From: an uncultured Clostridia bacterium | GTDB taxonomy: Bacteria; Bacillota; Clostridia; Christensenellales; Borkfalkiaceae | NCBI GenBank assembly: GCA_947087265.1 | Contig: CAMUBY010000002.1 | Span: 124,001-188,000 of the forward strand | Direction: 5' to 3' | DNA length: 64,000 nt | Part shown: piece after piece, positions 1 to 64,000 of the stretch | How positions within the stretch are numbered: the first letter of the stretch is position 1 | Layout: every line of letters begins with the position of its first letter | Made by a program: the position numbers and the translations under genes | Notes under the pieces: model-generated | What the model saw: the letters and a program-made list of their open reading frames with translations, nothing else | The model's database searches: none | What the model was told of the DNA's origin: nothing

Positions 1-1
1 A

Positions 2-511
2 CGCGACGCAAGTTCCAAACTCCTCGGGCAGGCGCCCGATTCCTCGCTTACAGAACGTATTCGCGAGTCGGTTTTGAGTGCGGAGAACGTGCTGGGCGTT
101 CACGACTTACGCGTGTACAGTTTGGGGACGAACCGGTATTTTGCAATCGCGCATATCGAAATGGATGCGAGCCTGCCTGCGTTGCGCTCTCACGAAATCA
201 TCGACGCAATCGAACGGAAAGTTTGCAGCGAATTCGGCGTGGAGTTTACGGCGCACCTCGACCCCGTAGACCTTTCGGACGCAGAGGCGAAGGAATTGGA
301 AGAGCGTATCCGCGCCGCTACGGAGGGTATGGTGGAGGGGTTGAATCTGCACGATTTCCGTCTGGTGCGCGGCGCAAAAAAGAAAATTGTTTTTGAGGCG
401 GGCGTGCCTTTTTCCTGTCCTGAAAAGGACGCGGAAATCCGCAATAATTTAGAACGCGCGGCGCGGCTTCTCGGCGACTACGAGCCTGTCGTACGTGTCG
501 AAAGAGAATGA
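2..511 (+). CDS. Cation diffusion facilitator transporter, C-terminal part (5' end outside window)
   Basis: The reading frame is open from base 2, so the gene starts upstream of the window and only the last 169 codons are seen. The visible part matches the soluble C-terminal domain of CDF metal transporters: GVHDLRVYSLG, the HEIIDAIERK helix and a conserved HLDP. In CDF proteins this ferredoxin-like cytoplasmic domain follows six membrane helices and helps dimerise the transporter and sense metal. The transported ion (Zn, Fe, Mn or Co) cannot be told from this piece. A hairpin terminator follows the stop codon, so it is probably not cotranscribed with plsX. The family call is fairly sure. Confidence 0.82.
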   Translation, partial: RDASSKLLGQAPDSSLTERIRESVLSAENVLGVHDLRVYSLGTNRYFAIAHIEMDASLPALRSHEIIDAIERKVCSEFGVEFTAHLDPVDLSDAEAKELEERIRAATEGMVEGLNLHDFRLVRGAKKKIVFEAGVPFSCPEKDAEIRNNLERAARLLGDYEPVVRVERE

Positions 512-525
512 ACGCAATGACTTCG

Positions 526-549
526 GGCGCGGGAAACCGCGCCTTTTTT
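526..549 (+). terminator. Intrinsic terminator after the CDF gene
   Basis: Stem GGCGCGG/CCGCGCC with loop GAAA, followed directly by six T. Confidence 0.85.
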
Positions 550-584
550 CTGCAAAGTTTTTTTTGCACAGTGCCTTGAAAGAA

Positions 585-613
585 TTGTTTTTTTCTTCGG
601 AAAATGGTATAAT
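585..613 (+). promoter_or_regulatory. Sigma-A promoter of the plsX operon
   Basis: -35 TTGTTT (585-590), 17-bp spacer, perfect -10 TATAAT (608-613). It lies about 35 bases before the plsX start codon. Confidence 0.8.
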
Positions 614-647
614 CAATTCGTATGGCTTTTGCCTCTAAGAGGGTAAT

Positions 648-1679
648 ATGATTAAAATTGTAGTAGACGCAATGGGCGGCGACAACGCTCCCGTTGAAAT
701 CGTAAAGGGCGCTCTCCTCGCACTGGAAAAGAGGAACGGTTTTTCGGTTATCTTCACGGGTCACGAAGAACTTGTGACCGCCGAATTAAACAAATATAAG
801 TACGACGCTTCGCGCGTGGAAGTGGTGCATTGCAGCGAAGTGATTACGAACGACGATTCTCCCGCGCACGCCGTGCGCGCTAAACGCGACAGTTCGCTCA
901 CGGTGGGCTTGAAACTTCTGAAAGAACGCGCCGACGCGGTTGCCTTTCTCTCGGCAGGCTCTACGGGCGCGGTGCTTACGGGCGGCATAATGTATGCGGG
1001 CAGAATCAAGGGCGTTTTACGACCCGCGCTTTGCCCTGCCGTTCCCAACGTGAACGGCACGCGTACGCTACTTTGCGACTGCGGCGCTAACGCGGAATGC
1101 AAACCCCAATATCTCGCGCAATTCGGTTTAATGGCTTCGGCTTACGCAAAGGCGGCGTTCGGCGTAAAAGAGCCGCGTGTGGGACTGCTCACCAACGGTA
1201 CGGAAGAACACAAGGGCGATTCTCTTCATCAGGAAGCGCACGCGCTTTTAAAGGAATTGAAAGGCATTCATTTTATCGGTAATATCGAAGGGCGCGACAT
1301 TATGTACGGCAATATCGACGTTGCGGTTGCAGACGGTTTTTCGGGCAATATTGCATTAAAATCGATGGAGGGCTGCGCGAAAACCGTTTCCGATATTCTG
1401 GCTCAGTCTTTCCGCAAATCGTTTGGCAGCAGAATCAGCTATCTGTTTGCAAAGAAGCATATCGGCAAACTCAAATCTATGCTCGACTATAACGCAATGG
1501 GCGGTACAATCTTTTTAGGACTCAATAAGATTGTAATTAAATCGCACGGTTCTTCCACTGCGAAGAGCATTACCCCCTCCGTGTTGCAGGCGGTAGACGC
1601 CTACCAAGGCAGACTGATTGAAACGCTGACGGAAGCATTCCGCGATGCGGGAATTTCGGAGGAGCGCGGCGATGAATAG
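648..1679 (+). CDS. plsX: Phosphate acyltransferase PlsX
   Basis: PlsX makes acyl-phosphate from acyl-ACP, the acyl donor used by PlsY in the first step of membrane phospholipid synthesis; it is a peripheral membrane enzyme. The 343-residue protein has the family N-terminus MIKIVVDAMGGDNAP, the SAGSTGAVLTGG segment, and the C-terminal GGTIFLGLNK and KSHGSS motifs, and is of normal length. It is the first gene of an operon with rnc, smc and ftsY and overlaps rnc by 8 bases. The usual neighbour acpP, often between plsX and rnc, is absent here, as are rpmF and fapR upstream. Confidence 0.96.
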   Translation: MIKIVVDAMGGDNAPVEIVKGALLALEKRNGFSVIFTGHEELVTAELNKYKYDASRVEVVHCSEVITNDDSPAHAVRAKRDSSLTVGLKLLKERADAVAFLSAGSTGAVLTGGIMYAGRIKGVLRPALCPAVPNVNGTRTLLCDCGANAECKPQYLAQFGLMASAYAKAAFGVKEPRVGLLTNGTEEHKGDSLHQEAHALLKELKGIHFIGNIEGRDIMYGNIDVAVADGFSGNIALKSMEGCAKTVSDILAQSFRKSFGSRISYLFAKKHIGKLKSMLDYNAMGGTIFLGLNKIVIKSHGSSTAKSITPSVLQAVDAYQGRLIETLTEAFRDAGISEERGDE

Positions 1680-2331
1680 CGGCGAGGACTGGACGGAGCA
1701 AACGCTGCGGGAAGCCGAAGAAAGTATCGGTTACTGCTTCCGCGATAAAGCCCTGCTCAAAACCTGTTTTACGCACACGTCGTTTACCAACCATTGCGGC
1801 GAGGAGAATAACGAACGGTTGGAGTTTTTGGGCGATGCGGTGCTGGGGCTTGCGGTCACCGAAACGCTGTTCCGCGAGAAGCGCGACGACGAGGGGAAAC
1901 TCACCGAACTCAGAAAGCAGTTCGTTTCCAAACCGGCACTCGAACAGGCGGAAAAACGCGCGCGGCTCATGCGGTTTCTGCGCTACTTCGGCGGCACGGA
2001 AAACGTGCGCGGAAAAACGGCTTCTAACTTATTCGAGGCGGTTACCGCAGGGATTTATCTCGACGGCGGACTCGAAGAAGTCAGGCGGTTTTTAGCGCGT
2101 TATTTAACGGAAATCGAAACGGAAAATTATAAAACGATATTACAGGAATACGTGCAGGAGCGAACGAAAGGCACGCCCGCATATTCGGTAAGAGAGAAAG
2201 GCGGAACGTTCTTTTGCCGCGTCACGGCGCTCGGCAGCGAGGCAAGCGGCGAGGGCGAAAGTAAAAAGGCGGCGGAAACGCAAGCCGCAAAAAATCTTTT
2301 TTGCAAATTAACGAAGAGGAAATCAACGTGA
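1672..2331 (+). CDS. rnc: Ribonuclease III
   Basis: RNase III cuts double-stranded RNA and processes rRNA precursors and some mRNAs. The 219-residue protein has the catalytic signature NERLEFLGDAVLGL near residue 44, a second acidic cluster (SNLFEAVTAGIYLDGG), and a C-terminal double-stranded RNA-binding domain ending in ASGEGESKKAAETQAAK. I chose ATG 1672 over an in-frame upstream start at 1645 because GGAGGAG lies a short distance before it. It overlaps plsX upstream and shares a GTGA junction with smc, so the three genes are translationally coupled. Confidence 0.95.
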   Translation: MNSGEDWTEQTLREAEESIGYCFRDKALLKTCFTHTSFTNHCGEENNERLEFLGDAVLGLAVTETLFREKRDDEGKLTELRKQFVSKPALEQAEKRARLMRFLRYFGGTENVRGKTASNLFEAVTAGIYLDGGLEEVRRFLARYLTEIETENYKTILQEYVQERTKGTPAYSVREKGGTFFCRVTALGSEASGEGESKKAAETQAAKNLFCKLTKRKST

Positions 2332-5300
2332 ACTTTAAGGAAATCAGACTGGTCGGATTCAAATCATTCGCAGATAAAACTTCGGTAAAATTCGACGACG
2401 GCGTTACCTGTATCGTCGGTCCCAACGGTTGCGGCAAAAGTAACGTTGCCGACGCGGTGCGCTGGGTGCTCGGCGAACAGTCGGCAAAGACCCTGCGCGG
2501 TACGAGTATGCAGGACGTCATCTTCAACGGCACGGAATCGCGCCGCCAACTTTCCTATTGCGAAGTAACGCTCGTGTTCGACAATACCGAGAAAATTTTC
2601 GATATCGAATACGACGAAGTCGCCATGACGCGCCGCTTGTACCGTTCGGGCGAGAGCGAATATCTGCTTAATATGCAGCCCTGCCGCCTCAAAGACATCG
2701 TGCTTTTGCTGCACGGCGTGGGTATCGGCAAAGAGGGGTATTCCATCATCGGACAGGGCAAGGTCGAACAGATTATGAACGCGAAGCCCGAAGACAGACG
2801 CGCCATTTTCGAGGAAGCGACGGGCGTCATGAAGTTCAAGGGCGAAAAGGCGGAAATCGAGCGGAAACTCGAAAACTCGCTCGGCAACCTTTCAACGCTC
2901 AACCAGAGAATCGACGAACTCGAACGCCAGCGCGGACCCTTGGAAAAGCAGTCGGCAACGGCGCGGAAATACAAAGAATATTCCGAACAACTCCGTTATG
3001 AGGAAGTCAACTCTTACCTCGTGCATTACGATTCGTTCGCCGTGGAAACGGAAAAATACCGTATCCGCATTGCGGAGGCGGCGGAAAAACTTAACGAAGT
3101 CGAATCGCGCCTTTCCGAACTCGACGGCGAGGAAGAAAAGGGCAGAGAGGAAATCAATAAGGCGGACGAGCAGCTTCGCTCGCTTAACGAAAAACTGCGT
3201 ATCTTTGAAGTCGGCATGGAGCATAAATCGGGCGAGGCGAAAGTCATCAATACCCGAATCGAATCGTACAAGCACCAGCTTTCGCAGGCGGCGGACGACA
3301 TCGAATATTCCATTCGCAGAACGCAGGAAATCGATACGCTTATCGCGCAGAACGAAATCAAACAAAAAGCGTGCGCCGAGCGCAGTAAAGAAATCGAGGC
3401 GGAAAGCAAAGAACTTTTCGGAAAATTGCAGGAAGCGGATGCGCGCGTCGCGGCTTACGAGCGCATTATGAACGAACAGCGCCAGAGCGAACTTTCCTCT
3501 GTGGAAAATTTGGCGGACGTCCGCGCAAACGTAGGAAGTCTGTCCGCACGGCGCGACGCAGCGAGCGAACGCATTTCCGAAGTCAAAAACGCTATTGAAA
3601 AGGCGGTTGCGCGAAAGAGCGATTTCAGCCGCCAGCTTGAAGAATGCCGCGCGGAAAAAACGGCGTGCGAAAATTTTCTGAACGCAAAATCCGACCGCGA
3701 ACAAACGCTCCGCAGCGAGATTGCGGAACTCACCCGTTCGCGCCAGAAACTCACGGAAGAAATCGTCGACTGCAACACTTCCGTTTTGAATCTTACCAAC
3801 AATTTAGAACTCTATAAAAACCTGAAAAACCGTTTCGACGGCTACCGCGACTCGGTGCGCAAGCTTCAACTCACGGCAAAGGAAAACCCAGACATCGACT
3901 CCAAAATCAAAGGCTCGATTGCGGATATCGTTACCACCGAAAAGAAGTACGAAGTGGCAATCGAAACGGCGTTCGGTGCGGCAATGCAAAACCTCGTCAC
4001 CGCCGATTCGGACGACGCGCGCTATCTCATCGAATACTTAAAGCGTACGGGCGGCGGTATCGTCACCTTCCTGCCCGTCAGCGGAATGCGCCCCCGCGGC
4101 AACGCGCGCGAACTCACAAGCGCACTTCATGAAAACGGCGCGCTCGGTCTTGCCGAGGAACTCGTCAAATACGACCCGTATTACGATAACGTCATTAAGA
4201 ACCTGCTCGGCAATACCCTCATCTGCGATACCATTGCAAGCGCAACGCAGATTTCCAAAAAGTATCCGCGCGTGTTCAAAATCGTAACGCTCGACGGCGA
4301 CACCATTGCAACGAGCGGCGCCATGACGGGCGGTTCGCGCCGCAAAGAGAGCGGTAACCTGCTCGCAGGCGAACGCCATATCAAGGAATGCGAAGAGGGC
4401 ATTGCGCGCAAGAACGCCACGCTGGAAAAACTCAAAGCCGCGCTTGCGGACTGCGAAGAGGAACTCGATAAGGCGCAAAAAGCTTTCGACGAATTCCGCG
4501 TAAAAGTGCAGGAAGAAACGGCGAATTTCGCCGCGGTTTCGCAGAGGGAAATTGCTATTTCCTCGCTTGTGTCGGACGCGGAACGAGATACGGAAGAGTA
4601 CAACGGCTTGCTTGCACGGCTTACACAACAGATAGACGATATCGAAAGCGAAGTGCTTTCTTCCGAAGAGAACGAAGATTTGCTCAACAAAATCCGTTCG
4701 GAAGCGGCGCAGGAAGCAAGTAAGCGCGAGGAAGAGGCGCAGAAACTCAAAGCCGAGCGCGACGCGCTCTCCGAAAAATTCCACAACTTGCAGGTGGAGA
4801 GCGCGTCGCTCAAAAGTATCCGCGAAGCGGACGAAGAAACGGTGCGCCGCCTGAACGCGGAAAAACTCCAGCTCGACGAAAAGGTGAGCATGAGCCGCAA
4901 GGCAATCGGCGAAACGGAATCGCTCATCGAACAACTCAAACGGCAGGAAGAAAAGGTCGCGCTCACCGAAGAGGAACAGCACACGGTGGCGGCGCTGAGA
5001 AACCGCATTGCGGAAACGGAAGAGGGCAAGCGCACGCAGAACGAGCGTCAGATGAAACTCACCGAAGAAAAGCGCGGACTCCTCTCGCGGCAGATGACGC
5101 TCGGCGACGAAAAACATACATACGAACTCGAAATTTCCAAAACGGAAGCCAACCTCGAAAACCTCAAACAGCGTATCAACGAGGCTTACGAACTCGACTA
5201 CGAGAGCGCGCAGCAGTACCGCGACGCCGAATTTGAAATCAGCGGCGCGCAGACGAGAATTACAACGCTCAAACGCAATATCACCATGCTCGGACCCATC

Positions 5301-5924
5301 AACCACAACGCGGAGGAGAGTTATAACGAACTCACCGAGCGCAGTAACGAGATGACGGGGCAGAGAGACGACCTCACCAAAGCCATCGAAGATTCGCAGT
5401 TTATTCTCAACGAATTGAAGAATAAAATGCAGGAGCAGTTCGATAAAGGCTTCAACGAAATCAACCAGAACTTTACGCAGATTTTCCGCGAACTGTTCGG
5501 CGGCGGCAGAGCGGAAATGCAGCTCGACTATGAAAATTGCGACGACCCCCTCAATGCGGGCGTGGAAATCGTGGCTTGCCCTCCCGGCAAGAAACTCACG
5601 AAAATTTCCCTGCTTTCGGGCGGCGAGCGCGCATTCACCGCAATCGCGATTCTGTTCTCTATTTTGAAATCGCGCCCCATGCCGTTTTGTATTCTCGACG
5701 AAATCGAGGCGGCGCTCGACGAAGCGAACGTAGACCGCTTTGCGAAATACTTAAAGAAATTCTCGCGCGAAACGCAGTTCATTGTTATTACGCACAGAAA
5801 ACCCACCATGAACCAGGCGGACACGCTGTTCGGCGTTACCATGGAAGAAAAGGGCGTGAGTAAAATCGTTTCGGTAAAACTTTCCGAAGTCGAATCGCGC
5901 CTCGGCGGCGACACGGTCATCTAA
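2328..5924 (+). CDS. smc: Chromosome segregation ATPase SMC
   Basis: SMC is the ATPase of the bacterial condensin complex with ScpA and ScpB; it organises and separates chromosomes. The 1198-residue protein has Walker A GPNGCGKSN (about residues 31-39), long coiled coils on both sides of a hinge (roughly 510-660, containing GSIADIVTTEKKYEVAIE), the signature LSGGERAF and Walker B CILDEIEAALDEAN near the C-terminus. GTG at 2328 is the likely start: it overlaps the rnc stop as GTGA and has AGAGGAAA upstream. An in-frame TTG at 2301 lies inside rnc and is less likely. Confidence 0.96.
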   Translation: MNFKEIRLVGFKSFADKTSVKFDDGVTCIVGPNGCGKSNVADAVRWVLGEQSAKTLRGTSMQDVIFNGTESRRQLSYCEVTLVFDNTEKIFDIEYDEVAMTRRLYRSGESEYLLNMQPCRLKDIVLLLHGVGIGKEGYSIIGQGKVEQIMNAKPEDRRAIFEEATGVMKFKGEKAEIERKLENSLGNLSTLNQRIDELERQRGPLEKQSATARKYKEYSEQLRYEEVNSYLVHYDSFAVETEKYRIRIAEAAEKLNEVESRLSELDGEEEKGREEINKADEQLRSLNEKLRIFEVGMEHKSGEAKVINTRIESYKHQLSQAADDIEYSIRRTQEIDTLIAQNEIKQKACAERSKEIEAESKELFGKLQEADARVAAYERIMNEQRQSELSSVENLADVRANVGSLSARRDAASERISEVKNAIEKAVARKSDFSRQLEECRAEKTACENFLNAKSDREQTLRSEIAELTRSRQKLTEEIVDCNTSVLNLTNNLELYKNLKNRFDGYRDSVRKLQLTAKENPDIDSKIKGSIADIVTTEKKYEVAIETAFGAAMQNLVTADSDDARYLIEYLKRTGGGIVTFLPVSGMRPRGNARELTSALHENGALGLAEELVKYDPYYDNVIKNLLGNTLICDTIASATQISKKYPRVFKIVTLDGDTIATSGAMTGGSRRKESGNLLAGERHIKECEEGIARKNATLEKLKAALADCEEELDKAQKAFDEFRVKVQEETANFAAVSQREIAISSLVSDAERDTEEYNGLLARLTQQIDDIESEVLSSEENEDLLNKIRSEAAQEASKREEEAQKLKAERDALSEKFHNLQVESASLKSIREADEETVRRLNAEKLQLDEKVSMSRKAIGETESLIEQLKRQEEKVALTEEEQHTVAALRNRIAETEEGKRTQNERQMKLTEEKRGLLSRQMTLGDEKHTYELEISKTEANLENLKQRINEAYELDYESAQQYRDAEFEISGAQTRITTLKRNITMLGPINHNAEESYNELTERSNEMTGQRDDLTKAIEDSQFILNELKNKMQEQFDKGFNEINQNFTQIFRELFGGGRAEMQLDYENCDDPLNAGVEIVACPPGKKLTKISLLSGGERAFTAIAILFSILKSRPMPFCILDEIEAALDEANVDRFAKYLKKFSRETQFIVITHRKPTMNQADTLFGVTMEEKGVSKIVSVKLSEVESRLGGDTVI

Positions 5925-5942
5925 CCCGTAAAAGGAGCAGGT

Positions 5943-6839
5943 ATGAGTTTTTTCGGAAAAATCAGAGACGCCTTGAAAAAGACCAAAGACAGCGTCGCGC
6001 ACAAAATGCGCCAGCTGTTTCTGAAGAATAAAATCGGCAACGAGTTTTACGACGAACTGGAAGAAATTTTAATTTCGGCGGACGTTTCCGTGCGTACCGC
6101 GGAAGACGTTGTGGAGCAGGTAAAAGAGGAAGCAATCGGCAATAAAGTCAAGGACGAAAATTTTGTTGTCGATTTGCTCAAAGATATTTTGGAAGATACG
6201 CTCAACGAGGCGCCCGTTCCCGAACTCAAATACCCCTGCGTTATCATGTTCGTGGGCGTAAACGGCGTGGGAAAAACGACGACCATCGGCAAAGTGGCAA
6301 ACTACTTCGCACGGCAGAAAAAGAGTGTGACCGTGGCGGCGGCGGATACCTTCCGCGCGGCGGCAATCGACCAACTCAACGTGTGGGCGGACCGCGCCAA
6401 AGTGCGTATCGTTAAGCACGAGGAGGGGAGCGACCCTTCGGCGGTGGTGTTCGACGCGGTGTCCTCTGCAAAGGCAAAGGGGACGGACGTCGTTCTCGTC
6501 GATACGGCAGGCAGATTGCACGTGAAAGAAAATTTGATGAACGAACTCAAAAAAATGGACAGAGTCGTTTTGCGCGAATATCCCGAAGCGGCGTTCTATA
6601 AATTTTTGGTGCTGGACGCAACCACGGGTCAAAACGCCGTCAACCAGGCGCGCGTATTCAACGAGGCGGTTGATTTGGACGGAATTGTACTTACGAAGTT
6701 AGACGGCACTGCAAAGGGCGGCTTCGTGTTCTCGCTCTGCGGCGAACTCAACGTGCCCGTCGTGTTCGCAGGCGTTGGCGAAAAGATAGACGATTTGGAA
6801 CTGTTCGACGCCGAACAGTTCGTAGAAGGGTTTGTATAA
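5943..6839 (+). CDS. ftsY: Signal recognition particle receptor FtsY
   Basis: FtsY is the membrane-associated GTPase that receives ribosome-SRP complexes and hands them to the Sec translocon. At 298 residues it holds only the NG domains, without the long acidic A domain of the E. coli protein, as is normal in Bacillota. GTPase motifs: GVNGVGKTTTIGK (G1, about 101-113), DTFRAAAIDQL, DTAGRLHVKENLM (G3) and TKLDGTAKGG (G4). It follows smc after 18 bases with AAGGAG before the ATG and ends the plsX operon. Its partners ffh and the SRP RNA are also in this window. Confidence 0.96.
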   Translation: MSFFGKIRDALKKTKDSVAHKMRQLFLKNKIGNEFYDELEEILISADVSVRTAEDVVEQVKEEAIGNKVKDENFVVDLLKDILEDTLNEAPVPELKYPCVIMFVGVNGVGKTTTIGKVANYFARQKKSVTVAAADTFRAAAIDQLNVWADRAKVRIVKHEEGSDPSAVVFDAVSSAKAKGTDVVLVDTAGRLHVKENLMNELKKMDRVVLREYPEAAFYKFLVLDATTGQNAVNQARVFNEAVDLDGIVLTKLDGTAKGGFVFSLCGELNVPVVFAGVGEKIDDLELFDAEQFVEGFV

Positions 6840-6852
6840 AAATATTTGCAAT

Positions 6853-6888
6853 AAAAAACAACTGCGTATTCCACGCAGTTGTTTTTTT
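6853..6888. terminator. Bidirectional intrinsic terminator between ftsY and the XRE gene
   Basis: Perfect 9-bp stem CAACTGCGT/ACGCAGTTG with loop ATTCC, a run of six A before it and seven T after it, so it can stop transcription from both sides. Confidence 0.88.
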
Positions 6889-6900
6889 ATAATTTCAGTT

Positions 6901-7122
6901 TTATTTTTTCAATGGTGTAGGGTCGTTCGTTCTCTCTAATAAATAATCAATGGAAACTCCGAAAAAATCGGCAAAAAGAATTAGCGTTTTATAATCCGCC
7001 TCATGTTCGCCTGTTTCATAGCGACTGATGCTGTTTTGGTTCAAATTTAACGCCATTGCCAACTGTAATTGGGAAAGATTTTTCTTTTTTCGTAATTCTT
7101 TAAGTCTTTTCATGCTTGACAA
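6901..7122 (-). CDS. Small XRE-family DNA-binding regulator
   Basis: A 73-residue protein that is almost entirely one Cro/C1-type helix-turn-helix domain (residues about 6-62): LKELRKKKNLSQLQLAMALN, then SISRYETGEHEADYKTL. Nothing beyond DNA binding is encoded, so it is probably a repressor. It is transcribed away from the small gene at 7180, and the intergenic region holds two similar 17-bp palindromes, one over the -10 box of the neighbour. I infer that this protein binds them and controls the neighbour and perhaps itself. Its lower GC content than its surroundings hints at an acquired module. Confidence 0.85.
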   Translation of the reverse strand: MSSMKRLKELRKKKNLSQLQLAMALNLNQNSISRYETGEHEADYKTLILFADFFGVSIDYLLERTNDPTPLKK

Positions 7123-7144
7123 TAATATACCATTTCGGTATAAT
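7116..7144 (+). promoter_or_regulatory. Sigma-A promoter of the 7180 gene
   Basis: Perfect consensus: TTGACA (7116-7121), 17 bp, TATAAT (7139-7144). The -35 box overlaps the start of the divergent XRE coding sequence. Confidence 0.85.
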
Positions 7145-7166
7145 AAAAATATCCCAAATCGGGATA
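7126..7166. promoter_or_regulatory. Paired 17-bp palindromes, probable operators of the XRE repressor
   Basis: TATACC-ATTTC-GGTATA (7126-7142) overlaps the -10 box. TATCCC-AAATC-GGGATA (7150-7166) lies about 24 bp further on, where transcription would start. The two agree at 13 of 17 positions, both with a 5-bp centre. Binding by the adjacent XRE protein is inferred. Confidence 0.7.
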
Positions 7167-7179
7167 AAAGGAGAATTTA

Positions 7180-7470
7180 ATGAAATCAATTACGGAAAAA
7201 ATATTTGATAACGAAGCAGGCTTTTTGGAAAGAACTCCTAAAAATGCCGAATATCAAAAGTGCCAAGACAATTATGATGAGGCGTGTAAAAAATTAGTAG
7301 GTACGTTAAATGAAGAACAAAAAAAATTAATGAATGCGCTGGATGATTATATGGGCGATATTCTCGGCGTAATCGAAAGCCTTTATTTCCGCAAAGGGTT
7401 TGTCACGGGGCTTCGGCTTGGGTTTGAAGCGTGCCAAGAAACGGATGTTCTCGATATGGACGAACTGTAA
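7180..7470 (+). CDS. Small uncharacterised protein (DUF6809-like)
   Basis: A 96-residue, Glu/Lys-rich, probably all-helical soluble protein with no signal peptide. The pattern EEQKKLMNALDDYMGDILGV followed by YFRKGFVTGLRLGFE resembles short Bacillota proteins grouped as DUF6809, whose function is not known; this match is from memory and moderate. AAGGAG precedes the ATG. It is driven by a consensus promoter that contains the palindromes next to the divergent XRE gene, so it is probably the regulated target of that repressor. Confidence 0.7.
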   Translation: MKSITEKIFDNEAGFLERTPKNAEYQKCQDNYDEACKKLVGTLNEEQKKLMNALDDYMGDILGVIESLYFRKGFVTGLRLGFEACQETDVLDMDEL

Positions 7471-7481
7471 AAAAAATTTGT

Positions 7482-7514
7482 CTGTCAGGTAAAATTACTT
7501 GACAGTCTTTTTTT
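7482..7514 (+). terminator. Intrinsic terminator overlapping the ylxM promoter
   Basis: Inverted repeat CTGTCAGGTAA/TTACTTGACAG (one G-T pair) followed by TCTTTTTTT. Its 3' arm contains the TTGACA of the next promoter. Confidence 0.7.
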
Positions 7515-7527
7515 CATCGGATATAAT
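7499..7527 (+). promoter_or_regulatory. Sigma-A promoter of the ylxM-ffh operon
   Basis: TTGACA (7499-7504), 17 bp, TATAAT (7522-7527). Confidence 0.88.
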
Positions 7528-7552
7528 ACAGAAGAACAAAGGGAGCGGCGCA

Positions 7553-7858
7553 ATGGAAGAATTACATTTTTTAAGGTTATGGGATACTTACCGTTCGCTT
7601 CTCACTTCCACACAGCAGGAAATTACCAACCTCTATTTTAACTGCGATTTATCGCTCGCGGAAATTGCGGAAGAAAAGGGGTGCTCGCGGCAGAGCGTTT
7701 CCGATTGTCTTACAACCTGCCGCAAACAACTCGGAGAATACGAAGAAAAATTGCACTTCGCGGCGCTCACGGAAGCGCTCGAAGCGTTCGCGCAGTCTCA
7801 CCCCGAACACGGGCAGGAGATAGAACGTATCTTAGAAAGCGGAAAAGGGGGAGAATAA
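7553..7858 (+). CDS. ylxM: YlxM/p13-like helix-turn-helix protein
   Basis: A 101-residue member of the UPF0122 family, always found just before ffh and thought to belong to the SRP pathway, although its exact role is unsettled. It has a sigma-region-4-like helix-turn-helix: SLAEIAEEKGCSRQSVSDCL (about residues 33-52), preceded by LTSTQQEITNLYF. The start at 7553 has GGGAG upstream; a longer in-frame start at 7499 would lie within the promoter and is rejected. It ends 3 bases before ffh, so the two are coupled. Confidence 0.9.
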   Translation: MEELHFLRLWDTYRSLLTSTQQEITNLYFNCDLSLAEIAEEKGCSRQSVSDCLTTCRKQLGEYEEKLHFAALTEALEAFAQSHPEHGQEIERILESGKGGE

Positions 7859-7861
7859 AAA

Positions 7862-9181
7862 ATGGCGTTGTTTTCATCGCTCTCGGAGCGGCTCAACCAT
7901 ATCTTCAGCAAACTCACCAAGCGCGGCAAACTTACCGAACTTGAAATCCGCACGGCAATGCGCGAAGTGCGTATCGCGCTTTTGGAGGCGGACGTCAACT
8001 TAAAAGTCGCCAAGCAGTTCATTGCCGAAGTTTCCGAAAAGGCGGTCGGGCAGCAGGTGCTCGAATCGCTCAACCCTGCCCAGCAGGTTATTAAAATCGT
8101 CAACGACGAGCTCATTGCGCTCATGGGTTCGGGCAACGCCAAGTTAGAAGTTTCGCCCAAACCTCCCACGGTCATTATGATGTGCGGGTTGCAGGGCGCG
8201 GGCAAAACCACCATGTGCGGCAAGCTTGCCGTTCAACTCAAAAAGCAGGGCAAAAAACCGTTGCTCGTTGCGTGCGATATTTACCGTCCTGCGGCAATCG
8301 AGCAGCTGAAAGTCGTAGGCGGCAAGGCGGACACCGAAGTGTTTGAAAAGGGCACGCAGAACCCTGCCAAAACCGCAAAACAGGCTATCGATTACGCGGG
8401 CAGAATGGGTTACGATACCGTTGTTATCGATACGGCGGGGCGGCTTCATATCGACGACGCGCTCATGAAAGAACTCGAAGAGGTAAAGAAAGCCGTAGAC
8501 GTAACGGAAATTCTGCTCACGGTGGACGCCATGACCGGTCAGGACGCCGTGAACGTTGCCGAAACGTTCAACGCTCGGTTAGACGTCACGGGCATTATCC
8601 TCACCAAACTCGACGGCGATACGCGCGGCGGCGCCTGCCTTTCGATTAAGGCGGTGACGGGCAAACCCATTAAATTTATCGGCGTAGGCGAAAAACTCAC
8701 CGATTTGGAGCCCTTCTATCCCGACCGCATGGCTTCGAGAATTCTGGGCATGGGCGACGTGCTCTCCCTCATCGAGAAGGCGCAGGAGGCGGTCACGGAG
8801 CAGCAGGCGAAAGAGATGGAGCGCAAAATGCGCGAAGCGTCTTTCACGCTCACCGACTATTTGCAGCAGTTCGAGGCGCTCAAAAAAATGGGCGGCGCGG
8901 GCGCGCTCATGAGTATGCTCCCCGGCGCGGGAAAAATGAAACTCAACGAAAAAGATTTGGACGAAAAGCGTATCGAGCGCACGAAGGCGATTATTCTTTC
9001 CATGACGCCGCGCGAGAGGGAAGCGCCGCAAATCATCAACTCGCAGAGAAAGCGCAGAATTGCGCTCGGTTCGGGCACGACCGTGCAGGAAATCAACCAG
9101 CTTCTGAAACAGTTCGACCAGACGAAACAGCTCATGAAGCAATTTAAGGGCGGCAAACTGAGAGGAAAACTTCCTTTCTGA
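7862..9181 (+). CDS. ffh: Signal recognition particle protein Ffh (SRP54)
   Basis: Ffh binds signal sequences as they leave the ribosome and, with the SRP RNA, docks on FtsY. The 439-residue protein has an N domain, GTPase motifs [13 protein letters not shown] (G1), [13 protein letters not shown] (G3) and [10 protein letters not shown] (G4), and a C-terminal M domain including [20 protein letters not shown] and the RNA-binding segment [27 protein letters not shown] precedes the ATG. It sits in the usual ylxM-ffh-rpsP order. Confidence 0.97.
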
Positions 9182-9212
9182 AAATAAAACAAATTTACGG
9201 AGGTATATAGGT

Positions 9213-9503
9213 ATGGTTAAAATGAGATTGGTAAGACTCGGCGACAAGAAGTCCCCTGTTTACCGCATCGTGGTAGTGGACGCGCGCAAGGCGGCTACGG
9301 GCGAGTACATCGAGAAAATCGGTTATTATGACCCGAAGTCGACTCCCGTTACGCTTACCGTTGACGTGGAAAAGGCGAAAAACTGGCTCTCCAAAGGCGT
9401 TCAGCCCACCGAAACGGTGAAGTCTTTGCTTGTAAAAGCAGGCGCTATGGAACAGTCCAAGAAACTCAGCCCGTCCAAGACCAAGACGAAGAAAAAGAAG
9501 TAA
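9213..9503 (+). CDS. rpsP: 30S ribosomal protein bS16
   Basis: A 96-residue small-subunit protein with the family N-terminus [20 protein letters not shown] and the internal [18 protein letters not shown]. It has a basic C-terminal tail ([13 protein letters not shown]). A strong GGAGGT ribosome binding site precedes it. It lies in the ffh operon and is followed by khpA; the rimM, trmD and rplS genes that usually follow are not here because the operon ends after khpA. Confidence 0.96.
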
Positions 9504-9523
9504 TTTCGGCTGAAAGGTGAACT

Positions 9524-9766
9524 ATGTTAGATTTAATTAAATATGTCGTGGAACAGTTTGCGGAGGACAAAGCGAATATCGAATACAAGGTAGAGGAAAC
9601 GGACGAAGCAATTAACGTTACCGTTCTTCTTGCCGATTCGGATATGGGCAAAGTTATCGGCAAACAGGGCAAAATTGCAAAAGCGCTCCGCACGCTGGTG
9701 CGCTACGCCACCCCCAAGGGTTCTAAAAAGTACACGCTCGAAATCAGAGAAAAGAGCGCGGAATAA
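9524..9766 (+). CDS. khpA: RNA-binding KH-domain protein KhpA
   Basis: An 80-residue protein made of a single KH domain with the GxxG loop GKQG in DSDMGKVIGKQGKIAKALRT (about residues 44-63). KhpA forms a heterodimer with KhpB in Bacillota, binds many RNAs and affects cell division and shape. It follows rpsP after 20 bases with GAAAGGTG upstream and is the last gene of the operon, ending before a clear terminator. Confidence 0.92.
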   Translation: MLDLIKYVVEQFAEDKANIEYKVEETDEAINVTVLLADSDMGKVIGKQGKIAKALRTLVRYATPKGSKKYTLEIREKSAE

Positions 9767-9775
9767 TTGAAAAGT

Positions 9776-9805
9776 AAAAAACTTCCCGAAAAGGGAAGTT
9801 TTTTT
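9776..9805. terminator. Bidirectional terminator after khpA
   Basis: Stem AACTTCCC/GGGAAGTT, loop GAAAA, A-run before and T-run after. It also serves the convergent XRE gene, whose stop codon lies at its edge. Confidence 0.88.
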
Positions 9806-10079
9806 ATTTGCGTAAATCTTGTATTAAAAATTTGATGTGAGCGATTTCTTTTTCGGAAAGTCCTTCCACTGAAATTTGGTTACAAGATTGTAAATCTAAA
9901 AGGTAGTCCGTCGTCACGCCGAAATAGCGCGCAAGTTTTATCAGCATATCTACGGACGGCTGAATGTAATCGTTTTCCCAATTTGAAACGCATTGTTTGC
10001 TTACGTTTAATTCTTTTGCTAATTCCACCTGACTGATTCCCTGCGCTAATCTTAATTTTTTGATATTTTCATTTAACAT
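9804..10079 (-). CDS. XRE-family regulator
   Basis: A 91-residue protein with an N-terminal Cro/C1 helix-turn-helix (IKKLRLAQGISQVELAKELN, then KQCVSNWENDYIQPSVDMLI) and a short C-terminal stretch ending EIAHIKFLIQDLRK that may help dimerisation. AAGGAG precedes the ATG. It is divergent from the lipoprotein gene at 10198, and the shared region has a 6-3-6 palindrome that could be its operator. The layout repeats that of the XRE pair at 6.9-7.5 kb, but the two regulators are not close copies. Confidence 0.85.
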   Translation of the reverse strand: MLNENIKKLRLAQGISQVELAKELNVSKQCVSNWENDYIQPSVDMLIKLARYFGVTTDYLLDLQSCNQISVEGLSEKEIAHIKFLIQDLRK

Positions 10080-10111
10080 AATTTCTCCTTATTGATATTT
10101 TGGTCAATTTT

Positions 10112-10126
10112 TACAATACAATTGTA
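10112..10126. promoter_or_regulatory. Palindrome between XRE gene and lipoprotein gene, possible operator
   Basis: Perfect inverted repeat TACAAT-ACA-ATTGTA. A second symmetric pair, TTGGTC (10100-10105) and GACCAA (10173-10178), frames the promoter region. The role as operator is inferred. Confidence 0.45.
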
Positions 10127-10135
10127 CAAAATTAC

Positions 10136-10165
10136 TTGACAAAAATAACAATACTTTGGTATATT
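10136..10165 (+). promoter_or_regulatory. Promoter of the 10198 lipoprotein gene
   Basis: TTGACA (10136-10141), 18 bp, TATATT (10160-10165). Confidence 0.75.
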
Positions 10166-10197
10166 AAAAATAGACCAACAAAAAGGAGAAAATAAAA

Positions 10198-10905
10198 ATG
10201 AAAAAGAAGTTAGCGGTTTTATCGGCGGGTGCGCTCGCAGCGGCAATGTGTGCAGGCTTTGTTGCCTGCGGCGACGGAAGTAGCGATTTGGGCATCGAAG
10301 AAAACATTCCGTTTTCGGAGATTGTTTCCGATAAAGTTACGGAAAAACAGTGGAACGACGCATTCGAGATAGGTGAAGATTACGTTCCTGTGATGGCGAA
10401 AAATTATCGGTATATTTATACAACTTCGTATGAAAATGAGAAATCGACATTTGAAATAAGCGTCGACAGGAATAAAGCGCATCTCAAATTATCCGATAGC
10501 GAAGATGAGGCTTATGCGGAGTGGTTTTATAAGGGTGGTGACGGTATCCGCCACTCTTATGGGTATTTTTATACCTGTGAAAACGGTGTTTGGTCGAAAG
10601 GAGAGGATAATAACGGTGCAGTTTATTGGCAATATGCTTATGCATTCGATTATTCAGGCGTATATGAGGGCGGTGAAGATATAACGGAAAAGAAAATCCG
10701 AGCATTTTCCGACTATACATACAGCGAAGAAAAGAAAGGTTATGTGTGTACAAACACCGATGAGGAAGGAGAAGAATATACACCTGTCATAAAATTCAAA
10801 GACGGAAAATATTGCGGTTATGAGTGGTATAACGAAGACAGTTATGAGGGAGTTATCATTTACTCCTACGGAACCGAAAAGGTAACGCTTCCTGAAGTGA
10901 AATAA
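10198..10905 (+). CDS. Uncharacterised lipoprotein
   Basis: A 235-residue exported protein. The N-terminus MKKKLAVLSAGALAAAMCAG ends in a lipobox-like FVAC, so Cys-24 is probably lipidated and the protein anchored on the outer face of the membrane. The rest is acidic and rich in Tyr, Glu and Asp (for example YAYAFDYSGVYEGGED), with no family I recognise. AAGGAG precedes the ATG. It is alone in its transcript, with a promoter and terminator of its own, and is divergent from an XRE regulator that may control it. Confidence 0.8.
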   Translation: MKKKLAVLSAGALAAAMCAGFVACGDGSSDLGIEENIPFSEIVSDKVTEKQWNDAFEIGEDYVPVMAKNYRYIYTTSYENEKSTFEISVDRNKAHLKLSDSEDEAYAEWFYKGGDGIRHSYGYFYTCENGVWSKGEDNNGAVYWQYAYAFDYSGVYEGGEDITEKKIRAFSDYTYSEEKKGYVCTNTDEEGEEYTPVIKFKDGKYCGYEWYNEDSYEGVIIYSYGTEKVTLPEVK

Positions 10906-10921
10906 TGAAAAAAATAAAACA

Positions 10922-10954
10922 AAAAAAGCGGACTTTGTTAAAGTCCGCTTTTTT
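10922..10954 (+). terminator. Intrinsic terminator after the lipoprotein gene
   Basis: Stem GCGGACTTT/AAAGTCCGC, loop GTT, A-run before and six T after. Confidence 0.9.
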
Positions 10955-10990
10955 GTCATTGCGAGGCTACGCTATGCGTTGCCGTGACAA
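10953..10990. repeat. REP-like imperfect palindrome
   Basis: TTGTCATTGCGAGGC near one end and GCCGTGACAA near the other form an imperfect inverted repeat between a terminator and the pgi stop codon. Similar extragenic repeats starting GTCATTGCGAGG occur in many bacterial genomes (recalled, not searched). I see no second copy in this window. Confidence 0.4.
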
Positions 10991-11007
10991 TCTTATCACT
11001 TTTCCAA

Positions 11008-12444
11008 TCAAACCACGTAATCGGGGTTGCTTGCCGCGCCGTCGAGTTCTTTTTTCTGTTCTTCGTAACCGGATTTGCCCAAGAGAGCAAACGTCGCTTT
11101 CTTGCCCGCCTCTACGCCGGGCTGATTGAACGGGTCAATGTGCAGCATCGCGCCTGCGTAAGCCGTCTGTAACTCGAACAGATAGAGAAGCTGACCGAGC
11201 GTAAATTCGTTCACTTCGGGCAGGTTAATGGTGTAGTTCATTCTGCCTGCTTTGGTCAGCGCGTACGCCGTTGCCTTGTTCTCCGCCTGAATGAGCTCTT
11301 CCATCGTGTGTCCGCAGAGGAAGTTCACGTCGGGAATTTTCTCGCAACCCTGAGGAATGGGCGTCTTTTCCTTATAACTTCCTACCGAAAGGAAGGTGAA
11401 CACTTTGTCGAAGGGACCTTCGGTGTAGAGTTGCACCTGCGAATGCTGGTCGGTTACGCCGAGCGCCTTCACGGGCGTCTGTCCTACGTTGCAGGGCGTG
11501 CCGTCGAGCGTGATGTTCTTGCCGAGCGATTCCGCCCACAGTTGCGCGTACCAGTCGGAAACGTAGCGCAGGTTATCCGAATAGGGCATGAGCACGCCGA
11601 TATTCTTTCCCTCGTTCATACAGATGTATTGCAAAGTAGCGCAGAGGAGAGCGGGGTTCTTGTCGAGTTCGGGCGTCTTGCAGAGTTTATCCATGTACGC
11701 CGCGCCCTTCAAAAGCGTTTTAATGTCGATGCCAACTACCGCCGCAGGAAGCAGACCGACGGGGCTCAGTTCGGAAAATCTTCCGCCCACGCCGTCGGGC
11801 AAAACGTAAGACTTTACTTTACCGAGTTCTTTGGAAATTTTCACAAGGTTGCCGCGCTTTGCGTCGGTCGTGAAAATGACGTGGTCCTTTACTTTCTCGC
11901 CCGCCTGTTTCAGAAGGTCGGCGATGATGAGGTACTGCGCCATCGTTTCGCTCGTTGCGCCCGACTTGCTGATAACGTTGAAGCAGGTCTTTTTCACGTC
12001 GATGACGTCGAGCAATTCTTTCATACGAACGGGGTCTACGTTGTCTTCTACGAAGAAACGGGGACCGCCTCTCTTCTTGCGCGGCAGGTCGTTATAGTGC
12101 AGGTGGCAAAGTGCGTTGAACGCCATGATGGGGCCGAGCGCGCTGCCGCCGATGCCGAGCACGACGAAGTTTTCAAACTTCTTGCGGATATTCTTTGCCG
12201 TAGCGAGAATGTCGTTAACAATTTCGTTTTGGTTGTAGGGCAGTTCCGTCCAGCCCATGTAAAGTTCGTCTTTTCCGCGGTTTTTGGAAACGTATGTATG
12301 TGCGTCCTTTGCGGTTTTTTTGTAGGATTCGAGTTTTCTCTGCGAAATACCTTTATCGCCGATATCGGGCAGATATTTGTCCGTCATGTTCGTGTAATCC
12401 ACGGTAATGCGTAAAGATTTGCGTTGTTCTTCCGTCAGTTTCAT
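11008..12444 (-). CDS. pgi: Glucose-6-phosphate isomerase
   Basis: Interconverts glucose 6-phosphate and fructose 6-phosphate in glycolysis and gluconeogenesis. The 478-residue protein has the sugar-phosphate-binding segments VVLGIGGSALGP (about residues 99-110) and VISKSGATSETMAQY, and the C-terminal FNQPGVEAGKK. GGAGGAACCC precedes the ATG. It is transcribed from its own promoter, whose -35 box touches the stop codon of the SpoVB-like gene upstream on the same strand. Confidence 0.95.
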   Translation of the reverse strand: MKLTEEQRKSLRITVDYTNMTDKYLPDIGDKGISQRKLESYKKTAKDAHTYVSKNRGKDELYMGWTELPYNQNEIVNDILATAKNIRKKFENFVVLGIGGSALGPIMAFNALCHLHYNDLPRKKRGGPRFFVEDNVDPVRMKELLDVIDVKKTCFNVISKSGATSETMAQYLIIADLLKQAGEKVKDHVIFTTDAKRGNLVKISKELGKVKSYVLPDGVGGRFSELSPVGLLPAAVVGIDIKTLLKGAAYMDKLCKTPELDKNPALLCATLQYICMNEGKNIGVLMPYSDNLRYVSDWYAQLWAESLGKNITLDGTPCNVGQTPVKALGVTDQHSQVQLYTEGPFDKVFTFLSVGSYKEKTPIPQGCEKIPDVNFLCGHTMEELIQAENKATAYALTKAGRMNYTINLPEVNEFTLGQLLYLFELQTAYAGAMLHIDPFNQPGVEAGKKATFALLGKSGYEEQKKELDGAASNPDYVV

Positions 12445-12475
12445 TGGGTTCCTCCGTTCAAATTTATCTGCAAAT

Positions 12476-12504
12476 ATTGTATGCTTATTTCATTGGAAAG
12501 TCAA
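12476..12504 (-). promoter_or_regulatory. Sigma-A promoter of pgi
   Basis: On the minus strand TTGACT (12504-12499), 17 bp, TACAAT (12481-12476). Confidence 0.75.
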
Positions 12505-14033
12505 GACCGCGCGCGCGCTTTTTTGCTTTTTTTTCGGAAAATGCGCGAGAAAATCTGTTTGCAGATTTGTCTGAGGTCGATGAACTTGCAAGCCCACAGT
12601 AAAAGCACTTCACAAACCGCTACAAAGAGCATTGTCAGCACGGTTGCCGAGATATAATCGAGGCACGTCATAAAGAGGGTTTTCAATCCCACCCCCAGCG
12701 CGGCGGAGGGTACGGCAACAAGTGCAATGCGGAGCAACGTTTTGAACGAACAGAGTTTTTTCGCTTTCTTTTTGAGGAGAATGAGGGAGCAAACGGCGGT
12801 GATGCAGAAATCGCAAGCCATGCCGAGGAGCAATGCGCCGCTGCCAAGGTAGGCGGGCAGGAACCACACGCATAGCAGCATTACCGCGGAACCGAAGAGG
12901 AAAATGAAAAGGGTTTGGCGTTCGCAGTGCATGGAATTTAACAGGCTTGTCGTAATCATGGTAATGCTCATCGGCAACAGTACCAAAGCACAGTTGCGTA
13001 GCATTTTACCGCTTTCTGCATTCGAGAACAGGAAAATTCCCACGTTTTCGCCGCACGAAATAAAAAACGGAATGAGTATGCACGCAATGAGCAGGGTTGT
13101 TCCGATTGCCTTTTCTACCAGTTTTCCCACTTCGTCCGTCTGTTTGCGGTAATAACATTCGGCAAGCGTCGGCACGAGCACGACTGCAAGCGAGCCGATA
13201 AAAGAGCCGGGCGTCATAAGTACGGGCACTACCATGCCGTAAACGACGCCGTATTCGCTCATCGCCTGCGAGGCGGAGAAACCTGCCGCAATCAGTCGCA
13301 TGGGGAATACGACGGAGATGAGCGAATTGAGAAGGGAAGAGGAAGTACGCATCGCCGTTACGGGCAGAGAAGATTTGAGAATGGGCAAAAATTCTCCTTT
13401 GGGCGAACGCAGTTTTCCGCCTTTGATAATGAAATAAACGACGGCAATTGCAAAAGAACACAAATAAGAAACGAGCACGGCAATCGCCGCCTTGTTTACG
13501 TCTGCAAAGCCCGCGGTAATGCCGAGTAGCAAAAATACGCCCACGGCAATCTTGATGATTTCTTCAATAAGTTCGATTACCGAATAGGCAAAAAAGCGTT
13601 TGTTGCCCCAGAAGAAGCCGCGGATAATCGCGTAAACCGAGGTAAACGAAAGTCCGAAAATGAGGATATAGAAGAGGTCAGCACAACGCGGGTCGGAAAA
13701 AATTGTGGAGAATTGCGCGCGGAAAAGGAAGAGGAGCAGCGTAATCGGCACGCTGAACATTAAGGCGATTAAAATAGCGGCAGTCGTTGCGGACTGTTCC
13801 CCTTTGAGCGAGCCTTTCGCACGGTGTTTGGAAATGACGCGCGAGAGGGTGATGGGCAGACCGCTCGAAGATATGGTGAGAAAAACTGCGAAAACGGTGA
13901 GTGCAACCTGATAAATGCCCAGCCCTTCCGAGCCGAGTAAGCGCGAAAGAATAATGCGGTATAAAAAGCCGAGAAAATGCTCGAATACGGCGAACACCGT
14001 GACGACGGCCGCGGAACGGTATAAATTATGCAT
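12501..14033 (-). CDS. SpoVB-like polysaccharide/lipid flippase (MOP superfamily)
   Basis: A 510-residue integral membrane protein with about 14 predicted helices. It starts MHNLYRSAAVVTVFAVFEHF and has the MATE/SpoVB-type segment SRLLGSEGLGIYQVALTVFA, LPITLSRVISK and a long central FFWGNKRFFAYSVIELIEE. Related proteins include SpoVB, needed for spore cortex synthesis, and other lipid-linked sugar flippases; which one this is cannot be decided here. No ribosome binding site is obvious before the ATG. It is divergent from the LysM gene. Confidence 0.85.
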   Translation of the reverse strand: MHNLYRSAAVVTVFAVFEHFLGFLYRIILSRLLGSEGLGIYQVALTVFAVFLTISSSGLPITLSRVISKHRAKGSLKGEQSATTAAILIALMFSVPITLLLFLFRAQFSTIFSDPRCADLFYILIFGLSFTSVYAIIRGFFWGNKRFFAYSVIELIEEIIKIAVGVFLLLGITAGFADVNKAAIAVLVSYLCSFAIAVVYFIIKGGKLRSPKGEFLPILKSSLPVTAMRTSSSLLNSLISVVFPMRLIAAGFSASQAMSEYGVVYGMVVPVLMTPGSFIGSLAVVLVPTLAECYYRKQTDEVGKLVEKAIGTTLLIACILIPFFISCGENVGIFLFSNAESGKMLRNCALVLLPMSITMITTSLLNSMHCERQTLFIFLFGSAVMLLCVWFLPAYLGSGALLLGMACDFCITAVCSLILLKKKAKKLCSFKTLLRIALVAVPSAALGVGLKTLFMTCLDYISATVLTMLFVAVCEVLLLWACKFIDLRQICKQIFSRIFRKKSKKARARS

Positions 14034-14088
14034 AAATTATTTTATTCTGCGCCGTCACGCTTTTATGTGCTTTCACATACAATGATTT

Positions 14089-14373
14089 GTGAAACTTTCG
14101 TTAAATCAGCCGAAATTTTACCGTGTGAAAAAAGGACAGACTCTTTCCGAAATTGCGTCCGTCTTCCGTTTGACTCCCTGCTTTCTTGCCCGCGAGAACG
14201 GACTTCATGAAGAGGTGCGCGAAGGGCAGGTACTTGTCATTCCGAAATGCTCGCGCAATCTTTACGTCGTGCGCGGCGGAGAGAGTAAGACGCTGCTTTG
14301 CGGGTCGAAAGAAAATTTTGAAAAACGCAATGCTACGAAGTGCCTCTATCCTACGCAGACTATTTTTTTATAA
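14089..14373 (+). CDS. Small LysM-domain protein
   Basis: A 94-residue protein with one LysM peptidoglycan-binding motif (about residues 9-52): FYRVKKGQTLSEIASVFRLT, CFLARENGLHEEVREGQVLVIP. The C-terminal part LYVVRGGESKTLLCG may be a second, degenerate LysM. It has no signal peptide, as in several spore cortex and coat LysM proteins that are made in the mother cell, so a spore role is possible but inferred. GTG at 14089 is the earliest sensible start; no ribosome binding site is seen. Confidence 0.75.
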   Translation: MKLSLNQPKFYRVKKGQTLSEIASVFRLTPCFLARENGLHEEVREGQVLVIPKCSRNLYVVRGGESKTLLCGSKENFEKRNATKCLYPTQTIFL

Positions 14374-14459
14374 AAGGTGCGGGGAGACGGCACAAATAAG
14401 GCGGGGCGGCGCATAACATGCAATAGGAACTGATACGGTTCTTTACACGGAGGTAACAA

Positions 14460-15113
14460 ATGTCATTTTTTTCCAATTTTTCATCGGACCACTGCCCCGG
14501 CACGATTTCGGGCAATCCGTTGAACGGTCTTTGCGAAAAGGTGTGTATTCAGGCGGAAAAAATCTTTGACGCAGGCATCATTCAAACGCGCCTCGAAAAC
14601 TATTCCGTCGGGCTTGAAAATCCCGTGCCTGCCAATCCTACATATCCGCTTACCTTTATCAGCGCGCGTTCCACTTCATCCGTCGGAACTGTCTCCAACG
14701 TCAACGTAGAGCGTCAGGCAGACGGCTGCAACGCACGCGTTCAGGTAACGGTCACCATTCCCATTGAAATCGTCTACGTCGACGCAAACGGCGTAGAGGG
14801 CAAGGCTACGAGCAGCATCGTACTGAATGAGGATGTGCTTATGTTCGTGCCGCCTGCATCGATTATGCCTTTTTCGGTCACTTCCATCGCGTCGTGCGTA
14901 TCCCCCGAGGGTACGTTCAACTCCGAATCGGGTACGTTCGCTATCAATGCGTGCGTTACCTGCATTCTGAAAGTGTCCATGCAAGTCGAACTCCTCGTGC
15001 CGAGTTACGGCTATTGCGCCATTCCGCCTGCGCAGGAGTATTCGCAGGAAGTCTGCACGGGCTTCTTCGAACTGCCCCTCTATCCGCAAGGCAAGGCTTG
15101 CAGCAAAAAGTAA
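14460..15113 (+). CDS. Conserved protein, probably spore-associated
   Basis: A 217-residue Cys-containing protein of beta-rich appearance with no signal peptide or membrane segment. The start (CPGTISGNPLNGLCEKVCIQ), the middle (YPLTFISARSTSSVGT) and the end (LLVPSYGYCAIPPAQEYSQE) look like a conserved Clostridia family of unknown function. I recognise the pattern but cannot give a family name. It is preceded by GGAGGT at ideal distance. Upstream, GCATAACATG lacks a matching sigma-A -35, so a sporulation sigma factor may drive it. The spore link is inferred. Confidence 0.75.
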   Translation: MSFFSNFSSDHCPGTISGNPLNGLCEKVCIQAEKIFDAGIIQTRLENYSVGLENPVPANPTYPLTFISARSTSSVGTVSNVNVERQADGCNARVQVTVTIPIEIVYVDANGVEGKATSSIVLNEDVLMFVPPASIMPFSVTSIASCVSPEGTFNSESGTFAINACVTCILKVSMQVELLVPSYGYCAIPPAQEYSQEVCTGFFELPLYPQGKACSKK

Positions 15114-15138
15114 CTTTTTCACTATTACGGAATCGGAA

Positions 15139-15164
15139 AGCCGACGAATGCTCGTCGGCTTTTT
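15139..15164 (+). terminator. Intrinsic terminator
   Basis: Stem AGCCGACGA/TCGTCGGCT, loop ATGC, then T-run. Confidence 0.85.
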
Positions 15165-15187
15165 ACTATTATTTTTTTGTATTTGCG

Positions 15188-15216
15188 TTGATTTTTAGAA
15201 ACCGTTGTGCTATAAT
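15188..15216 (+). promoter_or_regulatory. Sigma-A promoter of the M18 aminopeptidase gene
   Basis: TTGATT (15188-15193), 17 bp, TATAAT (15211-15216). Confidence 0.8.
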
Positions 15217-15253
15217 ATTCCTCGAATAATATTAAATAACTCGGAGGTAATCT

Positions 15254-16651
15254 ATGGTTGAAAAGAGCAAAGCAAAAAAGTTACAGGAAGAACTTTCTTA
15301 CCAGAAAAAAAATTATTTTGAAACGGCGGACGAAAAAGAACGCAAAGCAATTTACGCCTATGCGGAAGGGTATAAAGCCTATCTCGACGCGGCAAAGACG
15401 GAACGCGAAGCGTGCGCTCTTTCCGTGGAACTTGCAAAGAAAGCAGGGTTCAGCGAGTATCATTTCGGCGATAAACTCAAAGCGGGCGATAAAAAATATT
15501 TTATCAACCGCGGTAAGAGCGTCGTCGTATTCCGCGTGGGCAAAAAAAATCTCGAAGAGGACGGTATGCGTCTCATCGCTTCGCATATCGATGCGCCCCG
15601 TATCGACGTCAAGCAGAACCCTCTGTACGAAGATTCGGGAATGTGCTTCCTGAAAACGCACTACTACGGCGGCATTAAAAAATATCAGTGGACGGCAATT
15701 CCGCTCGCATTGCACGGCGCGGTTGTTTTGAAAAACGGCAAGAAAATCGAAATTTCCGTCGGCGAAAAAGAGAGCGACCCCGTGTTCTATATCAACGATT
15801 TGCTTCCGCACCTCGGTGGGGACCAGATGGGCGGCAAGGCAGGCAAGATTATCGAGGGAGAACAACTCAACGTCGTTGTAGGTGGTCTTCCCTATGCGGA
15901 CGAGGAGGTAAGCGACAAAATCAAACTCGGCGTGCTTGCCTATCTTCACGAGCAGTACGGAATGTGCGAGGAGGATTTCCTGTCAGCGGAAATTTCCGCA
16001 GTTCCCGCAGATAAGGCGCGCGACGTCGGCTTTGACCGCGCACTCATCGGCGCGTACGGACATGACGACCGTGTTTGCGCTTATCCCGCGCTTACGGCGG
16101 TACTCAATGAGGAGAGCGACCATACCGTGCTTGCCATGCTCGTCGATAAAGAAGAAATCGGCAGCGAGGGCACGACGGGAATGCAGTGCAAAGTTTACGA
16201 AGATTTAATGGAAGAAATTTCCATTGCGCTCGGCGCGAATTTCAGAAAGGTGCGCGCACATTCTAAGTGCCTTTCTTCGGACGTAACGGCGGCTTACGAC
16301 CCCAACTTTGCAAGCGTATACGAGAAGATGAATTCGGCGATTTTGTCCTGCGGTACCTGTATGTGCAAGTTCACGGGCGCGCGCGGCAAGAGCGGTGCAA
16401 GCGACGCTTCGGCGGAATTTGTAGGCGAAGTGCGTAAAATGTTTGCGGAGGGCGGCGTTGTCTGGCAGACGGCGGAGCTCGGCAAAGTGGATGCGGGCGG
16501 CGGCGGAACGGTTGCAAAATTCCTTGCGAATCTGAATATCGACACGGTGGATTTGGGCGTGCCCGTCATTTCTATGCATGCGCCCTGGGAAGTTATTTCC
16601 AAAGCCGACTTGTATTCCAACTATAAAGCGTTCTTGGCGTTTATGAAATAA
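15254..16651 (+). CDS. M18 family aminopeptidase
   Basis: A 465-residue cytoplasmic metallo-aminopeptidase that removes N-terminal residues from peptides, with acidic residues preferred by some relatives. Visible family motifs: the zinc ligand region SHIDAPRID (about residues 109-117), NDLLPHLGGDQMGG, GAYGHDDRVCAY, VDKEEIGSEGTTGMQ with the catalytic glutamates, and the late PVISMHAPWEV with another ligand His. CGGAGGT precedes the ATG. It has its own promoter and is followed 20 bases later by a zinc-ribbon membrane protein gene with no terminator between. Confidence 0.93.
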   Translation: MVEKSKAKKLQEELSYQKKNYFETADEKERKAIYAYAEGYKAYLDAAKTEREACALSVELAKKAGFSEYHFGDKLKAGDKKYFINRGKSVVVFRVGKKNLEEDGMRLIASHIDAPRIDVKQNPLYEDSGMCFLKTHYYGGIKKYQWTAIPLALHGAVVLKNGKKIEISVGEKESDPVFYINDLLPHLGGDQMGGKAGKIIEGEQLNVVVGGLPYADEEVSDKIKLGVLAYLHEQYGMCEEDFLSAEISAVPADKARDVGFDRALIGAYGHDDRVCAYPALTAVLNEESDHTVLAMLVDKEEIGSEGTTGMQCKVYEDLMEEISIALGANFRKVRAHSKCLSSDVTAAYDPNFASVYEKMNSAILSCGTCMCKFTGARGKSGASDASAEFVGEVRKMFAEGGVVWQTAELGKVDAGGGGTVAKFLANLNIDTVDLGVPVISMHAPWEVISKADLYSNYKAFLAFMK

Positions 16652-16671
16652 GAAAGCGGAAAGGGGAAGTT

Positions 16672-17169
16672 ATGGACGAACGGCAACATAAGGCAACAAA
16701 GAAGAAGTTAAAAATTTTCGGATTTATTTTGCTGATACTCGGCGCGGCTTGTATGGTTACGGGGTTTGTTGATTTCGGTCTGTCGATGAACTCCGATAGT
16801 GATATGCCTTCGTTGTTTTTCCTTATCTTTATCGGTTCGCCGATGTTATTCATTGGAATTTCGCTGGTCGTTTTCGGTTACAAAAAAGAGATAACCACTT
16901 ATGTAAAAAACGAATCCGTTCCTGTGATAAACGAAGCGGCAGAGGAGTTAAAACCCGCCGTAAAATCGGTTGTGGGTGCGGTGAAAGAGGAATTGCAGGG
17001 AGGCGAAACGCATATGGTAACCTGTCCGAGATGCGGAGCGAAAAACCCTGTGGGACACAAGTTCTGCCCCGAGTGCGGCGGTTCGCTTGAAAAAATTTGT
17101 CCCGAATGCGGCGCCAAGCAAGAGGCGGACGATAAGTTCTGCGGTAACTGCGGCGCAAAATTTGAATAG
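16672..17169 (+). CDS. Two-helix membrane protein with C-terminal double zinc ribbon
   Basis: 165 residues. Two membrane helices (about 14-37 and 46-68; FGFILLILGAACMVTGF and FFLIFIGSPMLFIGISL) are followed by a linker and two CxxC-type zinc ribbons: CPRCGAKNPVGHKFCPECG and CPECGAKQEADDKFCGNCG. Such ribbons are common in Bacillota membrane proteins and may mediate protein contacts; the function is unknown. The long BspA-like protein at 57248 starts with the same kind of double ribbon. It is probably cotranscribed with the M18 aminopeptidase. Confidence 0.82.
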   Translation: MDERQHKATKKKLKIFGFILLILGAACMVTGFVDFGLSMNSDSDMPSLFFLIFIGSPMLFIGISLVVFGYKKEITTYVKNESVPVINEAAEELKPAVKSVVGAVKEELQGGETHMVTCPRCGAKNPVGHKFCPECGGSLEKICPECGAKQEADDKFCGNCGAKFE

Positions 17170-17180
17170 AGTAATAATAA

Positions 17181-17207
17181 AAGCCCGCGAGTTTTGCTCG
17201 CGGGCTT
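17181..17207. terminator. Hairpin between the zinc-ribbon gene and the SRP RNA 3' end
   Basis: Perfect 11-bp stem AAGCCCGCGAG/CTCGCGGGCTT with a 5-base loop. It lacks a strong T-run on the plus strand, so it is a weak or factor-aided terminator, or a bidirectional barrier. Confidence 0.55.
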
Positions 17208-17216
17208 AACATATAC

Positions 17217-17490
17217 AAAAAAACTGTGAGGGCTTTTTTTGTTGCCGATTGCCGAAGCGTTAACACGGCAGGTGACTCCGACAAAGCTACCTTATGGCAC
17301 ACGCACCTGTCTGTTTAGTGCTGCTGTATCCCTACCCTGACACGGTTCGCAGGGGTGCGTTGCATAAGACCTTGTTATCAACATCCCTTGCCGTATGCTG
17401 CCTTCCACGATCGGCACCGAGAAAAGCGTTCGGTTCTGCTATAGCGGATTGCAGATACAGGGCACCGCTAACTCCCCACCTATCACAGCC
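17217..17490 (-). ncRNA. ffs: Signal recognition particle RNA, large bacterial type with Alu domain
   Basis: The minus strand reads as a large SRP RNA of about 270 nt, like the Bacillus subtilis scRNA. Near the 5' end it has GGGGAGTTAGCGGTGCC followed by CTGTATCTGCAATCCGCT, the Alu-domain region. Domain IV, read from 17340 to 17321, has CAGG, a GTA/TAC stem, a GGGA tetraloop and AGCAG. This is the Ffh-binding hairpin with a GNRA-type GGGA in place of the common GGAA. The terminal helix pairs CTGTGA near 17487 with TCACAG near 17224 and is followed by seven T, a terminator. Short plus-strand open frames here are shadows. Confidence 0.93.
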
Positions 17491-17495
17491 CTTAC

Positions 17496-17524
17496 AGTAT
17501 ACTCCAAATCAACGGAAAAATCAA
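17496..17524 (-). promoter_or_regulatory. Sigma-A promoter of the SRP RNA gene
   Basis: Minus strand TTGATT (17524-17519), 17 bp, TATACT (17501-17496). The -35 box contains the stop codon of rqcH (17521-17523). Confidence 0.82.
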
Positions 17525-19182
17525 GCGTTTTTATCGGCGGAAACCGTCGAATCTTCGAGCGGTTCAACAAGGATTGTCTGATAATCGGTATATACTACAA
17601 ACCCTGCCTTTGACTTGGGCGGTTTTTTCACATATTTCAGTTTGCAATAATCTACGGGAATGCGTCCGCCTTTGCTGCTCGAATACCGCGCGCAGACGCT
17701 TGCCGCAAATTCCAGAACGGCGTCGGGCACTTTTTGATTGTCCGTTTTAATCAGTACATGGCAGGAGTGGTACTTCTGTGCATGAAGCCACAAATCGTCG
17801 GGCGCACCCGATTTTACGAGTCGGTCGTTCTGTAAATTATTTCTTCCTGCAAAAATGCGGAAGCCGTCTTTTTCAAATGTGCGGAAGGGAATTTCGGTTT
17901 TCTTTTTCCGCATTTTTTCCTGCGGTTGACGCATGAGTTCCGCGCCGAGCATTTCTTCTTCGAGCGAACGCAAATCGTCTATCGAATCCGCCGCAAAGAT
18001 AGCGGCAAGCAAACTTTCGGCATAGTCGAGTTCGGCGCGTACTTCCTGTTCCTGCGGCGCGAGTGCTTCCAGGGTGCGCTTTTGTTTGCGGTATTTTTTA
18101 TAGTACTGCTGTGCGTTCTGGGTGGGGGAGAGCATACTGTCCAGCACAATTTTCGTCTGCGAGCCGTCGTAATAATTATCGAGCACGCAGGAGTTCATTC
18201 CCTTTTCGAGGCGGTATAAGTTGGCGGTAATCAGTTCCCCCTTGATGCGGTTTTCCTCTGAATCGGAAGCGGCAATTTTTCTTTCTAAAATTTGCGCCAG
18301 CCGCTTTTCGTGTTTTTTCCGTGCCGCCGTTGCCGCCGTTTCGAGTCTGCGTTTTAACTGCGCGAATTGTTGTTTCGCGCGTTTTTCGGTATAGAAGAAA
18401 GTCTGCGCCGCCGAAAGGGTAGGGAAGGGCGTTGCGCCCTCTACGCGCCGTGCAAAGAAATCTACGGGTTCGCCCGCGCGTGTCAGCACGCAGGGCGCAC
18501 ACTCGTCGGAAAAAATAAAATCATATACGTGTCTTGCCAAATCTCCGCCGCAATAGGTTGCGGCAATCATCTCTGCGGTCGAGGGCGCAAGCCCCGAAAC
18601 GTGCGTAAAAAGAAAATGCCCCCAATCTCCCTGCGCTTCTTTGCATACGGTTTGCAGAGCGGAAAAATCGGATGGGTTGACTTTGTCCTGCGGTGCAGGA
18701 AGCATATATTTCGCGCCCGTAAATACGGTGCGTTTGCAGTTCTCGTCGAGCGAGGTTGTTTTCAACGCTCCTAAAATCACGCCGTTTTCGGTGAGAATGA
18801 GGTTAGAATACTTGCCCATTATTTCGGCGTAAAGCACGCGTTCACAGGCGGAAAAATCGCTTGTACAATGCAATCTGAAACACAGGATGCGTTCAAAGCC
18901 GATTGTGGAAATTTCGAGAATTTCCGCGTTTTGCAAGTGTTTTCTCAACAGCATACAGAAATTAGGCGCAACAAGCGGATTTTCCCGTTCGTCGTCCGTA
19001 AAATAAACGCCGCTATTGCTTGCATTCGTATTGAGAACAAGTTTCAAAGTGCGCGTGCCGGTGTATATAATAAAAGAGAGTTCTTCGCGCGAGGGCTGAT
19101 TGACGCGGTTAATTCTGCCGCCTTTGAGCGCGGCATTTAATTCCAAAGCGTTTATTCTCAACGTAAAAGCGTCTTGCGGCAT
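17521..19182 (-). CDS. rqcH: Rqc2/RqcH-type ribosome quality control protein (NFACT, FbpA family)
   Basis: RqcH binds stalled 50S subunits and adds C-terminal alanine tails that mark truncated proteins for ClpXP; older annotations call it fibronectin-binding protein. The 553-residue protein has an NFACT-N domain (LELNAALKGGRINRVNQPSR), central coiled coils and the NFACT-R domain near the C-terminus (NDRLVKSGAPDDLWLHAQKY). I chose the ATG at 19182, preceded by AAGGAG, over an in-frame ATG 48 bases upstream. The neighbouring ClpXP genes fit its pathway. Confidence 0.9.
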   Translation of the reverse strand: MPQDAFTLRINALELNAALKGGRINRVNQPSREELSFIIYTGTRTLKLVLNTNASNSGVYFTDDERENPLVAPNFCMLLRKHLQNAEILEISTIGFERILCFRLHCTSDFSACERVLYAEIMGKYSNLILTENGVILGALKTTSLDENCKRTVFTGAKYMLPAPQDKVNPSDFSALQTVCKEAQGDWGHFLFTHVSGLAPSTAEMIAATYCGGDLARHVYDFIFSDECAPCVLTRAGEPVDFFARRVEGATPFPTLSAAQTFFYTEKRAKQQFAQLKRRLETAATAARKKHEKRLAQILERKIAASDSEENRIKGELITANLYRLEKGMNSCVLDNYYDGSQTKIVLDSMLSPTQNAQQYYKKYRKQKRTLEALAPQEQEVRAELDYAESLLAAIFAADSIDDLRSLEEEMLGAELMRQPQEKMRKKKTEIPFRTFEKDGFRIFAGRNNLQNDRLVKSGAPDDLWLHAQKYHSCHVLIKTDNQKVPDAVLEFAASVCARYSSSKGGRIPVDYCKLKYVKKPPKSKAGFVVYTDYQTILVEPLEDSTVSADKNA

Positions 19183-19210
19183 AATCACTCCTTGTTTGTA
19201 AGACGAGGGT

Positions 19211-19239
19211 ATCATACCATAAAAAACCAAAATTGTAAA
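19211..19239 (-). promoter_or_regulatory. Sigma-A promoter of rqcH
   Basis: Minus strand TTTACA (19239-19234), 17 bp, TATGAT (19216-19211). Confidence 0.7.
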
Positions 19240-19315
19240 TAAAATCGCTTTTCTTTTCCGTGGCGATATGATAAAATAAAAGATACAAAATCAGTATCAG
19301 TACAGGAGTAAAATC

Positions 19316-20827
19316 ATGAAGTACGAAGTGGCAACAGCCGAAAAGAGCACGGTAAAAATTACAATGACGTTTTCGTCCGACGAATGGAAGCAGGCAAACG
19401 ATAAAGCCTATCTTCAAACGCGCAGCAAATATGCGGTAAACGGATTCCGCAAGGGCAAAGCGCCCAAGCACGTTCTCGAACTGTATTACGGAAAGGGTCT
19501 TTTCTATGAAGACGCGCTCAATTTGCTTTACAACGAACATTACGGAAAAGTTCTGGAAAGCGAAAAAGCAAAGTTTAAGCCCGTCGGCGAACCCTCGCTC
19601 TCGGTAGAGGATATTTCCGAAGAAAAAGTTGTGCTTGTTGCCGTTACGCCCGTGAAACCCGACGTGAAAATCGAAACTTACAAGGGTATAAAAATCAACA
19701 AATATGAGTATACTGTTACGGACGCCGACGTGGACGCTGAAATCAACGGTATCCGCGAACGCGTTGCCGAAAAGGTGGAAATCACCGACCGTGCGGCAGA
19801 AATGAAAGATACTGCGAATATCGATTTCGTAGGTAAACTGAACGGAAAAGAATTCGAGGGCGGTTCTGGCAAAGGGTTCGATTTAACGCTCGGTTCGCAC
19901 CAGTTTATTCCCGGATTCGAGGAACAAATCGTCGGCATGAAACTCGGCGAAACCAAAGACCTCGAAGTCACGTTCCCCGAAGATTATCAGGCGGAAGACT
20001 TGAAGGGCAAGAAAGCGGTGTTTACCGTAACGCTTCATAAACTGACGGGCACTAAACTTCCCGAACTCAACGACGAGTTTGCAAAGAAAATGGGCAGCGA
20101 CAGCGAGCAAGCGTACAAGGCTAAGGTGCGCGAACGCCTTGAAACGAATGCGGCAAACCGTTCGAGAAACGAAACGGAGAACGCAATCATCAGTGAAATT
20201 GCAAAGACGGCAACCGCTGAAATTCCCGACGCCATGATTGAAGCGCAGGAAGATTATTCCTTGCAGAAGATGGAATACAATCTCATGTATCAGGGAATTA
20301 AGCTGGACGACTACCTTGCTTACCTGGGCACAACGCGCGAAGAATACAAAAAGAGCATGGAAGAAGACGCACGCAGAAACGTGTTGCAGCAACTTGTCGT
20401 AGAAAAAATTATCGAGCTCGAAAAAATCAAAGCAACCGAAAAGGAGATTTCCGCAAAGGTTGCCGAGCAGGCAAAGAGCGTCGGAAAATCGGCAGAAGAA
20501 TATAAAAAGACGATGGACCCCAGACAGCTCGAATATATCGAGAACGATATTAAAGTGACGAAACTGTTTGACTTTTTGACGGCAAACAACGAAATGGTTG
20601 TTTATCAGGAAGAAAAGAAAGCGTCGAAGCCCGCGGCTAAGAAAACGACCGCAAAGAAGAGCGAAGGCGAAACCGAAGCAAAACCTGCGACGAAAAAGGC
20701 GGCGGCTCCCAAAGCGGCGAAACCGACTACGGCAAAAACTACAACGGCGAAACCTGCGGCAGAAAAGAAGACGGCCGCAAAATCTTCGGCGGCGAAATCG
20801 ACCGCAAAAAAAGAAGGAGATAAGTAA
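19316..20827 (+). CDS. tig: Trigger factor with Lys/Ala-rich C-terminal tail
   Basis: Trigger factor binds the ribosome near the exit tunnel and folds nascent chains. The 503-residue protein has the ribosome-docking signature [13 protein letters not shown] (about residues 42-54), an FKBP-type prolyl isomerase domain (about 150-240, [19 protein letters not shown]), and the helical C-domain to about 434. Unlike typical trigger factors of about 430-450 residues, it ends in about 68 residues of low-complexity Lys, Ala, Thr and Pro ([25 protein letters not shown]), similar to histone H1-like tails. It shares a TAATG junction with clpP. Confidence 0.95.
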
Positions 20828-21420
20828 TGCAGGAAAAGAACGTACTCATTCCTTACGTTGTGGAACGCACGTCGGGCGGTGAAAGAAGTTACGATTTGTA
20901 TTCCCGTCTGTTAGAGGATAGAATCATCTTTTTGAGCGGCGAAATCGACGACGCGGTTGCAAATACCGTTGTGGCGCAACTCATCTACCTCGAGGGGAAA
21001 GACCCCACGAAGGATATCAGCCTTTACATCAACAGCCCCGGCGGTTCCGTTACTGCGGGCATGGCGATTTACGATACCATGAACTATATTAAGTGCGACG
21101 TATCTACAATTTGTATCGGGCTTGCGGCGAGCATGGGCGCGTTCCTGCTTTCTTCGGGTACGAAGGGCAAGCGTTATGCTTTGAAAAACAGCGAGATTAT
21201 GATTCACCAGCCTTTGGGCGGTGCGCAGGGTCAGGCAAGCGACATTCAGATTCAGGCGGAACACATTCTCCGCATTAAGAAGAAGATGACGCAAATCCTT
21301 TCGGAAAACACGGGTAAGCCCGTGGAAACGGTGGAAAGGGATACCGACCGCGATAATTATCTCACTGCGGACGAAGCCCTCGAATACGGCTTGATTGACA
21401 GAGTGTACGTCAGAAGATAA
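20827..21420 (+). CDS. clpP: ATP-dependent Clp protease proteolytic subunit ClpP
   Basis: ClpP forms a double heptamer that degrades proteins fed by ClpX or ClpC. The 197-residue protein has the catalytic Ser in [14 protein letters not shown], the His in [13 protein letters not shown] and the Asp in [11 protein letters not shown], and normal length. The N-terminus ([20 protein letters not shown]) is short, without a clear propeptide. The start codon overlaps the tig stop codon, so tig, clpP and clpX form one operon. Confidence 0.97.
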
Positions 21421-21440
21421 TTCAAAAATTCGGAGTAATA

Positions 21441-22676
21441 ATGGCAAATAAATACCAGGAAAACTGTTCTTTCTGCGGCAAAGAAAAAGCGAGAACCAAA
21501 AAATTGATAGCAGGCCCCGACGGAATTTTTATCTGCGACGAATGTATTGCGTTGTGCAACGACATGCTCGCAAAAATTCCCTCATCTTCCGCCTCCGAAC
21601 AGGTGGAACTCAAAAAACCTGCCGAAATTAAAGAGGAACTCGACCAGTACATTATCGGTCAGGATAAGGCGAAACGCGTGTTATCGGTGGCGGTGTATAA
21701 CCACTATAAGCGCATTAACGCCATGGCGGCAGGAAAGAAAGACGACGATGTAGAAATCGAAAAGAGCAACATTTTATTGTTAGGCCCTACGGGCAGCGGA
21801 AAAACGCTGCTTGCGCGTACTCTAGCAAAAATTCTGAACGTGCCGTTCGCAACGAGCGACGCAACCACGCTCACCGAGGCAGGGTACGTCGGCGAAGACG
21901 TCGAGAACATCCTTCTGAAACTTATTCAGAATGCTGATTATGATATCGAGCGCGCCCAGCGCGGCATTATCTATATTGACGAAATCGATAAAATTGCGCG
22001 CAAAGGCGAAAACGTTTCGATAACGCGCGACGTTTCGGGCGAGGGCGTACAGCAGGCGCTTTTGAAGATTATCGAAAGTACGGTGGCGAACGTTCCTCCG
22101 CAGGGCGGCAGAAAGCACCCCCAACAGGATTGTATGAGAATCGACACCACGAACATTCTCTTTATTTGCGGCGGCGCGTTTGTTGGCTTGGATAAGATTG
22201 TGGGCGCGAGAAAGGACGATTCCGGTTTAGGCTTCGGCGGCAAAGTTAAACTCGGCGAACACGAAGTCGATTATACGCTTTTAGACGACGTGAAACCGCA
22301 GGATTTAACCAAGTTCGGGCTCATTCCCGAATTTGTGGGGCGCGTTCCCATTGTGGTGAGTTTGCAGCAGCTCGACGAAGCCGCGCTCGTGAATATTCTC
22401 ACGCAGCCCAAAAACGCGATTATCAAGCAGTATCAGAAACTCGTGGGACTGGACGGCGTAAAACTTACGGTAGAGGACGGCGCGGTGCGCGAGATTGCCA
22501 ACACCGCCATTCGCTTAAAGACGGGCGCGAGGGGCTTACGCACGATTATCGAAGGAATTATGACGGACGTCATGTACGATATTCCCACGCAGAAGAACGT
22601 GGAAGAAGTGATTATCACGCGCGAATGCGTGGAAAAGGGCGCAAAACCTAAACTTGTCTATAAAAAATCCGCGTAA
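21441..22676 (+). CDS. clpX: ATP-dependent Clp protease ATPase subunit ClpX
   Basis: ClpX unfolds substrates and threads them into ClpP. The 411-residue protein has the N-terminal zinc-binding domain ([11 protein letters not shown] and CDECIALC), Walker [13 protein letters not shown], Walker [12 protein letters not shown], and the ClpP-docking LGF loop in [11 protein letters not shown]. It follows clpP after 20 bases with CGGAGT upstream and ends in a strong terminator. Confidence 0.97.
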
Positions 22677-22686
22677 ATACGGTTAG

Positions 22687-22716
22687 AAAAAACGCTTCCC
22701 GACGGAAGCGTTTTTT
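22687..22716 (+). terminator. Terminator of the tig-clpP-clpX operon
   Basis: Stem AACGCTTCC/GGAAGCGTT, loop CGAC, A-run before and six T after. Confidence 0.9.
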
Positions 22717-22747
22717 GTTTGTAGTTTGCAGTGCAGTGCGGAAGTTG

Positions 22748-23554
22748 TTAAGCGTTTTCTGCCAGAGTATAAATTAAATTCATGGTAACGCCTTGATTGG
22801 TAATGCTTAAAGTTAGTTGATTGTTCGATAAAGTAGCGTTTTGCGCCTCGCCGTTTACGGTCATCACTAGCGCCGCTGAGTTCTGCGTATAGGTACCCGT
22901 TGCCGTGTTTCCCATAACGCTCATCGTAAAGCCGCCGTTCGAATCGAATGCGACGGTTGAATCTGCGTACCCTGCTTTTAACGCTGCAAGCGAGTTGTTT
23001 AATTCGTCTTTCACTTCTTGGTTAACCGAACTGTTAAACGAAACCGACAAATCGGAAAAGTTGAACGTTTTTCCTGCAACGGTAATCACACTTGCATCGC
23101 CCTCGTCTTCGTTTTCGTTATCTCCGCCGCTGATTTCGCCGACGCTCGATTTATCTAATCGATAAGTAAGTTTGAAAGAAAGTCCTTCTTCGGAACCGCT
23201 CATCGTGATAGAATTGCCCGAAACTTTGAAATTCTGGTCTTCGCCGTACAGGGTCGCCGTTACGGTTGCGCCGCTTTGCGTATAGGTGCCGTTTACCGCG
23301 GTACCCATCATGACCATCTTAAATTCACCGTTTTGCCCGAATTCGAGATAACCGTCTTCATACATTTCGTTCAGCATTTCCTCTGCCAATTCTTTTTCTG
23401 CGCCGGTTGCGCCTTGGGTGATTTCAGCTTTTTCGAAATTGTACTTCTTTCCTGCTACGGAGTCTGCATTTCCGTCGCCGCAAGCGGCAAGCCCGAGTAC
23501 GCAGGCAACGCAAGCAATGAGTGCGATAAGTGTGGTGACAAATCTTTTTTTCAT
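22748..23554 (-). CDS. Lipoprotein with two tandem repeat domains
   Basis: 268 residues. The signal MKKRFVTTLIALIACVACVLG ends in lipobox LAAC, so it is an outer-surface lipoprotein. Two related domains follow, starting VAGKKYNFEKAEI and VAGKTFNFSDLSV; each has a GTYTQ stretch before a short beta-rich end. A linker rich in Asp, Glu and Gly separates them. The neighbour at 23846 has the same architecture, so they are paralogues. The start at 23554 is fixed by AAGGAGAATC. The transcript leader carries the structured RNA at 23577-23735. Function unknown. Confidence 0.85.
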   Translation of the reverse strand: MKKRFVTTLIALIACVACVLGLAACGDGNADSVAGKKYNFEKAEITQGATGAEKELAEEMLNEMYEDGYLEFGQNGEFKMVMMGTAVNGTYTQSGATVTATLYGEDQNFKVSGNSITMSGSEEGLSFKLTYRLDKSSVGEISGGDNENEDEGDASVITVAGKTFNFSDLSVSFNSSVNQEVKDELNNSLAALKAGYADSTVAFDSNGGFTMSVMGNTATGTYTQNSAALVMTVNGEAQNATLSNNQLTLSITNQGVTMNLIYTLAENA

Positions 23555-23576
23555 GTTTTGATTCTCCTTGTAAAAT

Positions 23577-23735
23577 AAAAAAAGTGTGTTTCCAAACCGA
23601 AAACACACTGCACTGCATCTCCGATTTGTCACCACACAAATGATACCGATAAGACACAACACAAAGGTATAAAGAGATACACAATGCCTAATGATTGTGA
23701 CCCCTCGTGTCGTGTTTTATTCACTTGTGTGGTGT
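23577..23735 (-). ncRNA. Structured leader RNA, copy 1 (two stems, pseudoknot, terminator)
   Basis: Read on the minus strand from about 23735. P1 pairs 23725-23734 with 23630-23639 (CACCACACAA/TTGTGTGGTG). P2 pairs 23707-23715 with 23654-23662 (one G-T). In the loop, GTATCTC (23680-23674) and GCAT (23687-23684) can pair with GAGATGC and GTGC at 23621-23615 and 23613-23610, just 3' of P1, as a pseudoknot. A terminator follows (stem GTGTGTTT/AAACACAC, T-run to 23577), 22 bases before the lipoprotein start. Same plan as the copies at 43547 and 60231. Confidence 0.75.
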
Positions 23736-23741
23736 ACTTGC

Positions 23742-23770
23742 AGTATAGCATAAAATTTTCAGAATTACAA
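23742..23770 (-). promoter_or_regulatory. Sigma-A promoter of leader RNA copy 1
   Basis: Minus strand TTGTAA (23770-23765), 17 bp, TATACT (23747-23742). The expected transcription start coincides with the 5' end of stem P1. Confidence 0.75.
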
Positions 23771-23795
23771 GCAAAACGCCCGAAAAAAGCGGCAA

Positions 23796-23823
23796 TAAAA
23801 ACGCTCCCGCAAAAGGAGCGTTT
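23796..23823 (-). terminator. Terminator of the 23846 lipoprotein gene
   Basis: Minus strand stem AAACGCTCC/GGAGCGTTT with a 7-base loop and a T-run. Confidence 0.82.
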
Positions 23824-23845
23824 CACTGCATATAAGAAATTAATT

Positions 23846-24628
23846 TCAGTAATTTCGTAACTTGTATATATAGGTATATATAGAATCGGAAAGGCCAGTT
23901 TTCTCGTAGCGGATTGTATCCTCGACAACAGTAATCTTGATAAGATTGTTGGAACTGTCGGTCAGTTCGAGACTTGTGTTGTTTTGGATATAAGTACCCG
24001 TTTGGGTGGAGCCGCTGTACGAATAATATTGCTTGTAGCCGCCGTTGTTGTCGAATGCAAAATATGATCCTACGTAATCATACTGAATCAATATAAGTTG
24101 TCGTTTCATTTCTTCTGCCGTTTCTTTATTCACAGAATCGGCAATCTCTAATTTAACGTCTGAAAAAACGAATTTCTTTCCTGCAACCTTCATTCCGGTG
24201 CTTCCGATTTCGCCTGTGTTTTCGCTCACGAACCGATAGGTTAGTTTCGTCACTTTGTTGTAATTGTCGGTTAAATACCACGAAACGGTATCGCCTTTCA
24301 CCTTAAAATCAAACTCGAAGGGGATGTTGTCAAGGTCTATCTGAACGCTTTTGCCTTTCTGTTTGTAAATGCCGATATAAGATTGACTGTCGATACCCAT
24401 TTCGCAGTAGTTGCCGTTGCCGAACGCGATGTAACTTCCTTTACAACTTTCGTTCAAGGCGGAATCAGGAACATAGCCGATGGCGCCTTCGCTTTTTACG
24501 AGTGCCTTTTCAAAAACGTATTTCTTACCCGCAACGGGTTCGGCGCTGTTTCCGCAGGCAACCAGCCCGATAACGCACGCCGCGCAAGCAATCAACGCAA
24601 CGAGTATTTTTACGATTTTCTTTTTCAT
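23846..24628 (-). CDS. Lipoprotein paralogous to the 22748 gene product
   Basis: 260 residues. Signal MKKKIVKILVALIACAACVIG with lipobox LVAC. As in its neighbour, two domains begin with a shared motif: VAGKKYVFEKALV and VAGKKFVFSDVKL, the second followed by EIADSVNKETAEEMKRQL, which parallels NSSVNQEVKDELNNSL in the neighbour. Both have GTYIQN or GTYTQN near the end. AAGGAG precedes the ATG. Its promoter is framed by an 8-bp inverted repeat. Unlike its paralogue it has no structured leader RNA. Function unknown. Confidence 0.83.
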   Translation of the reverse strand: MKKKIVKILVALIACAACVIGLVACGNSAEPVAGKKYVFEKALVKSEGAIGYVPDSALNESCKGSYIAFGNGNYCEMGIDSQSYIGIYKQKGKSVQIDLDNIPFEFDFKVKGDTVSWYLTDNYNKVTKLTYRFVSENTGEIGSTGMKVAGKKFVFSDVKLEIADSVNKETAEEMKRQLILIQYDYVGSYFAFDNNGGYKQYYSYSGSTQTGTYIQNNTSLELTDSSNNLIKITVVEDTIRYEKTGLSDSIYTYIYKLRNY

Positions 24629-24653
24629 TCTCTTAAAACTCCTTAAAAATTCA

Positions 24654-24690
24654 GCGGTTTTATTATATCAGAATTTGACAAAAACCGCAA
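24654..24690 (-). promoter_or_regulatory. Promoter of the 23846 lipoprotein gene with flanking inverted repeat
   Basis: Minus strand TTGCGG (24690-24685), 17 bp, TATAAT (24667-24662). GCGGTTTT (24654-24661) and AAAACCGC (24681-24688) form a perfect inverted repeat around the -10 region, a possible operator. Confidence 0.6.
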
Positions 24691-24742
24691 TAGGGGCAGG
24701 GAAAAAATATCCGAACTATTTTCGGAAGTGTCCGCATTCCGA

Positions 24743-24784
24743 TTGTAATTTTTTTCGTTTTCGTGTATAATGAGAATACTTATC
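24743..24784 (+). promoter_or_regulatory. Sigma-A promoter with overlapping Fur-box-like site
   Basis: TTGTAA (24743-24748), 17 bp, TATAAT (24766-24771). The 19 bases at 24766-24784 match the classical Fur box GATAATGATAATCATTATC at 15 positions, covering the -10 box and start point, so an iron (Fur-type) repressor is likely. Confidence 0.65.
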
Positions 24785-24804
24785 ATTCTTTCAGAGGAAA
24801 ATCA

Positions 24805-25932
24805 ATGCCCGAACTGGTACTGAAAAACGTTGAAAAAATATATCCCGACGGCACGAAGGCGGTTTCAAATTTCAATCTTACCGTCCGCAACGGAGAATTG
24901 CTCGTATTAACGGGACCTTCGGGGAGCGGTAAAACTACGCTGCTCCGCATGATTGCAGGGCTGGAAGAGGTTACAAACGGTGAGATACTGCTCGACGGAA
25001 AGCCGCTCAACGACGTCACCGTAAAGAACAGAGATTTTGCCATGCTGTTCCAGAGCCAAACGCTCCATTCGCATTTATCCGTTTACGATAATATTGCATA
25101 CGGTTTGAAAGCGCGCAAATATCCCAAAGAAATCATCGACCCGAAGGTGAATGCGGTGGCGGAAATTTTCGGGTTAACCGAATTATTACAGCGCAAGCCC
25201 AAAGTGCTTACGAGTATACAGCGTCAGCGCGTAGCGCTCTGCCGCATGATTGTGCGCGAGCCGAAAATCATTCTTTTGGACGAACCGCTTTCGGGGTTGG
25301 ACGAGAAACTCCGCGTTCAGATGAAATCGGAAATCGTGAAACTTCACGCGCGTCTCAACACCACCGTAATTTACGTCGCGCATGACCAGTCCGAAGCGCT
25401 GACGATGGGCGCGCGCGTTGCCGTTCTCAAAGACGGCGTTCTGCATCAAACGGATACGCCCCGCAATTTATACGATAATTCCGCGAATACTTTTGTTGCG
25501 GACTTTATCGGCTCGCCCGCTATCAATTTCTTGTGCGGCGCACATATTTCGGAAGAAGAGGGGCGGACCTGCGTGTTATGGAACGGCAACAAACTTGTGC
25601 TCGGCGAAACGCTTAAAAAACGCATTCAAAATCTTGGCGAATATAAGAACACGGAGAAACCGTTGACGCTCGGCGTGCGCCCCGAAGACGTGCGTTTGCA
25701 AACGGCGCAATCGGAACAGTCGGGTGGCTGGCGTGCGAACGTTTGCGCGGTAGAAAAATGCGGCGGTGCGGTTTTGGTTTCCTGTGATTTGGGCGGCGGA
25801 AATTCCGTCAACGCGATTGCAAAGTCTGCGCCCGAAACGGAAGAAGTTGCGCTTTCCTTCGATACGGAGCATTTGCAGTTGTTTGACGGCGAGACGGGTA
25901 TTGCGCTTCTGGCGCACGAAGCTAACAAATAA
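24805..25932 (+). CDS. ABC transporter ATP-binding subunit of the MalK/PotA/FbpC group, orphan
   Basis: 375 residues: a nucleotide-binding domain (Walker A GPSGSGKT about residues 37-44, Q-loop LFQSQTLHSHLS, Walker B IILLDEPLSGLD, switch VAHDQSEAL) followed by a C-terminal TOBE-like region (GVRPEDVRL). The signature is LTSIQ in place of LSGGQ, an unusual change in the loop that contacts ATP. No permease or binding protein lies next to it. The Fur-box-like promoter suggests iron uptake (FbpC type) over sugar uptake. ATG 24805 follows AGAGGAAA. The family is sure, the substrate is not. Confidence 0.85.
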   Translation: MPELVLKNVEKIYPDGTKAVSNFNLTVRNGELLVLTGPSGSGKTTLLRMIAGLEEVTNGEILLDGKPLNDVTVKNRDFAMLFQSQTLHSHLSVYDNIAYGLKARKYPKEIIDPKVNAVAEIFGLTELLQRKPKVLTSIQRQRVALCRMIVREPKIILLDEPLSGLDEKLRVQMKSEIVKLHARLNTTVIYVAHDQSEALTMGARVAVLKDGVLHQTDTPRNLYDNSANTFVADFIGSPAINFLCGAHISEEEGRTCVLWNGNKLVLGETLKKRIQNLGEYKNTEKPLTLGVRPEDVRLQTAQSEQSGGWRANVCAVEKCGGAVLVSCDLGGGNSVNAIAKSAPETEEVALSFDTEHLQLFDGETGIALLAHEANK

Positions 25933-25948
25933 ACTCATTCAGTTACAA

Positions 25949-25985
25949 AAGAGCGTTGCCGCAGCGGCATGCGCTCTTATATTTT
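25949..25985 (+). terminator. Terminator of the ABC ATPase gene
   Basis: Two-part stem AAGAGCG-TGCCG/CGGCA-CGCTCTT with small bulges, followed by ATATTTT. Confidence 0.72.
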
Positions 25986-26000
25986 ACGGACGGAAAAAAG

Positions 26001-26029
26001 TTGACAAACGTTTCAAAATGGACTAAGAT
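26001..26029 (+). promoter_or_regulatory. Sigma-A promoter of the metal exporter gene
   Basis: TTGACA (26001-26006), 17 bp, TAAGAT (26024-26029). Confidence 0.75.
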
Positions 26030-26066
26030 ATAGGCTCGAAGAAAAAAAAGGGGGAGGAATACACCG

Positions 26067-27056
26067 ATGTGGGACGTCGTGCTCGACGCATTTTTAGATA
26101 CGCTCATTCTTCTTCCTTTTTTGTTTTTACTCTATATTCTCATTGAATTGTTGGAACACAAAACGCAGGTGGGGAAGCCGAACGGCGCGTTGAGCGGAAA
26201 GTTTGCGCCGCTCCTCGGCTCGGTGACGGGTTTGGTGCCCATGTGCGGTTTTTCGGTGATGGCGGCAAAACTTTACCGTCACCGCCATATTACTATCGGC
26301 ACGCTTCTTGCCGTATTTATCGCCACGAGCGACGAGGCGTTTATCGTGCTTGTTCTTTCCGAACTGTCCGTGCCCGATAAAATTTATTCGGTGCTCGCGC
26401 TCTGCGGTCTGAAAATCTTTTTCGGTGCGGCGGTCGGGTATATGTTAGACGCTATCTCCGCGAAACGCAAACCTGCGCTTTCGCCTATTCCCGAATTTCA
26501 CGATGCGGAACACGGACACGAGCATGAGCATGGGCATCACCGTGAACGCGCGCACGAGGAGGATACCCCGTGCGAGGCGGGGGAGTTTACCGTTTGCGAG
26601 CACAAGCACGGCAAGAAAGAGGCATTTTCGCTGTATCTGGTTGCGCCGCTTTTGCACGCGCTGAAAATTGCCGCGTTCATACTAGTTTGCAATCTTGCGT
26701 TCGGGTTTCTGTTTTTCGGAATCGGAAACGGGAACTCCGAAGCGGGGGAAGAAAAAGTAATCGACTTTTTGCAGGGGGCAGGTTATTGGTATCAACCGCT
26801 TTTGTGCTGCCTTGTCGGTTTCATTCCCAACTGTGCTTCCAGCGTGGTGCTCACGGAAACGTTCGCCGTTGGCGGAATTGCGTTCGGCAGCTGCCTTGCG
26901 GGGTTGATTGTCAACGCGGGGCTGGGGTATCTCGTTCTCTTGCGCGACGTCAAAAAATGGAAAGAAAGTTTGTTGATTGTTGGCGTTATGTTGCTGGTAG
27001 GCATCGCCGCGGGGTATGCCGTGAACGCCGTGGATATTGCGGCGCATCTTTCATAG
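26067..27056 (+). CDS. Putative 10-helix heavy-metal or manganese exporter (ArsP_2/DUF2899 type)
   Basis: A 329-residue polytopic membrane protein. Two halves each have a polar helix end with a Cys: GLVPMCGFSVMAAKLYR and GFIPNCASSVVLTETFA, the pattern of the putative metal exporter family related to ArsP permeases. Between them is a cytoplasmic His-rich loop (EHGHEHEHGHHRERAHEE, about residues 149-166) that could bind metal. GGGGAGG precedes the ATG and a promoter lies upstream. The substrate is not known; NCBI names for relatives vary between arsenic and manganese. Confidence 0.82.
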   Translation: MWDVVLDAFLDTLILLPFLFLLYILIELLEHKTQVGKPNGALSGKFAPLLGSVTGLVPMCGFSVMAAKLYRHRHITIGTLLAVFIATSDEAFIVLVLSELSVPDKIYSVLALCGLKIFFGAAVGYMLDAISAKRKPALSPIPEFHDAEHGHEHEHGHHRERAHEEDTPCEAGEFTVCEHKHGKKEAFSLYLVAPLLHALKIAAFILVCNLAFGFLFFGIGNGNSEAGEEKVIDFLQGAGYWYQPLLCCLVGFIPNCASSVVLTETFAVGGIAFGSCLAGLIVNAGLGYLVLLRDVKKWKESLLIVGVMLLVGIAAGYAVNAVDIAAHLS

Positions 27057-27151
27057 CGGTTGCATTTGCGTTGCCCGATGGAAAGGCGGGGCGGATTGCG
27101 CCGCGGAACGGATTAAAATTTCATAAATAATTTCAGATAGAGGAAAATGTT

Positions 27152-28243
27152 ATGCGGCTCGCCGAACATTCCTTACCAAAGAGTAAACCCGAAGAATACG
27201 GGGGTGGGGAAAATACGGTCGGGCTTTCATTTTGCCCGTTGGACGAGGGGGTGGAATGTGCGCAGCGGCGGTTCGGGGGAAAGACCTTATTTGTATCCGA
27301 CGCGCGTTCTATGCACTGTTTTGCGCCTTTTGCACGCAGTTTAAGGGCAATTTCCGTCGTGTTCGAGGCGGACGCTCTGCCGCTGTTCAGTATGCCCGAC
27401 GGCGTAGGTTCGGTGTTTGCGGCAGGCGGAGAAAACACCTTAAAAGCCGCGCGGTTTTTTGCGTACGTGCGGCGCATTCCCTGCGTACTCTTTCCGTCCG
27501 AGGCGGACCTGCGCGGCGTGTTGGAGGACAGGGCGGAAATTTTGCTGTGCGGTAAACAAACGGTGTTGCCGCTTTCGCAAGGAGAGTTGATTTTTGACGT
27601 TTCGCTTTTAACGCCGTCGCTTGCCGAAGCGTTTGCTTCGCTCCTGCTTGCGCGGCTCGCGCTTATCGAAGAACACGCGCTCCGTATTTTTCGCCGCCTT
27701 GAAAAACATCCGCTTTCCGAAAAAATGTTTCTGCTGACGCAATCGCCGCAAAGCGACGCGCGCGATTTGGTGTTGAGAAATTTCGCACTGCAAACGTTTC
27801 GTAAAAACGGCGCGCCGACAGGAGAGGGCGAAACGCTTGCGGCGTTACATAAGGCGGCGGGCGATGATTTTCCCGTCTGGCGCGCGTTTTGGGAGTTACT
27901 CGCGCTGTACACGGCGTTTTTTGAATGCGGAAAACCCCGTAAATATTTCGTGTCCGATTACGAAGCGCGTGCCCGAAAGGCGCACACGAAGTATTGCGAA
28001 GTACGTGTTCCGTCCGTTGAAGAGTACCGATTCCGTGCGGCAACACTGGAACAAATGCGCGGCGGTTTTTCCGCCGAGTTGCAATCCTTGCAATTACAAA
28101 GAGAACATTTTGAAGACGTATTCCGAGCGCTTTCGGGGGAAGAGGCGCCGCAGACGGATTTCAGACGCTTAAAAATACTGCCCGAACACGCGCCCGAAGG
28201 ACTTTCGGCAATCATACGCGATTTTGGGTTGATGGAATTTTAG
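27152..28243 (+). CDS. Unrecognised 363-residue protein
   Basis: A soluble protein, rich in Ala, Arg and Phe, with no signal peptide or membrane helices. VGSVFAAGGENTLKAARFFAYVRRIPCVLFPSEADLRGVLE (at about residues 90-130, given in two parts here: VGSVFAAGGENTLKAARFF, then YVRRIPCVLFPSEADLRGVL) has the look of the nucleotide-binding region of iron-alcohol or glycerol-1-phosphate dehydrogenases (GGG-type turn, helix, IP strand). The metal ligands of that family are not evident, so this is only a hint. AGAGGAAA precedes the ATG. It follows the metal exporter after 95 bases with no terminator between, so it may share its transcript. Confidence 0.7.
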   Translation: MRLAEHSLPKSKPEEYGGGENTVGLSFCPLDEGVECAQRRFGGKTLFVSDARSMHCFAPFARSLRAISVVFEADALPLFSMPDGVGSVFAAGGENTLKAARFFAYVRRIPCVLFPSEADLRGVLEDRAEILLCGKQTVLPLSQGELIFDVSLLTPSLAEAFASLLLARLALIEEHALRIFRRLEKHPLSEKMFLLTQSPQSDARDLVLRNFALQTFRKNGAPTGEGETLAALHKAAGDDFPVWRAFWELLALYTAFFECGKPRKYFVSDYEARARKAHTKYCEVRVPSVEEYRFRAATLEQMRGGFSAELQSLQLQREHFEDVFRALSGEEAPQTDFRRLKILPEHAPEGLSAIIRDFGLMEF

Positions 28244-28249
28244 AAACGG

Positions 28250-28285
28250 AAAGGGCGGAGTATTCGGTAATCCGCTCTTTCTTTT
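28250..28285 (+). terminator. Intrinsic terminator
   Basis: Ten-pair stem AAAGGGCGGA/TCCGCTCTTT (one G-T), 11-base loop, then CTTTT. Confidence 0.7.
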
Positions 28286-28316
28286 GAATTTTTTTCAACG
28301 GATTTTGAAAAAAGCG

Positions 28317-28345
28317 TTTCAAAACAGGTTAAAAAGTGTTACAAT
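28317..28345 (+). promoter_or_regulatory. Promoter of the partner-switch sigma operon
   Basis: TTTCAA (28317-28322), 17 bp, TACAAT (28340-28345). A small hairpin GCCGC-ACT-GCGGC lies directly before the GGAGGAA ribosome binding site. Whether sigma-A or the operon's own sigma reads this promoter cannot be told. Confidence 0.5.
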
Positions 28346-28381
28346 ATAAGAAAAGGAAGCCGCACTGCGGCGGAGGAAATT

Positions 28382-28690
28382 ATGCAGGAAGTGAAACTCA
28401 TTCAGTCAGGACGGGAAACCGTGTTTGCGCTTTCAAAAGAAATCGATTCGGGAAACGCGGACGAATTTTATGAGGTAGTATCGGCAGCCTATGCGGCAAA
28501 TCCTTGTAACCTCGTGTTCGACTGCGCCGAGTTGGAATTTATCGATTCTACGACGCTCGGCACGTTCGTGAAAATTCTCAAAAAGGCAAAACAGGACGGA
28601 TTTACGCTCCGTATTATTAACATTCAGCCGCGGCTGAAAAAACTGTTCGTCATCTGCGCGCTCGATAAAATTATGGAGATAGAGCCATGA
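28382..28690 (+). CDS. STAS-domain anti-sigma factor antagonist (SpoIIAA/RsbV type)
   Basis: 102 residues, a single STAS domain. It carries LEFIDSTTLGTFVKIL, where Ser-56 is the residue that the partner anti-sigma kinase phosphorylates in SpoIIAA and RsbV. When unphosphorylated, such proteins pull the anti-sigma factor off its sigma factor. GGAGGAA precedes the ATG. It is the first of four overlapping genes and its end overlaps the next start (ATGA). Whether it is the sporulation SpoIIAA or a stress RsbV cannot be decided from sequence alone. Confidence 0.88.
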   Translation: MQEVKLIQSGRETVFALSKEIDSGNADEFYEVVSAAYAANPCNLVFDCAELEFIDSTTLGTFVKILKKAKQDGFTLRIINIQPRLKKLFVICALDKIMEIEP

Positions 28691-29052
28691 ACGAAATTAC
28701 GCTGGAATTTCCCCTGCACAGTGCGCTCAATACTACCGCACGGCTGACGACGGGCGGCGTCTGTTCGTTTGCGGGGCTGAGTTTCGATGATGCAGAAGAC
28801 TGCAAAGTCTGCGTGACCGAGAGTCTGATTTTACTTACACGCTGCGGATTTCAGCGCGCTTGTATTACCTTTTCGGGCGAAACGGGTTTGAAAGTTGTTA
28901 TCGAAGGGAAAAATCAAACGTCCGTTGCAAAGAAGTCGGCGGAGGACGAAATCTCTGCCGCGCTCATTGCCGCGCTTGCGGAAAACGTCGTCATGGAAAA
29001 AAAGAACGGCGAAATTGAAAAAATCGCGTTTGAATTCGGGCTGGCAAAATGA
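28687..29052 (+). CDS. Degenerate RsbW/SpoIIAB-like protein lacking ATP-binding residues
   Basis: 121 residues. The N-terminal part LTTGGVCSFAGLSFDDAEDC, then CVTESLILLTRCGF, follows the first helices of the GHKL anti-sigma kinases. In those kinases the N-box is E-x-x-x-N; here it is E-S-L-I-L, so the Mg-ATP-binding Asn is missing, and no glycine-rich G1 or G2 box follows. It is therefore probably a non-catalytic relative that may still bind the STAS or sigma protein. It overlaps both neighbours by 4 bases. The assignment rests on position and weak pattern. Confidence 0.65.
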   Translation: MNEITLEFPLHSALNTTARLTTGGVCSFAGLSFDDAEDCKVCVTESLILLTRCGFQRACITFSGETGLKVVIEGKNQTSVAKKSAEDEISAALIAALAENVVMEKKNGEIEKIAFEFGLAK

Positions 29053-29771
29053 ACGACGAAGAACTTTTCGCAAAATTCAGGGAAACGGGCGATTTGGAAA
29101 TCCGCAATCAGATTGTGGAAAAATATTTACATATCGCCGCCGTTCTCGCAAGAAAATTCGTCGGGCGCGGCGTGGAGTATGACGACTTGTATCAGATTGC
29201 GTCTCTTGCGCTCGTCAAGGGGGTTTCCCGCTTCGACGAGACGAAAGGAATACAGTTTTCCACATTTATCACGCCGACCATTACGGGCGAAATTAAAAAT
29301 TATTTCCGCGACCGTTCACGGCTCATTCACCTTCCGCGGAAGGTTTCGGAACTGCGCGTAGGGTTAAAAAAGCTGTCTGCGGAAATTTTTGCGGAAACGG
29401 GAAAAAAGCCGACGGCAAAGGAACTTGCGGAGAAATTAGGGGTTTCGGAAGAAGAAGTGTTGCGCTGTGCGGAAGCCGGGGGCGTGGTTTCGCTTGACCG
29501 TCCTGCGGGGAACGACGAGGGTATGAGTTATCACGACGTGCTTGCCACGGAGGACGTATTCGAGGAATTGGAGAACCGTGACGTGGTGAACAGTGCGCTC
29601 AATACGCTTTCGGACGCCGAACGCGCGCTCGTATCTTACCGTTTCGGGCAGGAACTTTCCCAAACGGAAACCGCAAGCCGCATGGGGGTTTCGCAGATGA
29701 ACGTATCGCGCATGGAGCGCAAAATTTTGCAAAAACTAAAAGAAACGCTGAATAAAAGCACGGTGGAATGA
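29049..29771 (+). CDS. RNA polymerase sigma factor of the SigB/SigF/SigG group
   Basis: 240 residues with sigma-70 regions 2 (VEYDDLYQIASLALVKGV, FSTFITPTITGEIKNYFRD), 3 (LIHLPRKVSEL, KKPTAKELAEKLGVSEEEVL) and 4 (SDAERALVSYRFGQELSQTE, RMGVSQMNVSRMERK). These are the hallmarks of the SigB/SigF/SigG family controlled by partner switching. It lies between a degenerate and an intact anti-sigma gene, all overlapping by 4 bases, in one operon with a STAS protein. It could be the forespore factor SigF or a general stress SigB; the unusual gene order leaves this open. Confidence 0.88.
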   Translation: MNDEELFAKFRETGDLEIRNQIVEKYLHIAAVLARKFVGRGVEYDDLYQIASLALVKGVSRFDETKGIQFSTFITPTITGEIKNYFRDRSRLIHLPRKVSELRVGLKKLSAEIFAETGKKPTAKELAEKLGVSEEEVLRCAEAGGVVSLDRPAGNDEGMSYHDVLATEDVFEELENRDVVNSALNTLSDAERALVSYRFGQELSQTETASRMGVSQMNVSRMERKILQKLKETLNKSTVE

Positions 29772-30136
29772 TGTTCTTTGAAGTTAACAGTATGATATCG
29801 CTTGACGAGGCGGTCGCAAAGATGTGCGCGGATTTTCGGAATGACGCGATTCCGGAAAGCGCGGTGTTCGATTGCAAACTGGTTGCAAGAGAACTGCTTT
29901 CCAATGCGCTCCGCCACGGCGGCGGTAAGGCAAAATTTACGGTGGAACGTGCGGGCGGTGAAATCCGTATCAGCGTGAAGAGTGCGCAGGACTTTGTTCC
30001 GCCCGCGGTGAGCGTGTGCTCGGAAGTTACCGCAGAGCGCGGCAGGGGGCTGTTTTTGGTGGATTCCGTGAGCGACAGACGGCTTTACAGCAAAGAGGAC
30101 GGCATTTGCGTTATCGTAAGAATTTTTGAACAATAA
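29768..30136 (+). CDS. GHKL-type anti-sigma kinase (RsbW/SpoIIAB-like)
   Basis: 122 residues with an intact N-box, CKLVARELLSNALRHGGG (Glu and Asn four apart), and a G2-like RGRGLFLVDSVSD. This is the ATP-binding core of anti-sigma serine kinases that hold a sigma factor and phosphorylate a STAS antagonist. The G1 box is weak. It comes after the sigma gene, the reverse of the usual spoIIAA-spoIIAB-sigF order, and overlaps it by 4 bases (ATGA). An alternative start is the internal ATG of MISLDEA. Confidence 0.8.
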   Translation: MMFFEVNSMISLDEAVAKMCADFRNDAIPESAVFDCKLVARELLSNALRHGGGKAKFTVERAGGEIRISVKSAQDFVPPAVSVCSEVTAERGRGLFLVDSVSDRRLYSKEDGICVIVRIFEQ

Positions 30137-30148
30137 TATCCGAATATT

Positions 30149-30174
30149 ACCGCCTTGAACACGGGGCGGTTTTT
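30149..30174 (+). terminator. Terminator of the sigma operon
   Basis: Stem ACCGCC/GGCGGT with a 10-base loop, then five T. Confidence 0.75.
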
Positions 30175-30176
30175 AA

Positions 30177-30205
30177 TTTACTTTTTCATTCATGCATGAT
30201 ATGAT
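30177..30205 (+). promoter_or_regulatory. Promoter of the EFR1 gene
   Basis: TTTACT (30177-30182), 17 bp, TATGAT (30200-30205). A perfect palindrome TCATGCATGA lies in the spacer. Confidence 0.6.
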
Positions 30206-30238
30206 AAGAAGACAGAAAATTAAAAACGGAGTCAACGA

Positions 30239-31006
30239 ATGAGGCTTGCGGGTATCTATTTCAGCGGTACGGGAAATACAAAGCATTGCGTGGAAAAATT
30301 AACGTCGTTACTCGATAGCACGGCAGTGACTTTGCCGTTAGAGAGTGAAAATGCGCTGTCGCAAATACAGACTTGCGATACGGTTATATTGGGTTATTCC
30401 GTTCAATTTTCCAATCTGCCTTTCCATGTGCGGAATTTTATTGTTTCCAATGCTTCGGTATGGAAGGGCAAAAGAGTATTTTGTTTGGCAACGATGGGGT
30501 TGTTCAGCGGCGACGGCGCAGGCTGTGCGGCTCGCCTACTGAAAAAATACGGCGCCGAAATTGCGGGCGGATTACATATCAGAATGCCTGACAGTATTTC
30601 AGATAATAAACTGCTCAAATATTCCGAAGAGAAAAACAGGAAAATCATTTCGGACGCAGATAAAAAAATAGAAAGAGCCGCGAAAATGATACGCGGCGGA
30701 AAATATTCGAAGGACGGATTGTCCGTTTTTGCGCGTCTTGCAGGGCTGTTCGGGCAGAGACTGTGGTTCTACGGGAAAACCGCAGGCTATTCAAAAAAAC
30801 TGAAAATCAGCGATAAATGTATCGCTTGCGGGAAATGCGTTACGCTTTGCCCGACGCAAAATCTACGCGCAGAAGACGGAAAAATCATTACGAAAAACCG
30901 ATGCACGCAATGTTACAGGTGCGTAAATAACTGTCCGCAAAAAGCAATTACGTTGCTCGGAAAGAAAGTGGTTTCCCAGTATCGGTTTGAAGATTACGGT
31001 TCGTAA
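30239..31006 (+). CDS. EFR1-family flavodoxin-ferredoxin fusion
   Basis: 255 residues. The N-terminal half is a flavodoxin-like domain with the FMN phosphate loop YFSGTGNT (residues 7-14) and LATMGLFSGDGAG. The C-terminal part has two 4Fe-4S ferredoxin clusters, CIACGKCVTLCP and CTQCYRCVNNCP. This combination is the EFR1 ferredoxin family of anaerobic bacteria, an electron carrier whose partner is unknown. GGAG precedes the ATG. It stands alone between terminators. Confidence 0.9.
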   Translation: MRLAGIYFSGTGNTKHCVEKLTSLLDSTAVTLPLESENALSQIQTCDTVILGYSVQFSNLPFHVRNFIVSNASVWKGKRVFCLATMGLFSGDGAGCAARLLKKYGAEIAGGLHIRMPDSISDNKLLKYSEEKNRKIISDADKKIERAAKMIRGGKYSKDGLSVFARLAGLFGQRLWFYGKTAGYSKKLKISDKCIACGKCVTLCPTQNLRAEDGKIITKNRCTQCYRCVNNCPQKAITLLGKKVVSQYRFEDYGS

Positions 31007-31035
31007 ATTTTATAATAAAAATTTTGGAATACATA

Positions 31036-31064
31036 AAAGCGCAGAGATGAAATCTCTGCGCTTT
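31036..31064. terminator. Bidirectional hairpin between convergent genes
   Basis: Perfect 13-bp stem AAAGCGCAGAGAT/ATCTCTGCGCTTT with loop GAA. It separates the EFR1 gene from the convergent membrane protein gene. Confidence 0.75.
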
Positions 31065-31081
31065 GTGATTGTTTTTGTCTG

Positions 31082-32776
31082 TTACAGCTTGCTTACATAG
31101 AGGTAAATCTTTTCCAGAAGTTCCTGCGAAATGTAATTACGGTAGCAACCGAGGTAAATGAATACACGGTCAAAGAACGCCTTATTGTCGCCGCCGATGA
31201 CGTAAGTGGGCAGGTACGAACGCAAGCCGTAAATGTTTGCAATAAACAAATCGCCGAATTCGTTTCTTTCCTGTACGTTGAGCGTTTTAATGAAGGGGTC
31301 GTATACATATTGCGAGCCTTCGTAAACATAGGAGTTGGAAGGATTGCTCTGCTTTTTTCCTTTGCGCTGTTTCTCGTAAGGCGCGTTGCCTTCCGCATAC
31401 ATTTTCTGTTCGGAAACGGGAACGGGCTTTGCATCGTAAACGGACGTTTCCCCGCGTGCCAAAGACTGCATTTTCCGTTCAAACTCTGTAACGGGAACGT
31501 CGGGTCTTTCCGCTTGCTGTACATAGACGTGCGTCTGCGAAGGCTGCGGTTGCGGTTGAGGCTGGGGTTGGGGCACTGGCTGCTGATAAACAGGCTGTTG
31601 ATAAACGGGCTGAACGGGCGGTTGGGCAATCACAACCGGCTGGATAATCGGGGCATACGCTTCCGTAGGAGATACGCGGACGTAAGTCGGCTCGTAAACG
31701 GGCGTTGTCGGATGGTCGGAAACAACAACTTCCTGCGTCAATACTTCTTTCTTTCTTGCAAGCAGCGTTTCAAGCAACGCAACCACGAACGTTGCAATCG
31801 AGGCAACGAGCAGAATGACGGTAGCAAGTGTTTGTCCGTCCATAGTGAAGATGCTCCAGGTTTCGGGCGAGAATGTTTTGGAAACCAGGAACGCGATAAT
31901 CATAAGAATGACAACGATGAGTTGAAGTCCGTAGCGGATAGCGTCAAACAAGAATTTCTTTCTCGGGCAAATGCGAACCGATGAAACAACAAAGTTGAAT
32001 CCGAGCACGACAACGGTAAGCGTCATGGCAATGCCGAGGAACATGTCTGCGTTGTACAGATTGAACGTCGTGAGCGCCGCGCCGCGGGTAAGAAGCGCGG
32101 ACGAATAGTTGAGCATCATAATCGCAATCATCGTAAGCACAAGAAGCAGAGAGGAGAGAAGTCCGTAAATCTTTTTTCTTGCAATTGCGGTGATGATGAG
32201 CGTTAACAGAATGAGCCCGCCGATAAGTGCGGAAGGCGCGTCAACGGCGCCACCGATAGCATAGGTGAGAAGGAAATGACCGCCGTACACCAGGAACAAA
32301 ACGATTCCGCTTGCCATTGCGCTGCTTCTTGCAAGGTTTTTCGATTTCGTCGCAAGCGCGATAATCATGAGAATGAGTGCAAGAATTGCAACAAACGTTG
32401 CTCCGAATACCAGGAAAAGATAAGAAATGAACCAAATCTTTCCCGATACAGTCATTGCGGACAAACTTTGGGAAATGAGTTTATCACCGAACAAATCGGC
32501 AAATATGGCAACGAGTTTCCCCAGCATACTCTGGCTGAACAACTTATCGCCGTACGAGATGTTCGGGTCAAAAGAGGTTATATTAAACTGTTGGAATGCG
32601 CTCCACACAGAAGTGAGCATACCGATAAAGAGCCCGCCCAAAGCAAGGATAAAGAAGAAAACCGCTAAAAAAGGCCATGCGCCTTTATTGGTGCGTGTTT
32701 CCTCGGTTTCCACTGCAATCACCGGCTCGCTATTATACAGGTATTCCGTAGTCATGTTTTCGTCAAGATTACTCAT
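31082..32776 (-). CDS. Multi-helix membrane protein with Pro/Gln-rich cytoplasmic segment
   Basis: 564 residues of unknown function. An acidic N-terminus is followed by eight to ten membrane helices between about residues 30 and 345 (for example GAWPFLAVFFFILALGGLFI and FVAILALILMIIALATKS). A disordered stretch rich in Pro, Gln, Val and Tyr follows (about 375-440, VYQQPVYQQPVPQPQPQPQP), then a conserved-looking C-terminal helical domain (NEFGDLFIANIYGLRSYLPT). No family recognised. It has its own promoter and is convergent with the EFR1 gene. Confidence 0.78.
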   Translation of the reverse strand: MSNLDENMTTEYLYNSEPVIAVETEETRTNKGAWPFLAVFFFILALGGLFIGMLTSVWSAFQQFNITSFDPNISYGDKLFSQSMLGKLVAIFADLFGDKLISQSLSAMTVSGKIWFISYLFLVFGATFVAILALILMIIALATKSKNLARSSAMASGIVLFLVYGGHFLLTYAIGGAVDAPSALIGGLILLTLIITAIARKKIYGLLSSLLLVLTMIAIMMLNYSSALLTRGAALTTFNLYNADMFLGIAMTLTVVVLGFNFVVSSVRICPRKKFLFDAIRYGLQLIVVILMIIAFLVSKTFSPETWSIFTMDGQTLATVILLVASIATFVVALLETLLARKKEVLTQEVVVSDHPTTPVYEPTYVRVSPTEAYAPIIQPVVIAQPPVQPVYQQPVYQQPVPQPQPQPQPQPSQTHVYVQQAERPDVPVTEFERKMQSLARGETSVYDAKPVPVSEQKMYAEGNAPYEKQRKGKKQSNPSNSYVYEGSQYVYDPFIKTLNVQERNEFGDLFIANIYGLRSYLPTYVIGGDNKAFFDRVFIYLGCYRNYISQELLEKIYLYVSKL

Positions 32777-32825
32777 AACGTTGCTCCCGAAACGAGATTT
32801 CTATTACATAATATATATCACGCTA

Positions 32826-32855
32826 ATTATAGCATGAAACAGGCGCGAATGTCAA
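32826..32855 (-). promoter_or_regulatory. Sigma-A promoter of the 31082 gene
   Basis: Minus strand TTGACA (32855-32850), 18 bp, TATAAT (32831-32826). The rest of the 286-base divergent region up to 33062 shows nothing beyond the two promoters. Confidence 0.78.
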
Positions 32856-33000
32856 CATCAATTACGCCAAAAAACAAGCAAAACACCGATTTTTTTCGCA
32901 TATTTCTTATTTAGTGTCTGTCTTTTCTATGAAATATTGCGGCGCGGCGCAGAAAATTATTTGTTTTTTGCACGGAAATTGAAAGAAAATGGAAAAACTG

Positions 33001-33029
33001 TTGAATTTTTCCTTTCTTTTGTTTATAAT
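33001..33029 (+). promoter_or_regulatory. Sigma-A promoter of the S41 protease gene
   Basis: TTGAAT (33001-33006), 17 bp, TATAAT (33024-33029). Confidence 0.75.
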
Positions 33030-33062
33030 TTTCGTTAGTATCGTGCAACAAGGAGTGATTTT

Positions 33063-34406
33063 ATGTCCGACAATCAACAGAATCATCAACAAAATACCGA
33101 CTTCGGGCGTACGGGGGAGAGCGCGCAAAAGAATAAAGTTGCGCGTACGGTAATCAGCGTGATGTGCGCGTTGGTGTTGGTCGTTGCAGTGTTTTTTGCG
33201 GGTTGGTTTGCACAGTATTTTTCTGTCGATTCCCGTGCGCGCACGCTGCTTTGGCTCATCGATAAGATTGACGACAACTACGAAACGGAAATCACAGAAG
33301 AGGAATGGAATCAGCTTTACGATAAACTGTACAATACTGTATTGCCGAACGACGGGTTCTGTACTTTTTATACTCCCGAAGAGTACAAAACGCTCGTCGG
33401 CGAGAGCAACGGCAATAACAAGGATTCGGGCTTATCCGCCGTGGACGAGGGCGACGCGCTCCGCGTGTACAACGTTATCGGAAATTCGCCCGCCGCAATC
33501 GCGGGCTTGAAAAGCGGAATGTATATCTACCGCTTCGGCACGGCGGAGGATAACTTACAGGAGGGCAACCGCAAGGACTTGTACGCGACGAAAGGCAACC
33601 CGATTTACCTCGAATGCGGTTACGGCGAAGAAGATAAAAAAGTTTACACGATTGAAAGCAAAAAATATCTCGCTTCCTACTGTTCTTACCGCGACAGCGA
33701 AACTTCCTTCGATTTCCGCACGGACAGTAACGGCAAACTTGCTCCCGTCGATACCGCAAATCCTCTGACGGCACTGGATAGCAAAACGGCGTATCTCTCT
33801 CTTTCCCAGTTCGACGGCAACGCGGACGACGAGTTTGTTGCGCTTTTGAAAATCATGAAAGAGCGCGGCAGAGAAAATCTTGTGCTCGATTTGCGGCGGA
33901 ACGGCGGCGGGTATCTTTCTACGTTCCAGTCGATTTCCGCGCATCTGCTCAGAAATGCGGAGGGTTCCAAACCGCTCGTCGCTACGGCAAAATACCGCGG
34001 CGGCAAAACGACGCGGTTTCAGGCGTACGGCAACGACTTTGCCGCGTATTTTACTTCATCTTCGCGCGTCTGCGTACTTGCGGACGAGCGGTCGGCTTCC
34101 GCTTCCGAATGCTTAATCGGCGCGCTTGTCGATTACGGTACCGTCGGATTTTCGGATATATATCTCCGCAAGTCGGAAGACGGCACGGCGCGTTCCTACG
34201 GCAAGGGCGTCATGCAGACGACGTTCGTTGCTCCCGACGGCAGTGCGGCGCGCATTACCACGGCAAAAATTTACTGGCCCGTGAGCGAAAGGAACATTCA
34301 CGGCACGGGCGTGACCGAACAGCTCGGCGCAACGGGCATTTCCGCGCCCCTGCTTCCCGGCGTAACGGACGTTATGCTCGAAGAAGTCATTGCGCGCATT
34401 TCTTAA
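33063..34406 (+). CDS. S41-family C-terminal processing peptidase (CtpA type)
   Basis: 447 residues. An N-terminal signal anchor (VISVMCALVLVVAVFFAGWFA, about residues 30-50, written here as two overlapping parts: VISVMCALVLVVAVFF and FFAGWFA) puts the protease outside the membrane. A PDZ-like region (VYNVIGNSPAAIAGLKSGMY) precedes the tail-specific protease domain, with NLVLDLRRNGGGYL, catalytic Ser in ADERSASASECL and Lys in SYGKGVMQTT. Such enzymes trim or signal through envelope proteins, including spore signalling proteases of the CtpB type. AAGGAG precedes the ATG. It overlaps the convergent 34403 gene by 4 bases. Confidence 0.92.
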   Translation: MSDNQQNHQQNTDFGRTGESAQKNKVARTVISVMCALVLVVAVFFAGWFAQYFSVDSRARTLLWLIDKIDDNYETEITEEEWNQLYDKLYNTVLPNDGFCTFYTPEEYKTLVGESNGNNKDSGLSAVDEGDALRVYNVIGNSPAAIAGLKSGMYIYRFGTAEDNLQEGNRKDLYATKGNPIYLECGYGEEDKKVYTIESKKYLASYCSYRDSETSFDFRTDSNGKLAPVDTANPLTALDSKTAYLSLSQFDGNADDEFVALLKIMKERGRENLVLDLRRNGGGYLSTFQSISAHLLRNAEGSKPLVATAKYRGGKTTRFQAYGNDFAAYFTSSSRVCVLADERSASASECLIGALVDYGTVGFSDIYLRKSEDGTARSYGKGVMQTTFVAPDGSAARITTAKIYWPVSERNIHGTGVTEQLGATGISAPLLPGVTDVMLEEVIARIS

Positions 34407-34663
34407 ACGGCGGCGCGTTTTAAGTATTCCTCTAAAATTTTCATAGAGTCGGACGTTTCTTCGGGCGTTCGGCTCTCTTTCTTTTCGCCGCCGCTCTCCT
34501 CTTCGCGGGAGGGCGGCGTTTTCTTTGCCGCCGCGCTGTTTGTAAACATGGTAATGAGTTCCCGATTCTGGCGGTAAAAATCCAGCGCGGAACGGAGTTT
34601 TTGCGATAATTCGGAATTGTTGTCTAACGAGGTAAGTAAGAGCAGAACAACGATGATTTCCAT
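34403..34663 (-). CDS. Small uncharacterised protein
   Basis: 86 residues. A hydrophobic N-terminus (MEIIVVLLLLTSLDN) is followed by a charged helix (LSQKLRSALDFYRQNRELIT) and a low-complexity Lys/Glu-rich region, ending in a short helix (KILEEYLKRAAV). It could be membrane-attached. No ribosome binding site is seen, but TAAAAT (34670-34675) lies six bases before the ATG, so the transcript may be leaderless; the -35 is weak. It is divergent from the small gene at 34728, which it may accompany functionally. Confidence 0.65.
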   Translation of the reverse strand: MEIIVVLLLLTSLDNNSELSQKLRSALDFYRQNRELITMFTNSAAAKKTPPSREEESGGEKKESRTPEETSDSMKILEEYLKRAAV

Positions 34664-34727
34664 ACGGATATTTTATGCCGCTGTCAAAAAATGCGTTCGC
34701 GTCATAGCATGGTAGCGTGAGGTGTTT

Positions 34728-35012
34728 ATGAATGATTTTGCCGGATATACCGGAAAAAACAAGACGAACGACAAAGCAGAAAAGACCGCCGAAGATTGGA
34801 TGTCGGAAGCGAAAGAGGTAGCAAGCAGGTATCAGGGCAAGAGCGAGAACGACATTATGAAAGCCATTTACGCGCAGGCGGTGGAAGGAAAGCGGAACGG
34901 TACGCTCACCAACGACCAGATTGACGCGTTTTACCGCCAGTTCTCTCCCATGCTCGATAGCGGCAAACGCAAGAAACTTGCAAAATTAGTGGAACAGTTG
35001 AAAAAGATGTAA
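34728..35012 (+). CDS. Small helical protein of unknown function
   Basis: 94 residues, soluble, highly charged and probably all helical (KTAEDWMSEAKEVASRYQGK, DAFYRQFSPMLDSGKRKKLA). I do not recognise a family. GAGGTG precedes ATG 34728; a GTG six bases earlier is possible but less well placed. It ends one base before the convergent cysteine desulfurase gene. Confidence 0.7.
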   Translation: MNDFAGYTGKNKTNDKAEKTAEDWMSEAKEVASRYQGKSENDIMKAIYAQAVEGKRNGTLTNDQIDAFYRQFSPMLDSGKRKKLAKLVEQLKKM

Positions 35013-35013
35013 T

Positions 35014-36126
35014 TCAGATACGGCGCAACGCGCTGACGAGCGCATTCACTTCGCGCATGGATTGGAACGCGGAGAAGGAGGCGCGCACCAAACCTTCGGG
35101 GAAAGTGCCGAGCGCTTTATGGATAAGCGGCGCGCAGTGCAGTCCGCCGCGCACGGCAATCCCGAAGCGTTCGGAGAGAATTTCCGCAAGTTCCTGAGAG
35201 GGAATTTTACTGCTCGCAAACGAGGCGATTCCGCACGGATTGGGCTGAAAATAAGGGGTATAGTCGGGCTCTGCGGCAAGCGCGGTATAGACCGCGCCCG
35301 TCAGCTTGGTAAGAATCTGCGCGTCGCGCTGTTGTCGCGCTTTCACCAGCAACGCGCCCTCGAACAGGGAACAGATTGCGGGATAGTTGAGTGTGCCGCT
35401 TTCGAGAGCGTCGGGGTAATATTCGGGCATTCCCAAATTGAAACTCTCGCTGCCCGTGCCGCCGAAGAGGACGGGACGCGGATTGATGCGCTCGGAAAAC
35501 AACAGCGCGCCTGCGCCCTGTACGGCGCCCATTCCTTTGTGACCCGCAAGCGCCAAAGCGTCGATGCCGAGCGCCTTCATGGGGAGGGGGAGATGACCCG
35601 CTCCCTGTGCGCCGTCTACCGCGAACAGCACCTGTTCGGGCAGGCGTTTGCGCACGGCGAGAAGGTCGGGGCTGTAACCCGTTACGTTGGAAGCGGAAGT
35701 CATGCAGCACATTTTCGTATTGCTTTTCACGAGCGCGGCAACCGTTTCGGGCAGGATTTTACCGTTTTCGAGCGGAGCCACGGAGTATTCGATGACGCCC
35801 GAACGTTTCAGATATTCGAGGGGACGCAGTACCGAATTGTGTTCGAGGCAGGTAGTAATCACATGGTCGCCCTTTTCGAGCATGCCGAGGAGCGCGAGGT
35901 TGAGCGCCTCGGTACAGTTTTTCGTAAATACGACGCGTTCAAAGCCGTAACCGTCGAAGAGTTCGGAAAGCAAGGTTCTGCAAGCGAACACGCGCTCGGC
36001 GCAGGCAAGAGAAAGGCTGTGTCCGCTTCTGCCGGGGTTGGCGCAGGTTTTCACGGCGGCAAGCACGGCGTTTTGTACGGCGGCGGTTTTGTATCCTCCC
36101 GTTGCCGCGTGGTCGAGATATATCAT
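35014..36126 (-). CDS. Cysteine desulfurase family protein (class V aminotransferase)
   Basis: 370 residues, a PLP enzyme of the NifS/SufS group that moves sulfur (or selenium) from cysteine (or selenocysteine) to acceptors. It has the N-terminal IYLDHAAT, the cofactor His/Lys in ALAGHKGMGAVQG and the active-site Cys loop in RGGLHCAPLIHKALGT. The start at 36126 has GGAG at better spacing than the ATG six bases earlier. Divergent from it is a DUF3343 protein, a family linked to sulfur or selenium transfer, which supports that role. Confidence 0.9.
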   Translation of the reverse strand: MIYLDHAATGGYKTAAVQNAVLAAVKTCANPGRSGHSLSLACAERVFACRTLLSELFDGYGFERVVFTKNCTEALNLALLGMLEKGDHVITTCLEHNSVLRPLEYLKRSGVIEYSVAPLENGKILPETVAALVKSNTKMCCMTSASNVTGYSPDLLAVRKRLPEQVLFAVDGAQGAGHLPLPMKALGIDALALAGHKGMGAVQGAGALLFSERINPRPVLFGGTGSESFNLGMPEYYPDALESGTLNYPAICSLFEGALLVKARQQRDAQILTKLTGAVYTALAAEPDYTPYFQPNPCGIASFASSKIPSQELAEILSERFGIAVRGGLHCAPLIHKALGTFPEGLVRASFSAFQSMREVNALVSALRRI

Positions 36127-36148
36127 ATTCATTCTCCAAAGAAAAGAC

Positions 36149-36168
36149 CTTGCCCGTCGTCGGGCAAG
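36149..36168. repeat. Perfect inverted repeat between the desulfurase and DUF3343 genes
   Basis: CTTGCCCG-TCGT-CGGGCAAG. It could be an RNA hairpin in the desulfurase leader or a shared operator. No clear T-run follows. Confidence 0.5.
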
Positions 36169-36201
36169 AATAATTTATTATACGAAGGCAGGAAAACAAA
36201 C

Positions 36202-36450
36202 ATGACAATGTTATCGGTGTTTCGTTCGCGTGCGCAAACGCTCGATTTCGTCGCCCGACTGCGGGCGGCGGGCGTTCCCGTTCAAACGGTTTCCACTCCC
36301 GCCGAGGCAAGAGTCGGCTGCGGCATTTCCGCTAAATTCGAGGAAAAATTTTTCCCGCGCGTCCGCATTCTGTTGGGGAAGAAACCTTATTCATCCTTTT
36401 CGGGGTTTATGAAAGATTCGGGCAACGGTTACTTTTATTACGGCGGATAG
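36202..36450 (+). CDS. DUF3343 protein, putative sulfur/selenium carrier
   Basis: 82 residues. The pattern FRSRAQTLDFVARLRAAGVP, then PAEARVGCGISAKFEE, matches the DUF3343 family, described as putative Se/S carrier-like proteins with a single conserved Cys (VGCGIS, Cys-41). A much longer in-frame open reading frame from 35062 is only the shadow of the desulfurase gene; ATG 36202 with AGGA upstream is the real start. The divergent pairing with a cysteine desulfurase suggests that the Cys receives the sulfur. The transfer role is inferred. Confidence 0.8.
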   Translation: MTMLSVFRSRAQTLDFVARLRAAGVPVQTVSTPAEARVGCGISAKFEEKFFPRVRILLGKKPYSSFSGFMKDSGNGYFYYGG

Positions 36451-36479
36451 TTGATTCGGCGTTTGATTTGTGCTATAAT
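36451..36479 (+). promoter_or_regulatory. Sigma-A promoter of nth, placed for a leaderless transcript
   Basis: TTGATT (36451-36456), 17 bp, TATAAT (36474-36479). The nth ATG begins nine bases after the -10 box and no ribosome binding site is present. Confidence 0.75.
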
Positions 36480-36487
36480 TTTTTTGT

Positions 36488-37111
36488 ATGAACAGAAACG
36501 AAGAAATTTTAGAAGAACTTGCGCGGCTCTATCCCGATGCCAAGCCCGCGCTTCATTTCCGCTCGCCCTACGAACTGCTCGTGGCGGTGGTGCTTTCGGC
36601 GCAGTGTACGGACGAGCGAGTCAATAAGGTGACGGCGGTGTTGTTTGAAACATACAATACGCCCGAAAAAATGCTCACGCTCACGCAGGAGGAGTTGGAA
36701 AGGTATATCTTCTCCTGCGGTTTTTACCGAAATAAAGCAAAGCACATCCTTTCCGCCTCCGCGGATATTTTAACGCGGTACGGCGGCAAAGTGCCCGATA
36801 CGCTTGAAGAGTTGCAGACGCTTGCGGGCGTGGGGCGCAAAACGGCGAACGTTGTCTACGCCGTCGCGTTCGGCGGCGACGCGATTGCGGTCGATACGCA
36901 CGTCTTCCGCGTTTCCAACCGTTTGGGGCTTGCCGAGGGGAAGACGCCCGAAAAGGTGGAAGAAGGCTTGATGGCGGTAATTCCGAAATCGCAATGGTCG
37001 GATGCGCACCATTTTTTGATTTGGCACGGCAGAAAGGTATGCCATTCGCAAAGACCTGCCTGCGCCGAATGTACGCTTAAAGCGTTCTGTAAAAAATATG
37101 AAAACGAATAA
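36488..37111 (+). CDS. nth: Endonuclease III
   Basis: A base-excision DNA glycosylase/AP lyase for oxidised pyrimidines. The 207-residue protein has the helix-hairpin-helix with the catalytic Lys (LAGVGRKTANVVYAVAFG), the catalytic Asp in VDTHVFRV, and a C-terminal 4Fe-4S cluster with the C-x6-C-x2-C-x5-C spacing in CHSQRPACAECTLKAFC. The ATG lacks a ribosome binding site and sits just after a strong -10 box, so translation probably starts from a leaderless mRNA. Confidence 0.95.
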   Translation: MNRNEEILEELARLYPDAKPALHFRSPYELLVAVVLSAQCTDERVNKVTAVLFETYNTPEKMLTLTQEELERYIFSCGFYRNKAKHILSASADILTRYGGKVPDTLEELQTLAGVGRKTANVVYAVAFGGDAIAVDTHVFRVSNRLGLAEGKTPEKVEEGLMAVIPKSQWSDAHHFLIWHGRKVCHSQRPACAECTLKAFCKKYENE

Positions 37112-37118
37112 AAAGGAA

Positions 37119-37154
37119 CTCCTCCGTCAATAACAGTGCGGAGGAGGTTTTTTT
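37119..37154 (+). terminator. Terminator hairpin whose 3' arm is the ribosome binding site of the next gene
   Basis: Stem CTCCTCCG (37119-37126)/CGGAGGAG (37139-37146), then G and seven T, then directly ATG 37155. The same GGAGGAGG is the ribosome binding site of the 37155 gene, so the hairpin both ends the nth transcript and would hide that site. Confidence 0.8.
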
Positions 37155-37349
37155 ATGACCAATCTGACGGCAAAAGATTTAGACGTACTCTGTCACATTC
37201 TTACGGGAGAAGAAATGGCGTGTAAAAAAGCGCGGGTTTATTCCAACACGCTCACGGATACCGCGCTGGCGGAAGAAATGGAACGGATTGCAAGCGCGCA
37301 CGCGGAACGGTTTTCCGCGCTTTACCGCATGATAGGAGGAACGAAATGA
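37155..37349 (+). CDS. Small helical protein before a CotF-like gene
   Basis: 64 residues, two predicted helices (TAKDLDVLCHILTGEEMACK and ALAEEMERIASAHAERFSAL). This resembles one half of the ferritin-like four-helix fold of CotF proteins, so it may pair with the next gene product. It overlaps that gene by 4 bases. Its ribosome binding site lies in the arm of a terminator hairpin. A spore coat role is inferred from its neighbour. Confidence 0.72.
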   Translation: MTNLTAKDLDVLCHILTGEEMACKKARVYSNTLTDTALAEEMERIASAHAERFSALYRMIGGTK

Positions 37350-37639
37350 AACAGTCGAAAAAGGATATTACGCTTTCGGAAAAAGACGCGTTACAGGATA
37401 TGCTCGATATCGAAAAACTACTCATGAACTATTATAACGCCGCACTTACCGAGGGGAGCTGCAAACCTTTCCGCAAAGAAATTCTGAAAAATTTTACTTC
37501 GCACGCCGAAACGCAGTTTACGATTTTCGAGCAAATGCTGTCGCGCGGATATTACGAGTTGCAGCCCGCAGAACAAAAGACGGTAGACGAAAAATCGGAA
37601 ACTTACAAAAAAGTGTTGAAACAGATTAAAGCGTGTTAA
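37346..37639 (+). CDS. CotF-like spore coat protein
   Basis: 97 residues with the pattern of Coat F domain proteins: LSEKDALQDMLDIEKLLMNY, YNAALTEGSCKPFRKEILK, FTIFEQMLSRGYYEL. These are ferritin-like helical proteins found in Bacillota spore coats, often as small paralogous pairs. AGGAGG lies upstream within the preceding gene. It overlaps the 37155 gene, and the small gene at 37696 follows in the same transcript. Confidence 0.82.
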   Translation: MKQSKKDITLSEKDALQDMLDIEKLLMNYYNAALTEGSCKPFRKEILKNFTSHAETQFTIFEQMLSRGYYELQPAEQKTVDEKSETYKKVLKQIKAC

Positions 37640-37695
37640 AGTTAAGAAGCATGGATTTCCACTTATTGCACATACTCATTGCGGAGGGAAAAATA

Positions 37696-37833
37696 ATGCC
37701 CGATACGAAAAAGAGTCAATTGAACGGCAAGCGCGACGACGTAAAATACGCGCACAATCCCCGTTACTGTATGATACTTCCCGACGCCGACGAAGCGGAC
37801 GAGGAGAATATTATCTCAACGGGGCAATCGTAA
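37696..37833 (+). CDS. Very small protein downstream of the CotF-like gene
   Basis: 45 residues, hydrophilic (KKSQLNGKRDDVKYAHNPRY), no family recognised. I place the start at ATG 37696, which has GGAGGG seven bases upstream, and not at in-frame starts from 37633, which lack one. It is the last gene before a terminator, so it may belong to the coat-like operon. Confidence 0.6.
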   Translation: MPDTKKSQLNGKRDDVKYAHNPRYCMILPDADEADEENIISTGQS

Positions 37834-37840
37834 AAAAAGA

Positions 37841-37870
37841 AAGACTTCTCCGCACGGGGAAGTCTTTTTT
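37841..37870 (+). terminator. Terminator of the coat-like operon
   Basis: Stem AAGACTTCTCC/GGGGAAGTCTT (one G-T), loop GCAC, six T. Confidence 0.88.
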
Positions 37871-37909
37871 GGCAATGCTTTCAAAAAACGGGAAATATGC
37901 GCGAAAAAT

Positions 37910-37939
37910 TTGACACGCAGTCCGTTTCCGTGCTAAAAT
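37910..37939 (+). promoter_or_regulatory. Sigma-A promoter of the Wzz-like gene
   Basis: TTGACA (37910-37915), 18 bp, TAAAAT (37934-37939). Confidence 0.75.
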
Positions 37940-37977
37940 AAACGAGCAGTCAAAATTACCGTTTACGGAGAAACACA

Positions 37978-39213
37978 GTGGAAGAACAACAACAGGAAGA
38001 ATTCAGATTCAGTGATTATTTATCTATCGTCTGGAAGCGTATTATCTGGATACTTGCAATATCCGCGCTTGCGGCGATTGTTTGCGCTTTGGTCACGCAT
38101 TACGTTATCAGTCCGTCAAAAGAAATATACGGGCTTTCTTTTTCGATTGAGTATCCCAATCAGTACGCAACGGATAAAGACGGAAATCTGACGAATAAAA
38201 TGCTGTATCCGGACGGAACGGAATTCCGTGTGGAATCCGTCGTCTATATCGACCGTTTGAATTCGGCAAAAAAGACAGACGAATCGTTCCAAAATATCGA
38301 TTGCGAAAAAATGGTCAATCAAAATAAGATTACCGTTACGCAAAAGCAGAGTTCGGTTTCGTCCGCTTCGGGCGGTGTTTATACCGTTACCGTTTCGGCA
38401 AACTGTTTCAACAGCCGCGAGCAGGCGACTAAATTCCTGAGAGCGGTTTTCGATGAAAACAAAAAGGTAATCGTCGATAAGGCGGAGCGCAAAGAACAGT
38501 TATTACCGTTTTCTAATTACAACAGCGTTAACGTCGAAAAAAAGCTTAATATTCTGAAAACGCGCCATAACGAAGTATTAGGAATATACTCGCGGTATCT
38601 TTCGAAATACAGAAATTTTATGTTTCAGGAAAAGAAACTCGGAACTTATTATTCTAACGCAGCCGTTCTCAGTTTGGATTTGGTGAACGCATACGATTTG
38701 GAAAACGAACGGGTTAAAAATATTGCGGCAATCAAAGTGCTGGAAGAAAAACTGCCGTCCGTTACGGCAAACAGCAATGCAAGCGACCCCATTACGCAGG
38801 AAATTGTGAAGTATACGGTTCGCAACTCGCAAATCGATTTGGAACTCGGGCGTATCTACCGCACGTTCGGTTATAGCGGAGAATTGGGAACATTCAACGG
38901 GTCCGAATTGTTTGCAACAAAACTTTCCGAACTGAAAACGGAAATCGAAGCGGAAACGGATACGTTGAACGATTTGATTAGTGCGCTTTATAACAGTGAG
39001 ACCGTGTTCGAGGAACAGAGCGGCGTGCTTGTTACGGGCGGTTCCAATACGCTTATATTTACTGTTTTGATTTTCGTTGTTGCGTTCTTGGCGGCGTCCT
39101 TTGTGTTCAGTGCGGTTGAAGGATTCCGTAAGCGCAAGGCGCACAGAATTGCCGCTGCGGCGCAACCGCAAGAAGAGCAGACGGCAGAAACGGAAGAAAA
39201 AGAAGAAAAATAA
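37978..39213 (+). CDS. Wzz/YveK-like chain-length determinant protein
   Basis: 411 residues with a helix near each end: IIWILAISALAAIVCALVTH (about 21-40) and LIFTVLIFVVAFLAASFVFS (about 361-380), and a large extracytoplasmic coiled region between. This is the layout of Wzz-type polysaccharide co-polymerases that set polymer length, often partnered with a tyrosine kinase. No polysaccharide genes or kinase lie beside it. The acidic tail is cytoplasmic. GTG start preceded by CGGAG. Confidence 0.8.
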   Translation: MEEQQQEEFRFSDYLSIVWKRIIWILAISALAAIVCALVTHYVISPSKEIYGLSFSIEYPNQYATDKDGNLTNKMLYPDGTEFRVESVVYIDRLNSAKKTDESFQNIDCEKMVNQNKITVTQKQSSVSSASGGVYTVTVSANCFNSREQATKFLRAVFDENKKVIVDKAERKEQLLPFSNYNSVNVEKKLNILKTRHNEVLGIYSRYLSKYRNFMFQEKKLGTYYSNAAVLSLDLVNAYDLENERVKNIAAIKVLEEKLPSVTANSNASDPITQEIVKYTVRNSQIDLELGRIYRTFGYSGELGTFNGSELFATKLSELKTEIEAETDTLNDLISALYNSETVFEEQSGVLVTGGSNTLIFTVLIFVVAFLAASFVFSAVEGFRKRKAHRIAAAAQPQEEQTAETEEKEEK

Positions 39214-39230
39214 TTTGATAAAAATAAGAA

Positions 39231-39257
39231 AAACGCGGCTGACTGCCGCGTTTTTTT
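39231..39257. terminator. Bidirectional terminator between the Wzz-like gene and ychF
   Basis: Stem AAACGCGGC/GCCGCGTTT, loop TGACT, seven T on the plus side. Confidence 0.85.
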
Positions 39258-39272
39258 GTGTCTTATAAATTC

Positions 39273-40373
39273 TTAAACGTTAAAGCGGAATAATACGACG
39301 TCGCCGTCTTTCATGACATATTCCTTGCCTTCGGAGCGTACCTTGCCTTTTTCGCGCGCGCCCGTAAGCCCGCCGCATTCGAGCAGGGTTTCCCATTCCA
39401 CCACTTCGGCGCGGATAAAACCTTTTTCAAAATCAGTATGAATTTTTCCTGCCGCTTGCGGCGCTTTCGTGCCTTTTGTAATCGTCCAGGCGCGCGTTTC
39501 CTTTTCGCCTGCCGTGAGATAGGAGATGAGCCCCAACAGCGAATAGGAAGCGCGGATGAGTTTACTCAGTCCGCTCTCTTTCAAACCGAATTCTTCGAGG
39601 AACATGGCGCGGTCGTCCTCGTCCATCTGCGAAAGTTCCTCTTCCGTTTTGGCGCAAACCACAATCACGCCCGCGTTGTGTTTTGCGGCATACTCTTTCA
39701 CTTCTTTGACGAGCGGAATTTCTTCCTCGCCCGCGCCCATGTCCTTTTCGGAAATGTTTGCACAGTAAATAACGGGCTTGCTCGAAAGCAGGAATAAATT
39801 ATCCATGAGCGGCTGTTCTTCGTCTGCAAGAGGAAAGCAGTTTGCGGGCAGTTCCTTTTCAAGGTGCTCCGAAAGACGCGTCAAAAACGCAAACTCCTGC
39901 GCCGCCGCCTTGTCTGCGCCGCCGCGCGCCGCGTTTTTAATTCTGTCCATACGCTTTCCCACGGCTTCGATGTCCGAAAGAATGAGTTCGAGCGTAATCG
40001 TTTCGATGTCGCGCACGGGCTCCACCGTACTTTCCACGTGCGTAATGTTTTCGTCCTCGAAACAGCGCACCACGTGCACGACGGCGTCCACTTCGCGGAT
40101 ATGGGAAAGGAATTTATTGCCCAAGCCCTCGCCGCGGCTCGCGCCTTTCACAAGCCCTGCAATGTCTACGAATTCGATGACGGCGGGCGTCACTTTCTTG
40201 CTGTTATACAGCGCGGCAAGTTTGTCGAGCCGTTCGTCGGGCACTGCCACGACGCCCACGTTGGGTTCGATGGTGCAGAAGGGGTAGTTCGCCGCCTCTG
40301 CGCCTGCGTGCGTAATTGCATTGAATAGAGTGGACTTGCCTACGTTGGGAAGTCCTACTACACCGAGTTTCAT
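39273..40373 (-). CDS. ychF: Redox-regulated ATPase YchF
   Basis: A 366-residue Obg-family protein that prefers ATP and binds ribosomes. It has G1 GLPNVGKSTLFNAI, the NYPFCTIEPNVGVV switch, DIAGLVKGASRGEGLGNKFL and a C-terminal TGS domain (AWTITKGTKAPQAAGKIHTD, DGDVVLFRFNV). Length is normal. It has its own promoter, back to back with that of argS. Confidence 0.96.
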   Translation of the reverse strand: MKLGVVGLPNVGKSTLFNAITHAGAEAANYPFCTIEPNVGVVAVPDERLDKLAALYNSKKVTPAVIEFVDIAGLVKGASRGEGLGNKFLSHIREVDAVVHVVRCFEDENITHVESTVEPVRDIETITLELILSDIEAVGKRMDRIKNAARGGADKAAAQEFAFLTRLSEHLEKELPANCFPLADEEQPLMDNLFLLSSKPVIYCANISEKDMGAGEEEIPLVKEVKEYAAKHNAGVIVVCAKTEEELSQMDEDDRAMFLEEFGLKESGLSKLIRASYSLLGLISYLTAGEKETRAWTITKGTKAPQAAGKIHTDFEKGFIRAEVVEWETLLECGGLTGAREKGKVRSEGKEYVMKDGDVVLFRFNV

Positions 40374-40405
40374 AGATAATCTCTCCGTTTTGCTTTTCGC
40401 AGTTT

Positions 40406-40434
40406 ATTATATAATATTTCCGCGGAATGGGCAA
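40406..40434 (-). promoter_or_regulatory. Sigma-A promoter of ychF
   Basis: Minus strand TTGCCC (40434-40429), 17 bp, TATAAT (40411-40406). Confidence 0.75.
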
Positions 40435-40443
40435 GCCTTTCGT

Positions 40444-40472
40444 TTGCAATTCGGCAAAAATTGTGTTAGAAT
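40444..40472 (+). promoter_or_regulatory. Sigma-A promoter of argS
   Basis: TTGCAA (40444-40449), 17 bp, TAGAAT (40467-40472). It lies next to the divergent ychF promoter. Confidence 0.72.
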
Positions 40473-40506
40473 TGTTTTCGGAAATAAAGCCCGTAAGGAA
40501 AAGGAA

Positions 40507-42198
40507 ATGGATTACAAACGTTATATTGCAAAACATTTAACGATAGAAGGAATTTCGGAGGAAGAAATCGCGGAGGCAGTCGCCGTGCCGCCCAACACCG
40601 ACATGGGCGATTACGCTCTGCCCTGTTTCAAGTTTGCCAAATTCATGAGAAAGAGCCCCGTGCAGATAGCGGAAGACCTCAAAAACGCTTACCCCGCGGA
40701 CGAAGTTATTTCGGAAGTTTCGGCAGTGAACGGGTACCTCAATTTCAAAGTTAACCGCAAAGGTCTTGCAAAGGACGTTCTGGAACGAATCGGAAGAGAA
40801 GGGGAACGTTACGGCGCTTTCGACCTCGGCGGCGGAAAGGTCATCTGCCTCGACTACTCTTCGGTAAACATTGCAAAGCCTTTCCATATCGGGCATCTTT
40901 CCACAACCGTTTTGGGCGGCGCACTGTACCGCATTTTCAACTTTCTCGGCTATAAGGCGGTGGGCATTAACCACCTCGGCGACTACGGCACGCAGTTCGG
41001 CAAACTCATTTCCGCCTACAATCGTTGGGGAAATAAAGAGCTTATCGAACAGGGCGGAATCCGTGCGCTGAACGAACTTTACGTCCGCTTTCACCGCGAG
41101 GCGGAAAAGCACCCTGAACTCGAAGACGAAGCGCGCGCCTATTTCAAGAAAATCGAGGACGGCGACAAGGAATGCCTTGCGCTCTTCGACTGGTTCAAGG
41201 AACTCACGCTCAAAGACGTAAACAAAGTCTACGAGCGGCTGGGCATCAAGTTCGATTCTTACGCAGGCGAAAGTTTTTATCAGGACAAAATGCAACCCGT
41301 CGTTGACGAATTGCGCGAAAAGGGCTTGCTGAAAGAGAGTCGCGGCGCACAGATTGTCGATTTGGAAGAATACGGAATGTCGCCGTGCATTATCTTAAAA
41401 TCGGACGGCTCGTCGCTTTACGCCACGCGCGACATGGCGGCGGCAATCTACCGCAAACAGACTTACGATTTTGAAAAATGCCTTTACGTCGTTGCCTATC
41501 AGCAGAACCTGCATTTCAAGCAGTTTTTCAAGGTGCTCGAACTCATGGGCAAGGAATGGGCGAAAGATTTGGTGCACGTCGCTTACGGCATGGTATCGCT
41601 TGAAGACGGCGCCATGTCCACACGCAAGGGGAACGTTATTTTCCTTGAAGACGTCATCAACCAGTGCGTGGAAAAGGCATACCGCATTATCGATGAAAAG
41701 AATGCGGCGCTCGAAAACAAGGCGGACGTCGCGGAAAAGGTGGGCGTCGGCGCAGTGGTGTTCGGCGCGCTCTATAACAGCAAGATTAAAGACATTGTAT
41801 TTTCTTACGATAAGGCGCTCAATTTCGACGGCGAAACGAGCGTATATGTACAGTACACCTGCGCGCGCGCCGCGTCCGTGCTGGCGAAAGCCGCGGCGGC
41901 GGGGTACAAGTCTTCGGACGAAGTCTGCGAGCCCTCTGCGCAAGAGTTTGAACTTCTCAAAGCGCTCGCAAGTTTTCCTGACTGCGTGCAGGCGGCGGCG
42001 AGCGCTTACGAGCCGAGTTACATTGCGCGTTTCTGCGTGGATACGGCGCAAAAGTTTAATAAATTTTATCTCGATTGCAAAATCTTACAGGCGGAGGACG
42101 AAACGCGCGCGTTCCGTTTGCGCCTCACGCAGGCAACGCTTACAACGCTGAAAAATGCGCTCGGCTTGCTCGGAATTGCCGTGCCTGAAAAAATGTAA
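40507..42198 (+). CDS. argS: Arginyl-tRNA synthetase
   Basis: Charges tRNA-Arg. The 563-residue class I enzyme has an N-terminal Add domain, the HIGH motif in IAKPFHIGHLSTT, the KMSKS equivalent MSTRKG, and the C-terminal anticodon-binding domain (ARFCVDTAQKFNKFYLDCKI). The start is ATG 40507 with AAGGAAAAGG upstream; the frame is open further upstream but that part overlaps the ychF region. The phosphatase gene gph follows after 28 bases. Confidence 0.96.
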   Translation: MDYKRYIAKHLTIEGISEEEIAEAVAVPPNTDMGDYALPCFKFAKFMRKSPVQIAEDLKNAYPADEVISEVSAVNGYLNFKVNRKGLAKDVLERIGREGERYGAFDLGGGKVICLDYSSVNIAKPFHIGHLSTTVLGGALYRIFNFLGYKAVGINHLGDYGTQFGKLISAYNRWGNKELIEQGGIRALNELYVRFHREAEKHPELEDEARAYFKKIEDGDKECLALFDWFKELTLKDVNKVYERLGIKFDSYAGESFYQDKMQPVVDELREKGLLKESRGAQIVDLEEYGMSPCIILKSDGSSLYATRDMAAAIYRKQTYDFEKCLYVVAYQQNLHFKQFFKVLELMGKEWAKDLVHVAYGMVSLEDGAMSTRKGNVIFLEDVINQCVEKAYRIIDEKNAALENKADVAEKVGVGAVVFGALYNSKIKDIVFSYDKALNFDGETSVYVQYTCARAASVLAKAAAAGYKSSDEVCEPSAQEFELLKALASFPDCVQAAASAYEPSYIARFCVDTAQKFNKFYLDCKILQAEDETRAFRLRLTQATLTTLKNALGLLGIAVPEKM

Positions 42199-42226
42199 TG
42201 CTCAATCCCTTACATAAGGAGAGTTT

Positions 42227-42871
42227 ATGTTGAAAGCAGTATTATTCGATTTGGACGGCACTCTTTTAGATACGCTGCCCGATATCCGTTTCGTACTCAA
42301 CGAAACGCTGAAAAAGTATTCCTATCCCACGATTACCGTAGAACAGACGCGCGCCTATATCGGCGAGGGCGCCTATCGGCTGGTGGAGCGCGCGCTTCCC
42401 GAAAACGCCGAAAATACCGATAAGTTTTTCGAGGATTTCAAGCAGGTTTATGCGGCTTGCGCGAATGCGAACACCCGCGTTTACGAGGGAATGTACGAAC
42501 TTATCGACCGTTTGAAAAAACAGGGTGTGAAACTCGGTATCGTCACCAATAAACCGCAGGCGGCAACCGAAGAGTGCGTCAAGCGGTTTTTCGGGAATAC
42601 GTTCGACTTTGTGGGCGGCGACAGCGGAGATTTCCCCTGTAAGCCAGACCCTTCTCTTGCGCGCTATGCTGCGCTCACGCTCAAAGTATCGCCCGAAGAA
42701 TGCGCGTTTGTCGGCGACGGCGAAACGGACGCGCTTACGGCAATCCGTGCCGGCATGAAAGGGATTTCGGTACTGTGGGGGTATCGCACGCGGCAGCAAC
42801 TCGAACAGGCAGGGGCAACGCGGTTTGCTCAAACCGTGAAAGAGTTGGAAAATTTTTTGGAAAATACTTGA
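42227..42871 (+). CDS. HAD-family phosphatase, phosphoglycolate phosphatase-like
   Basis: 214 residues with all HAD motifs: DLDGTLLDT (motif I, residues 8-16), VTNKPQ (II), KPDPS (III) and FVGDGETDA (IV). The cap domain makes it subfamily IA, like phosphoglycolate phosphatase Gph or PpaX; the true substrate is unknown. AAGGAG precedes the ATG. Its stop codon overlaps the -35 box of the next promoter. Confidence 0.87.
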   Translation: MLKAVLFDLDGTLLDTLPDIRFVLNETLKKYSYPTITVEQTRAYIGEGAYRLVERALPENAENTDKFFEDFKQVYAACANANTRVYEGMYELIDRLKKQGVKLGIVTNKPQAATEECVKRFFGNTFDFVGGDSGDFPCKPDPSLARYAALTLKVSPEECAFVGDGETDALTAIRAGMKGISVLWGYRTRQQLEQAGATRFAQTVKELENFLENT

Positions 42872-42896
42872 AATTCGCATCTGCTTGTGCTATAAT
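42868..42896 (+). promoter_or_regulatory. Sigma-A promoter of the rubrerythrin gene
   Basis: TTGAAA (42868-42873), 17 bp, TATAAT (42891-42896). The -35 overlaps the stop codon of the upstream gene. Confidence 0.82.
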
Positions 42897-42930
42897 GCGA
42901 AAAACCTAATGAAAGAGGAGATAATTTAAG

Positions 42931-43455
42931 ATGAAAAGATGTGCAGTATGCGGCGAAATCGTTGCAGATGAAGTGGAAGTTTGCCCCGTATGCAAGGCAA
43001 AGAAGTTTGTGCCCGTGGAGGAAGCGGCGTTTGCTTGCGAGCACCACGTAGGCGACGGCGTTGTCGAAGATAAGGAAGTCATGGAGGGGCTTCGCGCGAA
43101 CTTTTCGGGCGAATGCACCGAAGTGGGAATGTACCTTGCCATGGCGCGCGTTGCGGAGCGCGAAGGCTATCCTGAAATCGCGGAGGCTTACAAGCGTTAC
43201 GCTTACGAAGAAGCGGAACACGCAAGCAAATTTGCGGAACTGCTCGGCGAAGTGGTAACGAACTCCACGCAGAAGAATTTGGAATTGCGTGCGGCGGCGG
43301 AAACGGGCGCTTGCGCAGGCAAGTTGGAACTTGCAAAGCGCGCGAAGCAACTCGGTTACGATGCAATCCACGATACCGTGCACGAAATGGCAAAAGATGA
43401 AGCGCGCCACGGCGCAGGTTTCAAAGGTCTTTTGAAACGCTACTTCGGCAAATAA
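42931..43455 (+). CDS. Reverse-type rubrerythrin
   Basis: 174 residues. A rubredoxin-like iron site is at the N-terminus (CAVCGEI and [13 protein letters not shown], residues 5-26), then the diiron four-helix domain with [26 protein letters not shown] and [10 protein letters not shown]. This order, rubredoxin first, is that of the reverse rubrerythrins of Clostridium, which work as NADH-dependent peroxide reductases against oxygen stress in anaerobes. GAGGAG precedes the ATG. The gene stands alone between its promoter and a strong terminator. Confidence 0.92.
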
Positions 43456-43473
43456 TTTTTGTAAAGAAATTAA

Positions 43474-43503
43474 AAAAAGGGCGAATTTATTCGCCCTTTT
43501 TAT
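43474..43503 (+). terminator. Terminator of the rubrerythrin gene
   Basis: Stem AAAAAGGGCGAA/TTCGCCCTTTTT, loop TTTA. Confidence 0.88.
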
Positions 43504-43512
43504 TTTGTCCGC

Positions 43513-43541
43513 TTGACATTTCGATAGACGTATGCTAAGAT
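43513..43541 (+). promoter_or_regulatory. Sigma-A promoter of leader RNA copy 3
   Basis: TTGACA (43513-43518), 17 bp, TAAGAT (43536-43541). The expected start is the first base of stem P1. Confidence 0.8.
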
Positions 43542-43546
43542 ACCTA

Positions 43547-43690
43547 TGCTACACAATTTTATAATCGACACGAGGCGTATAATGCGAAATTTGTACCGCC
43601 TTTCTTACCTCGTGTCGAGAAATTGTGTAGCAACAATCAGGCGGTTGCATTTTCGGGGTGTGCCTCTTGATTGGGGCACACTTTTTTTTA
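43547..43690 (+). ncRNA. Structured leader RNA, copy 3 (two stems, pseudoknot, terminator)
   Basis: P1 pairs 43547-43559 with 43620-43632 (13 perfect pairs, TGCTACACAATTT). P2 pairs 43565-43575 with 43608-43618 (11 perfect pairs, TCGACACGAGG). In the P2 loop, AATGC (43581-43585) and ACCGCCT (43595-43601) pair with AGGCGGT (43639-43645) and GCATT (43647-43651) just after P1, making a two-part pseudoknot. A terminator follows (GTGTGCC/GGCACAC, eight T), 18 bases before the small membrane protein gene. Same plan as the copies at 23577 and 60231. Confidence 0.8.
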
Positions 43691-43707
43691 TTGGAAGGAG
43701 GTATCTC

Positions 43708-43929
43708 ATGTTTCAAAAAAACAAGAATTTATTATTTGCCGCACAGTGCATTATGTATACAATTCTTGTCCTCATCGCTTGTGGCGCAGCTGTTTCCGGA
43801 GTAATATGCATGGCGTATGTTAGCATTAAGCTCGGCATTATTACTATAATAATGGGATTGGTAGTTTTTGCCGTTTTGTTTAGTTTTTGGTTTTGTTTAG
43901 TTTTTGGTTTTGTTTATTTGAGTTTCTGA
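43708..43929 (+). CDS. Small two-helix membrane protein, C-terminus frameshifted by a tandem repeat
   Basis: As it stands this codes for 73 residues with two membrane helices (LLFAAQCIMYTILVLIACG and LGIITIIMGLVVFAVLFSFW). Inside the second helix a perfect 17-bp tandem duplication shifts the frame and leads to an early stop. Removing one copy restores an open frame of 109 residues whose hydrophilic tail ends KTEKPIDIYNKD with a stop at 44052. AAGGAGG precedes the ATG, and the transcript leader is RNA copy 3. No family recognised. Confidence 0.75.
   Translation: MFQKNKNLLFAAQCIMYTILVLIACGAAVSGVICMAYVSIKLGIITIIMGLVVFAVLFSFWFCLVFGFVYLSF
43874..43916 (+). repeat. 17-bp tandem repeat, two full copies and a partial third
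   Basis: TTTTGTTTAGTTTTTGG at 43874-43890 and again, identical, at 43891-43907, followed by TTTTGTTTA. 17 is not a multiple of 3, so copy number decides the reading frame. Confidence 0.95.
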
Positions 43930-44054
43930 AACACTTAAACAATAAAGTGTTCGGCGAAAACAACGATAATTTCGACAAAGGAATTCCGAAAACAGAAAAG
44001 GTTTCAAAAGTAGGGAAAACCGAAAAACCGATTGATATATACAATAAAGATTAA
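43917..44054 (+). other. Detached out-of-frame tail of the 43708 gene
   Basis: Read in the frame that would follow with one repeat copy, this stretch encodes 45 residues starting FEFLKHLNNKVFGENN and ending in TAA at 44052-44054. No other gene is seen here. Confidence 0.7.
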
Positions 44055-44093
44055 CGGGATAAATAGTTTGAGGGGTTTATAGAAATTCTTTTC

Positions 44094-44122
44094 TTGACAT
44101 TCTTCTTTTGTTATGCTATCGT
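44094..44122 (+). promoter_or_regulatory. Promoter of the phosphoribosyltransferase gene, nearly leaderless
   Basis: TTGACA (44094-44099), 17 bp, TATCGT (44117-44122). The ATG at 44132 is ten bases after the -10 box and has no ribosome binding site. Confidence 0.65.
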
Positions 44123-44131
44123 AAACGCGTG

Positions 44132-44713
44132 ATGGAAACTTATACGTTCAGATATAAAAACTTTGTGCGGGAACTTCCCGTGTACGAAGTGAAAGAAGGT
44201 TTGAAAATCGCTTATCTCGACACGCTGTCCGACTACGGACTCGTTACGGCGCTCTCGGAAGAAATGGCGCAGCTGCTTTGCGGAAACGAAGCGGTACTTT
44301 GCGCGGAGCGCGTTGTGCTGTTTACTGCCGAAAACAAAGGCGTTCCGTTTGCCTATGCCGTTGTGCACGCATTGCAACAAAAGTTCAATGGAAAGACCGT
44401 GGAACTTGCAATTGCGCGGAAACAGAAAAAGAAGTTTTTCGGCGCTTGTCTGGAAACGCAGAAATCTTCCATTACAACCGAAGCGAAAGAAGAACGGCTT
44501 TTTCTTCCCGAAAGCGATTGCAAAAAATTGCAGAATGCGGCGGTGGTCTTGGTGGATGATTTTTATTCGACGGGCGCTTCCATGAACGCGCTTGAAACGC
44601 TTGCAAATAAATGCGGGGCGAAGGTGCTCGATAAAATCGTAGCCGTATGGGAAAGGGGAAACGAACAAGATAAGCCGAACGTGAAATACGTTACCACATT
44701 GCCCGTGTTGTAA
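44132..44713 (+). CDS. Phosphoribosyltransferase-like protein
   Basis: 193 residues. The segment AAVVLVDDFYSTGASMNAL (about residues 139-157) is the PRPP-binding motif of type I phosphoribosyltransferases (two acidic residues then TGA/TG). The overall size and C-terminus fit adenine or xanthine phosphoribosyltransferase relatives that salvage purines, but the base specificity cannot be read. No ribosome binding site precedes the ATG, and the promoter lies so close that the mRNA would have almost no leader. Confidence 0.8.
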   Translation: METYTFRYKNFVRELPVYEVKEGLKIAYLDTLSDYGLVTALSEEMAQLLCGNEAVLCAERVVLFTAENKGVPFAYAVVHALQQKFNGKTVELAIARKQKKKFFGACLETQKSSITTEAKEERLFLPESDCKKLQNAAVVLVDDFYSTGASMNALETLANKCGAKVLDKIVAVWERGNEQDKPNVKYVTTLPVL

Positions 44714-44750
44714 TCAAAACGTGATTCAAAATGAAAATAATATTTTTGTG

Positions 44751-44776
44751 CAGCCCGCGCTGAAAAGCGCGGGCTG
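44751..44776 (+). terminator. Hairpin after the phosphoribosyltransferase gene
   Basis: Perfect 10-bp stem CAGCCCGCGC/GCGCGGGCTG with loop TGAAAA. The T-run is poor (TCCTCTCGTTT). Confidence 0.55.
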
Positions 44777-44804
44777 TCCTCTCGTTTCGACAGAGTACGA
44801 CGCA

Positions 44805-44830
44805 GTAGAGTGGGTTATTTCACACTCTAC
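44805..44830. promoter_or_regulatory. Inverted repeat upstream of the XRE-membrane gene, possible operator
   Basis: GTAGAGTG (44805-44812) and CACTCTAC (44823-44830), ten bases apart, ending 14 bases before the -35 box. Confidence 0.45.
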
Positions 44831-44844
44831 TCACAGTAGAATTA

Positions 44845-44873
44845 TTGACAACACGGGCAAAACAGCGTATAAT
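44845..44873 (+). promoter_or_regulatory. Consensus promoter of the XRE-membrane gene, leaderless placement
   Basis: TTGACA (44845-44850), 17 bp, TATAAT (44868-44873). The seventh base after the -10 box is the A of the ATG (44880). Confidence 0.85.
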
Positions 44874-44879
44874 AGCGGT

Positions 44880-45500
44880 ATGGAAACAGATACGCTTGCC
44901 GTAACAATCGGAAAAAACATTACGCGTCTTCGCAGAATTGCGAACATGACGCAGCTCGAACTTGCGGAAAAACTGAATTATTCGGATAAATCCGTTTCCA
45001 AATGGGAACAGGGAAACGGCGTTCCCGACGTGCGCATTCTCGTACAGCTTGCCGACTTGTTTCAGGTTTCGGTAGACGATTTGGTGCGCGAACATACGAA
45101 ACAGGAAATCATGCCGAAGAAGGCGCGCAATATGCGCCGTATGATAATTATGCTCTGCTCGGTGGGGCTTTGCTGGCTGGTTGCCGTTGCGGCGTTTGTG
45201 TTCATTGGAATTGCCGCGCCGCAGCTCCATAATTTATGGCTGTCCTTTCTTTTTGCCGTGCCCGCTTCCGCAATCGTCGTACTCGTATTCAGTTGTATCT
45301 GGCAATACAAAGCCGTGCGCGTCGTTTCGATTTCCGTTCTTATCTGGTCGCTTCTCGGCTGTATTTTCGCTACGGCATACTTCTGCGGCGTGCGGGAAAA
45401 TATGTGGCTCATTTTTTTGCTCGGCATTCCGCTTCAAATTCTTGCGCTCGTCTTCTTTGTCTGGTGGAAGAGAATTCGCTTATTCAAACACAAACATTAA
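44880..45500 (+). CDS. XRE helix-turn-helix protein with four membrane helices
   Basis: 206 residues. The N-terminal Cro/C1 domain (GKNITRLRRIANMTQLELAE, SDKSVSKWEQGNGVPDVRIL) is joined to four hydrophobic helices (about residues 95-200; for example WLVAVAAFVFIGIA and WLIFLLGIPLQILALVFFVW). This makes a membrane-bound regulator that may sense an envelope signal. I chose ATG 44880, and not the open frame from 44721, because the start fits a leaderless mRNA from a consensus promoter. The gene at 45519 follows after 18 bases. Confidence 0.85.
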   Translation: METDTLAVTIGKNITRLRRIANMTQLELAEKLNYSDKSVSKWEQGNGVPDVRILVQLADLFQVSVDDLVREHTKQEIMPKKARNMRRMIIMLCSVGLCWLVAVAAFVFIGIAAPQLHNLWLSFLFAVPASAIVVLVFSCIWQYKAVRVVSISVLIWSLLGCIFATAYFCGVRENMWLIFLLGIPLQILALVFFVWWKRIRLFKHKH

Positions 45501-45518
45501 AGTTTTTCGGAGAATCTT

Positions 45519-46592
45519 ATGAAAAATTCGGAAATTCCGTCTGACGAATCGGTTCGGAACAAGAAATCCGCCGCGCTTACAAGAAATCGCAAAACGTGCG
45601 GCATTTTTTCCTTTTCTTTTGCAATTATCGGAATTATCTGCCTCATAGGCTCGGTCGTATGTATCGTGCTTACGGAAGTGGGCGAGCGCAGCGAAACTAC
45701 CAAAAATCTGTTATATATTTTGTCGGGCTCCCTGCTTGGCGGCACGCTCATCATCGAATCGGTTGCCGTGCTCTTTTCGCGGCTGATGCAATCCGCGCAT
45801 AAAAAAGAACTCGACTACCGCGAGCGGTGCGACAGTGAAAACAGTTTCTTCGTCGGCAAGGGTACGCTCGCCACATTCGGTGCGGACTCCGTAACCGTGC
45901 ATGCGGAACAGGGCGGAGAAAAACAGATTGTCATTCCCTATTCGGAAATGCGTTTCTTTTCGGTGTGTACGCGCCGCCGTCCCCGCGAAAAGGGGGAATG
46001 GAGCGTCGTCATGGAAATTCCCGTAAAGTATCTTTCCAAAGAGGAAGCGCCGCAGGGCAAATTCGCTTATGTGCAAACGGACGCCAAAGAACGTTTGTAC
46101 CGCTGTCTGGAAGAGAGGGGATTACCGCTTTTAGGCGAAGAGCGACAGACGGACGCGAAAAAGAAATTCCGTAAAATTCAAAAATTTCCGTTCCGCAACG
46201 CTACCGCGAAAAAACGCTTTCTCATTCAGCTTGCCGTAGGTATTGCGCTTGCGGGCGCAGGAACGGGGGTTGCGTTCTGGCAGGTTACGTTCGGTGCCAT
46301 TCTCGTCGTGTTCGGGGCGTTTGTCATCGGACGGGCAGTGAACGGATATCTCGGCAAAAAGTGCGAACTTTCTTTTTACGATGAGGGCATTTTCTGGAAG
46401 GACGAAAACCCTGCCGATAACGTGTTCCTCAAATGGGAAGAAATTCAATCGGTTTCTCCCGAAGAACAAAAGGGCGTTTCGCTCATCAAAGTGAATTGCG
46501 CTTACGGCTCGTTTTTCTTTTTGAACCGTGAAGGCATTTTGGAATATATCAAAGAAAATCATTCCGAAAAGTGCGCAGAAAACAATCTATGA
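45519..46592 (+). CDS. Membrane protein of unknown function before mcsA
   Basis: 357 residues. Two helix pairs, one near residues 28-90 (SFSFAIIGIICLIGSVVCIV, LYILSGSLLGGTLIIESVAV) and one near 232-275, each followed by a soluble domain of PH-like appearance (FGADSVTVHAEQGGEKQIVI; CELSFYDEGIFWKDENPADN). No family named. It overlaps mcsA by ATGA and so sits where the repressor gene ctsR normally leads the mcsA-mcsB-clpC operon. CGGAG precedes the ATG. Confidence 0.75.
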   Translation: MKNSEIPSDESVRNKKSAALTRNRKTCGIFSFSFAIIGIICLIGSVVCIVLTEVGERSETTKNLLYILSGSLLGGTLIIESVAVLFSRLMQSAHKKELDYRERCDSENSFFVGKGTLATFGADSVTVHAEQGGEKQIVIPYSEMRFFSVCTRRRPREKGEWSVVMEIPVKYLSKEEAPQGKFAYVQTDAKERLYRCLEERGLPLLGEERQTDAKKKFRKIQKFPFRNATAKKRFLIQLAVGIALAGAGTGVAFWQVTFGAILVVFGAFVIGRAVNGYLGKKCELSFYDEGIFWKDENPADNVFLKWEEIQSVSPEEQKGVSLIKVNCAYGSFFFLNREGILEYIKENHSEKCAENNL

Positions 46593-47089
46593 ACACAAAG
46601 ATTTGCAGCAACTGCGGGAAAAACGCCGCAAAAGAATATGTAAAAAAAACGGACGGGAAAGAACTTAAACTCTACCTGTGTCCGTCCTGTTACGAAGCGC
46701 TCTATCCCGACGCGGGCGAGGATGATTTTTTCACTTCTTTTTTGGGGAACGTGGGTGCAAAGCGGTCTTGTCCTGCCTGCGGCACCACGCTCGACGGATT
46801 CCGCAGTACGGGGCTTTTAGGTTGCGCGTATTGCTATACGGCATTTCGCGAAGAACTCATGCCGACCGTAAAGTATATCCAAGGCAAACTCCATCACGAG
46901 GGCAAGGCGCCCGATACAGGTGCGGAGGAGCGTTACGATACGGTGCGCGCGCTCGTGCGTGAACAGGAAGAAACTAAGAAAAATCTGGAACGCGCCATGC
47001 AGGAACACGATTATGCGAGTGCAGACCGCTACCGTGAACTTCTCAAAGAAGTAAACCGTAAACTGTACGGTGGGGAGGGAAAACGTTGA
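46589..47089 (+). CDS. mcsA: Protein-arginine kinase activator McsA
   Basis: 166 residues. Four CxxC motifs form two zinc-binding sites (CSNCG, CPSC, CPACG, CAYC), and a C-terminal UvrB/UvrC-like motif (ERAMQEHDYASADRYRELLK) follows. McsA switches on the arginine kinase McsB. The start at 46589 overlaps the stop of the upstream gene; the earlier in-frame start is not needed. It couples to mcsB by a TTGA overlap. Confidence 0.94.
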   Translation: MNTKICSNCGKNAAKEYVKKTDGKELKLYLCPSCYEALYPDAGEDDFFTSFLGNVGAKRSCPACGTTLDGFRSTGLLGCAYCYTAFREELMPTVKYIQGKLHHEGKAPDTGAEERYDTVRALVREQEETKKNLERAMQEHDYASADRYRELLKEVNRKLYGGEGKR

Positions 47090-48129
47090 GTATCAGCCAA
47101 AAATACGAAAGCGTCGCCGTTTCCTCTCGTATCCGTCTGGCACGCAATTTTGCCGATTATCCGTTTCCCGCGCGGTTGCTGCGCGACGCGCACGCCGAGG
47201 AGCAGGCGCAGGAGATGATACAGTTGGTGTCCGCAAAACTTGCCATGCTGGATGCGTTCGTGCTTTATGAAATGAAGAATCTTTCGGATGAGCGCGCTTC
47301 TTTTCTCGTCGAACGCCATTTAATCAGCCGCGACCTTATCTCCAACCGCCGCATTTCCGCCGCGCTCATGCTGCGCGACGAAAGTATGTCGGTAATGATT
47401 AACGAAGAAGACCATATCCGCGCGCAGTACTTTATCCGCGGTTTCGATTTGGAAAAAGCGTTCGAGCGCATTTCGGGAATTGACGACGCGATTTCCGAAT
47501 CCATACCCTTTGCTTACGACGAAACGTTCGGGTACCTCACCGCCTGCCCCACTAATTTAGGAACGGGGCTCCGTGCGTCCGTCATGCTATTTCTGCCCGC
47601 GGTTTCGCGGCGCGGTCTCATGCGCCGCATTTCGCCCGAACTCACACGGCTGGGGCTTACCGTGCGCGGCGCGTTCGGCGAGGGAAGCGGCGCGGAAGGA
47701 GATTTATTCCAAATCAGCAACGAAGTAACGCTCGGACTTACGGAGAGTGAAATTCTTTCCGTCGTCGAACGCGCGGTTTCCACGGTTGTGGAGTTTGAAC
47801 TGCGCGAACGCGACCGCATGAAGGCGGAGGAGGGAATTGCTCTCAAAGATAAAATCATGCGTTCGTACGGCGTGCTTACCAATGCGTGTAAAATGGATTT
47901 GCGCGAGTTTTCCGCGCGGATATCGGATTTGAAACTCGGCTTGGCGCTCGGCTATTTTAAGGAAGAGGAAGAAAGCGAGAGCATGAGCGAGCTCGACGAT
48001 TTGTTTGTGGAAATGCGCCCCGCCAACGTCAACCGCTTAAACGGCGCACCGCTTTCCAAAGAGGAACAGGACGAATACCGTGCGGAGTATGCGTCCGTTA
48101 AAATCCGCAAAATGCAATTAAAAGCGTAA
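47086..48129 (+). CDS. mcsB: Protein-arginine kinase McsB
   Basis: McsB phosphorylates arginines on damaged proteins, which marks them for ClpC-ClpP. The 347-residue protein has the phosphagen kinase features SSRIRLARNFADYPFP, VMINEEDHIRAQYF and the active-site Cys segment ACPTNLGTGLRASVMLFLP. TTG at 47086 is the start, with GGGAGGG upstream and overlapping the mcsA stop. In the order mcsA-mcsB-clpC without ctsR. Confidence 0.95.
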   Translation: MSISQKYESVAVSSRIRLARNFADYPFPARLLRDAHAEEQAQEMIQLVSAKLAMLDAFVLYEMKNLSDERASFLVERHLISRDLISNRRISAALMLRDESMSVMINEEDHIRAQYFIRGFDLEKAFERISGIDDAISESIPFAYDETFGYLTACPTNLGTGLRASVMLFLPAVSRRGLMRRISPELTRLGLTVRGAFGEGSGAEGDLFQISNEVTLGLTESEILSVVERAVSTVVEFELRERDRMKAEEGIALKDKIMRSYGVLTNACKMDLREFSARISDLKLGLALGYFKEEEESESMSELDDLFVEMRPANVNRLNGAPLSKEEQDEYRAEYASVKIRKMQLKA

Positions 48130-48142
48130 AGGGGAGACTGCT

Positions 48143-50599
48143 TTGAATCATTCTAACTATACGGGTTCGTTACAAGACGTGATTACCGCTTCGGAAGAGG
48201 CGGCAAAACTCTACAAAACCACTTACATCGGTACGGAACACTTGCTGCTCGGTATGCTTTGCGTGACCGACAGCACGGCGGCAAAACTTCTTGCGGAGGC
48301 AGGAGTATCGCTTTCCGCATACAAAAACGTATTCCGCCGCAGCGTTCAGCATAATTTTACTTACTACGGTCAAACGCCCCGCGTCAAGGCAATTTTATTT
48401 CAGGCGCGGGAATACGCGCTCAACAGCAGCCGCAGTACGCTCACCGATACCGAGCACGTTCTTCTTGCGCTTCTCAATATCGAGGACTGTCTTGCGGTGG
48501 ATATTCTCAGGAGTCTGAATATCGATATCGATAAACTGATTGCACGCTGCGAACAGTTTGTAGAACCGCTCGAAGACGACGAGGACGAAACGGAATCTAA
48601 CGCTTACAGCGCGAGAGCGGTGAGCGCGAACACAGAAGACGCCGCCCTCAGCGAAGACATTTTGCAGTACGGGTTAGATTTAACCCAAAAAGCCAGAGAG
48701 GGGAAGTTAGACCCCGTTATCGGGCGGCGGAACGAAATCGAAAAAGTCATTCAGATTCTTTCGCGCCGTTCCAAAAACAATCCCGTCCTCATCGGTGAGC
48801 CGGGTGTGGGCAAGAGCGCGGTCATCGAAGGGCTTGCACAGGAAATCGTTGCAGGCAACGTGCCCGAATTATTGCGCGGGAAAATCGTGTTTTCGCTCAA
48901 TCTTACGGGGCTGATTGCCGGCGCGAAGTACCGCGGCGAATTTGAGGAACGACTCAAAAAAGTGATGGACGAAATCGTCAGAAACCGCAATATCATTCTC
49001 TTTATCGACGAGATACATATGATTGTCGGTGCAGGCGGCACGGCGGAAAGCAAAATGGACGCTTCCAATATTTTAAAGCCTATGCTTGCGCGCGGCGAAT
49101 TACAGACGGTCGGCGCGACGACACTCGAAGAATATCGGAAATACATCGAAAAGGACGCGGCGCTCGAACGCCGATTCACGCCCGTTCTGGTCGACCAGCC
49201 GAGCGTGGAAGATACGGTTGTCATTCTGCGCGGACTGAAAGACAAATATGAGGCGCATCACAACGTGGTGATTACGGAGGAGGCAATTCGGGCGGCGGCA
49301 AGTCTTTCCGACCGCTATATTACCGACCGCTTTTTGCCCGATAAAGCAATTGATTTGATTGACGAGGCGGCGTCGCGTGCGCGGCTCAATTCGTATAACG
49401 GCCCCGCGCAGATTCGGGAAAAGGAAGACCAACTCACCCGACTGAGCACCGATTACGAAAAGGCGCGCAAGTGGAAAGAATTTTCGCGCGCAGACGCGAT
49501 TGCCGAACAAATTGATAAACTTTCCGACGAGCTCGACGAATTGCGCGGCGAGTGGCGCAGCAAACGCAACGCGACGCATTTGTCCATCGGCACGGAAGAC
49601 ATTGCGGAAATCATCAGCAGCTGGACGGGCGTTCCCGTTTCCAAACTCACCGAGGAGGAGAGCGCGAAACTCATGCACCTCGAAGAGGAACTGCATGCGC
49701 GAATCGTGGGGCAGGAAGAGGCGGTAAGCGCGGTTTCCAAGGCAATCCGCAGAGCGCGCGCGGGGCTCAAAGACCCGAATAAACCCATCGGTTCGTTTAT
49801 CTTCGTCGGACCTACCGGCGTGGGAAAAACCGATTTAACGAAAGCGCTGGCGGAGAGTATGTTCGGCGACGAACGGCTGATGATTCGCCTCGATATGTCG
49901 GAATATATGGAAAAGAGTTCGGTGGCGAAACTTATCGGCGCGCCTCCCGGATACGTCGGCTACGACGATAACCAGAGCGGTCAGCTCACCGAGCGTATCC
50001 GCAGAAAACCCTATTCGGTCGTGCTGTTCGACGAAATCGAAAAAGCGCACCCCGACGTGTTCAACGTGTTGTTGCAAATTTTAGACGACGGTCGTTTGAC
50101 GGACAGCCGCGGGAAAGAAGTGTCCTTTAAGAATACGCTGATTATCATGACTTCCAACGTCGGCGCGCACGAAGTCAAGAGTGTGAACACGCTCGGTTTC
50201 GGGTTCGGCGAAGAGAACGAATACGAGGAAATGAAAGACCGTATCGAAGACGCGTTAAAGACGCACTTCCGTCCTGAATTTTTGAACCGTTTGGACGATA
50301 TTATTATCTTCCATAAACTTTCGCGCGAAGACGCGGTGCTCATCTGCGGCAAGATTTTAGACGGACTTGCAAAGCGCATGGAGGGCAAGGGCATCGGCTT
50401 GAAAGTGAGTTCGCGCGCGCGCATGAAATTAGTGGAAGAGGGGTACAGTGAGGAATTCGGCGCACGCCCCTTGAAACGGGTGGTACAAAAACAGGTGGAA
50501 GACAAACTTTCGGAAGAAATTTTGCTCGGACATATCAGCGTCGGTCACGCCGTGATTGTAGACGAGGAAAACGGCGAACTGACCTTTACGGAAGAATAA
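48143..50599 (+). CDS. clpC: Clp ATPase ClpC
   Basis: An 818-residue Hsp100 unfoldase that feeds ClpP and works with McsB-marked substrates. It has an N-terminal repeat domain ([24 protein letters not shown]), first AAA domain with [13 protein letters not shown], a middle coiled coil carrying a UvrB/C-like motif ([20 protein letters not shown]), and second AAA domain with [16 protein letters not shown]. The ClpP loop is near [11 protein letters not shown] start at 48143 with GGGGAG upstream. Confidence 0.96.
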
Positions 50600-50619
50600 C
50601 GATTTTTAGTACATAAAAG

Positions 50620-50645
50620 GCGCCCCGTTCCTCGGAACGGGGCGC
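50620..50645 (+). terminator. First hairpin after clpC
   Basis: Perfect 12-bp stem GCGCCCCGTTCC/GGAACGGGGCGC with a two-base centre (loop is larger in RNA), no T-run. Confidence 0.55.
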
Positions 50646-50655
50646 AGCATTTATT

Positions 50656-50697
50656 AAACCGCCGCGCCCGATTTATAATCGGGCGCGGCGGTTTTTA
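50656..50697. terminator. Strong bidirectional terminator between clpC and ung
   Basis: Perfect 17-bp stem AAACCGCCGCGCCCGAT/ATCGGGCGCGGCGGTTT with loop TTATA, T-run after. The ung stop codon lies in the T-run. Confidence 0.9.
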
Positions 50698-51363
50698 TTC
50701 ACACAAATTCCAGTCAATCGGCGCAATGCCGTGGGCGGTTAAATATTCGTTCGTTTTCGAGAAGTGTCTGTTTCCGAAAAATCCGTTGTATGCGGAGAGG
50801 GGGGAAGGGTGCGCGCTCTCTAAAATGCAGTGTTTGCGCCTGTCAATCAAGGGAACTTTCCTGCGTGCGTTTCCGCCCCAGAGAATGAATACCAGGTGTT
50901 CCTTTTCCTCGCTTAACAGAGAAATGACGGAATCGGTAAACCAACTCCAACCGCAGTTCGCGTGCGAGTTCGCCTGATGCGCGCGAACGGTGAGCGCGGT
51001 ATTCATAAGCAGCACGCCCTCTTTCGCCCATTTGGTAAGGTTTCCGCTTTCGGGCGCGTCGAAGCCCAAATCGCTTTTGAGCTCCTTCATCATATTTTCA
51101 AGCGAGGGCGGTTTGCGCACGCCGTCCTGCACTGAAAAGCACAGCCCGTGCGCCTGGCGCGGCTCATGGTAGGGGTCCTGCCCCAACAGCACCGCTTTCA
51201 CGCTCCCGAAAGGCGTATAGCGGAAGCAGTTGAAAATATCGTACATATCGGGATAAACGGTATGCTCCGAATATTCCTTTTTCAGAAATTCCCGAATTTT
51301 CAAATAACGCGCGTCCGCAAACAGGGGCGCGAGCGGTTCTTTCCAATCGCCGAGGTCAATCAT
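50695..51363 (-). CDS. ung: Uracil-DNA glycosylase
   Basis: Removes uracil from DNA in base-excision repair. The 222-residue family 1 enzyme has the catalytic motif LLGQDPYHEPRQAHGLCFSV and the DNA-intercalating HPSPLSAYNGFFG. The start at 51363 is preceded by GGAG; the frame is open further upstream into luxS. It is the third gene of the mtnN-luxS-ung operon and overlaps luxS by 4 bases. Confidence 0.95.
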   Translation of the reverse strand: MIDLGDWKEPLAPLFADARYLKIREFLKKEYSEHTVYPDMYDIFNCFRYTPFGSVKAVLLGQDPYHEPRQAHGLCFSVQDGVRKPPSLENMMKELKSDLGFDAPESGNLTKWAKEGVLLMNTALTVRAHQANSHANCGWSWFTDSVISLLSEEKEHLVFILWGGNARRKVPLIDRRKHCILESAHPSPLSAYNGFFGNRHFSKTNEYLTAHGIAPIDWNLCE

Positions 51364-51788
51364 AAGTTCTCCAAAATTTGTAAGTATTTTTTCAGTTCTT
51401 CTTTTGCGCCGTCTAAATCGTGTTCGAGGTAGTTGCCGCACTCCTCGCGTTTGCTGCCGGGAACGTTGTCAAGCGCGAGCGCAACGGGAATGCACTCCTT
51501 GAGCAGCGTAACGACTTCCGCGTAGGTAAGGCGTAACGTCAACAAATAAAATCCCGTGCGGCAGCCCATCGGTCCGAAATAGACGATATTCTGTTTCTCC
51601 CGACTGTTTCTGAGTACCGTTGCCATCATGTGTTCCACCGTGTGCAGCGCTTCGGGCGTAATATAGTCGCCTGCGTTCGGTTTCTTGAAACGCAAATCAA
51701 AGGTGGTGATGCCGTTGCTGTCCGTCTGTGCGTGAAGCCCGACGGAAAGCGTATCGTGGTTTTTTTGAAAGGAAGGTATTTTATCCAT
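51360..51788 (-). CDS. luxS: S-ribosylhomocysteine lyase LuxS
   Basis: Cleaves S-ribosylhomocysteine to homocysteine and DPD, the precursor of autoinducer-2. The 142-residue protein has the metal-binding HTVEHMMATVLR and the catalytic Cys in GPMGCRTGFYL; the third ligand is in the later KREECGNYLEHDLDGAK region. It follows mtnN with a one-base overlap, so the two enzymes of the activated methyl cycle are made together. Confidence 0.95.
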   Translation of the reverse strand: MDKIPSFQKNHDTLSVGLHAQTDSNGITTFDLRFKKPNAGDYITPEALHTVEHMMATVLRNSREKQNIVYFGPMGCRTGFYLLTLRLTYAEVVTLLKECIPVALALDNVPGSKREECGNYLEHDLDGAKEELKKYLQILENL

Positions 51789-52447
51789 TATGATATACTC
51801 TCTAAAATTTCTTTGAGGAAGGCTTTGAGGTTGAGTAGCGCAAGTTTGAGATTTTTCTTGAACTGCTCGGTTGTACTGCCTGCGCCGTACACGTCGGAAA
51901 TCGCTTTTACCGAAACAAAGGGCATACCAGCATTCTTACATACCTCGGCGATAGCCGCACCCTCCATGTCGCGGATATCCGCGCCTAATTCCATGAGCAG
52001 GCTGTGGTCGGCGGCGGAGTCGTTAAAGCGGTCGCCCGAAGCGAGTGCGCGGTGCAAAAAGTCGAGTGCGGAGGGCGTTTCGAGGGGGAAGTAGTTTTCC
52101 GTTTCTCCGTCGAGCGTGCCTATTTTCCCGCCATTTAACTGCGTTAAATCGAAATCGTACTGCACGGCTTTTTCAATGAGGTAAACTTCGGAAACTTCCG
52201 TTCGGTTCGGAGAAAGTCCGCCCGCGACGCCGAAGTTGAAAATCAAGTCCGCGCCTTTGAGAATTGCCGCGCACGCGCCCGTTGCCGCGTTGACTTTGCC
52301 TACGCCGCAGACGACGAGAAGCACGTCTTTGCCGAATGCCTTGCCGAAATGTACGGTCTTTCCGTACACCGTCTGAATGTTCTCTATCTCCATGTTTTCG
52401 AGCAGAATTTCCGCTTCGCTGTCCATGGCTACTACACAACCTATCAT
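51788..52447 (-). CDS. mtnN: 5'-methylthioadenosine/S-adenosylhomocysteine nucleosidase
   Basis: Removes adenine from S-adenosylhomocysteine and methylthioadenosine; its product S-ribosylhomocysteine is the LuxS substrate. The 219-residue protein has MIGCVVAMDSEAEILLEN, GVGKVNAATGACAAI, FNFGVAGGLSPN, and the catalytic end DMEGAAIAEVCKN, SVKAISDVYG. The start at 52447 has GGGAG upstream; the frame extends further but without support. Confidence 0.95.
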   Translation of the reverse strand: MIGCVVAMDSEAEILLENMEIENIQTVYGKTVHFGKAFGKDVLLVVCGVGKVNAATGACAAILKGADLIFNFGVAGGLSPNRTEVSEVYLIEKAVQYDFDLTQLNGGKIGTLDGETENYFPLETPSALDFLHRALASGDRFNDSAADHSLLMELGADIRDMEGAAIAEVCKNAGMPFVSVKAISDVYGAGSTTEQFKKNLKLALLNLKAFLKEILESIS

Positions 52448-52480
52448 ACCGCCGCTCCCGAATATTTTTTTCTGTTTAAG

Positions 52481-52509
52481 ATTATAACAATTTTTACGAA
52501 AAAAAGCAA
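52481..52509 (-). promoter_or_regulatory. Sigma-A promoter of mtnN-luxS-ung
   Basis: Minus strand TTGCTT (52509-52504), 17 bp, TATAAT (52486-52481). Confidence 0.78.
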
Positions 52510-52561
52510 TCCTGCGAATACTTTTTTTTGCGTTGTCTATAATCACGGCAAAGGAGGATTT

Positions 52562-53809
52562 ATGAATCCGTTTGAATTAAAGCCGCAGAAAGCGGACAAG
52601 ATTTTTACCAGTTGGAATAAAGTTCTCGTAAAACCCTACGACAAGAACACGGTGGACCCCTATACGCGCCTCAGAGTGATTCTCATGTCAGGCACGGAGT
52701 TTGAATCGGTGCGCTACTCGCACGCATTTCAGCGTATGTGTCCGAATAACGACGTGCGTCGCCGTCTTGCCTATATGCGCCGCGGCGAGCAGATTCAGCA
52801 AAAGCGCGTAGCAGGTTTGAAACCTGCGAACGAAACAATTCTGGAACACACCATCGGCTATGAACAGCTTGCCGTCGATTTAACCGCAAACCTTGCGTTG
52901 AGCGAAAAAAATTCTTATGTGAAGAAACAGCTCGATTTCGCGCTTCTCGAAGATTTCGACCATTTGTACCGTTATTCGGACTTAATGGAACTCGAAAAGA
53001 GCGGCGACCCTGCGCGGCTCGTCGGCAATTACACCGAGATTATGCCGGGGCGTCCTACAGTTGCCGAATACCGTCACCCCTCGGACGACGTCAGTTTCTA
53101 TATCAACAATTATCTCAACGACTTAAAGACAAAGCTCAATATCAACATCATTACGGCGGCGGAACAGCAGACCATGAACTTTTATATGAACGTTGCAAAT
53201 CTCTATGTAACGCCGCTCGGCAGAAAACTGTATAACGAAATCGCCATGATTGAGGAACAGCACGTCACGGGTTACGGAAGTCTGAAAGACCCCTCCGCAA
53301 CGTTCTGGGAGGGGCTCCTCATGAACGAATACACGGAATGCTATCTTTACTATTCGTGCTATCAGGACGAAACGGACGAGCGCATCAAAAAGATTTGGGA
53401 AATGCACTTTGAAGAGGAAGTCGCACACCTGCACGAGGCGGCGGAGATTCTCAAAACTTACGAGGGCAAAGTATGGCAGCAGTGCTTCCCCGAGGGCGGC
53501 GAATTCCCCGAACTTCTGAAATTCCGTTCACAGAAAGATTATATCCGCGAAGTGTTGAAGAGCGTGCGCCTTACGGGCGTAGAAGAGGGCTGGGAAGAAC
53601 TCGATAAAGTACCCGATTCTTTCCGTTACTTCGGCTATAACTCCAAAATCAACGGCAATATTGCTACGGTGGGCACGCACGTCGTTATCGACAGGGCAAT
53701 CAAAGAATTACAGCAGGATTGGCGGTTGCAGAACAAGGAACACCCCGTTCGCGTGTTAACCGACCGCAAGAAAGACAACGTAGACGTCGGCAGAGTCAAA
53801 GGGAAGTAA
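52562..53809 (+). CDS. Ferritin-like protein of unknown function
   Basis: 415 residues, soluble and largely helical. Two stretches look like ferritin-type diiron ligand helices: NEIAMIEEQHVTGYGS (about residues 232-247) and MHFEEEVAHLHEAAEILK (about 281-298), both with E-x-x-H. I recognise no named family; an oxidoreductase or ferritin-like role is inferred. AAGGAGG precedes ATG 52562, and the frame upstream is the shadow of mtnN. TATAAT lies at 52538 without a good -35, so another sigma factor may be used. Confidence 0.75.
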   Translation: MNPFELKPQKADKIFTSWNKVLVKPYDKNTVDPYTRLRVILMSGTEFESVRYSHAFQRMCPNNDVRRRLAYMRRGEQIQQKRVAGLKPANETILEHTIGYEQLAVDLTANLALSEKNSYVKKQLDFALLEDFDHLYRYSDLMELEKSGDPARLVGNYTEIMPGRPTVAEYRHPSDDVSFYINNYLNDLKTKLNINIITAAEQQTMNFYMNVANLYVTPLGRKLYNEIAMIEEQHVTGYGSLKDPSATFWEGLLMNEYTECYLYYSCYQDETDERIKKIWEMHFEEEVAHLHEAAEILKTYEGKVWQQCFPEGGEFPELLKFRSQKDYIREVLKSVRLTGVEEGWEELDKVPDSFRYFGYNSKINGNIATVGTHVVIDRAIKELQQDWRLQNKEHPVRVLTDRKKDNVDVGRVKGK

Positions 53810-53826
53810 CCCTGCGGAAAAAGAAT

Positions 53827-53855
53827 AAAAAAAGAGGCATAGTGCCTCTTTTTTT
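53827..53855. terminator. Bidirectional terminator between convergent genes
   Basis: Stem AAAAAAAGAGGCA/TGCCTCTTTTTTT with loop TAG. Confidence 0.88.
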
Positions 53856-53878
53856 GTTTGAATATAATATTCCGTGTG

Positions 53879-54367
53879 TTATAATCGTATCAATGTTACA
53901 GGCTCGTGAACGGCGGTGCAGATACAAACAGCGCAGGTTTCCAATTCCTTAAACGTAAGTTGCGCCGAAACGGGTACGCCTTTTTCATACAGAATGCCGT
54001 CGCGGTATTCGAGCGCCGAAAGCATTTTTGCGAGCGTGCCGCCCCGATACTTAATATAGGCTTCTTTCGCCGTCCACACCTTGAAAAAATCTTCATTTTG
54101 TTCGTCGGCGGAAAGTCTGCGCGTAATCGCTTGCGTGTTGCGGGGAGTGCGCCGCTCGATGTCCAGCCCGATTTCCTGATTTGCAAAAACGGCGGCGGTA
54201 AAGCTTCCGCTGTGCGAAAGATTAAACCGAAGCGGGCAGTCCGCTAAAAAGGGTTTGCCGTTTTGGGTTTCGGAAAACTGCGGCGCGGAAATTCCGTAAT
54301 GCGCTTGCAAAATTCTTTCAAGGAATGCGCGGCTGTCCGTCGGCTCGCAAGTATAAAAAAGTTTCAT
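53879..54367 (-). CDS. 4'-phosphopantetheinyl transferase (Sfp-like)
   Basis: Attaches the phosphopantetheine arm of CoA to carrier proteins. The 162-residue protein has the family motifs LRFNLSHSG, EIGLDIERR and FKVWTAKEAYIKYRGG with the Mg and CoA ligands. It is shorter than Sfp of B. subtilis (about 224), mostly at the N-terminus. The ATG at 54367 has no ribosome binding site and lies seven bases after a perfect -10 box, so the mRNA is probably leaderless. Confidence 0.87.
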   Translation of the reverse strand: MKLFYTCEPTDSRAFLERILQAHYGISAPQFSETQNGKPFLADCPLRFNLSHSGSFTAAVFANQEIGLDIERRTPRNTQAITRRLSADEQNEDFFKVWTAKEAYIKYRGGTLAKMLSALEYRDGILYEKGVPVSAQLTFKELETCAVCICTAVHEPVTLIRL

Positions 54368-54373
54368 AAAAAA

Positions 54374-54402
54374 ATTATAACAGAAAAAAGGGAGAAAGTA
54401 AA
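54374..54402 (-). promoter_or_regulatory. Promoter of the Sfp-like gene, leaderless placement
   Basis: Minus strand TTTACT (54402-54397), 17 bp, TATAAT (54379-54374), then six T and the ATG. The promoter lies within the leader and ribosome binding site of the divergent 54403 gene. Confidence 0.75.
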
Positions 54403-54849
54403 ATGACGCGTGCAGAATTAGCAAAAAACAATTTTTTAGGCGGTTACAACTGTTCGCAATCGGTGTTGCTTGCCTTTGCCGATTTATTGGAGGTGCCCGA
54501 AGAAACGCTCAAAGCCGTGGGGCTTCCCATGGGCGGCGGAATGGGCAGACTCCGCCAGACGTGCGGCGGCGTTTCGGGCGCGGTGATTTGCGCGGGGCTG
54601 TTATTCCCCGAACTTTCCAAAAGCGAAATGTACGCGCTCGTTCAGGAAATTGCGCGCAGATTTCAGGAAAAGAACGGAAGTTATAACTGCGGCGAACTGC
54701 TTTCGGGCGCAGGGGTAAAGGCAGACGCCTCTGCCAAAGCCGAAGAGCGGACAACGGCATATTACAAAAAACGCCCGTGCGGCGACCTTGTTGCCGACGC
54801 GGCGGAAATTCTGGAAGCTGTCTGCAAAGAGCGGGGCAGAATCGTATGA
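54403..54849 (+). CDS. C_GCAxxG_C_C family putative redox protein
   Basis: 148 residues with the family's spaced cysteines: GGYNCSQSVLLAF, LRQTCGGVSGAVICAG, GSYNCGELLSGAG and RPCGDLVADAAEIL. The family is thought to be redox-active, possibly metal-binding, but its function is unproven. GGGAG precedes the ATG. It overlaps the GNAT acetyltransferase gene by 4 bases. Confidence 0.88.
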   Translation: MTRAELAKNNFLGGYNCSQSVLLAFADLLEVPEETLKAVGLPMGGGMGRLRQTCGGVSGAVICAGLLFPELSKSEMYALVQEIARRFQEKNGSYNCGELLSGAGVKADASAKAEERTTAYYKKRPCGDLVADAAEILEAVCKERGRIV

Positions 54850-55352
54850 AACGCTATATCGAAACGGAGCGGCTGATTCTGAAACCCATGACGAAAGAGG
54901 ACGCGCCTGCCGCGTTTATTTGGCTGAGCGATAAGGAAGTCAACCGCTATATGATTTATACGCGGTACTCCTCGGTGGAAGAGGCGGAAGCGTGGATATC
55001 TTCTATAAAAGAAGAGGAAAACGTATTCGGGTTTTACTTAAAAGACGGTCTGCTCATCGGGTCGGGGCACGTCTGCCACGAGAAAACGGAAGAACGCGCC
55101 TGGGTAGTCGGCTATAATCTTCGCCGCGACTGCTGGGGCAAGGGGTATGCGACGGAAGCCGTGAAGGGTATGATAAAATGGGCGCACGAAAATTTCGGCG
55201 TAACGGAATTTGTTTCTTCGCACGCCCTGCAAAATACTGCGTCGGGGCGCGTACAGGAAAAGTGCGGTTTCCATGCAGACGGGTATCGGGAATACCGAAA
55301 GGCGGACGGAAGCGAAACGTTTACGGCGCAGGTTGTGCGTTTGAAACTATAA
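54846..55352 (+). CDS. GNAT-family N-acetyltransferase (RimJ/RimL type)
   Basis: 168 residues starting MKRYIETERLILKPMTKED, the usual opening of RimJ/RimL-like acetyltransferases. The acetyl-CoA-binding motif is DCWGKGYATEAVKGMIKWA (about 98-116) and the later QNTASGRVQEKCGF is typical. The acetylated target is unknown. It is coupled to the upstream redox protein by an ATGA overlap. Confidence 0.9.
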   Translation: MKRYIETERLILKPMTKEDAPAAFIWLSDKEVNRYMIYTRYSSVEEAEAWISSIKEEENVFGFYLKDGLLIGSGHVCHEKTEERAWVVGYNLRRDCWGKGYATEAVKGMIKWAHENFGVTEFVSSHALQNTASGRVQEKCGFHADGYREYRKADGSETFTAQVVRLKL

Positions 55353-55359
55353 AAACACG

Positions 55360-55383
55360 GGGCGCAGACGCGCCTCTTTTATA
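55360..55383 (+). terminator. Intrinsic terminator after the GNAT gene
   Basis: Stem GGGGCGC/GCGCCTC (one G-T), loop AGAC, four T. Confidence 0.65.
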
Positions 55384-55420
55384 TTTTACATATATTATTT
55401 CCCGAAGTTGCGTTTCAGGC

Positions 55421-55864
55421 ATGAAAAAGCGTAAAATTGCAAATAATTTATCTATGCGGAAAAGACTGTTGGGTTTGGCAATATTGTTTGCGTGCACGCT
55501 GTGTCTGTGCGCGTGCGACGTTTCTCAAATGAGTTCGCTTTACGACCTCTCCAAACCGTATTTAGGTTTTTACGAATGCGAAAGCATTTCGCTCGGCGGC
55601 GAGGACTATACGGAAAAATTTGATTATCTTCGTTTGGAGCTTGGCTATGACGGAACGTTTGAACTTTCCTACCGTGAAAAGTCGGGCGGTAAAGGCGGCT
55701 ACAACGGTACTTATCAAGTCGATTCGGAAGCGGAGGAAATTACATTTTCCGCAAAGTACGGCTTGATGCAAAAGTCGTTTACCTTCCCCATGAAAAAGGG
55801 CAGAATTTACGTTGAATATATGCTGGGCGGAAAATTACTCCACGCCGTATTCTCCATGCCTTGA
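55421..55864 (+). CDS. Small uncharacterised lipoprotein
   Basis: 147 residues. A basic start (MKKRKIANNLSMRKR) leads to a hydrophobic signal (LLGLAILFACTLC) with lipobox LCAC, so it is probably lipidated at Cys-32. The rest is a small beta-rich domain (YDGTFELSYREKSGGKGGYN, GTYQVDSEAEEITFSAKYGL) like the GTY-type domains of the lipoproteins at 22.7-24.6 kb, which suggests a distant relation. The ribosome binding site is weak; an internal ATG (MRKRLLG) is an alternative start. Confidence 0.75.
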   Translation: MKKRKIANNLSMRKRLLGLAILFACTLCLCACDVSQMSSLYDLSKPYLGFYECESISLGGEDYTEKFDYLRLELGYDGTFELSYREKSGGKGGYNGTYQVDSEAEEITFSAKYGLMQKSFTFPMKKGRIYVEYMLGGKLLHAVFSMP

Positions 55865-55894
55865 AATAAAATTATATAAAAGCAAAACAAACGT

Positions 55895-55923
55895 TTGCAT
55901 TCTTACTTGCGGTGTGCTATAAT
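55895..55923 (+). promoter_or_regulatory. Promoter of the RecD-like helicase gene, leaderless placement
   Basis: TTGCAT (55895-55900), 17 bp, TATAAT (55918-55923), then six bases and the ATG at 55930. Confidence 0.8.
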
Positions 55924-55929
55924 CGGAAT

Positions 55930-57198
55930 ATGAAACTTTGTGCAGTTCCGCCGCAAGTAACGCTTACGTCCGACCAGGAAGACGCCGCTGCTCTTGTAAG
56001 AGAGTGGTTTTTTCATCTTTCCAATCAAATTTTCGTACTGTGCGGATACGCGGGCACGGGCAAGACGTTTCTCATCAATTATATCGTGCGCGATTTGGGG
56101 CTTATCCCCGGTGAGAGCGCGGTGTTCGTTGCGCCCACAGGCAAAGCCGCTTCCGTTCTGGTGAGAAACGGTACGCCCGCAGGTACGGTGCACAGTTTGA
56201 TTTATACGCGCGAGGAAGACATCGAAGTCGACGAAAACGGCGAAGTTATCTCCGAGCGGTTTCTGCGGTTTGTGAGAAAGGAAAAAATCGAACCGAAAAT
56301 CCGCTTGATTGTGGTGGACGAAACTTCGATGGTCAGCGACGAAGTACTGCGCGACTTGCTTTCCTACGGCGTAAAATGCCTGTTCTGCGGCGACCCTGCC
56401 CAGCTTCCGCCCGTGGGAGGGAGCAACACGCTTTTGAGTATGCCCTGCGCTACGCTCACGCAGATTGTGCGGCAGGAAGAAGATAACCCGATTGTGCGCC
56501 TTGCCGAACGTGCGCGCGCAGGTAAATATTTAGAATTCGGCGATTACGGAAACGGCGTTTCGGTGATTCCGCGCCGCTCGCTCGATAGCGCGAAAAGGGA
56601 AGAACTGTTTTTGGCGGCAGACCAGATTATCGTCGGCACGAATAAGACGCGCACCGCGCTCAACCGCGAAATGAGGGAATACCTCGGCATTTCACCGCTG
56701 GCGAAACTCCCCATTGACGGCGAAAAGCTTATTTGCACGCTCAACGATTGGAGCAAACCGCTGGACGAGAAGGGGAACTTCTACCTTGTAAACGGCATGA
56801 TTGGCAAGTGTTACCGCGTGCGCGAACAACTCGACGGGTTGGGGCAACTTGACTTTCAGCCCGATTTTACGGAGAAACCCGTCTATAATCTGCCCTTTGA
56901 CGCAGGCGTTTTTACGGAGGGGCGGTATCTGCACGGCTACGGCAATAAAGCGTATCTGTTGGAAAACGAGATGTTGGTACACGAAAACAACTACGAAATG
57001 TTAAGGCAGTTTAAGGTGAAGCGTGAAGATACCGTCTGCCGTTTCGAGTTCGCCTACGCCGTCACCTGCCATAAGGCGCAGGGCTCGGAGTACGACTTTG
57101 TTGTGGTGATAGACGAGAGCAACCTGTTCGAGGACGGACGGCAGTGGCTGTACACCGCTATCACGCGGGCAAAGAAAAAACTAGTCATAATAAGATAG
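55930..57198 (+). CDS. RecD-like superfamily 1 DNA helicase
   Basis: 422 residues, the motor core of a RecD2/TraA-like 5'-3' helicase without the long N-terminal part of full RecD2. Motifs: Walker A GYAGTGKTFLINY (motif I, about 40-52), APTGKAASVL (Ia), IVVDETSMV (II), CGDPAQLPPVG (III), and near the end AVTCHKAQGSEYDFVVVIDE (V) and YTAITRAKKKLVII (VI). It may act in repair or resemble phage-type helicases. No ribosome binding site; the ATG lies seven bases after a perfect -10 box. Confidence 0.88.
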   Translation: MKLCAVPPQVTLTSDQEDAAALVREWFFHLSNQIFVLCGYAGTGKTFLINYIVRDLGLIPGESAVFVAPTGKAASVLVRNGTPAGTVHSLIYTREEDIEVDENGEVISERFLRFVRKEKIEPKIRLIVVDETSMVSDEVLRDLLSYGVKCLFCGDPAQLPPVGGSNTLLSMPCATLTQIVRQEEDNPIVRLAERARAGKYLEFGDYGNGVSVIPRRSLDSAKREELFLAADQIIVGTNKTRTALNREMREYLGISPLAKLPIDGEKLICTLNDWSKPLDEKGNFYLVNGMIGKCYRVREQLDGLGQLDFQPDFTEKPVYNLPFDAGVFTEGRYLHGYGNKAYLLENEMLVHENNYEMLRQFKVKREDTVCRFEFAYAVTCHKAQGSEYDFVVVIDESNLFEDGRQWLYTAITRAKKKLVIIR

Positions 57199-57233
57199 CA
57201 GCGCGCGGGTTTTGCCCGCGCGCTGTGGTTTTT
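57199..57233. terminator. Terminator between the helicase gene and the convergent BspA-like gene
   Basis: Perfect 11-bp stem CAGCGCGCGGG/CCCGCGCGCTG, loop TTTTG, then TGGTTTTTG. Confidence 0.82.
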
Positions 57234-57247
57234 GTGTTGTTGGTTTT

Positions 57248-60184
57248 TTACTCTTTCGGCAAATCCCCGTCCGTACAGTGAACGGTGTAGTCAGGTGTAT
57301 TAAAATTCCAATGATAACCTTTTTTAATCGCGTTCCATTCCGCTTTCGTTCCTTTGAAGTGAATATCGGTAAGTTTCTCGCAACCACTGAACGCAGAATA
57401 TTCGATACTTTTTACGCCGTTTCCGATTGTAACGTTTGTAAGGGATTTACAATCATAGAACGCATACTGTCCGATACTTGTTACGCCGTCGGGAATTACA
57501 AGTTCACCCGATAATTCTTTGCCGTTGATATATAACGTTCGGCTACTTGACATTAAATAATCAAGTCCCGATATTCCGCACCAACTTGCAATATCGCCCG
57601 TATGGGTAATGCTTGTAAGGGAATCGCAATCATAGAACGCATCCTTTCCGATACTTGTAACACTATTCGGAATGGTAACGCTTGTAAGTTTACTGCAACC
57701 CAAGAACGCATACTGTCCGATACTTGTTACGCTGTTTCCAATTGTAACGCTTGTAAGAGATTGGCAATAATAGAACGCATAACTTCCGATACTAGTTACC
57801 CCATTTCCGATTGTAACGCTTGTAAGTTTACTGTAACCCCTGAACGCGTCCTTTCCGATAGTTGTTATGCTGTCAGGAATGGTAATTGCGCCGCTAAGTT
57901 TCGCAGGGATATATAAAAATTCCGTTTTATTTTTATTGTATAAAATTCCGTCTTGGCTTGCGTAGTTTGAGTTGTTTTCAGAAACCTTAATGCTTGCAAG
58001 GGAACTGCAATTCTCGAACGCAGAATCTCCGATACTTGTAACGCTGTTGGGAATGGAAATGCTTGTAAGAGATTTGCAATACTTGAACGCACTATCTCCG
58101 ATACTTGTAACGCTGTCGGGAATTGTAACGCTTGTAATTTTACTGCAATCCTCGAACGCAGAATATCCGATACTTGTTACGCTGTTGGGAATGGTAACGC
58201 TTGTAATTTTATTGCAACCATAGAACGCGCAATTTCCAATACTTGTTACGCCGTCGGGAATTACAAGTTCACCCGATAATTCATTGCCGTTGATATTTAA
58301 CGTTCGACTACTTGACATTAAATTGTTAAGTCCCGATATTCCGCACCAACTTGCAATATCGCCCGTATAATAAATGCTTGTAAGTTTACTGCAACCACTG
58401 AACGCATACTTTCCGATACTTGTAACGCTGTCGGGTATGGTAACGCTTGTAAGTTTACTGCAACCATTGAACGCAGAATTTCCGATATTTGTTACGCCGT
58501 CGGGAATGGTAATTGCGCCGCTGATTGCTTTTGGAATAAGAAGAAATTCTGTTTTGTCTTTATTGTATAAAATTCCATCTTGGCTTGCGTAGTTTGAGTT
58601 GTTTTCAGAAACCGTAATGCATGTTAGGTTACTGCAACCACTGAACGCGTCCTCTCCGATACTTGTAACGCCGTTTCCGATTGTAACGCTTGTAAGGGAA
58701 CTGCACCACATAAACGCAGAATTTCCGATATTTGTAACGCTGTTTCCGATTGTAACGCTTGTAAGGGAACTGCAACCTTCAAACGCAGAATTTCCGATAC
58801 TTGTTACATTGTTCGGAATTGTAATTTTCGTAATGTCGCAACCATAGAACGCAGAAGCTCCGATACTCGTTACGCTGTTGGGGATAATAATACTTTTCAG
58901 GGAAGAGCAATCCTTAAATGCAGAATCTGCAATCGTTAAAGTACCTTCCTTTATCATGTAGTCTTCGGGAAGGGTGTTTTTTGCCCGAATTAAATGCTTG
59001 CCGCTGTATAATACGCCGTCTTTCCAATTGCTTTCGTTTTTGTAGTATGGGGTACGGGATAGCGCGTTTTCTCCGACTCCTGTAATTCCGTCTCCGAGGA
59101 ATACCGTCTGAATTAAATTTTCATATTCTTTGGGAATTCCGTTGAATTTTCCGTTTCCCGAAACTTTGAGGGAGAAGGTTACGCCCTCATAGATATAGCC
59201 ATTGTATTCCCCGTCGGAAAGGGCGGTCAGCATTCCCAAAAAGCCGTTGCCAAAGTCTACCGTGAGTTTTGCTCCCGCTTTAATTTCTTTCCCGACCGTA
59301 GCAGACGTTTCGTAACTTCCGTATTTATCTTGCCAAATCACTTTACATTCATTTCTTACGCTTGAAGTATCGCCCTCCACCTCAGCGGTAGCGTAGCCTT
59401 TTTGGTAACTGCCGTCTTTGTATTTTATTTGATAGGCGATTTCCGCTTCGGTTGCGTACATGGGAACTATAATTTCTTCACCGTCCGCACTTTTTACGCT
59501 CGAAACTTTCTTTTCGGTATTCTCGGCGGAGCGGATGCGTTTCGCGTCGAACCAAACGTGGGTAACAAGCCCGTTTTCGTCGAACTTCACTTGAATATAT
59601 TTATGCTTTTGCGTTTCCAACTTCATGCCGTCCTCTAAAATCTGTTCGAGGTTGTTCATCATATCTTCCTCGCTCTCATTCAGGTGCATGAGTTTCAAGT
59701 AACTGTCGTTATAATATTCCCAAGTGCGCTCGTCTGAAAGGTCGGGCTTGCCGAGTACTTTTTGCACCGCCGCCTTGTCGTCGCCCAAATCGATTGCGGA
59801 AACTTTCCCCGAACGGAAAATGTTGGTTAAGTAGGGAATGACGGTGGAAAGAATAATCACCAATGCCAGAGCCAGCGCGGCAACTACGCTTATCACAATT
59901 TTGTGCCGTTTCAAAAAAGGCAGGAATTTCCCTTTCATACAGGGCACGAATTTGCCCTTGTACCAACTCACAATCGGGTTGGGCTTTTTCTCTTTCTGCG
60001 CCTGCGCTTCTTTGCTGTTCGGCACGGTGTAAAGGTCGGCGCCGCAGTTTCCGCAGAATTTTTTGCCCTCCGCAACTTCCGCGCCGCACCAGGGGCAGCG
60101 GTGTACGCCGCTTTCGGCAGGCGTTCCGCATTCGGGGCAGAAGTTGCTTTCAAATTCTGCGCCGCATTTTGTGCATTTGTTCAT
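57248..60184 (-). CDS. Zinc-ribbon, membrane-anchored BspA-type leucine-rich repeat protein
   Basis: 978 residues. Two zinc ribbons at the N-terminus (CTKCGAEFESNFCPECG; CPWCGAEVAEGKKFCGNCG) precede one membrane helix (about 95-119, VISVVAALALALVIILSTVI), an SmpA/PepSY-like region, and a long run of LRR_5 repeats of about 23 residues (pattern IPNSVTSIGASAFYGCSSLT). The ribbons should be cytoplasmic and the repeats outside, where BspA-type repeats often bind host or matrix proteins. Insert blocks starting VSENNSNYASQDGILYN and GDIASWCGISGL each occur twice. Start at 60184 with AAAGGAGAAG. The leader is RNA copy 2. Confidence 0.88.
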   Translation of the reverse strand: MNKCTKCGAEFESNFCPECGTPAESGVHRCPWCGAEVAEGKKFCGNCGADLYTVPNSKEAQAQKEKKPNPIVSWYKGKFVPCMKGKFLPFLKRHKIVISVVAALALALVIILSTVIPYLTNIFRSGKVSAIDLGDDKAAVQKVLGKPDLSDERTWEYYNDSYLKLMHLNESEEDMMNNLEQILEDGMKLETQKHKYIQVKFDENGLVTHVWFDAKRIRSAENTEKKVSSVKSADGEEIIVPMYATEAEIAYQIKYKDGSYQKGYATAEVEGDTSSVRNECKVIWQDKYGSYETSATVGKEIKAGAKLTVDFGNGFLGMLTALSDGEYNGYIYEGVTFSLKVSGNGKFNGIPKEYENLIQTVFLGDGITGVGENALSRTPYYKNESNWKDGVLYSGKHLIRAKNTLPEDYMIKEGTLTIADSAFKDCSSLKSIIIPNSVTSIGASAFYGCDITKITIPNNVTSIGNSAFEGCSSLTSVTIGNSVTNIGNSAFMWCSSLTSVTIGNGVTSIGEDAFSGCSNLTCITVSENNSNYASQDGILYNKDKTEFLLIPKAISGAITIPDGVTNIGNSAFNGCSKLTSVTIPDSVTSIGKYAFSGCSKLTSIYYTGDIASWCGISGLNNLMSSSRTLNINGNELSGELVIPDGVTSIGNCAFYGCNKITSVTIPNSVTSIGYSAFEDCSKITSVTIPDSVTSIGDSAFKYCKSLTSISIPNSVTSIGDSAFENCSSLASIKVSENNSNYASQDGILYNKNKTEFLYIPAKLSGAITIPDSITTIGKDAFRGYSKLTSVTIGNGVTSIGSYAFYYCQSLTSVTIGNSVTSIGQYAFLGCSKLTSVTIPNSVTSIGKDAFYDCDSLTSITHTGDIASWCGISGLDYLMSSSRTLYINGKELSGELVIPDGVTSIGQYAFYDCKSLTNVTIGNGVKSIEYSAFSGCEKLTDIHFKGTKAEWNAIKKGYHWNFNTPDYTVHCTDGDLPKE
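57350..58960 (-). repeat. Tandem 69-bp-scale leucine-rich repeat units with higher-order duplication
   Basis: About twenty units encoding the repeating TSIG-x-x-AF-x-x-C pattern. Two longer segments recur nearly identically: the one around 57950-57985 again at 58570-58606, and the one around 57500-57580 again at 58260-58370. This shows duplication of multi-repeat blocks. Confidence 0.85.
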
Positions 60185-60230
60185 CTTCTCTTCTCCTTTT
60201 TTTCGCAAGGTAAATACGGCAACGCAAAAT

Positions 60231-60378
60231 AAAAAAGGCGCGCCCTCAACCGAAGACGCGCCCTGCATTCCGTATCTCCGAGTTGTTACCACGCAACTAA
60301 ATTTAACCCCACAGGATAATAGAGATACAAACAATGCCATTTTGTACCTGAGGAGTAAAATTTATTCAGTTGCGTGGT
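60231..60378 (-). ncRNA. Structured leader RNA, copy 2 (two stems, pseudoknot, terminator)
   Basis: Read on the minus strand. P1 pairs 60368-60378 with 60288-60298 (11 perfect pairs, ACCACGCAACT). P2 pairs 60347-60360 with 60302-60315 (two mismatches). In the loop, GCATT (60337-60333) and GTATCTC (60328-60322) pair perfectly with GAGATAC (60278-60272) and AATGC (60269-60265), just 3' of P1, forming a pseudoknot. A GC-rich terminator follows (GGCGCG/CGCGCC, six T ending at 60231), 46 bases before the BspA-like start codon. Copy 1 shares GAATAAA after P1 and the GTATCTC element. Confidence 0.8.
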
Positions 60379-60384
60379 AGTTGC

Positions 60385-60413
60385 AGTATAGCAAACGGGC
60401 GGAAAAAAGTCAA
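60385..60413 (-). promoter_or_regulatory. Sigma-A promoter of leader RNA copy 2
   Basis: Minus strand TTGACT (60413-60408), 17 bp, TATACT (60390-60385). The expected start is the first base of stem P1. Confidence 0.82.
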
Positions 60414-60431
60414 CTCTTGCATTTTGTTTTG

Positions 60432-60460
60432 TTGACATTTTTTTTGCGAAGTGCTATCAT
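60432..60460 (+). promoter_or_regulatory. Sigma-A promoter of aspS
   Basis: TTGACA (60432-60437), 17 bp, TATCAT (60455-60460), back to back with the leader RNA promoter. Confidence 0.78.
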
Positions 60461-60485
60461 CAAAAAAAACGGAAGAAGGTTATTT

Positions 60486-62240
60486 ATGTATTACAGAACG
60501 CACCACTGCGGAGAACTGAGAAAAGAGGACGCAGGCAAAACGGTAAAACTTTCGGGCTGGCTGGATAGCAAGCGCGATAAAGGCGGTTTGCTGTTTGCCG
60601 TTCTGCGCGATTTTTACGGGGTCACGCAGGTCGTCTGTTCGGAAGAGCCGTGCCTCACGCAACTCCGCGAAATTCCCACCGAGAGTACCATTTCGGTAGA
60701 GGGAAAAGTTGTTTTGCGTTCCGCGCCCAACGATAAACTGCCCACGGGGCTCATTGAAATCGTGCCTGAAAAAGTGGAAGTGCTGGGGCGGAGGGTAACG
60801 CCTGCGCTGCCGTTTGAAATTTCGCATTCCACCGAGGCGGGCGAGGACGCGCGCCTGCGCTACCGTTTTCTCGATTTACGCAACGAGAAAGTGCGCGAGA
60901 AAATCGTGCTCCGCGCGAATATCATTCAGGACTTGCGCCGTCTTATGACGGAAGAGGGCTTTACGGAAATTTCCACGCCCATTCTTACGAGTTCTTCGCC
61001 TGAGGGCGCGCGCGACTATATTGTGCCCAGCCGTCTTTACCCCGGCGAATTTTACGCGCTGCCGCAGGCGCCCCAGCAGTACAAGCAACTGCTCATGTGT
61101 TCGGGGTTCGATAAGTATTTCCAGATTGCGCCCTGCTTCCGCGACGAAGACGCGCGCGCCGACCGTTCCCCCGGCGAGTTCTATCAACTCGATATCGAAA
61201 TGGCGTTCGCCACGCAGGAAGAAGTGTTTGCGGTGCTCGAAAAAGTGCTGCCGCCCGTGTTTGCCAAATATTCGGGCTGGGCGGCGGATAAGCCTCCGTT
61301 CAAGCGCATTCCCTATCTGGAAGCGCTCGAAACGTACGGCACGGATAAGCCTGATTTGCGTAACCCCCTCGTCGTGAAAGATATTTCCGATTTAATGCAG
61401 GGTTGCGGCTTCGAGCAGGTGCAGGGGAAAACGGTAAAAGCGATTGCGGTAAACGGCGTGAACGTGCCGCGCAAGTGGATTGATAAAACCGCGGAAGAGT
61501 TCAAAATCAAAACGGAAGGCGGCGCCATGTACTGGTTCAAGTTGGACGAGAACGGCGCGCCCGCAGGCGGCATTGCAAAATTCGTCGCCGAAAAGATTAA
61601 TTGTTACAAAGAGCGGCTTACGCTTACAAACGGCGCGTTCGTCGCGCTCGTTGCCGAAGAGAAAAAGGGCGCGGCGCAGAAACGCGCGGGCGTGTTGCGC
61701 ACCATGCTCGGCACGGGGCTCGATTTGCTGGAAAAGAACGTTTACCGTTTCTGCTGGATTGTCGATTTTCCCATGTACGAAATCGGCGAAGAGAGCGGTC
61801 AGCTCGAATTCTGCCACAACCCGTTCTCTATGCCGCAGGGCGGTTTACAGGCGCTCAACGAGAAAGACCCCCTTGAAGTGCTTGCCTATCAGTACGACAT
61901 CGTATGTAACGGCGTGGAGCTTTCTTCGGGCGCGGTTCGCAACCACGACCCTGAAATCATGCTCAAAGCGTTTTCGCTCGTAGGCTTAGGCAAAGAGGAA
62001 GTGGAAGGCAAGTTCCCCGCGCTCTATCACGCGTTCGAGTACGGCGCGCCGCCCCACGCAGGCGTTGCGCCCGGGGTGGACAGAATGGTCATGCTCATTT
62101 CCGATACGGTGAATATCCGCGAAGTTATCGCATTCCCCATGAACGCCAAGGCGCGCGATTTGCTCATGGACGCGCCCTCCAAAGTGGAACAAAAACAACT
62201 CGACGACGTGCATATTAAAATCGTCGAACAAAAGAAATAA
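60486..62240 (+). CDS. aspS: Aspartyl-tRNA synthetase
   Basis: Charges tRNA-Asp. The 584-residue class II enzyme has the OB-fold anticodon domain (VKLSGWLDSKRDKGGLLFAV), motif 2 (FRDEDARADRSPGEFYQLDI), a bacterial insertion (GAD) domain, and motif 3 (GVAPGVDRMVMLISD). The start at 60486 has GAAGAAGG upstream; the open frame before it is leader. Whether it also charges tRNA-Asn cannot be read from the sequence. Confidence 0.96.
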   Translation: MYYRTHHCGELRKEDAGKTVKLSGWLDSKRDKGGLLFAVLRDFYGVTQVVCSEEPCLTQLREIPTESTISVEGKVVLRSAPNDKLPTGLIEIVPEKVEVLGRRVTPALPFEISHSTEAGEDARLRYRFLDLRNEKVREKIVLRANIIQDLRRLMTEEGFTEISTPILTSSSPEGARDYIVPSRLYPGEFYALPQAPQQYKQLLMCSGFDKYFQIAPCFRDEDARADRSPGEFYQLDIEMAFATQEEVFAVLEKVLPPVFAKYSGWAADKPPFKRIPYLEALETYGTDKPDLRNPLVVKDISDLMQGCGFEQVQGKTVKAIAVNGVNVPRKWIDKTAEEFKIKTEGGAMYWFKLDENGAPAGGIAKFVAEKINCYKERLTLTNGAFVALVAEEKKGAAQKRAGVLRTMLGTGLDLLEKNVYRFCWIVDFPMYEIGEESGQLEFCHNPFSMPQGGLQALNEKDPLEVLAYQYDIVCNGVELSSGAVRNHDPEIMLKAFSLVGLGKEEVEGKFPALYHAFEYGAPPHAGVAPGVDRMVMLISDTVNIREVIAFPMNAKARDLLMDAPSKVEQKQLDDVHIKIVEQKK

Positions 62241-62246
62241 AAAATT

Positions 62247-62279
62247 CCCCCGAAGCAATCACTTCGGGGGTTGTTTTTT
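62247..62279 (+). terminator. Terminator of aspS
   Basis: Stem CCCCCGAAG/CTTCGGGGG, loop CAATCA, then TTGTTTTTT. Confidence 0.9.
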
Positions 62280-62286
62280 ATTGGTT

Positions 62287-63378
62287 TTAATTTTCGGCTT
62301 TCTCTTTTTTCTCTCTGCGAATAGTCGCAATCAGAGAGGGGATAAAGATGAACACCGAACCGAGGATTGCAACGAGTGCAAAGATAATTGTAGTAATCGC
62401 GTATATGATGACGGCGAGAATGCCGAGCAGAATTTTCGTAACGATAAGGGCGATGATTCCGTCGGGGCTGAACGTGAACAGCACGAGGGGAATTTTGAAG
62501 GTGAAGCCGCCGCAGGTGAAAATTTCACCGACAACGCCGCCCCAAAGGTATTGGCTGATAAACGTGAACGTGAGAAGCGTTCCGCCAATCATGAGCCCTA
62601 TCAAAAAAGTTTTTTCGCCGTCAGAATTTGTCGTAAGATACATGGTTAGCAATAATGCCAAGTAGACGAGCGAGAAGCACGCGGCAATGATGAGCGAGGC
62701 GCGGAGAGAAAGCACGTTTTCTTCTTTGTCGAACAAATCTTTCACTTTATTGACAATGGCGTGAATACCGCCGAATGCCGCAAGCGGCGCAAGAAATAAC
62801 AGCGCGCCGTAAATCATGCGGTCGTCGTTGGTGTCCAGAAAATAGAGCACGATAAAGAGGACGTACATGGCAACCGCGCCGAGAATCCCGAAGATGAATC
62901 CGAGTTTATTCCCCACGGCGCTCAGCCGTTCGCTTCTCTTTTCTTTTTTCTCACAATCGGGATTTTCCGCTTCCCAGCGTGCGAGTTCTTCTGCGCGTTT
63001 TTGTTCTACCTGCCGCTGAGATTCCCTTTTGCGCTCTAAGCACGCGCCGCACACAAGTTTGGGCTGCGTTTCGCATTCTTCGCCCTCGTAAACAACTCTG
63101 CCGCATTCCGTGCAAGTGCCGATAAAAGTTTTCTGCACGGGCGCCGCCGTCGCGTCCGAATAAGCAAATTGCGCCGATGCGTGTGCGCCGTCCTCGAAAT
63201 AACTGAGCGGAACGTTGAACAACTTTGCGATTTTCGACATTGTTTCAAAGTCCGGCTGCGATTCGTTGCGCTCCCACTTGGAAACCGCCTGATAGGAAAC
63301 GTTCATGGCTTTTCCCAAATCGTCCTGCGTCATGCCGTGCTTTCTGCGAAGTTCGGCTATTTTTTCTCCCGAATTCAT
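62287..63378 (-). CDS. XRE helix-turn-helix protein with zinc motif and membrane domain
   Basis: 363 residues. N-terminal Cro/C1 domain (GEKIAELRRKHGMTQDDLGK, YQAVSKWERNESQPDFETMS), then a zinc-ribbon-like pair of CxxC (CTECG and CGAC, about residues 89-120), a charged linker, and six or more membrane helices to the end. It looks like a membrane-bound regulator, similar in plan to the protein at 44880 but larger and with a zinc site. GAGGAGG precedes the ATG. It is divergent from sigK. Confidence 0.83.
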   Translation of the reverse strand: MNSGEKIAELRRKHGMTQDDLGKAMNVSYQAVSKWERNESQPDFETMSKIAKLFNVPLSYFEDGAHASAQFAYSDATAAPVQKTFIGTCTECGRVVYEGEECETQPKLVCGACLERKRESQRQVEQKRAEELARWEAENPDCEKKEKRSERLSAVGNKLGFIFGILGAVAMYVLFIVLYFLDTNDDRMIYGALLFLAPLAAFGGIHAIVNKVKDLFDKEENVLSLRASLIIAACFSLVYLALLLTMYLTTNSDGEKTFLIGLMIGGTLLTFTFISQYLWGGVVGEIFTCGGFTFKIPLVLFTFSPDGIIALIVTKILLGILAVIIYAITTIIFALVAILGSVFIFIPSLIATIRREKKEKAEN

Positions 63379-63545
63379 TTTTTTTGATTTCCTCCTCGTT
63401 ACGATACAAAAATTATATAAAATTCCCGTAAAAATTTCAAGAGAGTTTTCTCAACCGTTAGTTGAATTTCTATCTTTTTAATTGAATTATCGGAAATTTT
63501 GCATTATTCGGGCGCATTTTAGGGAATAGGACAAATTCTACCCGG

Positions 63546-63553
63546 CATATAAT
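63546..63553 (+). promoter_or_regulatory. Possible sporulation-type -10 element before sigK
   Basis: CATATAAT (63546-63553) has no sigma-A -35 at the right distance; GGAATA (63523-63528) stands there instead, as in mother-cell sigma-E promoters. This is an inference. The rest of 63379-63570 shows nothing else clear. Confidence 0.4.
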
Positions 63554-63570
63554 GTCGAAGAGGTGAGAAT

Positions 63571-64000
63571 ATGCTCGAAATGCTTTATGCCGTTCTGGGA
63601 CGGCTGTTTTTTTTCACGGGTTCCGTGCAGGACGGAAGTTCGTACCCAAAACCGCTCTCCGCGGCAGACGAGGAGAAATATCTCCGCCTTGCGCGCGAAG
63701 GCGATAAGCACGCCAAAGATATGCTCGTGAAACACAATATGCGCCTCGTTGCACATATCGTAAAAAAGTTTAACGGCGCGGCGGAAACGGACGATATGAT
63801 TTCGGTAGGAAGCATCGGGCTTATCAAGGCAATCAATACTTTTGAACCGGGGCGCGGCGTGCGGCTTGCAACTTATACCGCGCGCTGTATCGAAAACGAA
63901 ATTCTCATGCTCATCCGTTCGGGGAAAAAGCACAAGGCGAACGTTTCGCTCAACGACCCCGTGGGCACGGATAAAGACGGCAACGAACTCGTGCTCATGG
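63571..64000 (+). CDS. sigK: RNA polymerase sigma-K factor, N-terminal part (runs off the window)
   Basis: The frame is open from ATG 63571 (GAGGTGAG upstream) to the end of the window, 143 codons. It matches late mother-cell sigma-K: YPKPLSAADEEKYLRLAREG, HNMRLVAHIVKKFNG, DDMISVGSIGLIKAINTF (region 2), CIENEILMLIRSGKKHK and VSLNDPVGTDKDGNELVL. The first 25 or so residues (MLEMLYAVLGRLFFFTG) look like the pro-sequence that is removed by SpoIVFB. The visible part is not interrupted by a skin-type element; the rest is outside the window. Confidence 0.92.
   Translation, partial: MLEMLYAVLGRLFFFTGSVQDGSSYPKPLSAADEEKYLRLAREGDKHAKDMLVKHNMRLVAHIVKKFNGAAETDDMISVGSIGLIKAINTFEPGRGVRLATYTARCIENEILMLIRSGKKHKANVSLNDPVGTDKDGNELVLM

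Follow-up and report, generated by a model that had tools for sequence, protein, structure and literature searches.

The minus strand of positions 23735-23577 of the window (the whole 64,000-nt stretch of DNA analysed, from an uncultured Clostridia bacterium) holds a leader with three helices (P1, P2 and P3), a pseudoknot, an intrinsic terminator and a ribosome-binding site ahead of a lipoprotein gene. The question raised by this locus is whether the leader controls the gene, and by which pairings. Our analysis indicates that the element is quite probably a cis-acting transcription-termination switch of the riboswitch type, belonging to a class that is widespread in Clostridia.

Layout of the leader and its gene

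From 23770 to 23554 on the minus strand, the features follow one another in the order -35 box, 17 nt, -10 box, P1, P2, P3, GTATCTC, terminator hairpin followed by seven T, AAGGAG and ATG. The features of this element, called copy 1, are the following, with the basis of the assignment in brackets:

23765-23770, minus strand: -35 box TTGTAA, 17 nt upstream of the -10 box (read in the sequence)
23742-23747, minus strand: -10 box TATACT, ending 8 nt ahead of the element start in copy 1
23721-23734, minus strand: P1 5' strand, CACCACACAAGTGA, near the predicted RNA 5' end (fold and covariation)
23702-23715, minus strand: P2 5' strand (fold; test of pairing within versus between elements)
23680-23699, minus strand: P3 hairpin, CACAAT..ATTGTG with a GGC loop (fold and covariation)
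23684-23687, minus strand: candidate PK2 5' strand GCAT (weak alone; the counterpart elsewhere has 8-10 bp)
23674-23680, minus strand: PK1 5' strand GTATCTC (sequence, covariation and the other-family set)
23654-23667, minus strand: P2 3' strand (same basis as the P2 5' strand)
23630-23643, minus strand: P1 3' strand, TCATTTGTGTGGTG (fold and covariation)
23615-23621, minus strand: PK1 3' strand GAGATGC, downstream of P1 (sequence, covariation and the other-family set)
23614-23628, minus strand: antiterminator 5' strand, CAAATCGGAGATGCA, made up of the linker and the PK1 3' strand (minimum-energy fold of the whole leader)
23610-23613, minus strand: candidate PK2 3' strand GTGC (read in the sequence; relatives in other families)
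23593-23607, minus strand: antiterminator 3' strand, TGTGTTTTCGGTTTG, which shares bases with the 5' arm and loop of the terminator (same basis as the antiterminator 5' strand)
23584-23608, minus strand: intrinsic terminator hairpin, GTGTGTTTTCGGTTTGGAAACACAC, -11.2 kcal/mol
23577-23583, minus strand: terminator T-run, 7 T (read in the sequence)
23564-23569, minus strand: ribosome-binding site AAGGAG (read in the sequence)
23530-23544, minus strand: ORF codons 4-9, GATTTGTCACCACAC, the exact complement of leader positions 23637-23623 (15 nt, duplex -26.7 kcal/mol)
22748-23554, minus strand: downstream gene for a 268-aa, lipocalin-like lipoprotein (PF16270, E 1.6e-6)

In P1, CACCACACAA (23734-23725) pairs perfectly with TTGTGTGGTG (23639-23630), and the helix extends to 14 bp; P2 (23715-23702 with 23667-23654) also has 14 bp in the predicted fold. 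PK1 joins GTATCTC (23680-23674) to GAGATGC (23621-23615) with one G-T pair, and GCAT (23687-23684) is able to pair with GTGC (23613-23610), although this second pairing is weak in the genus itself. These P1, P2 and pseudoknot pairings, as well as P1 of copy 2, had been put forward in the original prediction and were found to be correct base for base on the minus strand. The predicted fold of the 126-nt element includes P1, P2 and P3 and reaches -43.7 kcal/mol (z -4.24), with none of 200 shuffles as low.

The adjacent gene (23846-24628) is a paralogue of the lipoprotein gene of copy 1 (38% identity, E 4e-42), and no element was found ahead of it in searches with the two covariance models R1 and R2 described below. 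The layout claimed from the sequence, with an element before one lipoprotein gene and none before its adjacent paralogue, was thus reproduced, and the view that only one of the pair is under control is true of the DNA layout, functional control itself being putative.

Covariation and extent of the class

An exact pattern derived from copies 1, 2 and 4, GGCATTGT..TATCTC..GGAGAT, has three matches in the genome of origin and matches 17 of the 103 genomes of the genus, while the reversed-pattern control gave 0 matches in both cases. Model R1, built from 26 elements, matches 78/103 genus genomes, with up to 10 copies per genome, and 32 of the 396 genomes sampled in the order. Model R2, trained on 104 elements that come nearly all from one genus, matches 44/391 genomes sampled in the class Clostridia, which represent 29 of the 222 sampled genera. 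A pattern scan of named genomes yielded 97 stretches, mostly from Clostridia MAGs and including Candidatus Borkfalkia, Gallimonas and Coproplasma. Three pattern matches (loci L229, L242 and L271) were discarded as chance: there is no P1 at L229 and L242, and no R2 match above 17 bits at any of the three. Two patterns gave zero matches in viral contigs when a phage origin was considered. Two elements each are present at loci L106, L109 and L149.

R2 finds four copies in the genome of origin; copy 4 lies on another contig, and the other two are in the window:

60265-60378, minus strand: copy 2, preceding a zinc-ribbon and LRR_5 gene (57251-60184)
43548-43655, plus strand: copy 3, divergent, preceding a 73-aa membrane ORF (43708-43926)

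Copy 1 scores as a class member (R1, 101.5 bits; R2, 84.9 bits), but these scores arise by construction, as it was in both training sets; its independent support comes from the antiterminator and P2 shuffle tests. In copy 2, P1 is formed by the perfect pairing of ACCACGCAACT (60378-60368) with AGTTGCGTGGT (60298-60288). Copy 3, which was in neither training set, is recognised by R1 (20.8 bits, E 0.015 in the window) and by R2 (31 bits, E 0.006 over the genome of origin). We found P1, PK1 (ACCGCC/GGCGGT) and an antiterminator in it, and P2 was read in the sequence, so that it can be counted as a member of the class.

Of the 152 elements collected, 3 identical ones were left out before counting, and 2 of the remaining 149 had no parsed P1 (L098 and L114). 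Another 2 of the 147 had too little downstream sequence and were left out of the antiterminator test. The other-family set was obtained from alignment A7 (72 rows) by removing the elements already used, a second match at L321 and identical elements, leaving 53. The automatic choice of PK1 was wrong in some elements, copy 1 included, and the statements made here on PK1 rest on other analyses, except for copy 3.

In alignment A3 (101 distinct rows), two-sided changes were seen at 7/7 outer pairs of P1, with 99.7% of cells paired, and at two pairs of P3, with 92.2% of cells paired; the model to which A3 was fitted already includes P1 and three of these P3 pairs, and the counts for both helices therefore lean towards structure. 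When the partner strand was slid by 1-3 columns, pairing fell to 29-61% for P1 with PK1. P2 is absent from the search model. Among 147 elements its own-strand complementarity was 20.6, compared to 11.6 (sd 0.20) for shuffled partners, a value reached in 0/5000 shuffles. The strands of P2 are complementary inside elements and not across them, in agreement with the prediction that P2 of copy 1 has no sequence match to copy 2, and 130 distinct P2 strands were counted among the 147 elements. A GC-rich 10-mer, CGACACGAGG, is common to copy 1 (23712-23703, minus strand) and copy 3 (43566-43575, plus strand), which is unusual and may be due to chance or local conversion. It does form part of the P2 5' strand in both copies, as had been claimed, but it did not hold as a feature of the class and was ruled out as a motif, P2 strands differing almost everywhere.

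PK1 is nearly constant in the genus, with two-sided changes at only 2/8 pairs, but it does vary in copy 3, as the strands given above show. In the 53 other-family elements, its own score was 20.85 against 16.44 (sd 0.61) for shuffled partners (0/10000 shuffles). In other families PK1 is continuous with a long counterpart of PK2, for example AAAAATGCAT/ATGCATTTTT, and these long counterparts support, by analogy, the weak GCAT/GTGC pairing of copy 1. Several unpaired segments are also conserved, namely AUA after P1 (185/200), GGYA (160/200) and CAA after P1 (153/200). A conserved structured domain with covariation, as is characteristic of riboswitches, was therefore found in P1, P2, P3 and PK1, and the proposal that compensating changes unite copy 1 with the other members of a structured leader class now has support far beyond the three copies on which it was based. 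The original prediction had missed where the promoter lies, the switch between terminator and antiterminator, copy 4 and how large the class is.

At least five of six bases match TATACT just ahead of P1 in 136/148 elements, compared to 23/148 in a control window, and this -10 box ends exactly 6 nt before the element start in 125/148. The fixed distance suggests that P1 begins at, or next to, the predicted transcription start. With a downstream ORF found for 132 of 149 elements, the elements occupy the place expected of a riboswitch, that is, the 5' leader on the same strand as the gene and after a promoter. The simple rule used finds no ORF in 17/149 elements, nor in 7/53 of the other-family set.

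Most of the downstream genes encode lipoproteins, BspA-type LRR proteins or zinc-ribbon proteins. A simple rule assigns a lipobox and a hydrophobic start to 78 ORFs and an N-terminal zinc ribbon to 18; LRR_5 (BspA type) matches 35/66 and 33/66 downstream proteins, many of these being truncated where the locus ends. In other families, secreted proteins are likewise frequent, and short cytoplasmic-looking proteins are found too. In the genome of origin, 2/8 LRR_5 places follow an element, so the switch would mark a subset of them. A short conserved protein (motif like VTAEDVMASLKPLFDEY) repeatedly follows the element at loci L094, L095, L106, L109, L143 and L149. At locus L007 (1458-2426), two element-plus-lipoprotein units lie in tandem, about 850 bases apart, which suggests that the element was duplicated with its gene.

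Terminator and antiterminator pairings

The linker after P1, together with the PK1 3' strand, is also complementary to the 5' arm and loop of the terminator. In copy 1 this antiterminator pairs the two strands listed above; further examples are CAATCGGAGATAC with GTGTCTTCGGTTG, CAAAGGAG with CTCCTTTG, CAATATGGGAT with GTTCCATATTG, and CAATTAGGAGA with TCTCTTAATTG. When each of 59 distinct linkers was represented by one element, the own antiterminator score was 18.75, against 13.66 (sd 0.40) for shuffled partners (0/20000 shuffles), and the 53 other-family elements gave 18.26 against 13.08 (sd 0.61; 0/10000 shuffles). Because the terminator arm lies outside both the pattern and the model, this complementarity was not built in by the search. 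Some of the own antiterminator helices are short, at 5-6 bp (L016, L014 and L128, for example).

The minimum-energy fold of the copy 1 leader is the antiterminator fold (-60.7 kcal/mol), while forcing the terminator gives -57.9 kcal/mol without the pseudoknot. The cost is thus 2.8 kcal/mol with the pseudoknot uncounted, and the pseudoknot duplex is worth -7.4 kcal/mol, which places the two states of copy 1 in close balance. Since the same bases serve the pseudoknot and the antiterminator, the state with pseudoknot and terminator (off) and the state with antiterminator (on) exclude one another, which is the logic of a riboswitch; two mutually exclusive folds were found here at the level of sequence and energy.

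Two other lines were abandoned. An antiterminator between the P1 5' strand and the terminator arm, both rich in C-A/G-U, was considered first; it failed outside the first subgroup and was replaced by the pairing of the linker and PK1 3' strand. T-runs alone, taken as evidence of a terminator, were non-discriminating, as the aptamer itself holds T-runs.

Proposed mechanism and alternative readings

The helices, the two exclusive pairings, the promoter position and the gene context are all shown by the sequence and its covariation, and they suggest the following mechanism. Transcription would start at or near the first base of P1, and P1, P2 and P3 would fold. UAUCUC after P3 would then pair with GAGAU(A/G)C downstream of P1, closing the pseudoknot; this would leave the 5' arm of the terminator free, so that the terminator could form and transcription would stop before the gene (off). 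If the pseudoknot is open, the terminator 5' arm and loop would instead be paired with the linker and the PK1 3' strand, and transcription would continue (on). A small molecule or ion would most likely stabilise the pseudoknotted fold, making the element an off-switch. We infer that such a switch works in the cell and responds to a small ligand, and the direction assigned to it follows from strand logic. P1-P3 of copy 1 are very stable when ligand-free (the -43.7 kcal/mol given above), so that the pseudoknot might also close by default and a trigger could open it. Since lipoproteins, BspA-type LRR proteins and zinc-ribbon proteins are the main products of the genes, the signal would determine what the cell surface is composed of.

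No common pathway of the downstream genes points to a ligand, and this speaks against a riboswitch. In the main rival reading, which we consider rather unlikely, an RNA-binding protein or a processive antitermination factor reads P3 or the pseudoknot and selects between terminator and antiterminator. The same covariation would be expected for such a protein-dependent attenuator, and the missing metabolic theme and the up to 10 copies per genome would suit a global regulator, but a compact pseudoknot with conserved unpaired segments, spread over 29/222 sampled genera, is more aptamer-like.

A further reading, improbable in our judgement, regards the terminated short leader as a small RNA that acts in trans by pairing with the starts of mRNAs. 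It draws on the 15 leader bases of copy 1 that are the complement of codons 4-9 of its ORF. L027 and both copies in L007 have the same 15 nt. L160 belongs to a different genus of the family; there the pairing spans 13 nt and shows a matched change, with A in the leader and T in the ORF in place of the G and C of copy 1. Moreover, complementarity of at least 7 bp to the region of the P1 3' strand and linker is present at nt 1-30 in 23/130 ORFs, compared to 1 to 6/130 in five later windows. As a class-wide rule, however, pairing with the ORF start was rejected: when own leaders were compared with others, the mean fractile was 0.518 over 130 elements, which makes it a feature of a subgroup. Signal-peptide codon use could explain the weaker matches, and an exclusive antiterminator would make no sense for a plain small RNA.

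Within the termination-switch reading, the leader-ORF pairing is possibly a second layer of control in a subgroup. We tentatively entertain, as a doubtful extension, that the element represents a new and widespread class of riboswitch by which uncultured gut Clostridia would regulate their set of surface proteins, with this second layer in some members, copy 1 included. In these, signal-peptide codons would pair with the P1 3' strand and linker after read-through, which would either couple translation to the switch or allow the terminated leader to act in trans on such mRNAs. The complementarity raises a second control layer that is testable.

It is quite improbable that a known riboswitch class, for instance one of the c-di-GMP classes controlling surface proteins in Clostridia, includes the element as a highly divergent member. 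Riboswitches I and II for c-di-GMP (the GEMM families of Rfam) can precede surface-protein genes in Firmicutes, and the surface-protein context is shared here, as is the architecture of pseudoknot and terminator. Against this, none of the 4227 families of Rfam 15 matches an element at the gathering score in the window and 36 further element-bearing loci. At relaxed thresholds, copy 1 gave chance-level matches only, the best at E 0.6, and L299 had no match up to E 1. The covariance models of c-di-GMP riboswitches I and II and of the T-box likewise matched no element in the window and the 36 loci, nor copy 1 in the relaxed search. GGDEF is absent from the genome of origin and present in only 21/103 genus genomes, compared to 78/103 for the element, and c-di-GMP was set aside as an unlikely ligand, GGDEF being missing from the own genome. 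The c-di-AMP synthase DAC is present in 103/103 genus genomes and is therefore non-discriminating; c-di-AMP stays among the conceivable ligands. T-box leaders oppose a terminator and an antiterminator in a leader; the present element differs from them in having no Rfam T-box match, and no aminoacyl-tRNA or amino-acid gene context was seen. Finally, copying of a promoter-leader-signal-peptide cassette as a unit, with a non-switching terminator as its RNA structure, could explain why different mature proteins have a common leader and a similar signal-peptide start (KRFVTT, MKHK), but it is highly improbable, as compensating changes such as those of P1, P2, PK1 and the antiterminator can arise only through selection for pairing of the RNA.

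A termination switch of the riboswitch type has close parallels. Like the fluoride (crcB) and ZTP (pfl) riboswitches, the element is a 5' leader with a conserved pseudoknotted fold, part of which competes with an intrinsic terminator; it differs in its context, which is that of surface proteins and not of ion or purine/folate genes, and in matching no Rfam model. Passages of PMC2864571 expect the crcB and pfl folds to prevent the terminator, whereas by strand logic the folded state here would favour it (off). Covariation of a whole expression platform is used as evidence for such classes in PMC13273304. Candidate terminator leaders in gut and other bacteria are likewise reported in three screens (PMC11109978, PMC8632094 and PMC8040213), the passages compared from which mention no lipoprotein, LRR or surface-protein genes; their supplementary alignments may hold an unnamed entry. 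We regard the element as a new class inside the known kind of riboswitch-like terminator leaders, its novelty being judged against the literature searched and Rfam. The family is large, occurs in gut bacteria of the class Clostridia and is absent from Rfam 15. R2, although trained on elements nearly all from one genus, still reaches such a range of genera. The putative ligand would be a signal by which gut bacteria change their surface, and the explicit switch strands make ligand screening and read-through assays directly designable.

In the window and the 36 loci, Rfam matched at the gathering score only SRP RNA, tRNA and tmRNA, all away from the elements. The window holds a bacterial large signal recognition particle RNA at 17224-17488 on the minus strand (RF01854, 166 bits), and the tmRNA gene at locus L292 (45-421) is separated by about 1.1 kb from a class-level element.

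Follow-up and report, generated by a model that had tools for sequence, protein, structure and literature searches.

The four-gene operon studied here probably encodes a partner switch that divides the two jobs of RsbW between two GHKL proteins: a non-catalytic anti-sigma factor, called X below, and a separate kinase, called KIN. A PP2C phosphatase would reset the STAS protein of this switch, and the operon would be autoregulated. In the textbook design, both jobs are carried out by one bifunctional RsbW. The operon lies in a 64,000-nucleotide stretch of DNA from an uncultured Clostridia bacterium (contig CAMUBY010000002.1, positions 124,001 to 188,000), and by the window we mean this whole stretch. 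Our reading is based on gene order, conservation, predicted folds, individual residues, a promoter motif and the finding that KIN goes together with a degenerate X and a STAS protein; from these we infer the interactions of the proteins and their physiological role. X, encoded in the usual place of RsbW, would hold sigma inactive, and unphosphorylated STAS protein would take the place of sigma, so that X releases it. KIN would phosphorylate Ser56 of the STAS protein and thereby keep the switch off, and a PP2C phosphatase encoded elsewhere would dephosphorylate it, turning sigma on. Our confidence in the role of X is higher than our confidence in the kinase activity of the window's KIN.

The four open reading frames are on the forward strand, and each pair of neighbours shares exactly 4 bases; X, sigma and KIN are translationally coupled. 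The first gene (28382–28690) encodes a STAS anti-anti-sigma protein of 102 amino acids, which scored above the cut-offs of PF01740 (70.6 bits) and TIGR00377 (71.4 bits). Its predicted phosphorylation site, Ser56 in the motif DSTTLG (28547–28549, forward strand), is at the position equivalent to that in RsbV, and the serine was retained in all 129 STAS proteins of KIN-bearing loci. X (28687–29052, 121 amino acids) is an RsbW-like pseudokinase and a predicted non-catalytic anti-sigma factor. Directly after it lies the gene for a sigma-70 family factor of the SigB/F/G group (29049–29771, 240 amino acids), in which regions 2, 3 and 4 were all above the Pfam cut-offs; its score with the SigBFG model TIGR02980 was 216.7 bits (E 3e-64), slightly under the cut-off of 234, and that with the SigF family model was 154 bits, far below the cut-off of 321. 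KIN (29768–30136, 122 amino acids), a GHKL protein and the predicted STAS kinase, matched PF13581 (HATPase_c_2) with 33 bits against a cut-off of 27.4 bits. The open reading frame coordinates and Pfam matches thus uphold the gene order and the 4-base overlaps given in the earlier, sequence-only reading, but not its description of the last gene as intact, because the aspartate of the G1 box is missing. Automatic annotation, in which X is hypothetical and KIN would be named the anti-sigma factor, likely reverses the two roles. The source genome (1.43 Mb, 98% complete) also carries, elsewhere, a canonical spoIIAA-spoIIAB-sigF operon whose boxes are intact. Upstream of the STAS gene is a gene for a protein of 363 amino acids (27152–28243) that is conserved in the genus and has no match in Pfam or NCBIfam; the gap between the two is about 140 bases in the window and about 850 in most congeners.

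No significant match to X was found in Pfam. Its residues 2–48 matched the NCBIfam RsbW model weakly, with 27 bits, and the score with TIGR01924 was 26 bits against a cut-off of 155; the sigma gene is therefore not preceded by an RsbW that serves both jobs and carries all of the N, G1 and G2 boxes. Arg19 (28741–28743) and Glu45 (28819–28821) are kept, and four residues on from Glu45 the place of the N-box asparagine is taken by Leu49 (28831–28833, all on the forward strand); no G1- or G2-like box is present. Reading the residues thus bore out the description of X as a protein with leucine at the N-box position and no glycine boxes, and the asparagine was found in none of the 130 X proteins of KIN-bearing operons. 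An AlphaFold2 model of X (mean pLDDT 93.1) has the order beta-alpha-alpha-beta-beta-alpha-beta-beta. The best match among solved folds was B. subtilis RsbW (6m36; Z 16.9, rmsd 1.5 Å over 103 residues), followed by SpoIIAB and UsfX, so the unrelated fold that would have spoken against the GHKL assignment was not seen. With the GHKL fold kept and the ATP-binding residues missing, the earlier proposal that X does not bind ATP gains weight, and judging from its residues X very likely binds its partners without phosphorylating them.

In the solved complex of RsbV with RsbW, the RsbW residues contacting RsbV are Arg23, Asp42, Lys44/Ser48, Glu49 and Tyr118, and Glu49 faces the phosphorylated Ser56 of RsbV (PMC7340262). 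Nearly all of the X proteins from KIN-bearing operons have the equivalents of Arg23 (130/130), Asp42 (129/130), Lys44 (129/130) and Glu49 (130/130), and position 48 is Ser, Thr or Ala. In loci that have lost the STAS gene, Arg often replaces Lys44, and position 48 is in most cases Asp, Tyr or Glu; Arg23 (30/32), Asp42 (32/32) and Glu49 (32/32) are retained. Arg20 of SpoIIAB, the equivalent of RsbW Arg23, also contacts sigma-F, and a similar contact would explain the survival of the arginine in X proteins that have no STAS partner.

The arrangement is not peculiar to this genome, and a search for it in other Clostridia found the same four-gene order in many families of the class. It was present in 36 of the 36 congeners sampled (Candidatus Gallimonas, Christensenellales). 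When one genome per species was scanned, 80 further loci were obtained, of which 78 had the order STAS, X, sigma, KIN and the remaining two were at contig ends. Across 396 genomes of the order, 103 had a match to X at E below 0.001, and about 85 of these matches were strong; a broad X profile gave many more matches across the class.

When 218 loci with a sigma gene were classified by architecture, four states were distinguished: (a) STAS, intact RsbW and sigma, with no KIN; (b) STAS, degenerate X, sigma and KIN, which is the state of the window and occurs in many families; (c) STAS, degenerate X and sigma with no KIN nearby, seen in families f59 and f72 and genus g86; and (d) degenerate X and sigma alone, in families f4 and f23. 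KIN followed the sigma gene in none of the 29 operons with an intact RsbW, compared with 130 operons with a degenerate X. It was seen only where X had lost the kinase boxes and the STAS protein was kept, whereas X was retained with sigma in about 30 loci that lack both STAS and KIN. The sigma tree groups the states in a small number of large clades and offers only one or two independent pairs with support; by a sign test, no statistical significance can therefore be claimed for the association of KIN with a degenerate X.

If X has no kinase activity and the STAS protein is still regulated by phosphorylation, a kinase encoded elsewhere would be expected in state (c) and none in states (a) and (d). 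A phylum search with a Gallimonas KIN profile gave a small number of weak matches and one in an f59 genome that prompted a search for KIN outside the operon, for which we used a profile of diverse KIN proteins. It was found that all nine f59 genomes and all four f72 genomes encode a KIN away from the operon (13/13), as predicted; N, G1 and G2 motifs were readable in these distant copies where the open reading frame was printed, and where the neighbour was printed they mostly adjoined a gene for a TypA-like GTPase. None of the 20 genomes without the STAS gene gave a KIN match. In 13 genomes with intact RsbW there was no clear KIN, only weak matches, three of which were the intact RsbW itself. 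The exception was g86, in which no KIN was found in four genomes with degenerate X and STAS; this may be explained by their STAS protein, which reads DSAVIK where DSTGLG is expected. Several loci of other families of the order (L106, L110, L113, L117, L126 and L128) carry X and sigma alone or without KIN, followed by a gene for an HlyD-like protein, often by a YggS/YlmE-like gene and in some cases by a SepF-like gene. Such a neighbourhood is familiar from sigG loci.

From its occurrence KIN looks like the separated kinase half of RsbW. The window's KIN keeps the N box, with Glu42 and Asn46 in ELLSN (29891–29905), and the G2 box GRG in GRGL (30041–30049), but the DxGxG G1 box is absent and Ser72 (29981–29983, all forward strand) replaces the aspartate. 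The claim that this protein has both kinds of box thus holds for N and G2 only, and the loss extends through the family: the G1 aspartate is missing in 43 of 44 Gallimonas sequences and in all 17 from other genera of Borkfalkiaceae, so that 1 of 61 retains it, while outside the family it is present in 48 of 48 other Clostridia and 20 of 22 other Christensenellales (68/70). In Gallimonas and several sister genera the lost segment now reads approximately V-x-[S/G/C]-x-x-x-F-x-P-P. In the window this conserved stretch covers KIN residues 72–79 (29981–30004) and ends in FxPP, Pro79 being invariant in 64 sequences.

In GHKL proteins the G1 aspartate normally reads adenine. From the sequence, its loss in KIN may reflect a kinase that is dead, a change of nucleotide or a site in which the loss is compensated. 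The first of these leads to the strongest rival of a split switch, namely that X and KIN of Borkfalkiaceae are both dead, KIN being a second non-enzymatic binder or sensor and the STAS protein either unphosphorylated or served by an unrelated kinase. The missing aspartate in 60 of 61 KIN proteins of the family and the new FxPP segment in many of them point this way; we nevertheless regard it as unlikely, as the N-box asparagine and the G2 glycines are complete in 61 of 61, the phosphorylatable serine is unchanged in every STAS protein of KIN-bearing loci (129/129), and the boxes are complete in relatives outside the family. A Borkfalkiaceae KIN with GHKL kinase activity that does without the G1 aspartate and reads another nucleotide or signal through the FxPP segment is, in our estimate, also unlikely. 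The ATP/ADP state is thought to govern RsbW and SpoIIAB, and if such a KIN were active, the switch would be set by something else. The loss of this residue in one family poses a direct question on nucleotide use.

A different division of labour would be a heterodimer, in which X provides the docking face for sigma and STAS and KIN the active site. RsbW dimerises via alpha1 and beta1 (PMC7340262), RsbW1 of M. smegmatis pairs with RsbW3 in a heterodimer (PMC7693655), and the operon couples translation of both X and KIN to that of one sigma gene. However, the KIN gene of families f59 and f72 lies far from that of X, and RsbW2, the M. smegmatis kinase, did not co-purify with partners of the RsbW1 type in the assay presented (PMC7693655). 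We therefore consider pairing of this kind improbable.

The split switch in turn assigns sigma to X, whereas in a rival model KIN is the anti-sigma factor and X, as the sequence-only reading had suggested, a sink for STAS or sigma that adds a layer to a complete switch. The ATPase boxes are indeed better preserved in KIN, and annotation would name it the anti-sigma factor. The KIN model (AlphaFold2, pLDDT 94.4) matched UsfX (Z 14.5), RsbW (14.3) and SpoIIAB (13.9), the three being tied within 1. KIN proteins have Glu49 (131/131) and the N-box asparagine (130/131), but the equivalent of RsbW Arg23 is mostly missing (present in 4/44 and 16/87), and Phe or Tyr replaces Glu41. KIN never occurs without a degenerate X, whereas X stays with sigma in the roughly 30 loci that have neither KIN nor STAS. 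A KIN anti-sigma factor is thus hardly credible, and the extra-sink model was rejected on position, residues and co-occurrence: X occupies the place of RsbW with the contact residues kept, and it is KIN that is the additional gene. Most simply, X is the anti-sigma factor, given its place, its RsbV-contact residues and its retention with sigma in the absence of STAS and KIN. That X is a decaying, functionless pseudogene, as the loss of all three nucleotide boxes might suggest, has practically no likelihood and was rejected on sequence conservation, the frame being open in nearly all of well over 100 genomes, with 14 residues invariant across 70 sequences, Arg19 and Glu45 invariant in 25 diverse members, and a confidently predicted fold.

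Upstream of the operon we found a SigB/F-type promoter, CGTTTCAA-N12-AGTGTTACA (28315–28343, forward strand), 38 bases 5' of the STAS start. The motif TGTTTGAA-N12-GGTGGTATA was present 5' of STAS in 76 of 80 loci, compared with 2 of 80 after shuffling, the 80 being related sequences and not independent cases. The operon motif resembles the consensus of both SigB and mycobacterial SigF; in mycobacteria, GTTT-N17-GGGTAA 5' of rsbW3 is a SigF-type promoter (PMC7693655). Two strict matches were found in the window where 0.02 would be expected. Since the pattern is rare and stands directly 5' of STAS, the operon is likely autoregulated by its own sigma factor. The second match in the window (53856–53883) is not directly followed by any clear target gene on its strand. 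A search for a regulon by this motif gave only three strict sites genome-wide; apart from that of the operon, neither has a convincing target, and across the genus the motif mostly marks the operon itself.

Two PP2C phosphatases are encoded in the source genome, one of 779 amino acids and a PAS-PP2C protein of 371 amino acids. The latter (C1, L326:1266–2381), a candidate for the phosphatase that switches sigma on, has a cysteine-rich stretch, CGDGMKCGYC, in its PAS region. PP2C proteins occur in nearly all genomes, for which reason their presence was rejected as a discriminator; it is by this presence alone that a PP2C would be linked to the operon.

The closest known counterpart is the mycobacterial SigF switch. 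In M. smegmatis, RsbW1 is an anti-SigF factor without kinase activity; RsfB is phosphorylated by RsbW2, a protein that has N, G1 and G2 motifs and shows no binding to SigF (PMC7693655). Judged by sequence and fold, that switch and the window share a box-less anti-sigma protein of the RsbW fold beside the sigma gene; they also have in common a separate GHKL protein with kinase motifs, a STAS antagonist with a conserved serine and a SigF-type promoter. An X profile matched UsfX, the M. tuberculosis counterpart of RsbW1, with 52.7 bits and no boxes in the aligned stretch; structures of UsfX with SigF (8jzt) and with RsfB (8ih8) exist. A tree of X and UsfX was built on few alignment columns, and UsfX lies on a long branch in it. 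The mycobacterial switch differs in belonging to another phylum and in its gene arrangement, rsbW2 lying with rsfB away from rsbW1-sigF, whereas all four genes of the window are in one operon; in addition, KIN of the window's family is without the G1 aspartate. The RsbV-RsbW-SigB system of B. subtilis and C. difficile has the same order of STAS, RsbW-like protein and SigB/F/G-type sigma, the RsbV-contacting residues of its RsbW are kept in X and Ser56 is kept in the window's STAS protein, but it has one bifunctional RsbW, whereas the window has an X without ATP boxes and a second GHKL gene after sigma. The GHKL fold, the STAS partner and a related sigma are also shared with SpoIIAA-SpoIIAB-SigF, and equivalents of SpoIIAB Arg20 and Glu46 are present in X; SpoIIAB is, unlike X, a kinase, and the source genome has its canonical spoIIA operon separately.

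In the literature searched, experimental proof of a comparable split was found only for mycobacteria, and no description of the four-gene arrangement or of a split in Clostridia was found in the open-access literature, most subscription papers being outside this scope. A split of RsbW is thus known in principle; the present case differs in its phylum, in having all genes in one operon and in how widely it occurs. Here, a class-wide set of genomes is available in which the anti-sigma and kinase jobs apparently reside in separate genes and in which relatives have lost STAS, KIN or both, a natural experiment for assigning RsbW surfaces to sigma, STAS or ATP. X also constitutes a family of bacterial pseudokinases whose role is clear and open to testing.

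One further observation concerns sigG of the source genome, which is in two pieces on the minus strand (C7:50720–51004 and C7:41001–41507), about 9.2 kb apart, within the region C7:40500–51700 (L377). Between them lie genes for a serine-recombinase-like protein of 492 amino acids, a sigma-like protein and others, resembling a skin-like intervening element; no case of an interrupted sigG was found in the literature searched. Since sigma-G acts in the forespore, an excision there would be inherited, unlike that of skin. Among 26 Gallimonas genomes, sigG was broken at about the same place in 4 and whole in 22, and genome G019 has a whole sigG together with an extra C-terminal piece.

Follow-up and report, generated by a model that had tools for sequence, protein, structure and literature searches.

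A structured leader RNA and a small membrane protein gene with a displaced reading frame lie side by side in the window (the whole stretch of DNA that was analyzed, 64,000 nucleotides). With fair confidence, we favor a joint explanation in which the gene starting at position 43708 (the 43708 gene), a member of a two-helix family, would have suffered a recent and revertible frameshift, while the leader RNA (43547-43691) that lies directly upstream of it probably governs its expression. The leader matters more than the duplication that shifts the frame: if it acts as proposed below, one common RNA signal would control surface display at the level of transcription termination in a large, mostly uncultured bacterial group. 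The duplication alone is an ordinary type of mutation, and it offers a clean, testable candidate for a reversible truncation. The features discussed are collected in Table 1.

Table 1. Coordinates of the features in the window
Feature	Position	Strand	Basis or remark
Promoter TTGACA-17-TAAGAT (extended -10)	43513-43541	+	-10 box ends 5 nt before RNA start
Structured leader RNA, 145 nt, candidate attenuator class	43547-43691	+	fold, covariation, covariance model
P1/P2 hairpin; P1 TGCTACACAATTT / AAATTGTGTAGCA, P2 TCGACACGAGG / CCTCGTGTCGA	43547-43632	+	fold; P1 covariation
Pseudoknot PK1, 5' strand ACCGCCT, in hairpin loop	43595-43601	+	pairs with 43639-43645
Antiterminator, 5' strand CAATCAGG	43634-43641	+	pairs with 43666-43673; covaries across copies
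Pseudoknot PK1, 3' strand AGGCGGT	43639-43645	+	overlaps antiterminator strand
Intrinsic terminator hairpin, then U run	43655-43684	+	loop carries antiterminator 3' strand
Ribosome-binding site AAGGAGG	43695-43701	+	sequence
Two-TM membrane protein gene, assembled form, 73 aa, truncated allele	43708-43929	+	ORF; relatives' profile
Entire exact 17-periodic run, partial third unit included	43873-43916	+	44 bases, 2.59 copies
17-bp unit, copy 1	43874-43890	+	repeat and sequence searches
17-bp unit, copy 2	43891-43907	+	repeat and sequence searches
Displaced 3' end of coding sequence, with probable juxtamembrane segment and hydrophilic tail (FEFLKHLNNKVFGENND...IYNKD)	43908-44054	+	profile, codon usage
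Third window leader copy	23574-23734	-	19 nt before 268-aa lipoprotein gene (22751-23554)
Second window leader copy	60228-60379	-	43 nt before 978-aa gene with N-terminal zinc ribbon

The 43708 gene carries a 17-bp tandem duplication

The gene starts with the ATG at 43708, with AAGGAGG upstream. Inside it, the 17-mer TTTTGTTTAGTTTTTGG is present twice in perfect tandem (43874-43907), and these two are its only occurrences in the 1.43-Mb genome. An earlier note on this DNA had described two identical 17-mers followed by a partial third unit, and they were found just so, in a run from 43873 to 43916; the TRF call covers 43862-43916 with 3.1 copies, its 5' unit being imperfect and containing CC. 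The background rate of tandem duplications was taken from one 268-kb contig (C2), in which four exact adjacent duplications of at least 10 bp were present in 268,000 bp, the 17-bp one being the longest. No unit of at least 14 arose in order-2 Markov simulations (3 of the whole contig and 3000 local ones).

With two copies, the frame runs into the stop codon TGA at 43927-43929 and the product has 73 amino acids; with one copy, it has 109 amino acids, ends at 44054 and carries the C terminus IDIYNKD. Both frames were recomputed and agree with those given in the earlier note. Zero copies lead to a stop after 59 amino acids and three copies to a stop after 69. The duplication sits within helix 2 of the protein, and the frameshift removes the tail and, with it, the probable juxtamembrane segment.

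Relatives of the 43708 protein and the ancestral frame

A genus-wide protein search returned weak full-length relatives, which are about 25 to 31% identical to the 43708 protein. They have MFxKND at the N terminus and a basic juxtamembrane segment (DIKLIRNKLYG) in common, and they frequently end in a SHOCT domain. The 43708 protein begins with MFQKNK and fits the family in its N terminus and its two hydrophobic helices; among these small membrane proteins with two helices, it is one of the short ones. Its two-helix N-terminal half and, in the one-copy frame, probably its juxtamembrane segment match those of SHOCT-tailed small membrane proteins (Pfam PF09851; PMC3581485), and the relatives that bear SHOCT include L009 (34.7 bits for SHOCT) and L012. 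In contrast to the SHOCT-tailed proteins, the 43708 protein lacks SHOCT itself, since a search of the 109-aa one-copy reading gave no match to the domain; the same holds for the short members L072 and L077.

A profile was built from 20 distant relatives, with the window sequence left out. The 73-aa form, of which residues 1 to 62 are matched by a profile of relatives at an E value of 7e-4, scored 28.5 bits, compared to 45.1 bits for the one-copy reading, and because of this rise of 16.6 bits the lost tail would hold the juxtamembrane segment of the family (DIKLIRNKLYG-like). Taken alone in its own frame, the tail scored 6.1 bits, a value equalled by 3 of 5000 shuffled tails; when shuffled tails were joined to the N-terminal half, about 10 of 5000 reached 45.1 bits. 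The 73-aa form lacks the juxtamembrane segment, whereas FLKHLNNKVFGENND of the one-copy frame aligns at its position in the relatives, with modest homology (p of about 0.002). The segment is kept, intact or diverged, in all 20 relatives.

The earlier note had considered the case of no coding conservation past 43929. What was found there is the opposite: the gain in profile score, the best codon-usage score among the six frames and a frame free of stops, which would be open by chance with a probability of about 0.01. Since the profile match of the tail, the codon usage and the open frame all point the same way, the one-copy frame is, on this evidence, the ancestral frame. The exact ancestral copy number is not fixed by it, because the relatives are about 5 residues longer in this part of the protein and because some two-copy readings with an additional indel score slightly higher, the best of about 110 such hypothetical readings reaching 49.4 bits. 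An in-frame 18-bp duplication that then lost 1 base scores the same as or slightly above a plain 17-bp duplication against the profile, and the two are inseparable by score.

Origin and status of the truncated allele

The one-copy arrangement holds the 10-bp direct repeat GTTTTGTTTA twice, 17 bp apart. Since this pair is kept in the one-copy state, slippage could plausibly both create and remove the duplication. By the route that the sequence suggests, replication slippage between the GTTTTGTTTA repeats would have made the 17-bp duplication that shifts the frame in helix 2. Because slippage is possible in both directions, the truncated allele is likely to be a recent, easily reversed frameshift mutation rather than an evolved switch. 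A mutation of this kind accounts for all the observations on the gene. The 73-aa product is probably non-functional or altered, a loss of function that we infer; it retains two hydrophobic stretches, and it might still function.

Orthologous DNA of the gene was absent from 60 near relatives in a DNA search, neither the back-translated tail nor the exact tail pattern had a match in the genome contigs collection, and searches of plasmids and phages gave no match. The gene could be a simple pseudogene that is decaying in its lineage, with the duplication as one fixed lesion. Its narrow distribution, its low GC content (33%, compared to 49% in the window) and the different sequence found upstream of the same phosphoribosyltransferase gene in G019 would fit such a decay, but the lesion is single, with no other damage to the promoter, the leader, the ribosome-binding site or either coding half. 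We consider the pseudogene possible, though doubtful.

The earlier note had proposed phase variation. The frameshift and the coding tail of that proposal were upheld; the switching was not, the array being seen in one allele, with only two full copies, and having no counterpart in the DNA of any of the 60 relatives. Phase variation by simple sequence repeats works by slipped-strand mispairing, for example, in Neisseria and Campylobacter (reviewed in PMC11868660), and the 43708 array is like these systems in that an intragenic tandem repeat has a unit that is not a multiple of 3 and a change in copy number shifts the frame of an envelope gene. It would then be a contingency locus that toggles by slippage between the 109-aa (on) and the 73-aa (truncated) form. 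The long frame is restored only by 1 (or 4) copies, the longer protein is homologous to the relatives, and the direct repeat persists in the one-copy state, all of which would suit a switch. However, the array is not a long tract but has only 2.6 copies of a 17-mer, is known from one assembly with one allele and no second state, is absent from the relatives examined and has nothing comparable in 268 kb of contig. An evolved switch is therefore quite unlikely.

An assembly or polishing error would imply that there is truly one copy or that there are two copies plus one base, i.e., an in-frame 18-bp duplication. The run is T rich, and with one base added to the two copies, the helix would come close in length to that of the relatives. 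On the other hand, the 44-bp array is well within the length of short reads, the assembly, of 17 contigs, reaches 98% completeness, and a base-level mistake in the form of a non-homopolymer 17-mer duplication is unusual. For a 44-bp array an error is unlikely, and we give the explanation as a whole a very low probability. It is highly improbable that the gene is meant to make the 73-aa form and that the frame beyond it is there by chance: this form has its own start, ribosome-binding site, two hydrophobic stretches and stop, but the tail frame adds 16.6 bits to the profile score, stands out by its codon score and openness, and would encode the juxtamembrane segment that the relatives keep.

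A structured leader RNA upstream of the 43708 gene

Folding of the leader region gave an MFE z-score of -8.2. Ten aligned copies of the leader share a stem of about 12 bp (P1), in which pairing is kept through UA, CG and GC changes; P1 is conserved, and P2 is fully paired yet free in sequence. Just 3' of P1 lies the 3' strand of the pseudoknot PK1, AGGCGGT in the window; in most other copies, the two PK1 strands read GTATCC and GGATAC. The segment that follows P1, CAATnnnGGGA, also pairs with TTCCnnnATTG of the terminator. We compared each pairing with permuted ones. For PK1, the mean was 6.59, compared to 6.29 with swapped partners, and none of 2000 permutations reached the observed value, a signal that comes mainly from divergent copies of the leader. 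For the antiterminator, it was 8.13, compared to 5.37 (again 0 of 2000), whereas a control pairing was reached by 304 of 2000 permutations. Because both helices use the same GGGA bases, PK1 and the antiterminator are mutually exclusive. The forced antiterminator costs 0.2 to 6.0 kcal/mol above the MFE; in a transcript whose terminator is still incomplete, the antiterminator is the fold of lowest energy.

A promoter lies upstream, an intrinsic terminator precedes the start codon, and a covarying antiterminator excludes the terminator; as far as folding and covariation tell, the layout is that of a transcription attenuator. Some signal would control the switch. With PK1 formed, the GGGA-type bases would be held, the terminator would form and transcription would stop; with PK1 open, the same bases would join the antiterminator and transcription would continue. 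Attenuation by the leader is testable in vitro without culture of the host. An invertible promoter at the inverted repeat 43547-43632 was also considered and rejected, since the promoter lies outside the repeat and since PK1 and the antiterminator show a covariation for which a DNA inversion site would have no need.

Between a rubrerythrin-like gene and the leader lies a perfect bidirectional terminator (43474-43501). It draws sub-threshold Rfam matches on both strands, which we rejected as chance matches. In G019 (L095, contig C18), the same phosphoribosyltransferase and HTH-membrane genes occur together with a different small gene upstream, and the spot between is variable.

Distribution of the leader and the genes behind it

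A DNA search of the genus returned an 87% copy of the leader in one genome (G023) and weaker copies elsewhere, upstream of unrelated genes. With a covariance model, to whose seed the window copy belongs and which this copy matches at an E value of 2e-26, the leader was located in 88 of the 103 genomes that represent the genus, and a single genome can hold as many as 15 copies. Among the genomes sampled from the order it was present in 109 of 396, from 38 of 142 genera, and among those sampled from the class in 74 of 391, with good scores in distant families too. The genome studied here has four clear copies and a marginal one (E value of 0.002); the window holds three of the clear copies. Antisense matches of the model at leader sites reflect the palindromic P1/P2 hairpin.

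Genes next to the leader form a coherent set: they encode lipoproteins, LRR proteins of the BspA type, zinc-ribbon proteins and, in two cases, relatives of the 43708 protein. A lipobox was found in 58 of 95 such genes, compared to 3 of 35 background ORFs, and an N-terminal zinc ribbon in 16 of 95, compared to 2 of 35; by Pfam, 46 of 86 leader-next proteins have BspA-type LRR_5 and about 11 have zinc ribbons. A promoter-like site scoring at least 9 of 12 lies within 80 nt upstream in 87 of 96 leader copies. The two relatives of the 43708 protein (L067 and L072) come from other taxonomic families, where they follow the leader at 63 and 15 nt. Their genomes have one leader match each in the scan of the order, and since both relatives thus follow single copies, the leader and the 43708 gene family are tied together.

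Is the leader known, and is it a switch?

In Rfam 15, no family reached its gathering score over the leader (the window copy and 22 other loci), and the matches were far below threshold. A full-text search of the literature found no leader described upstream of lipoprotein, LRR or zinc-ribbon genes. Large RNA catalogues (PMC2864571; PMC8040213) likewise hold candidate structured RNAs upstream of genes of gut bacteria; a text search gave no match for lipoprotein, LRR or zinc-ribbon leaders, and the leader may already be catalogued under another name, for example, in a set of 3161 motifs or a list of 224 motifs from 2017. Transcription-attenuating riboswitches and T-box leaders have the same order of promoter, structured 5' domain with a pseudoknot, and an antiterminator and a terminator that exclude each other, all ahead of the ribosome-binding site. 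In contrast to them, the leader occurs in up to 15 copies per genome, lies before genes for surface proteins rather than metabolic genes and has no match in Rfam. It looks like a candidate for a new attenuator or riboswitch-like class. The chances seem to us about even that it stands for a class-wide family of riboswitch-like, pseudoknot-gated attenuators, as yet undescribed, which would respond to a signal and, in each genome, coordinate many surface lipoproteins, LRR proteins of the BspA type and small proteins of the envelope, with the 43708 gene in the regulon.

The leader might instead not act as a switch at all: it could be a small RNA that stands alone, or a palindromic repeat that spreads and came to lie before surface genes by chance. 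With the strong terminator at its end, an RNA of 140 nt would build up, and up to 15 copies per genome would also suit such an element. Both are unlikely, however: the next start codon follows the end of the RNA at a median of 31 nt, exported proteins are strongly overrepresented among the products of the downstream genes, and a covarying antiterminator competes with the terminator.

Three copies of the leader found at the level of the class (L238, L239 and L240, each at 1501-1659) form a distinct subtype with the conserved loop ATACTTTGGNAAAAGGTGTTTTCTC, which suggests that the RNA has subclasses. The 978-aa gene behind the second leader copy of the window, a gene of the surface type, contains long arrays of imperfect, in-frame 69-bp repeats of the LRR type (57605-58804), and their copy number could vary between strains.
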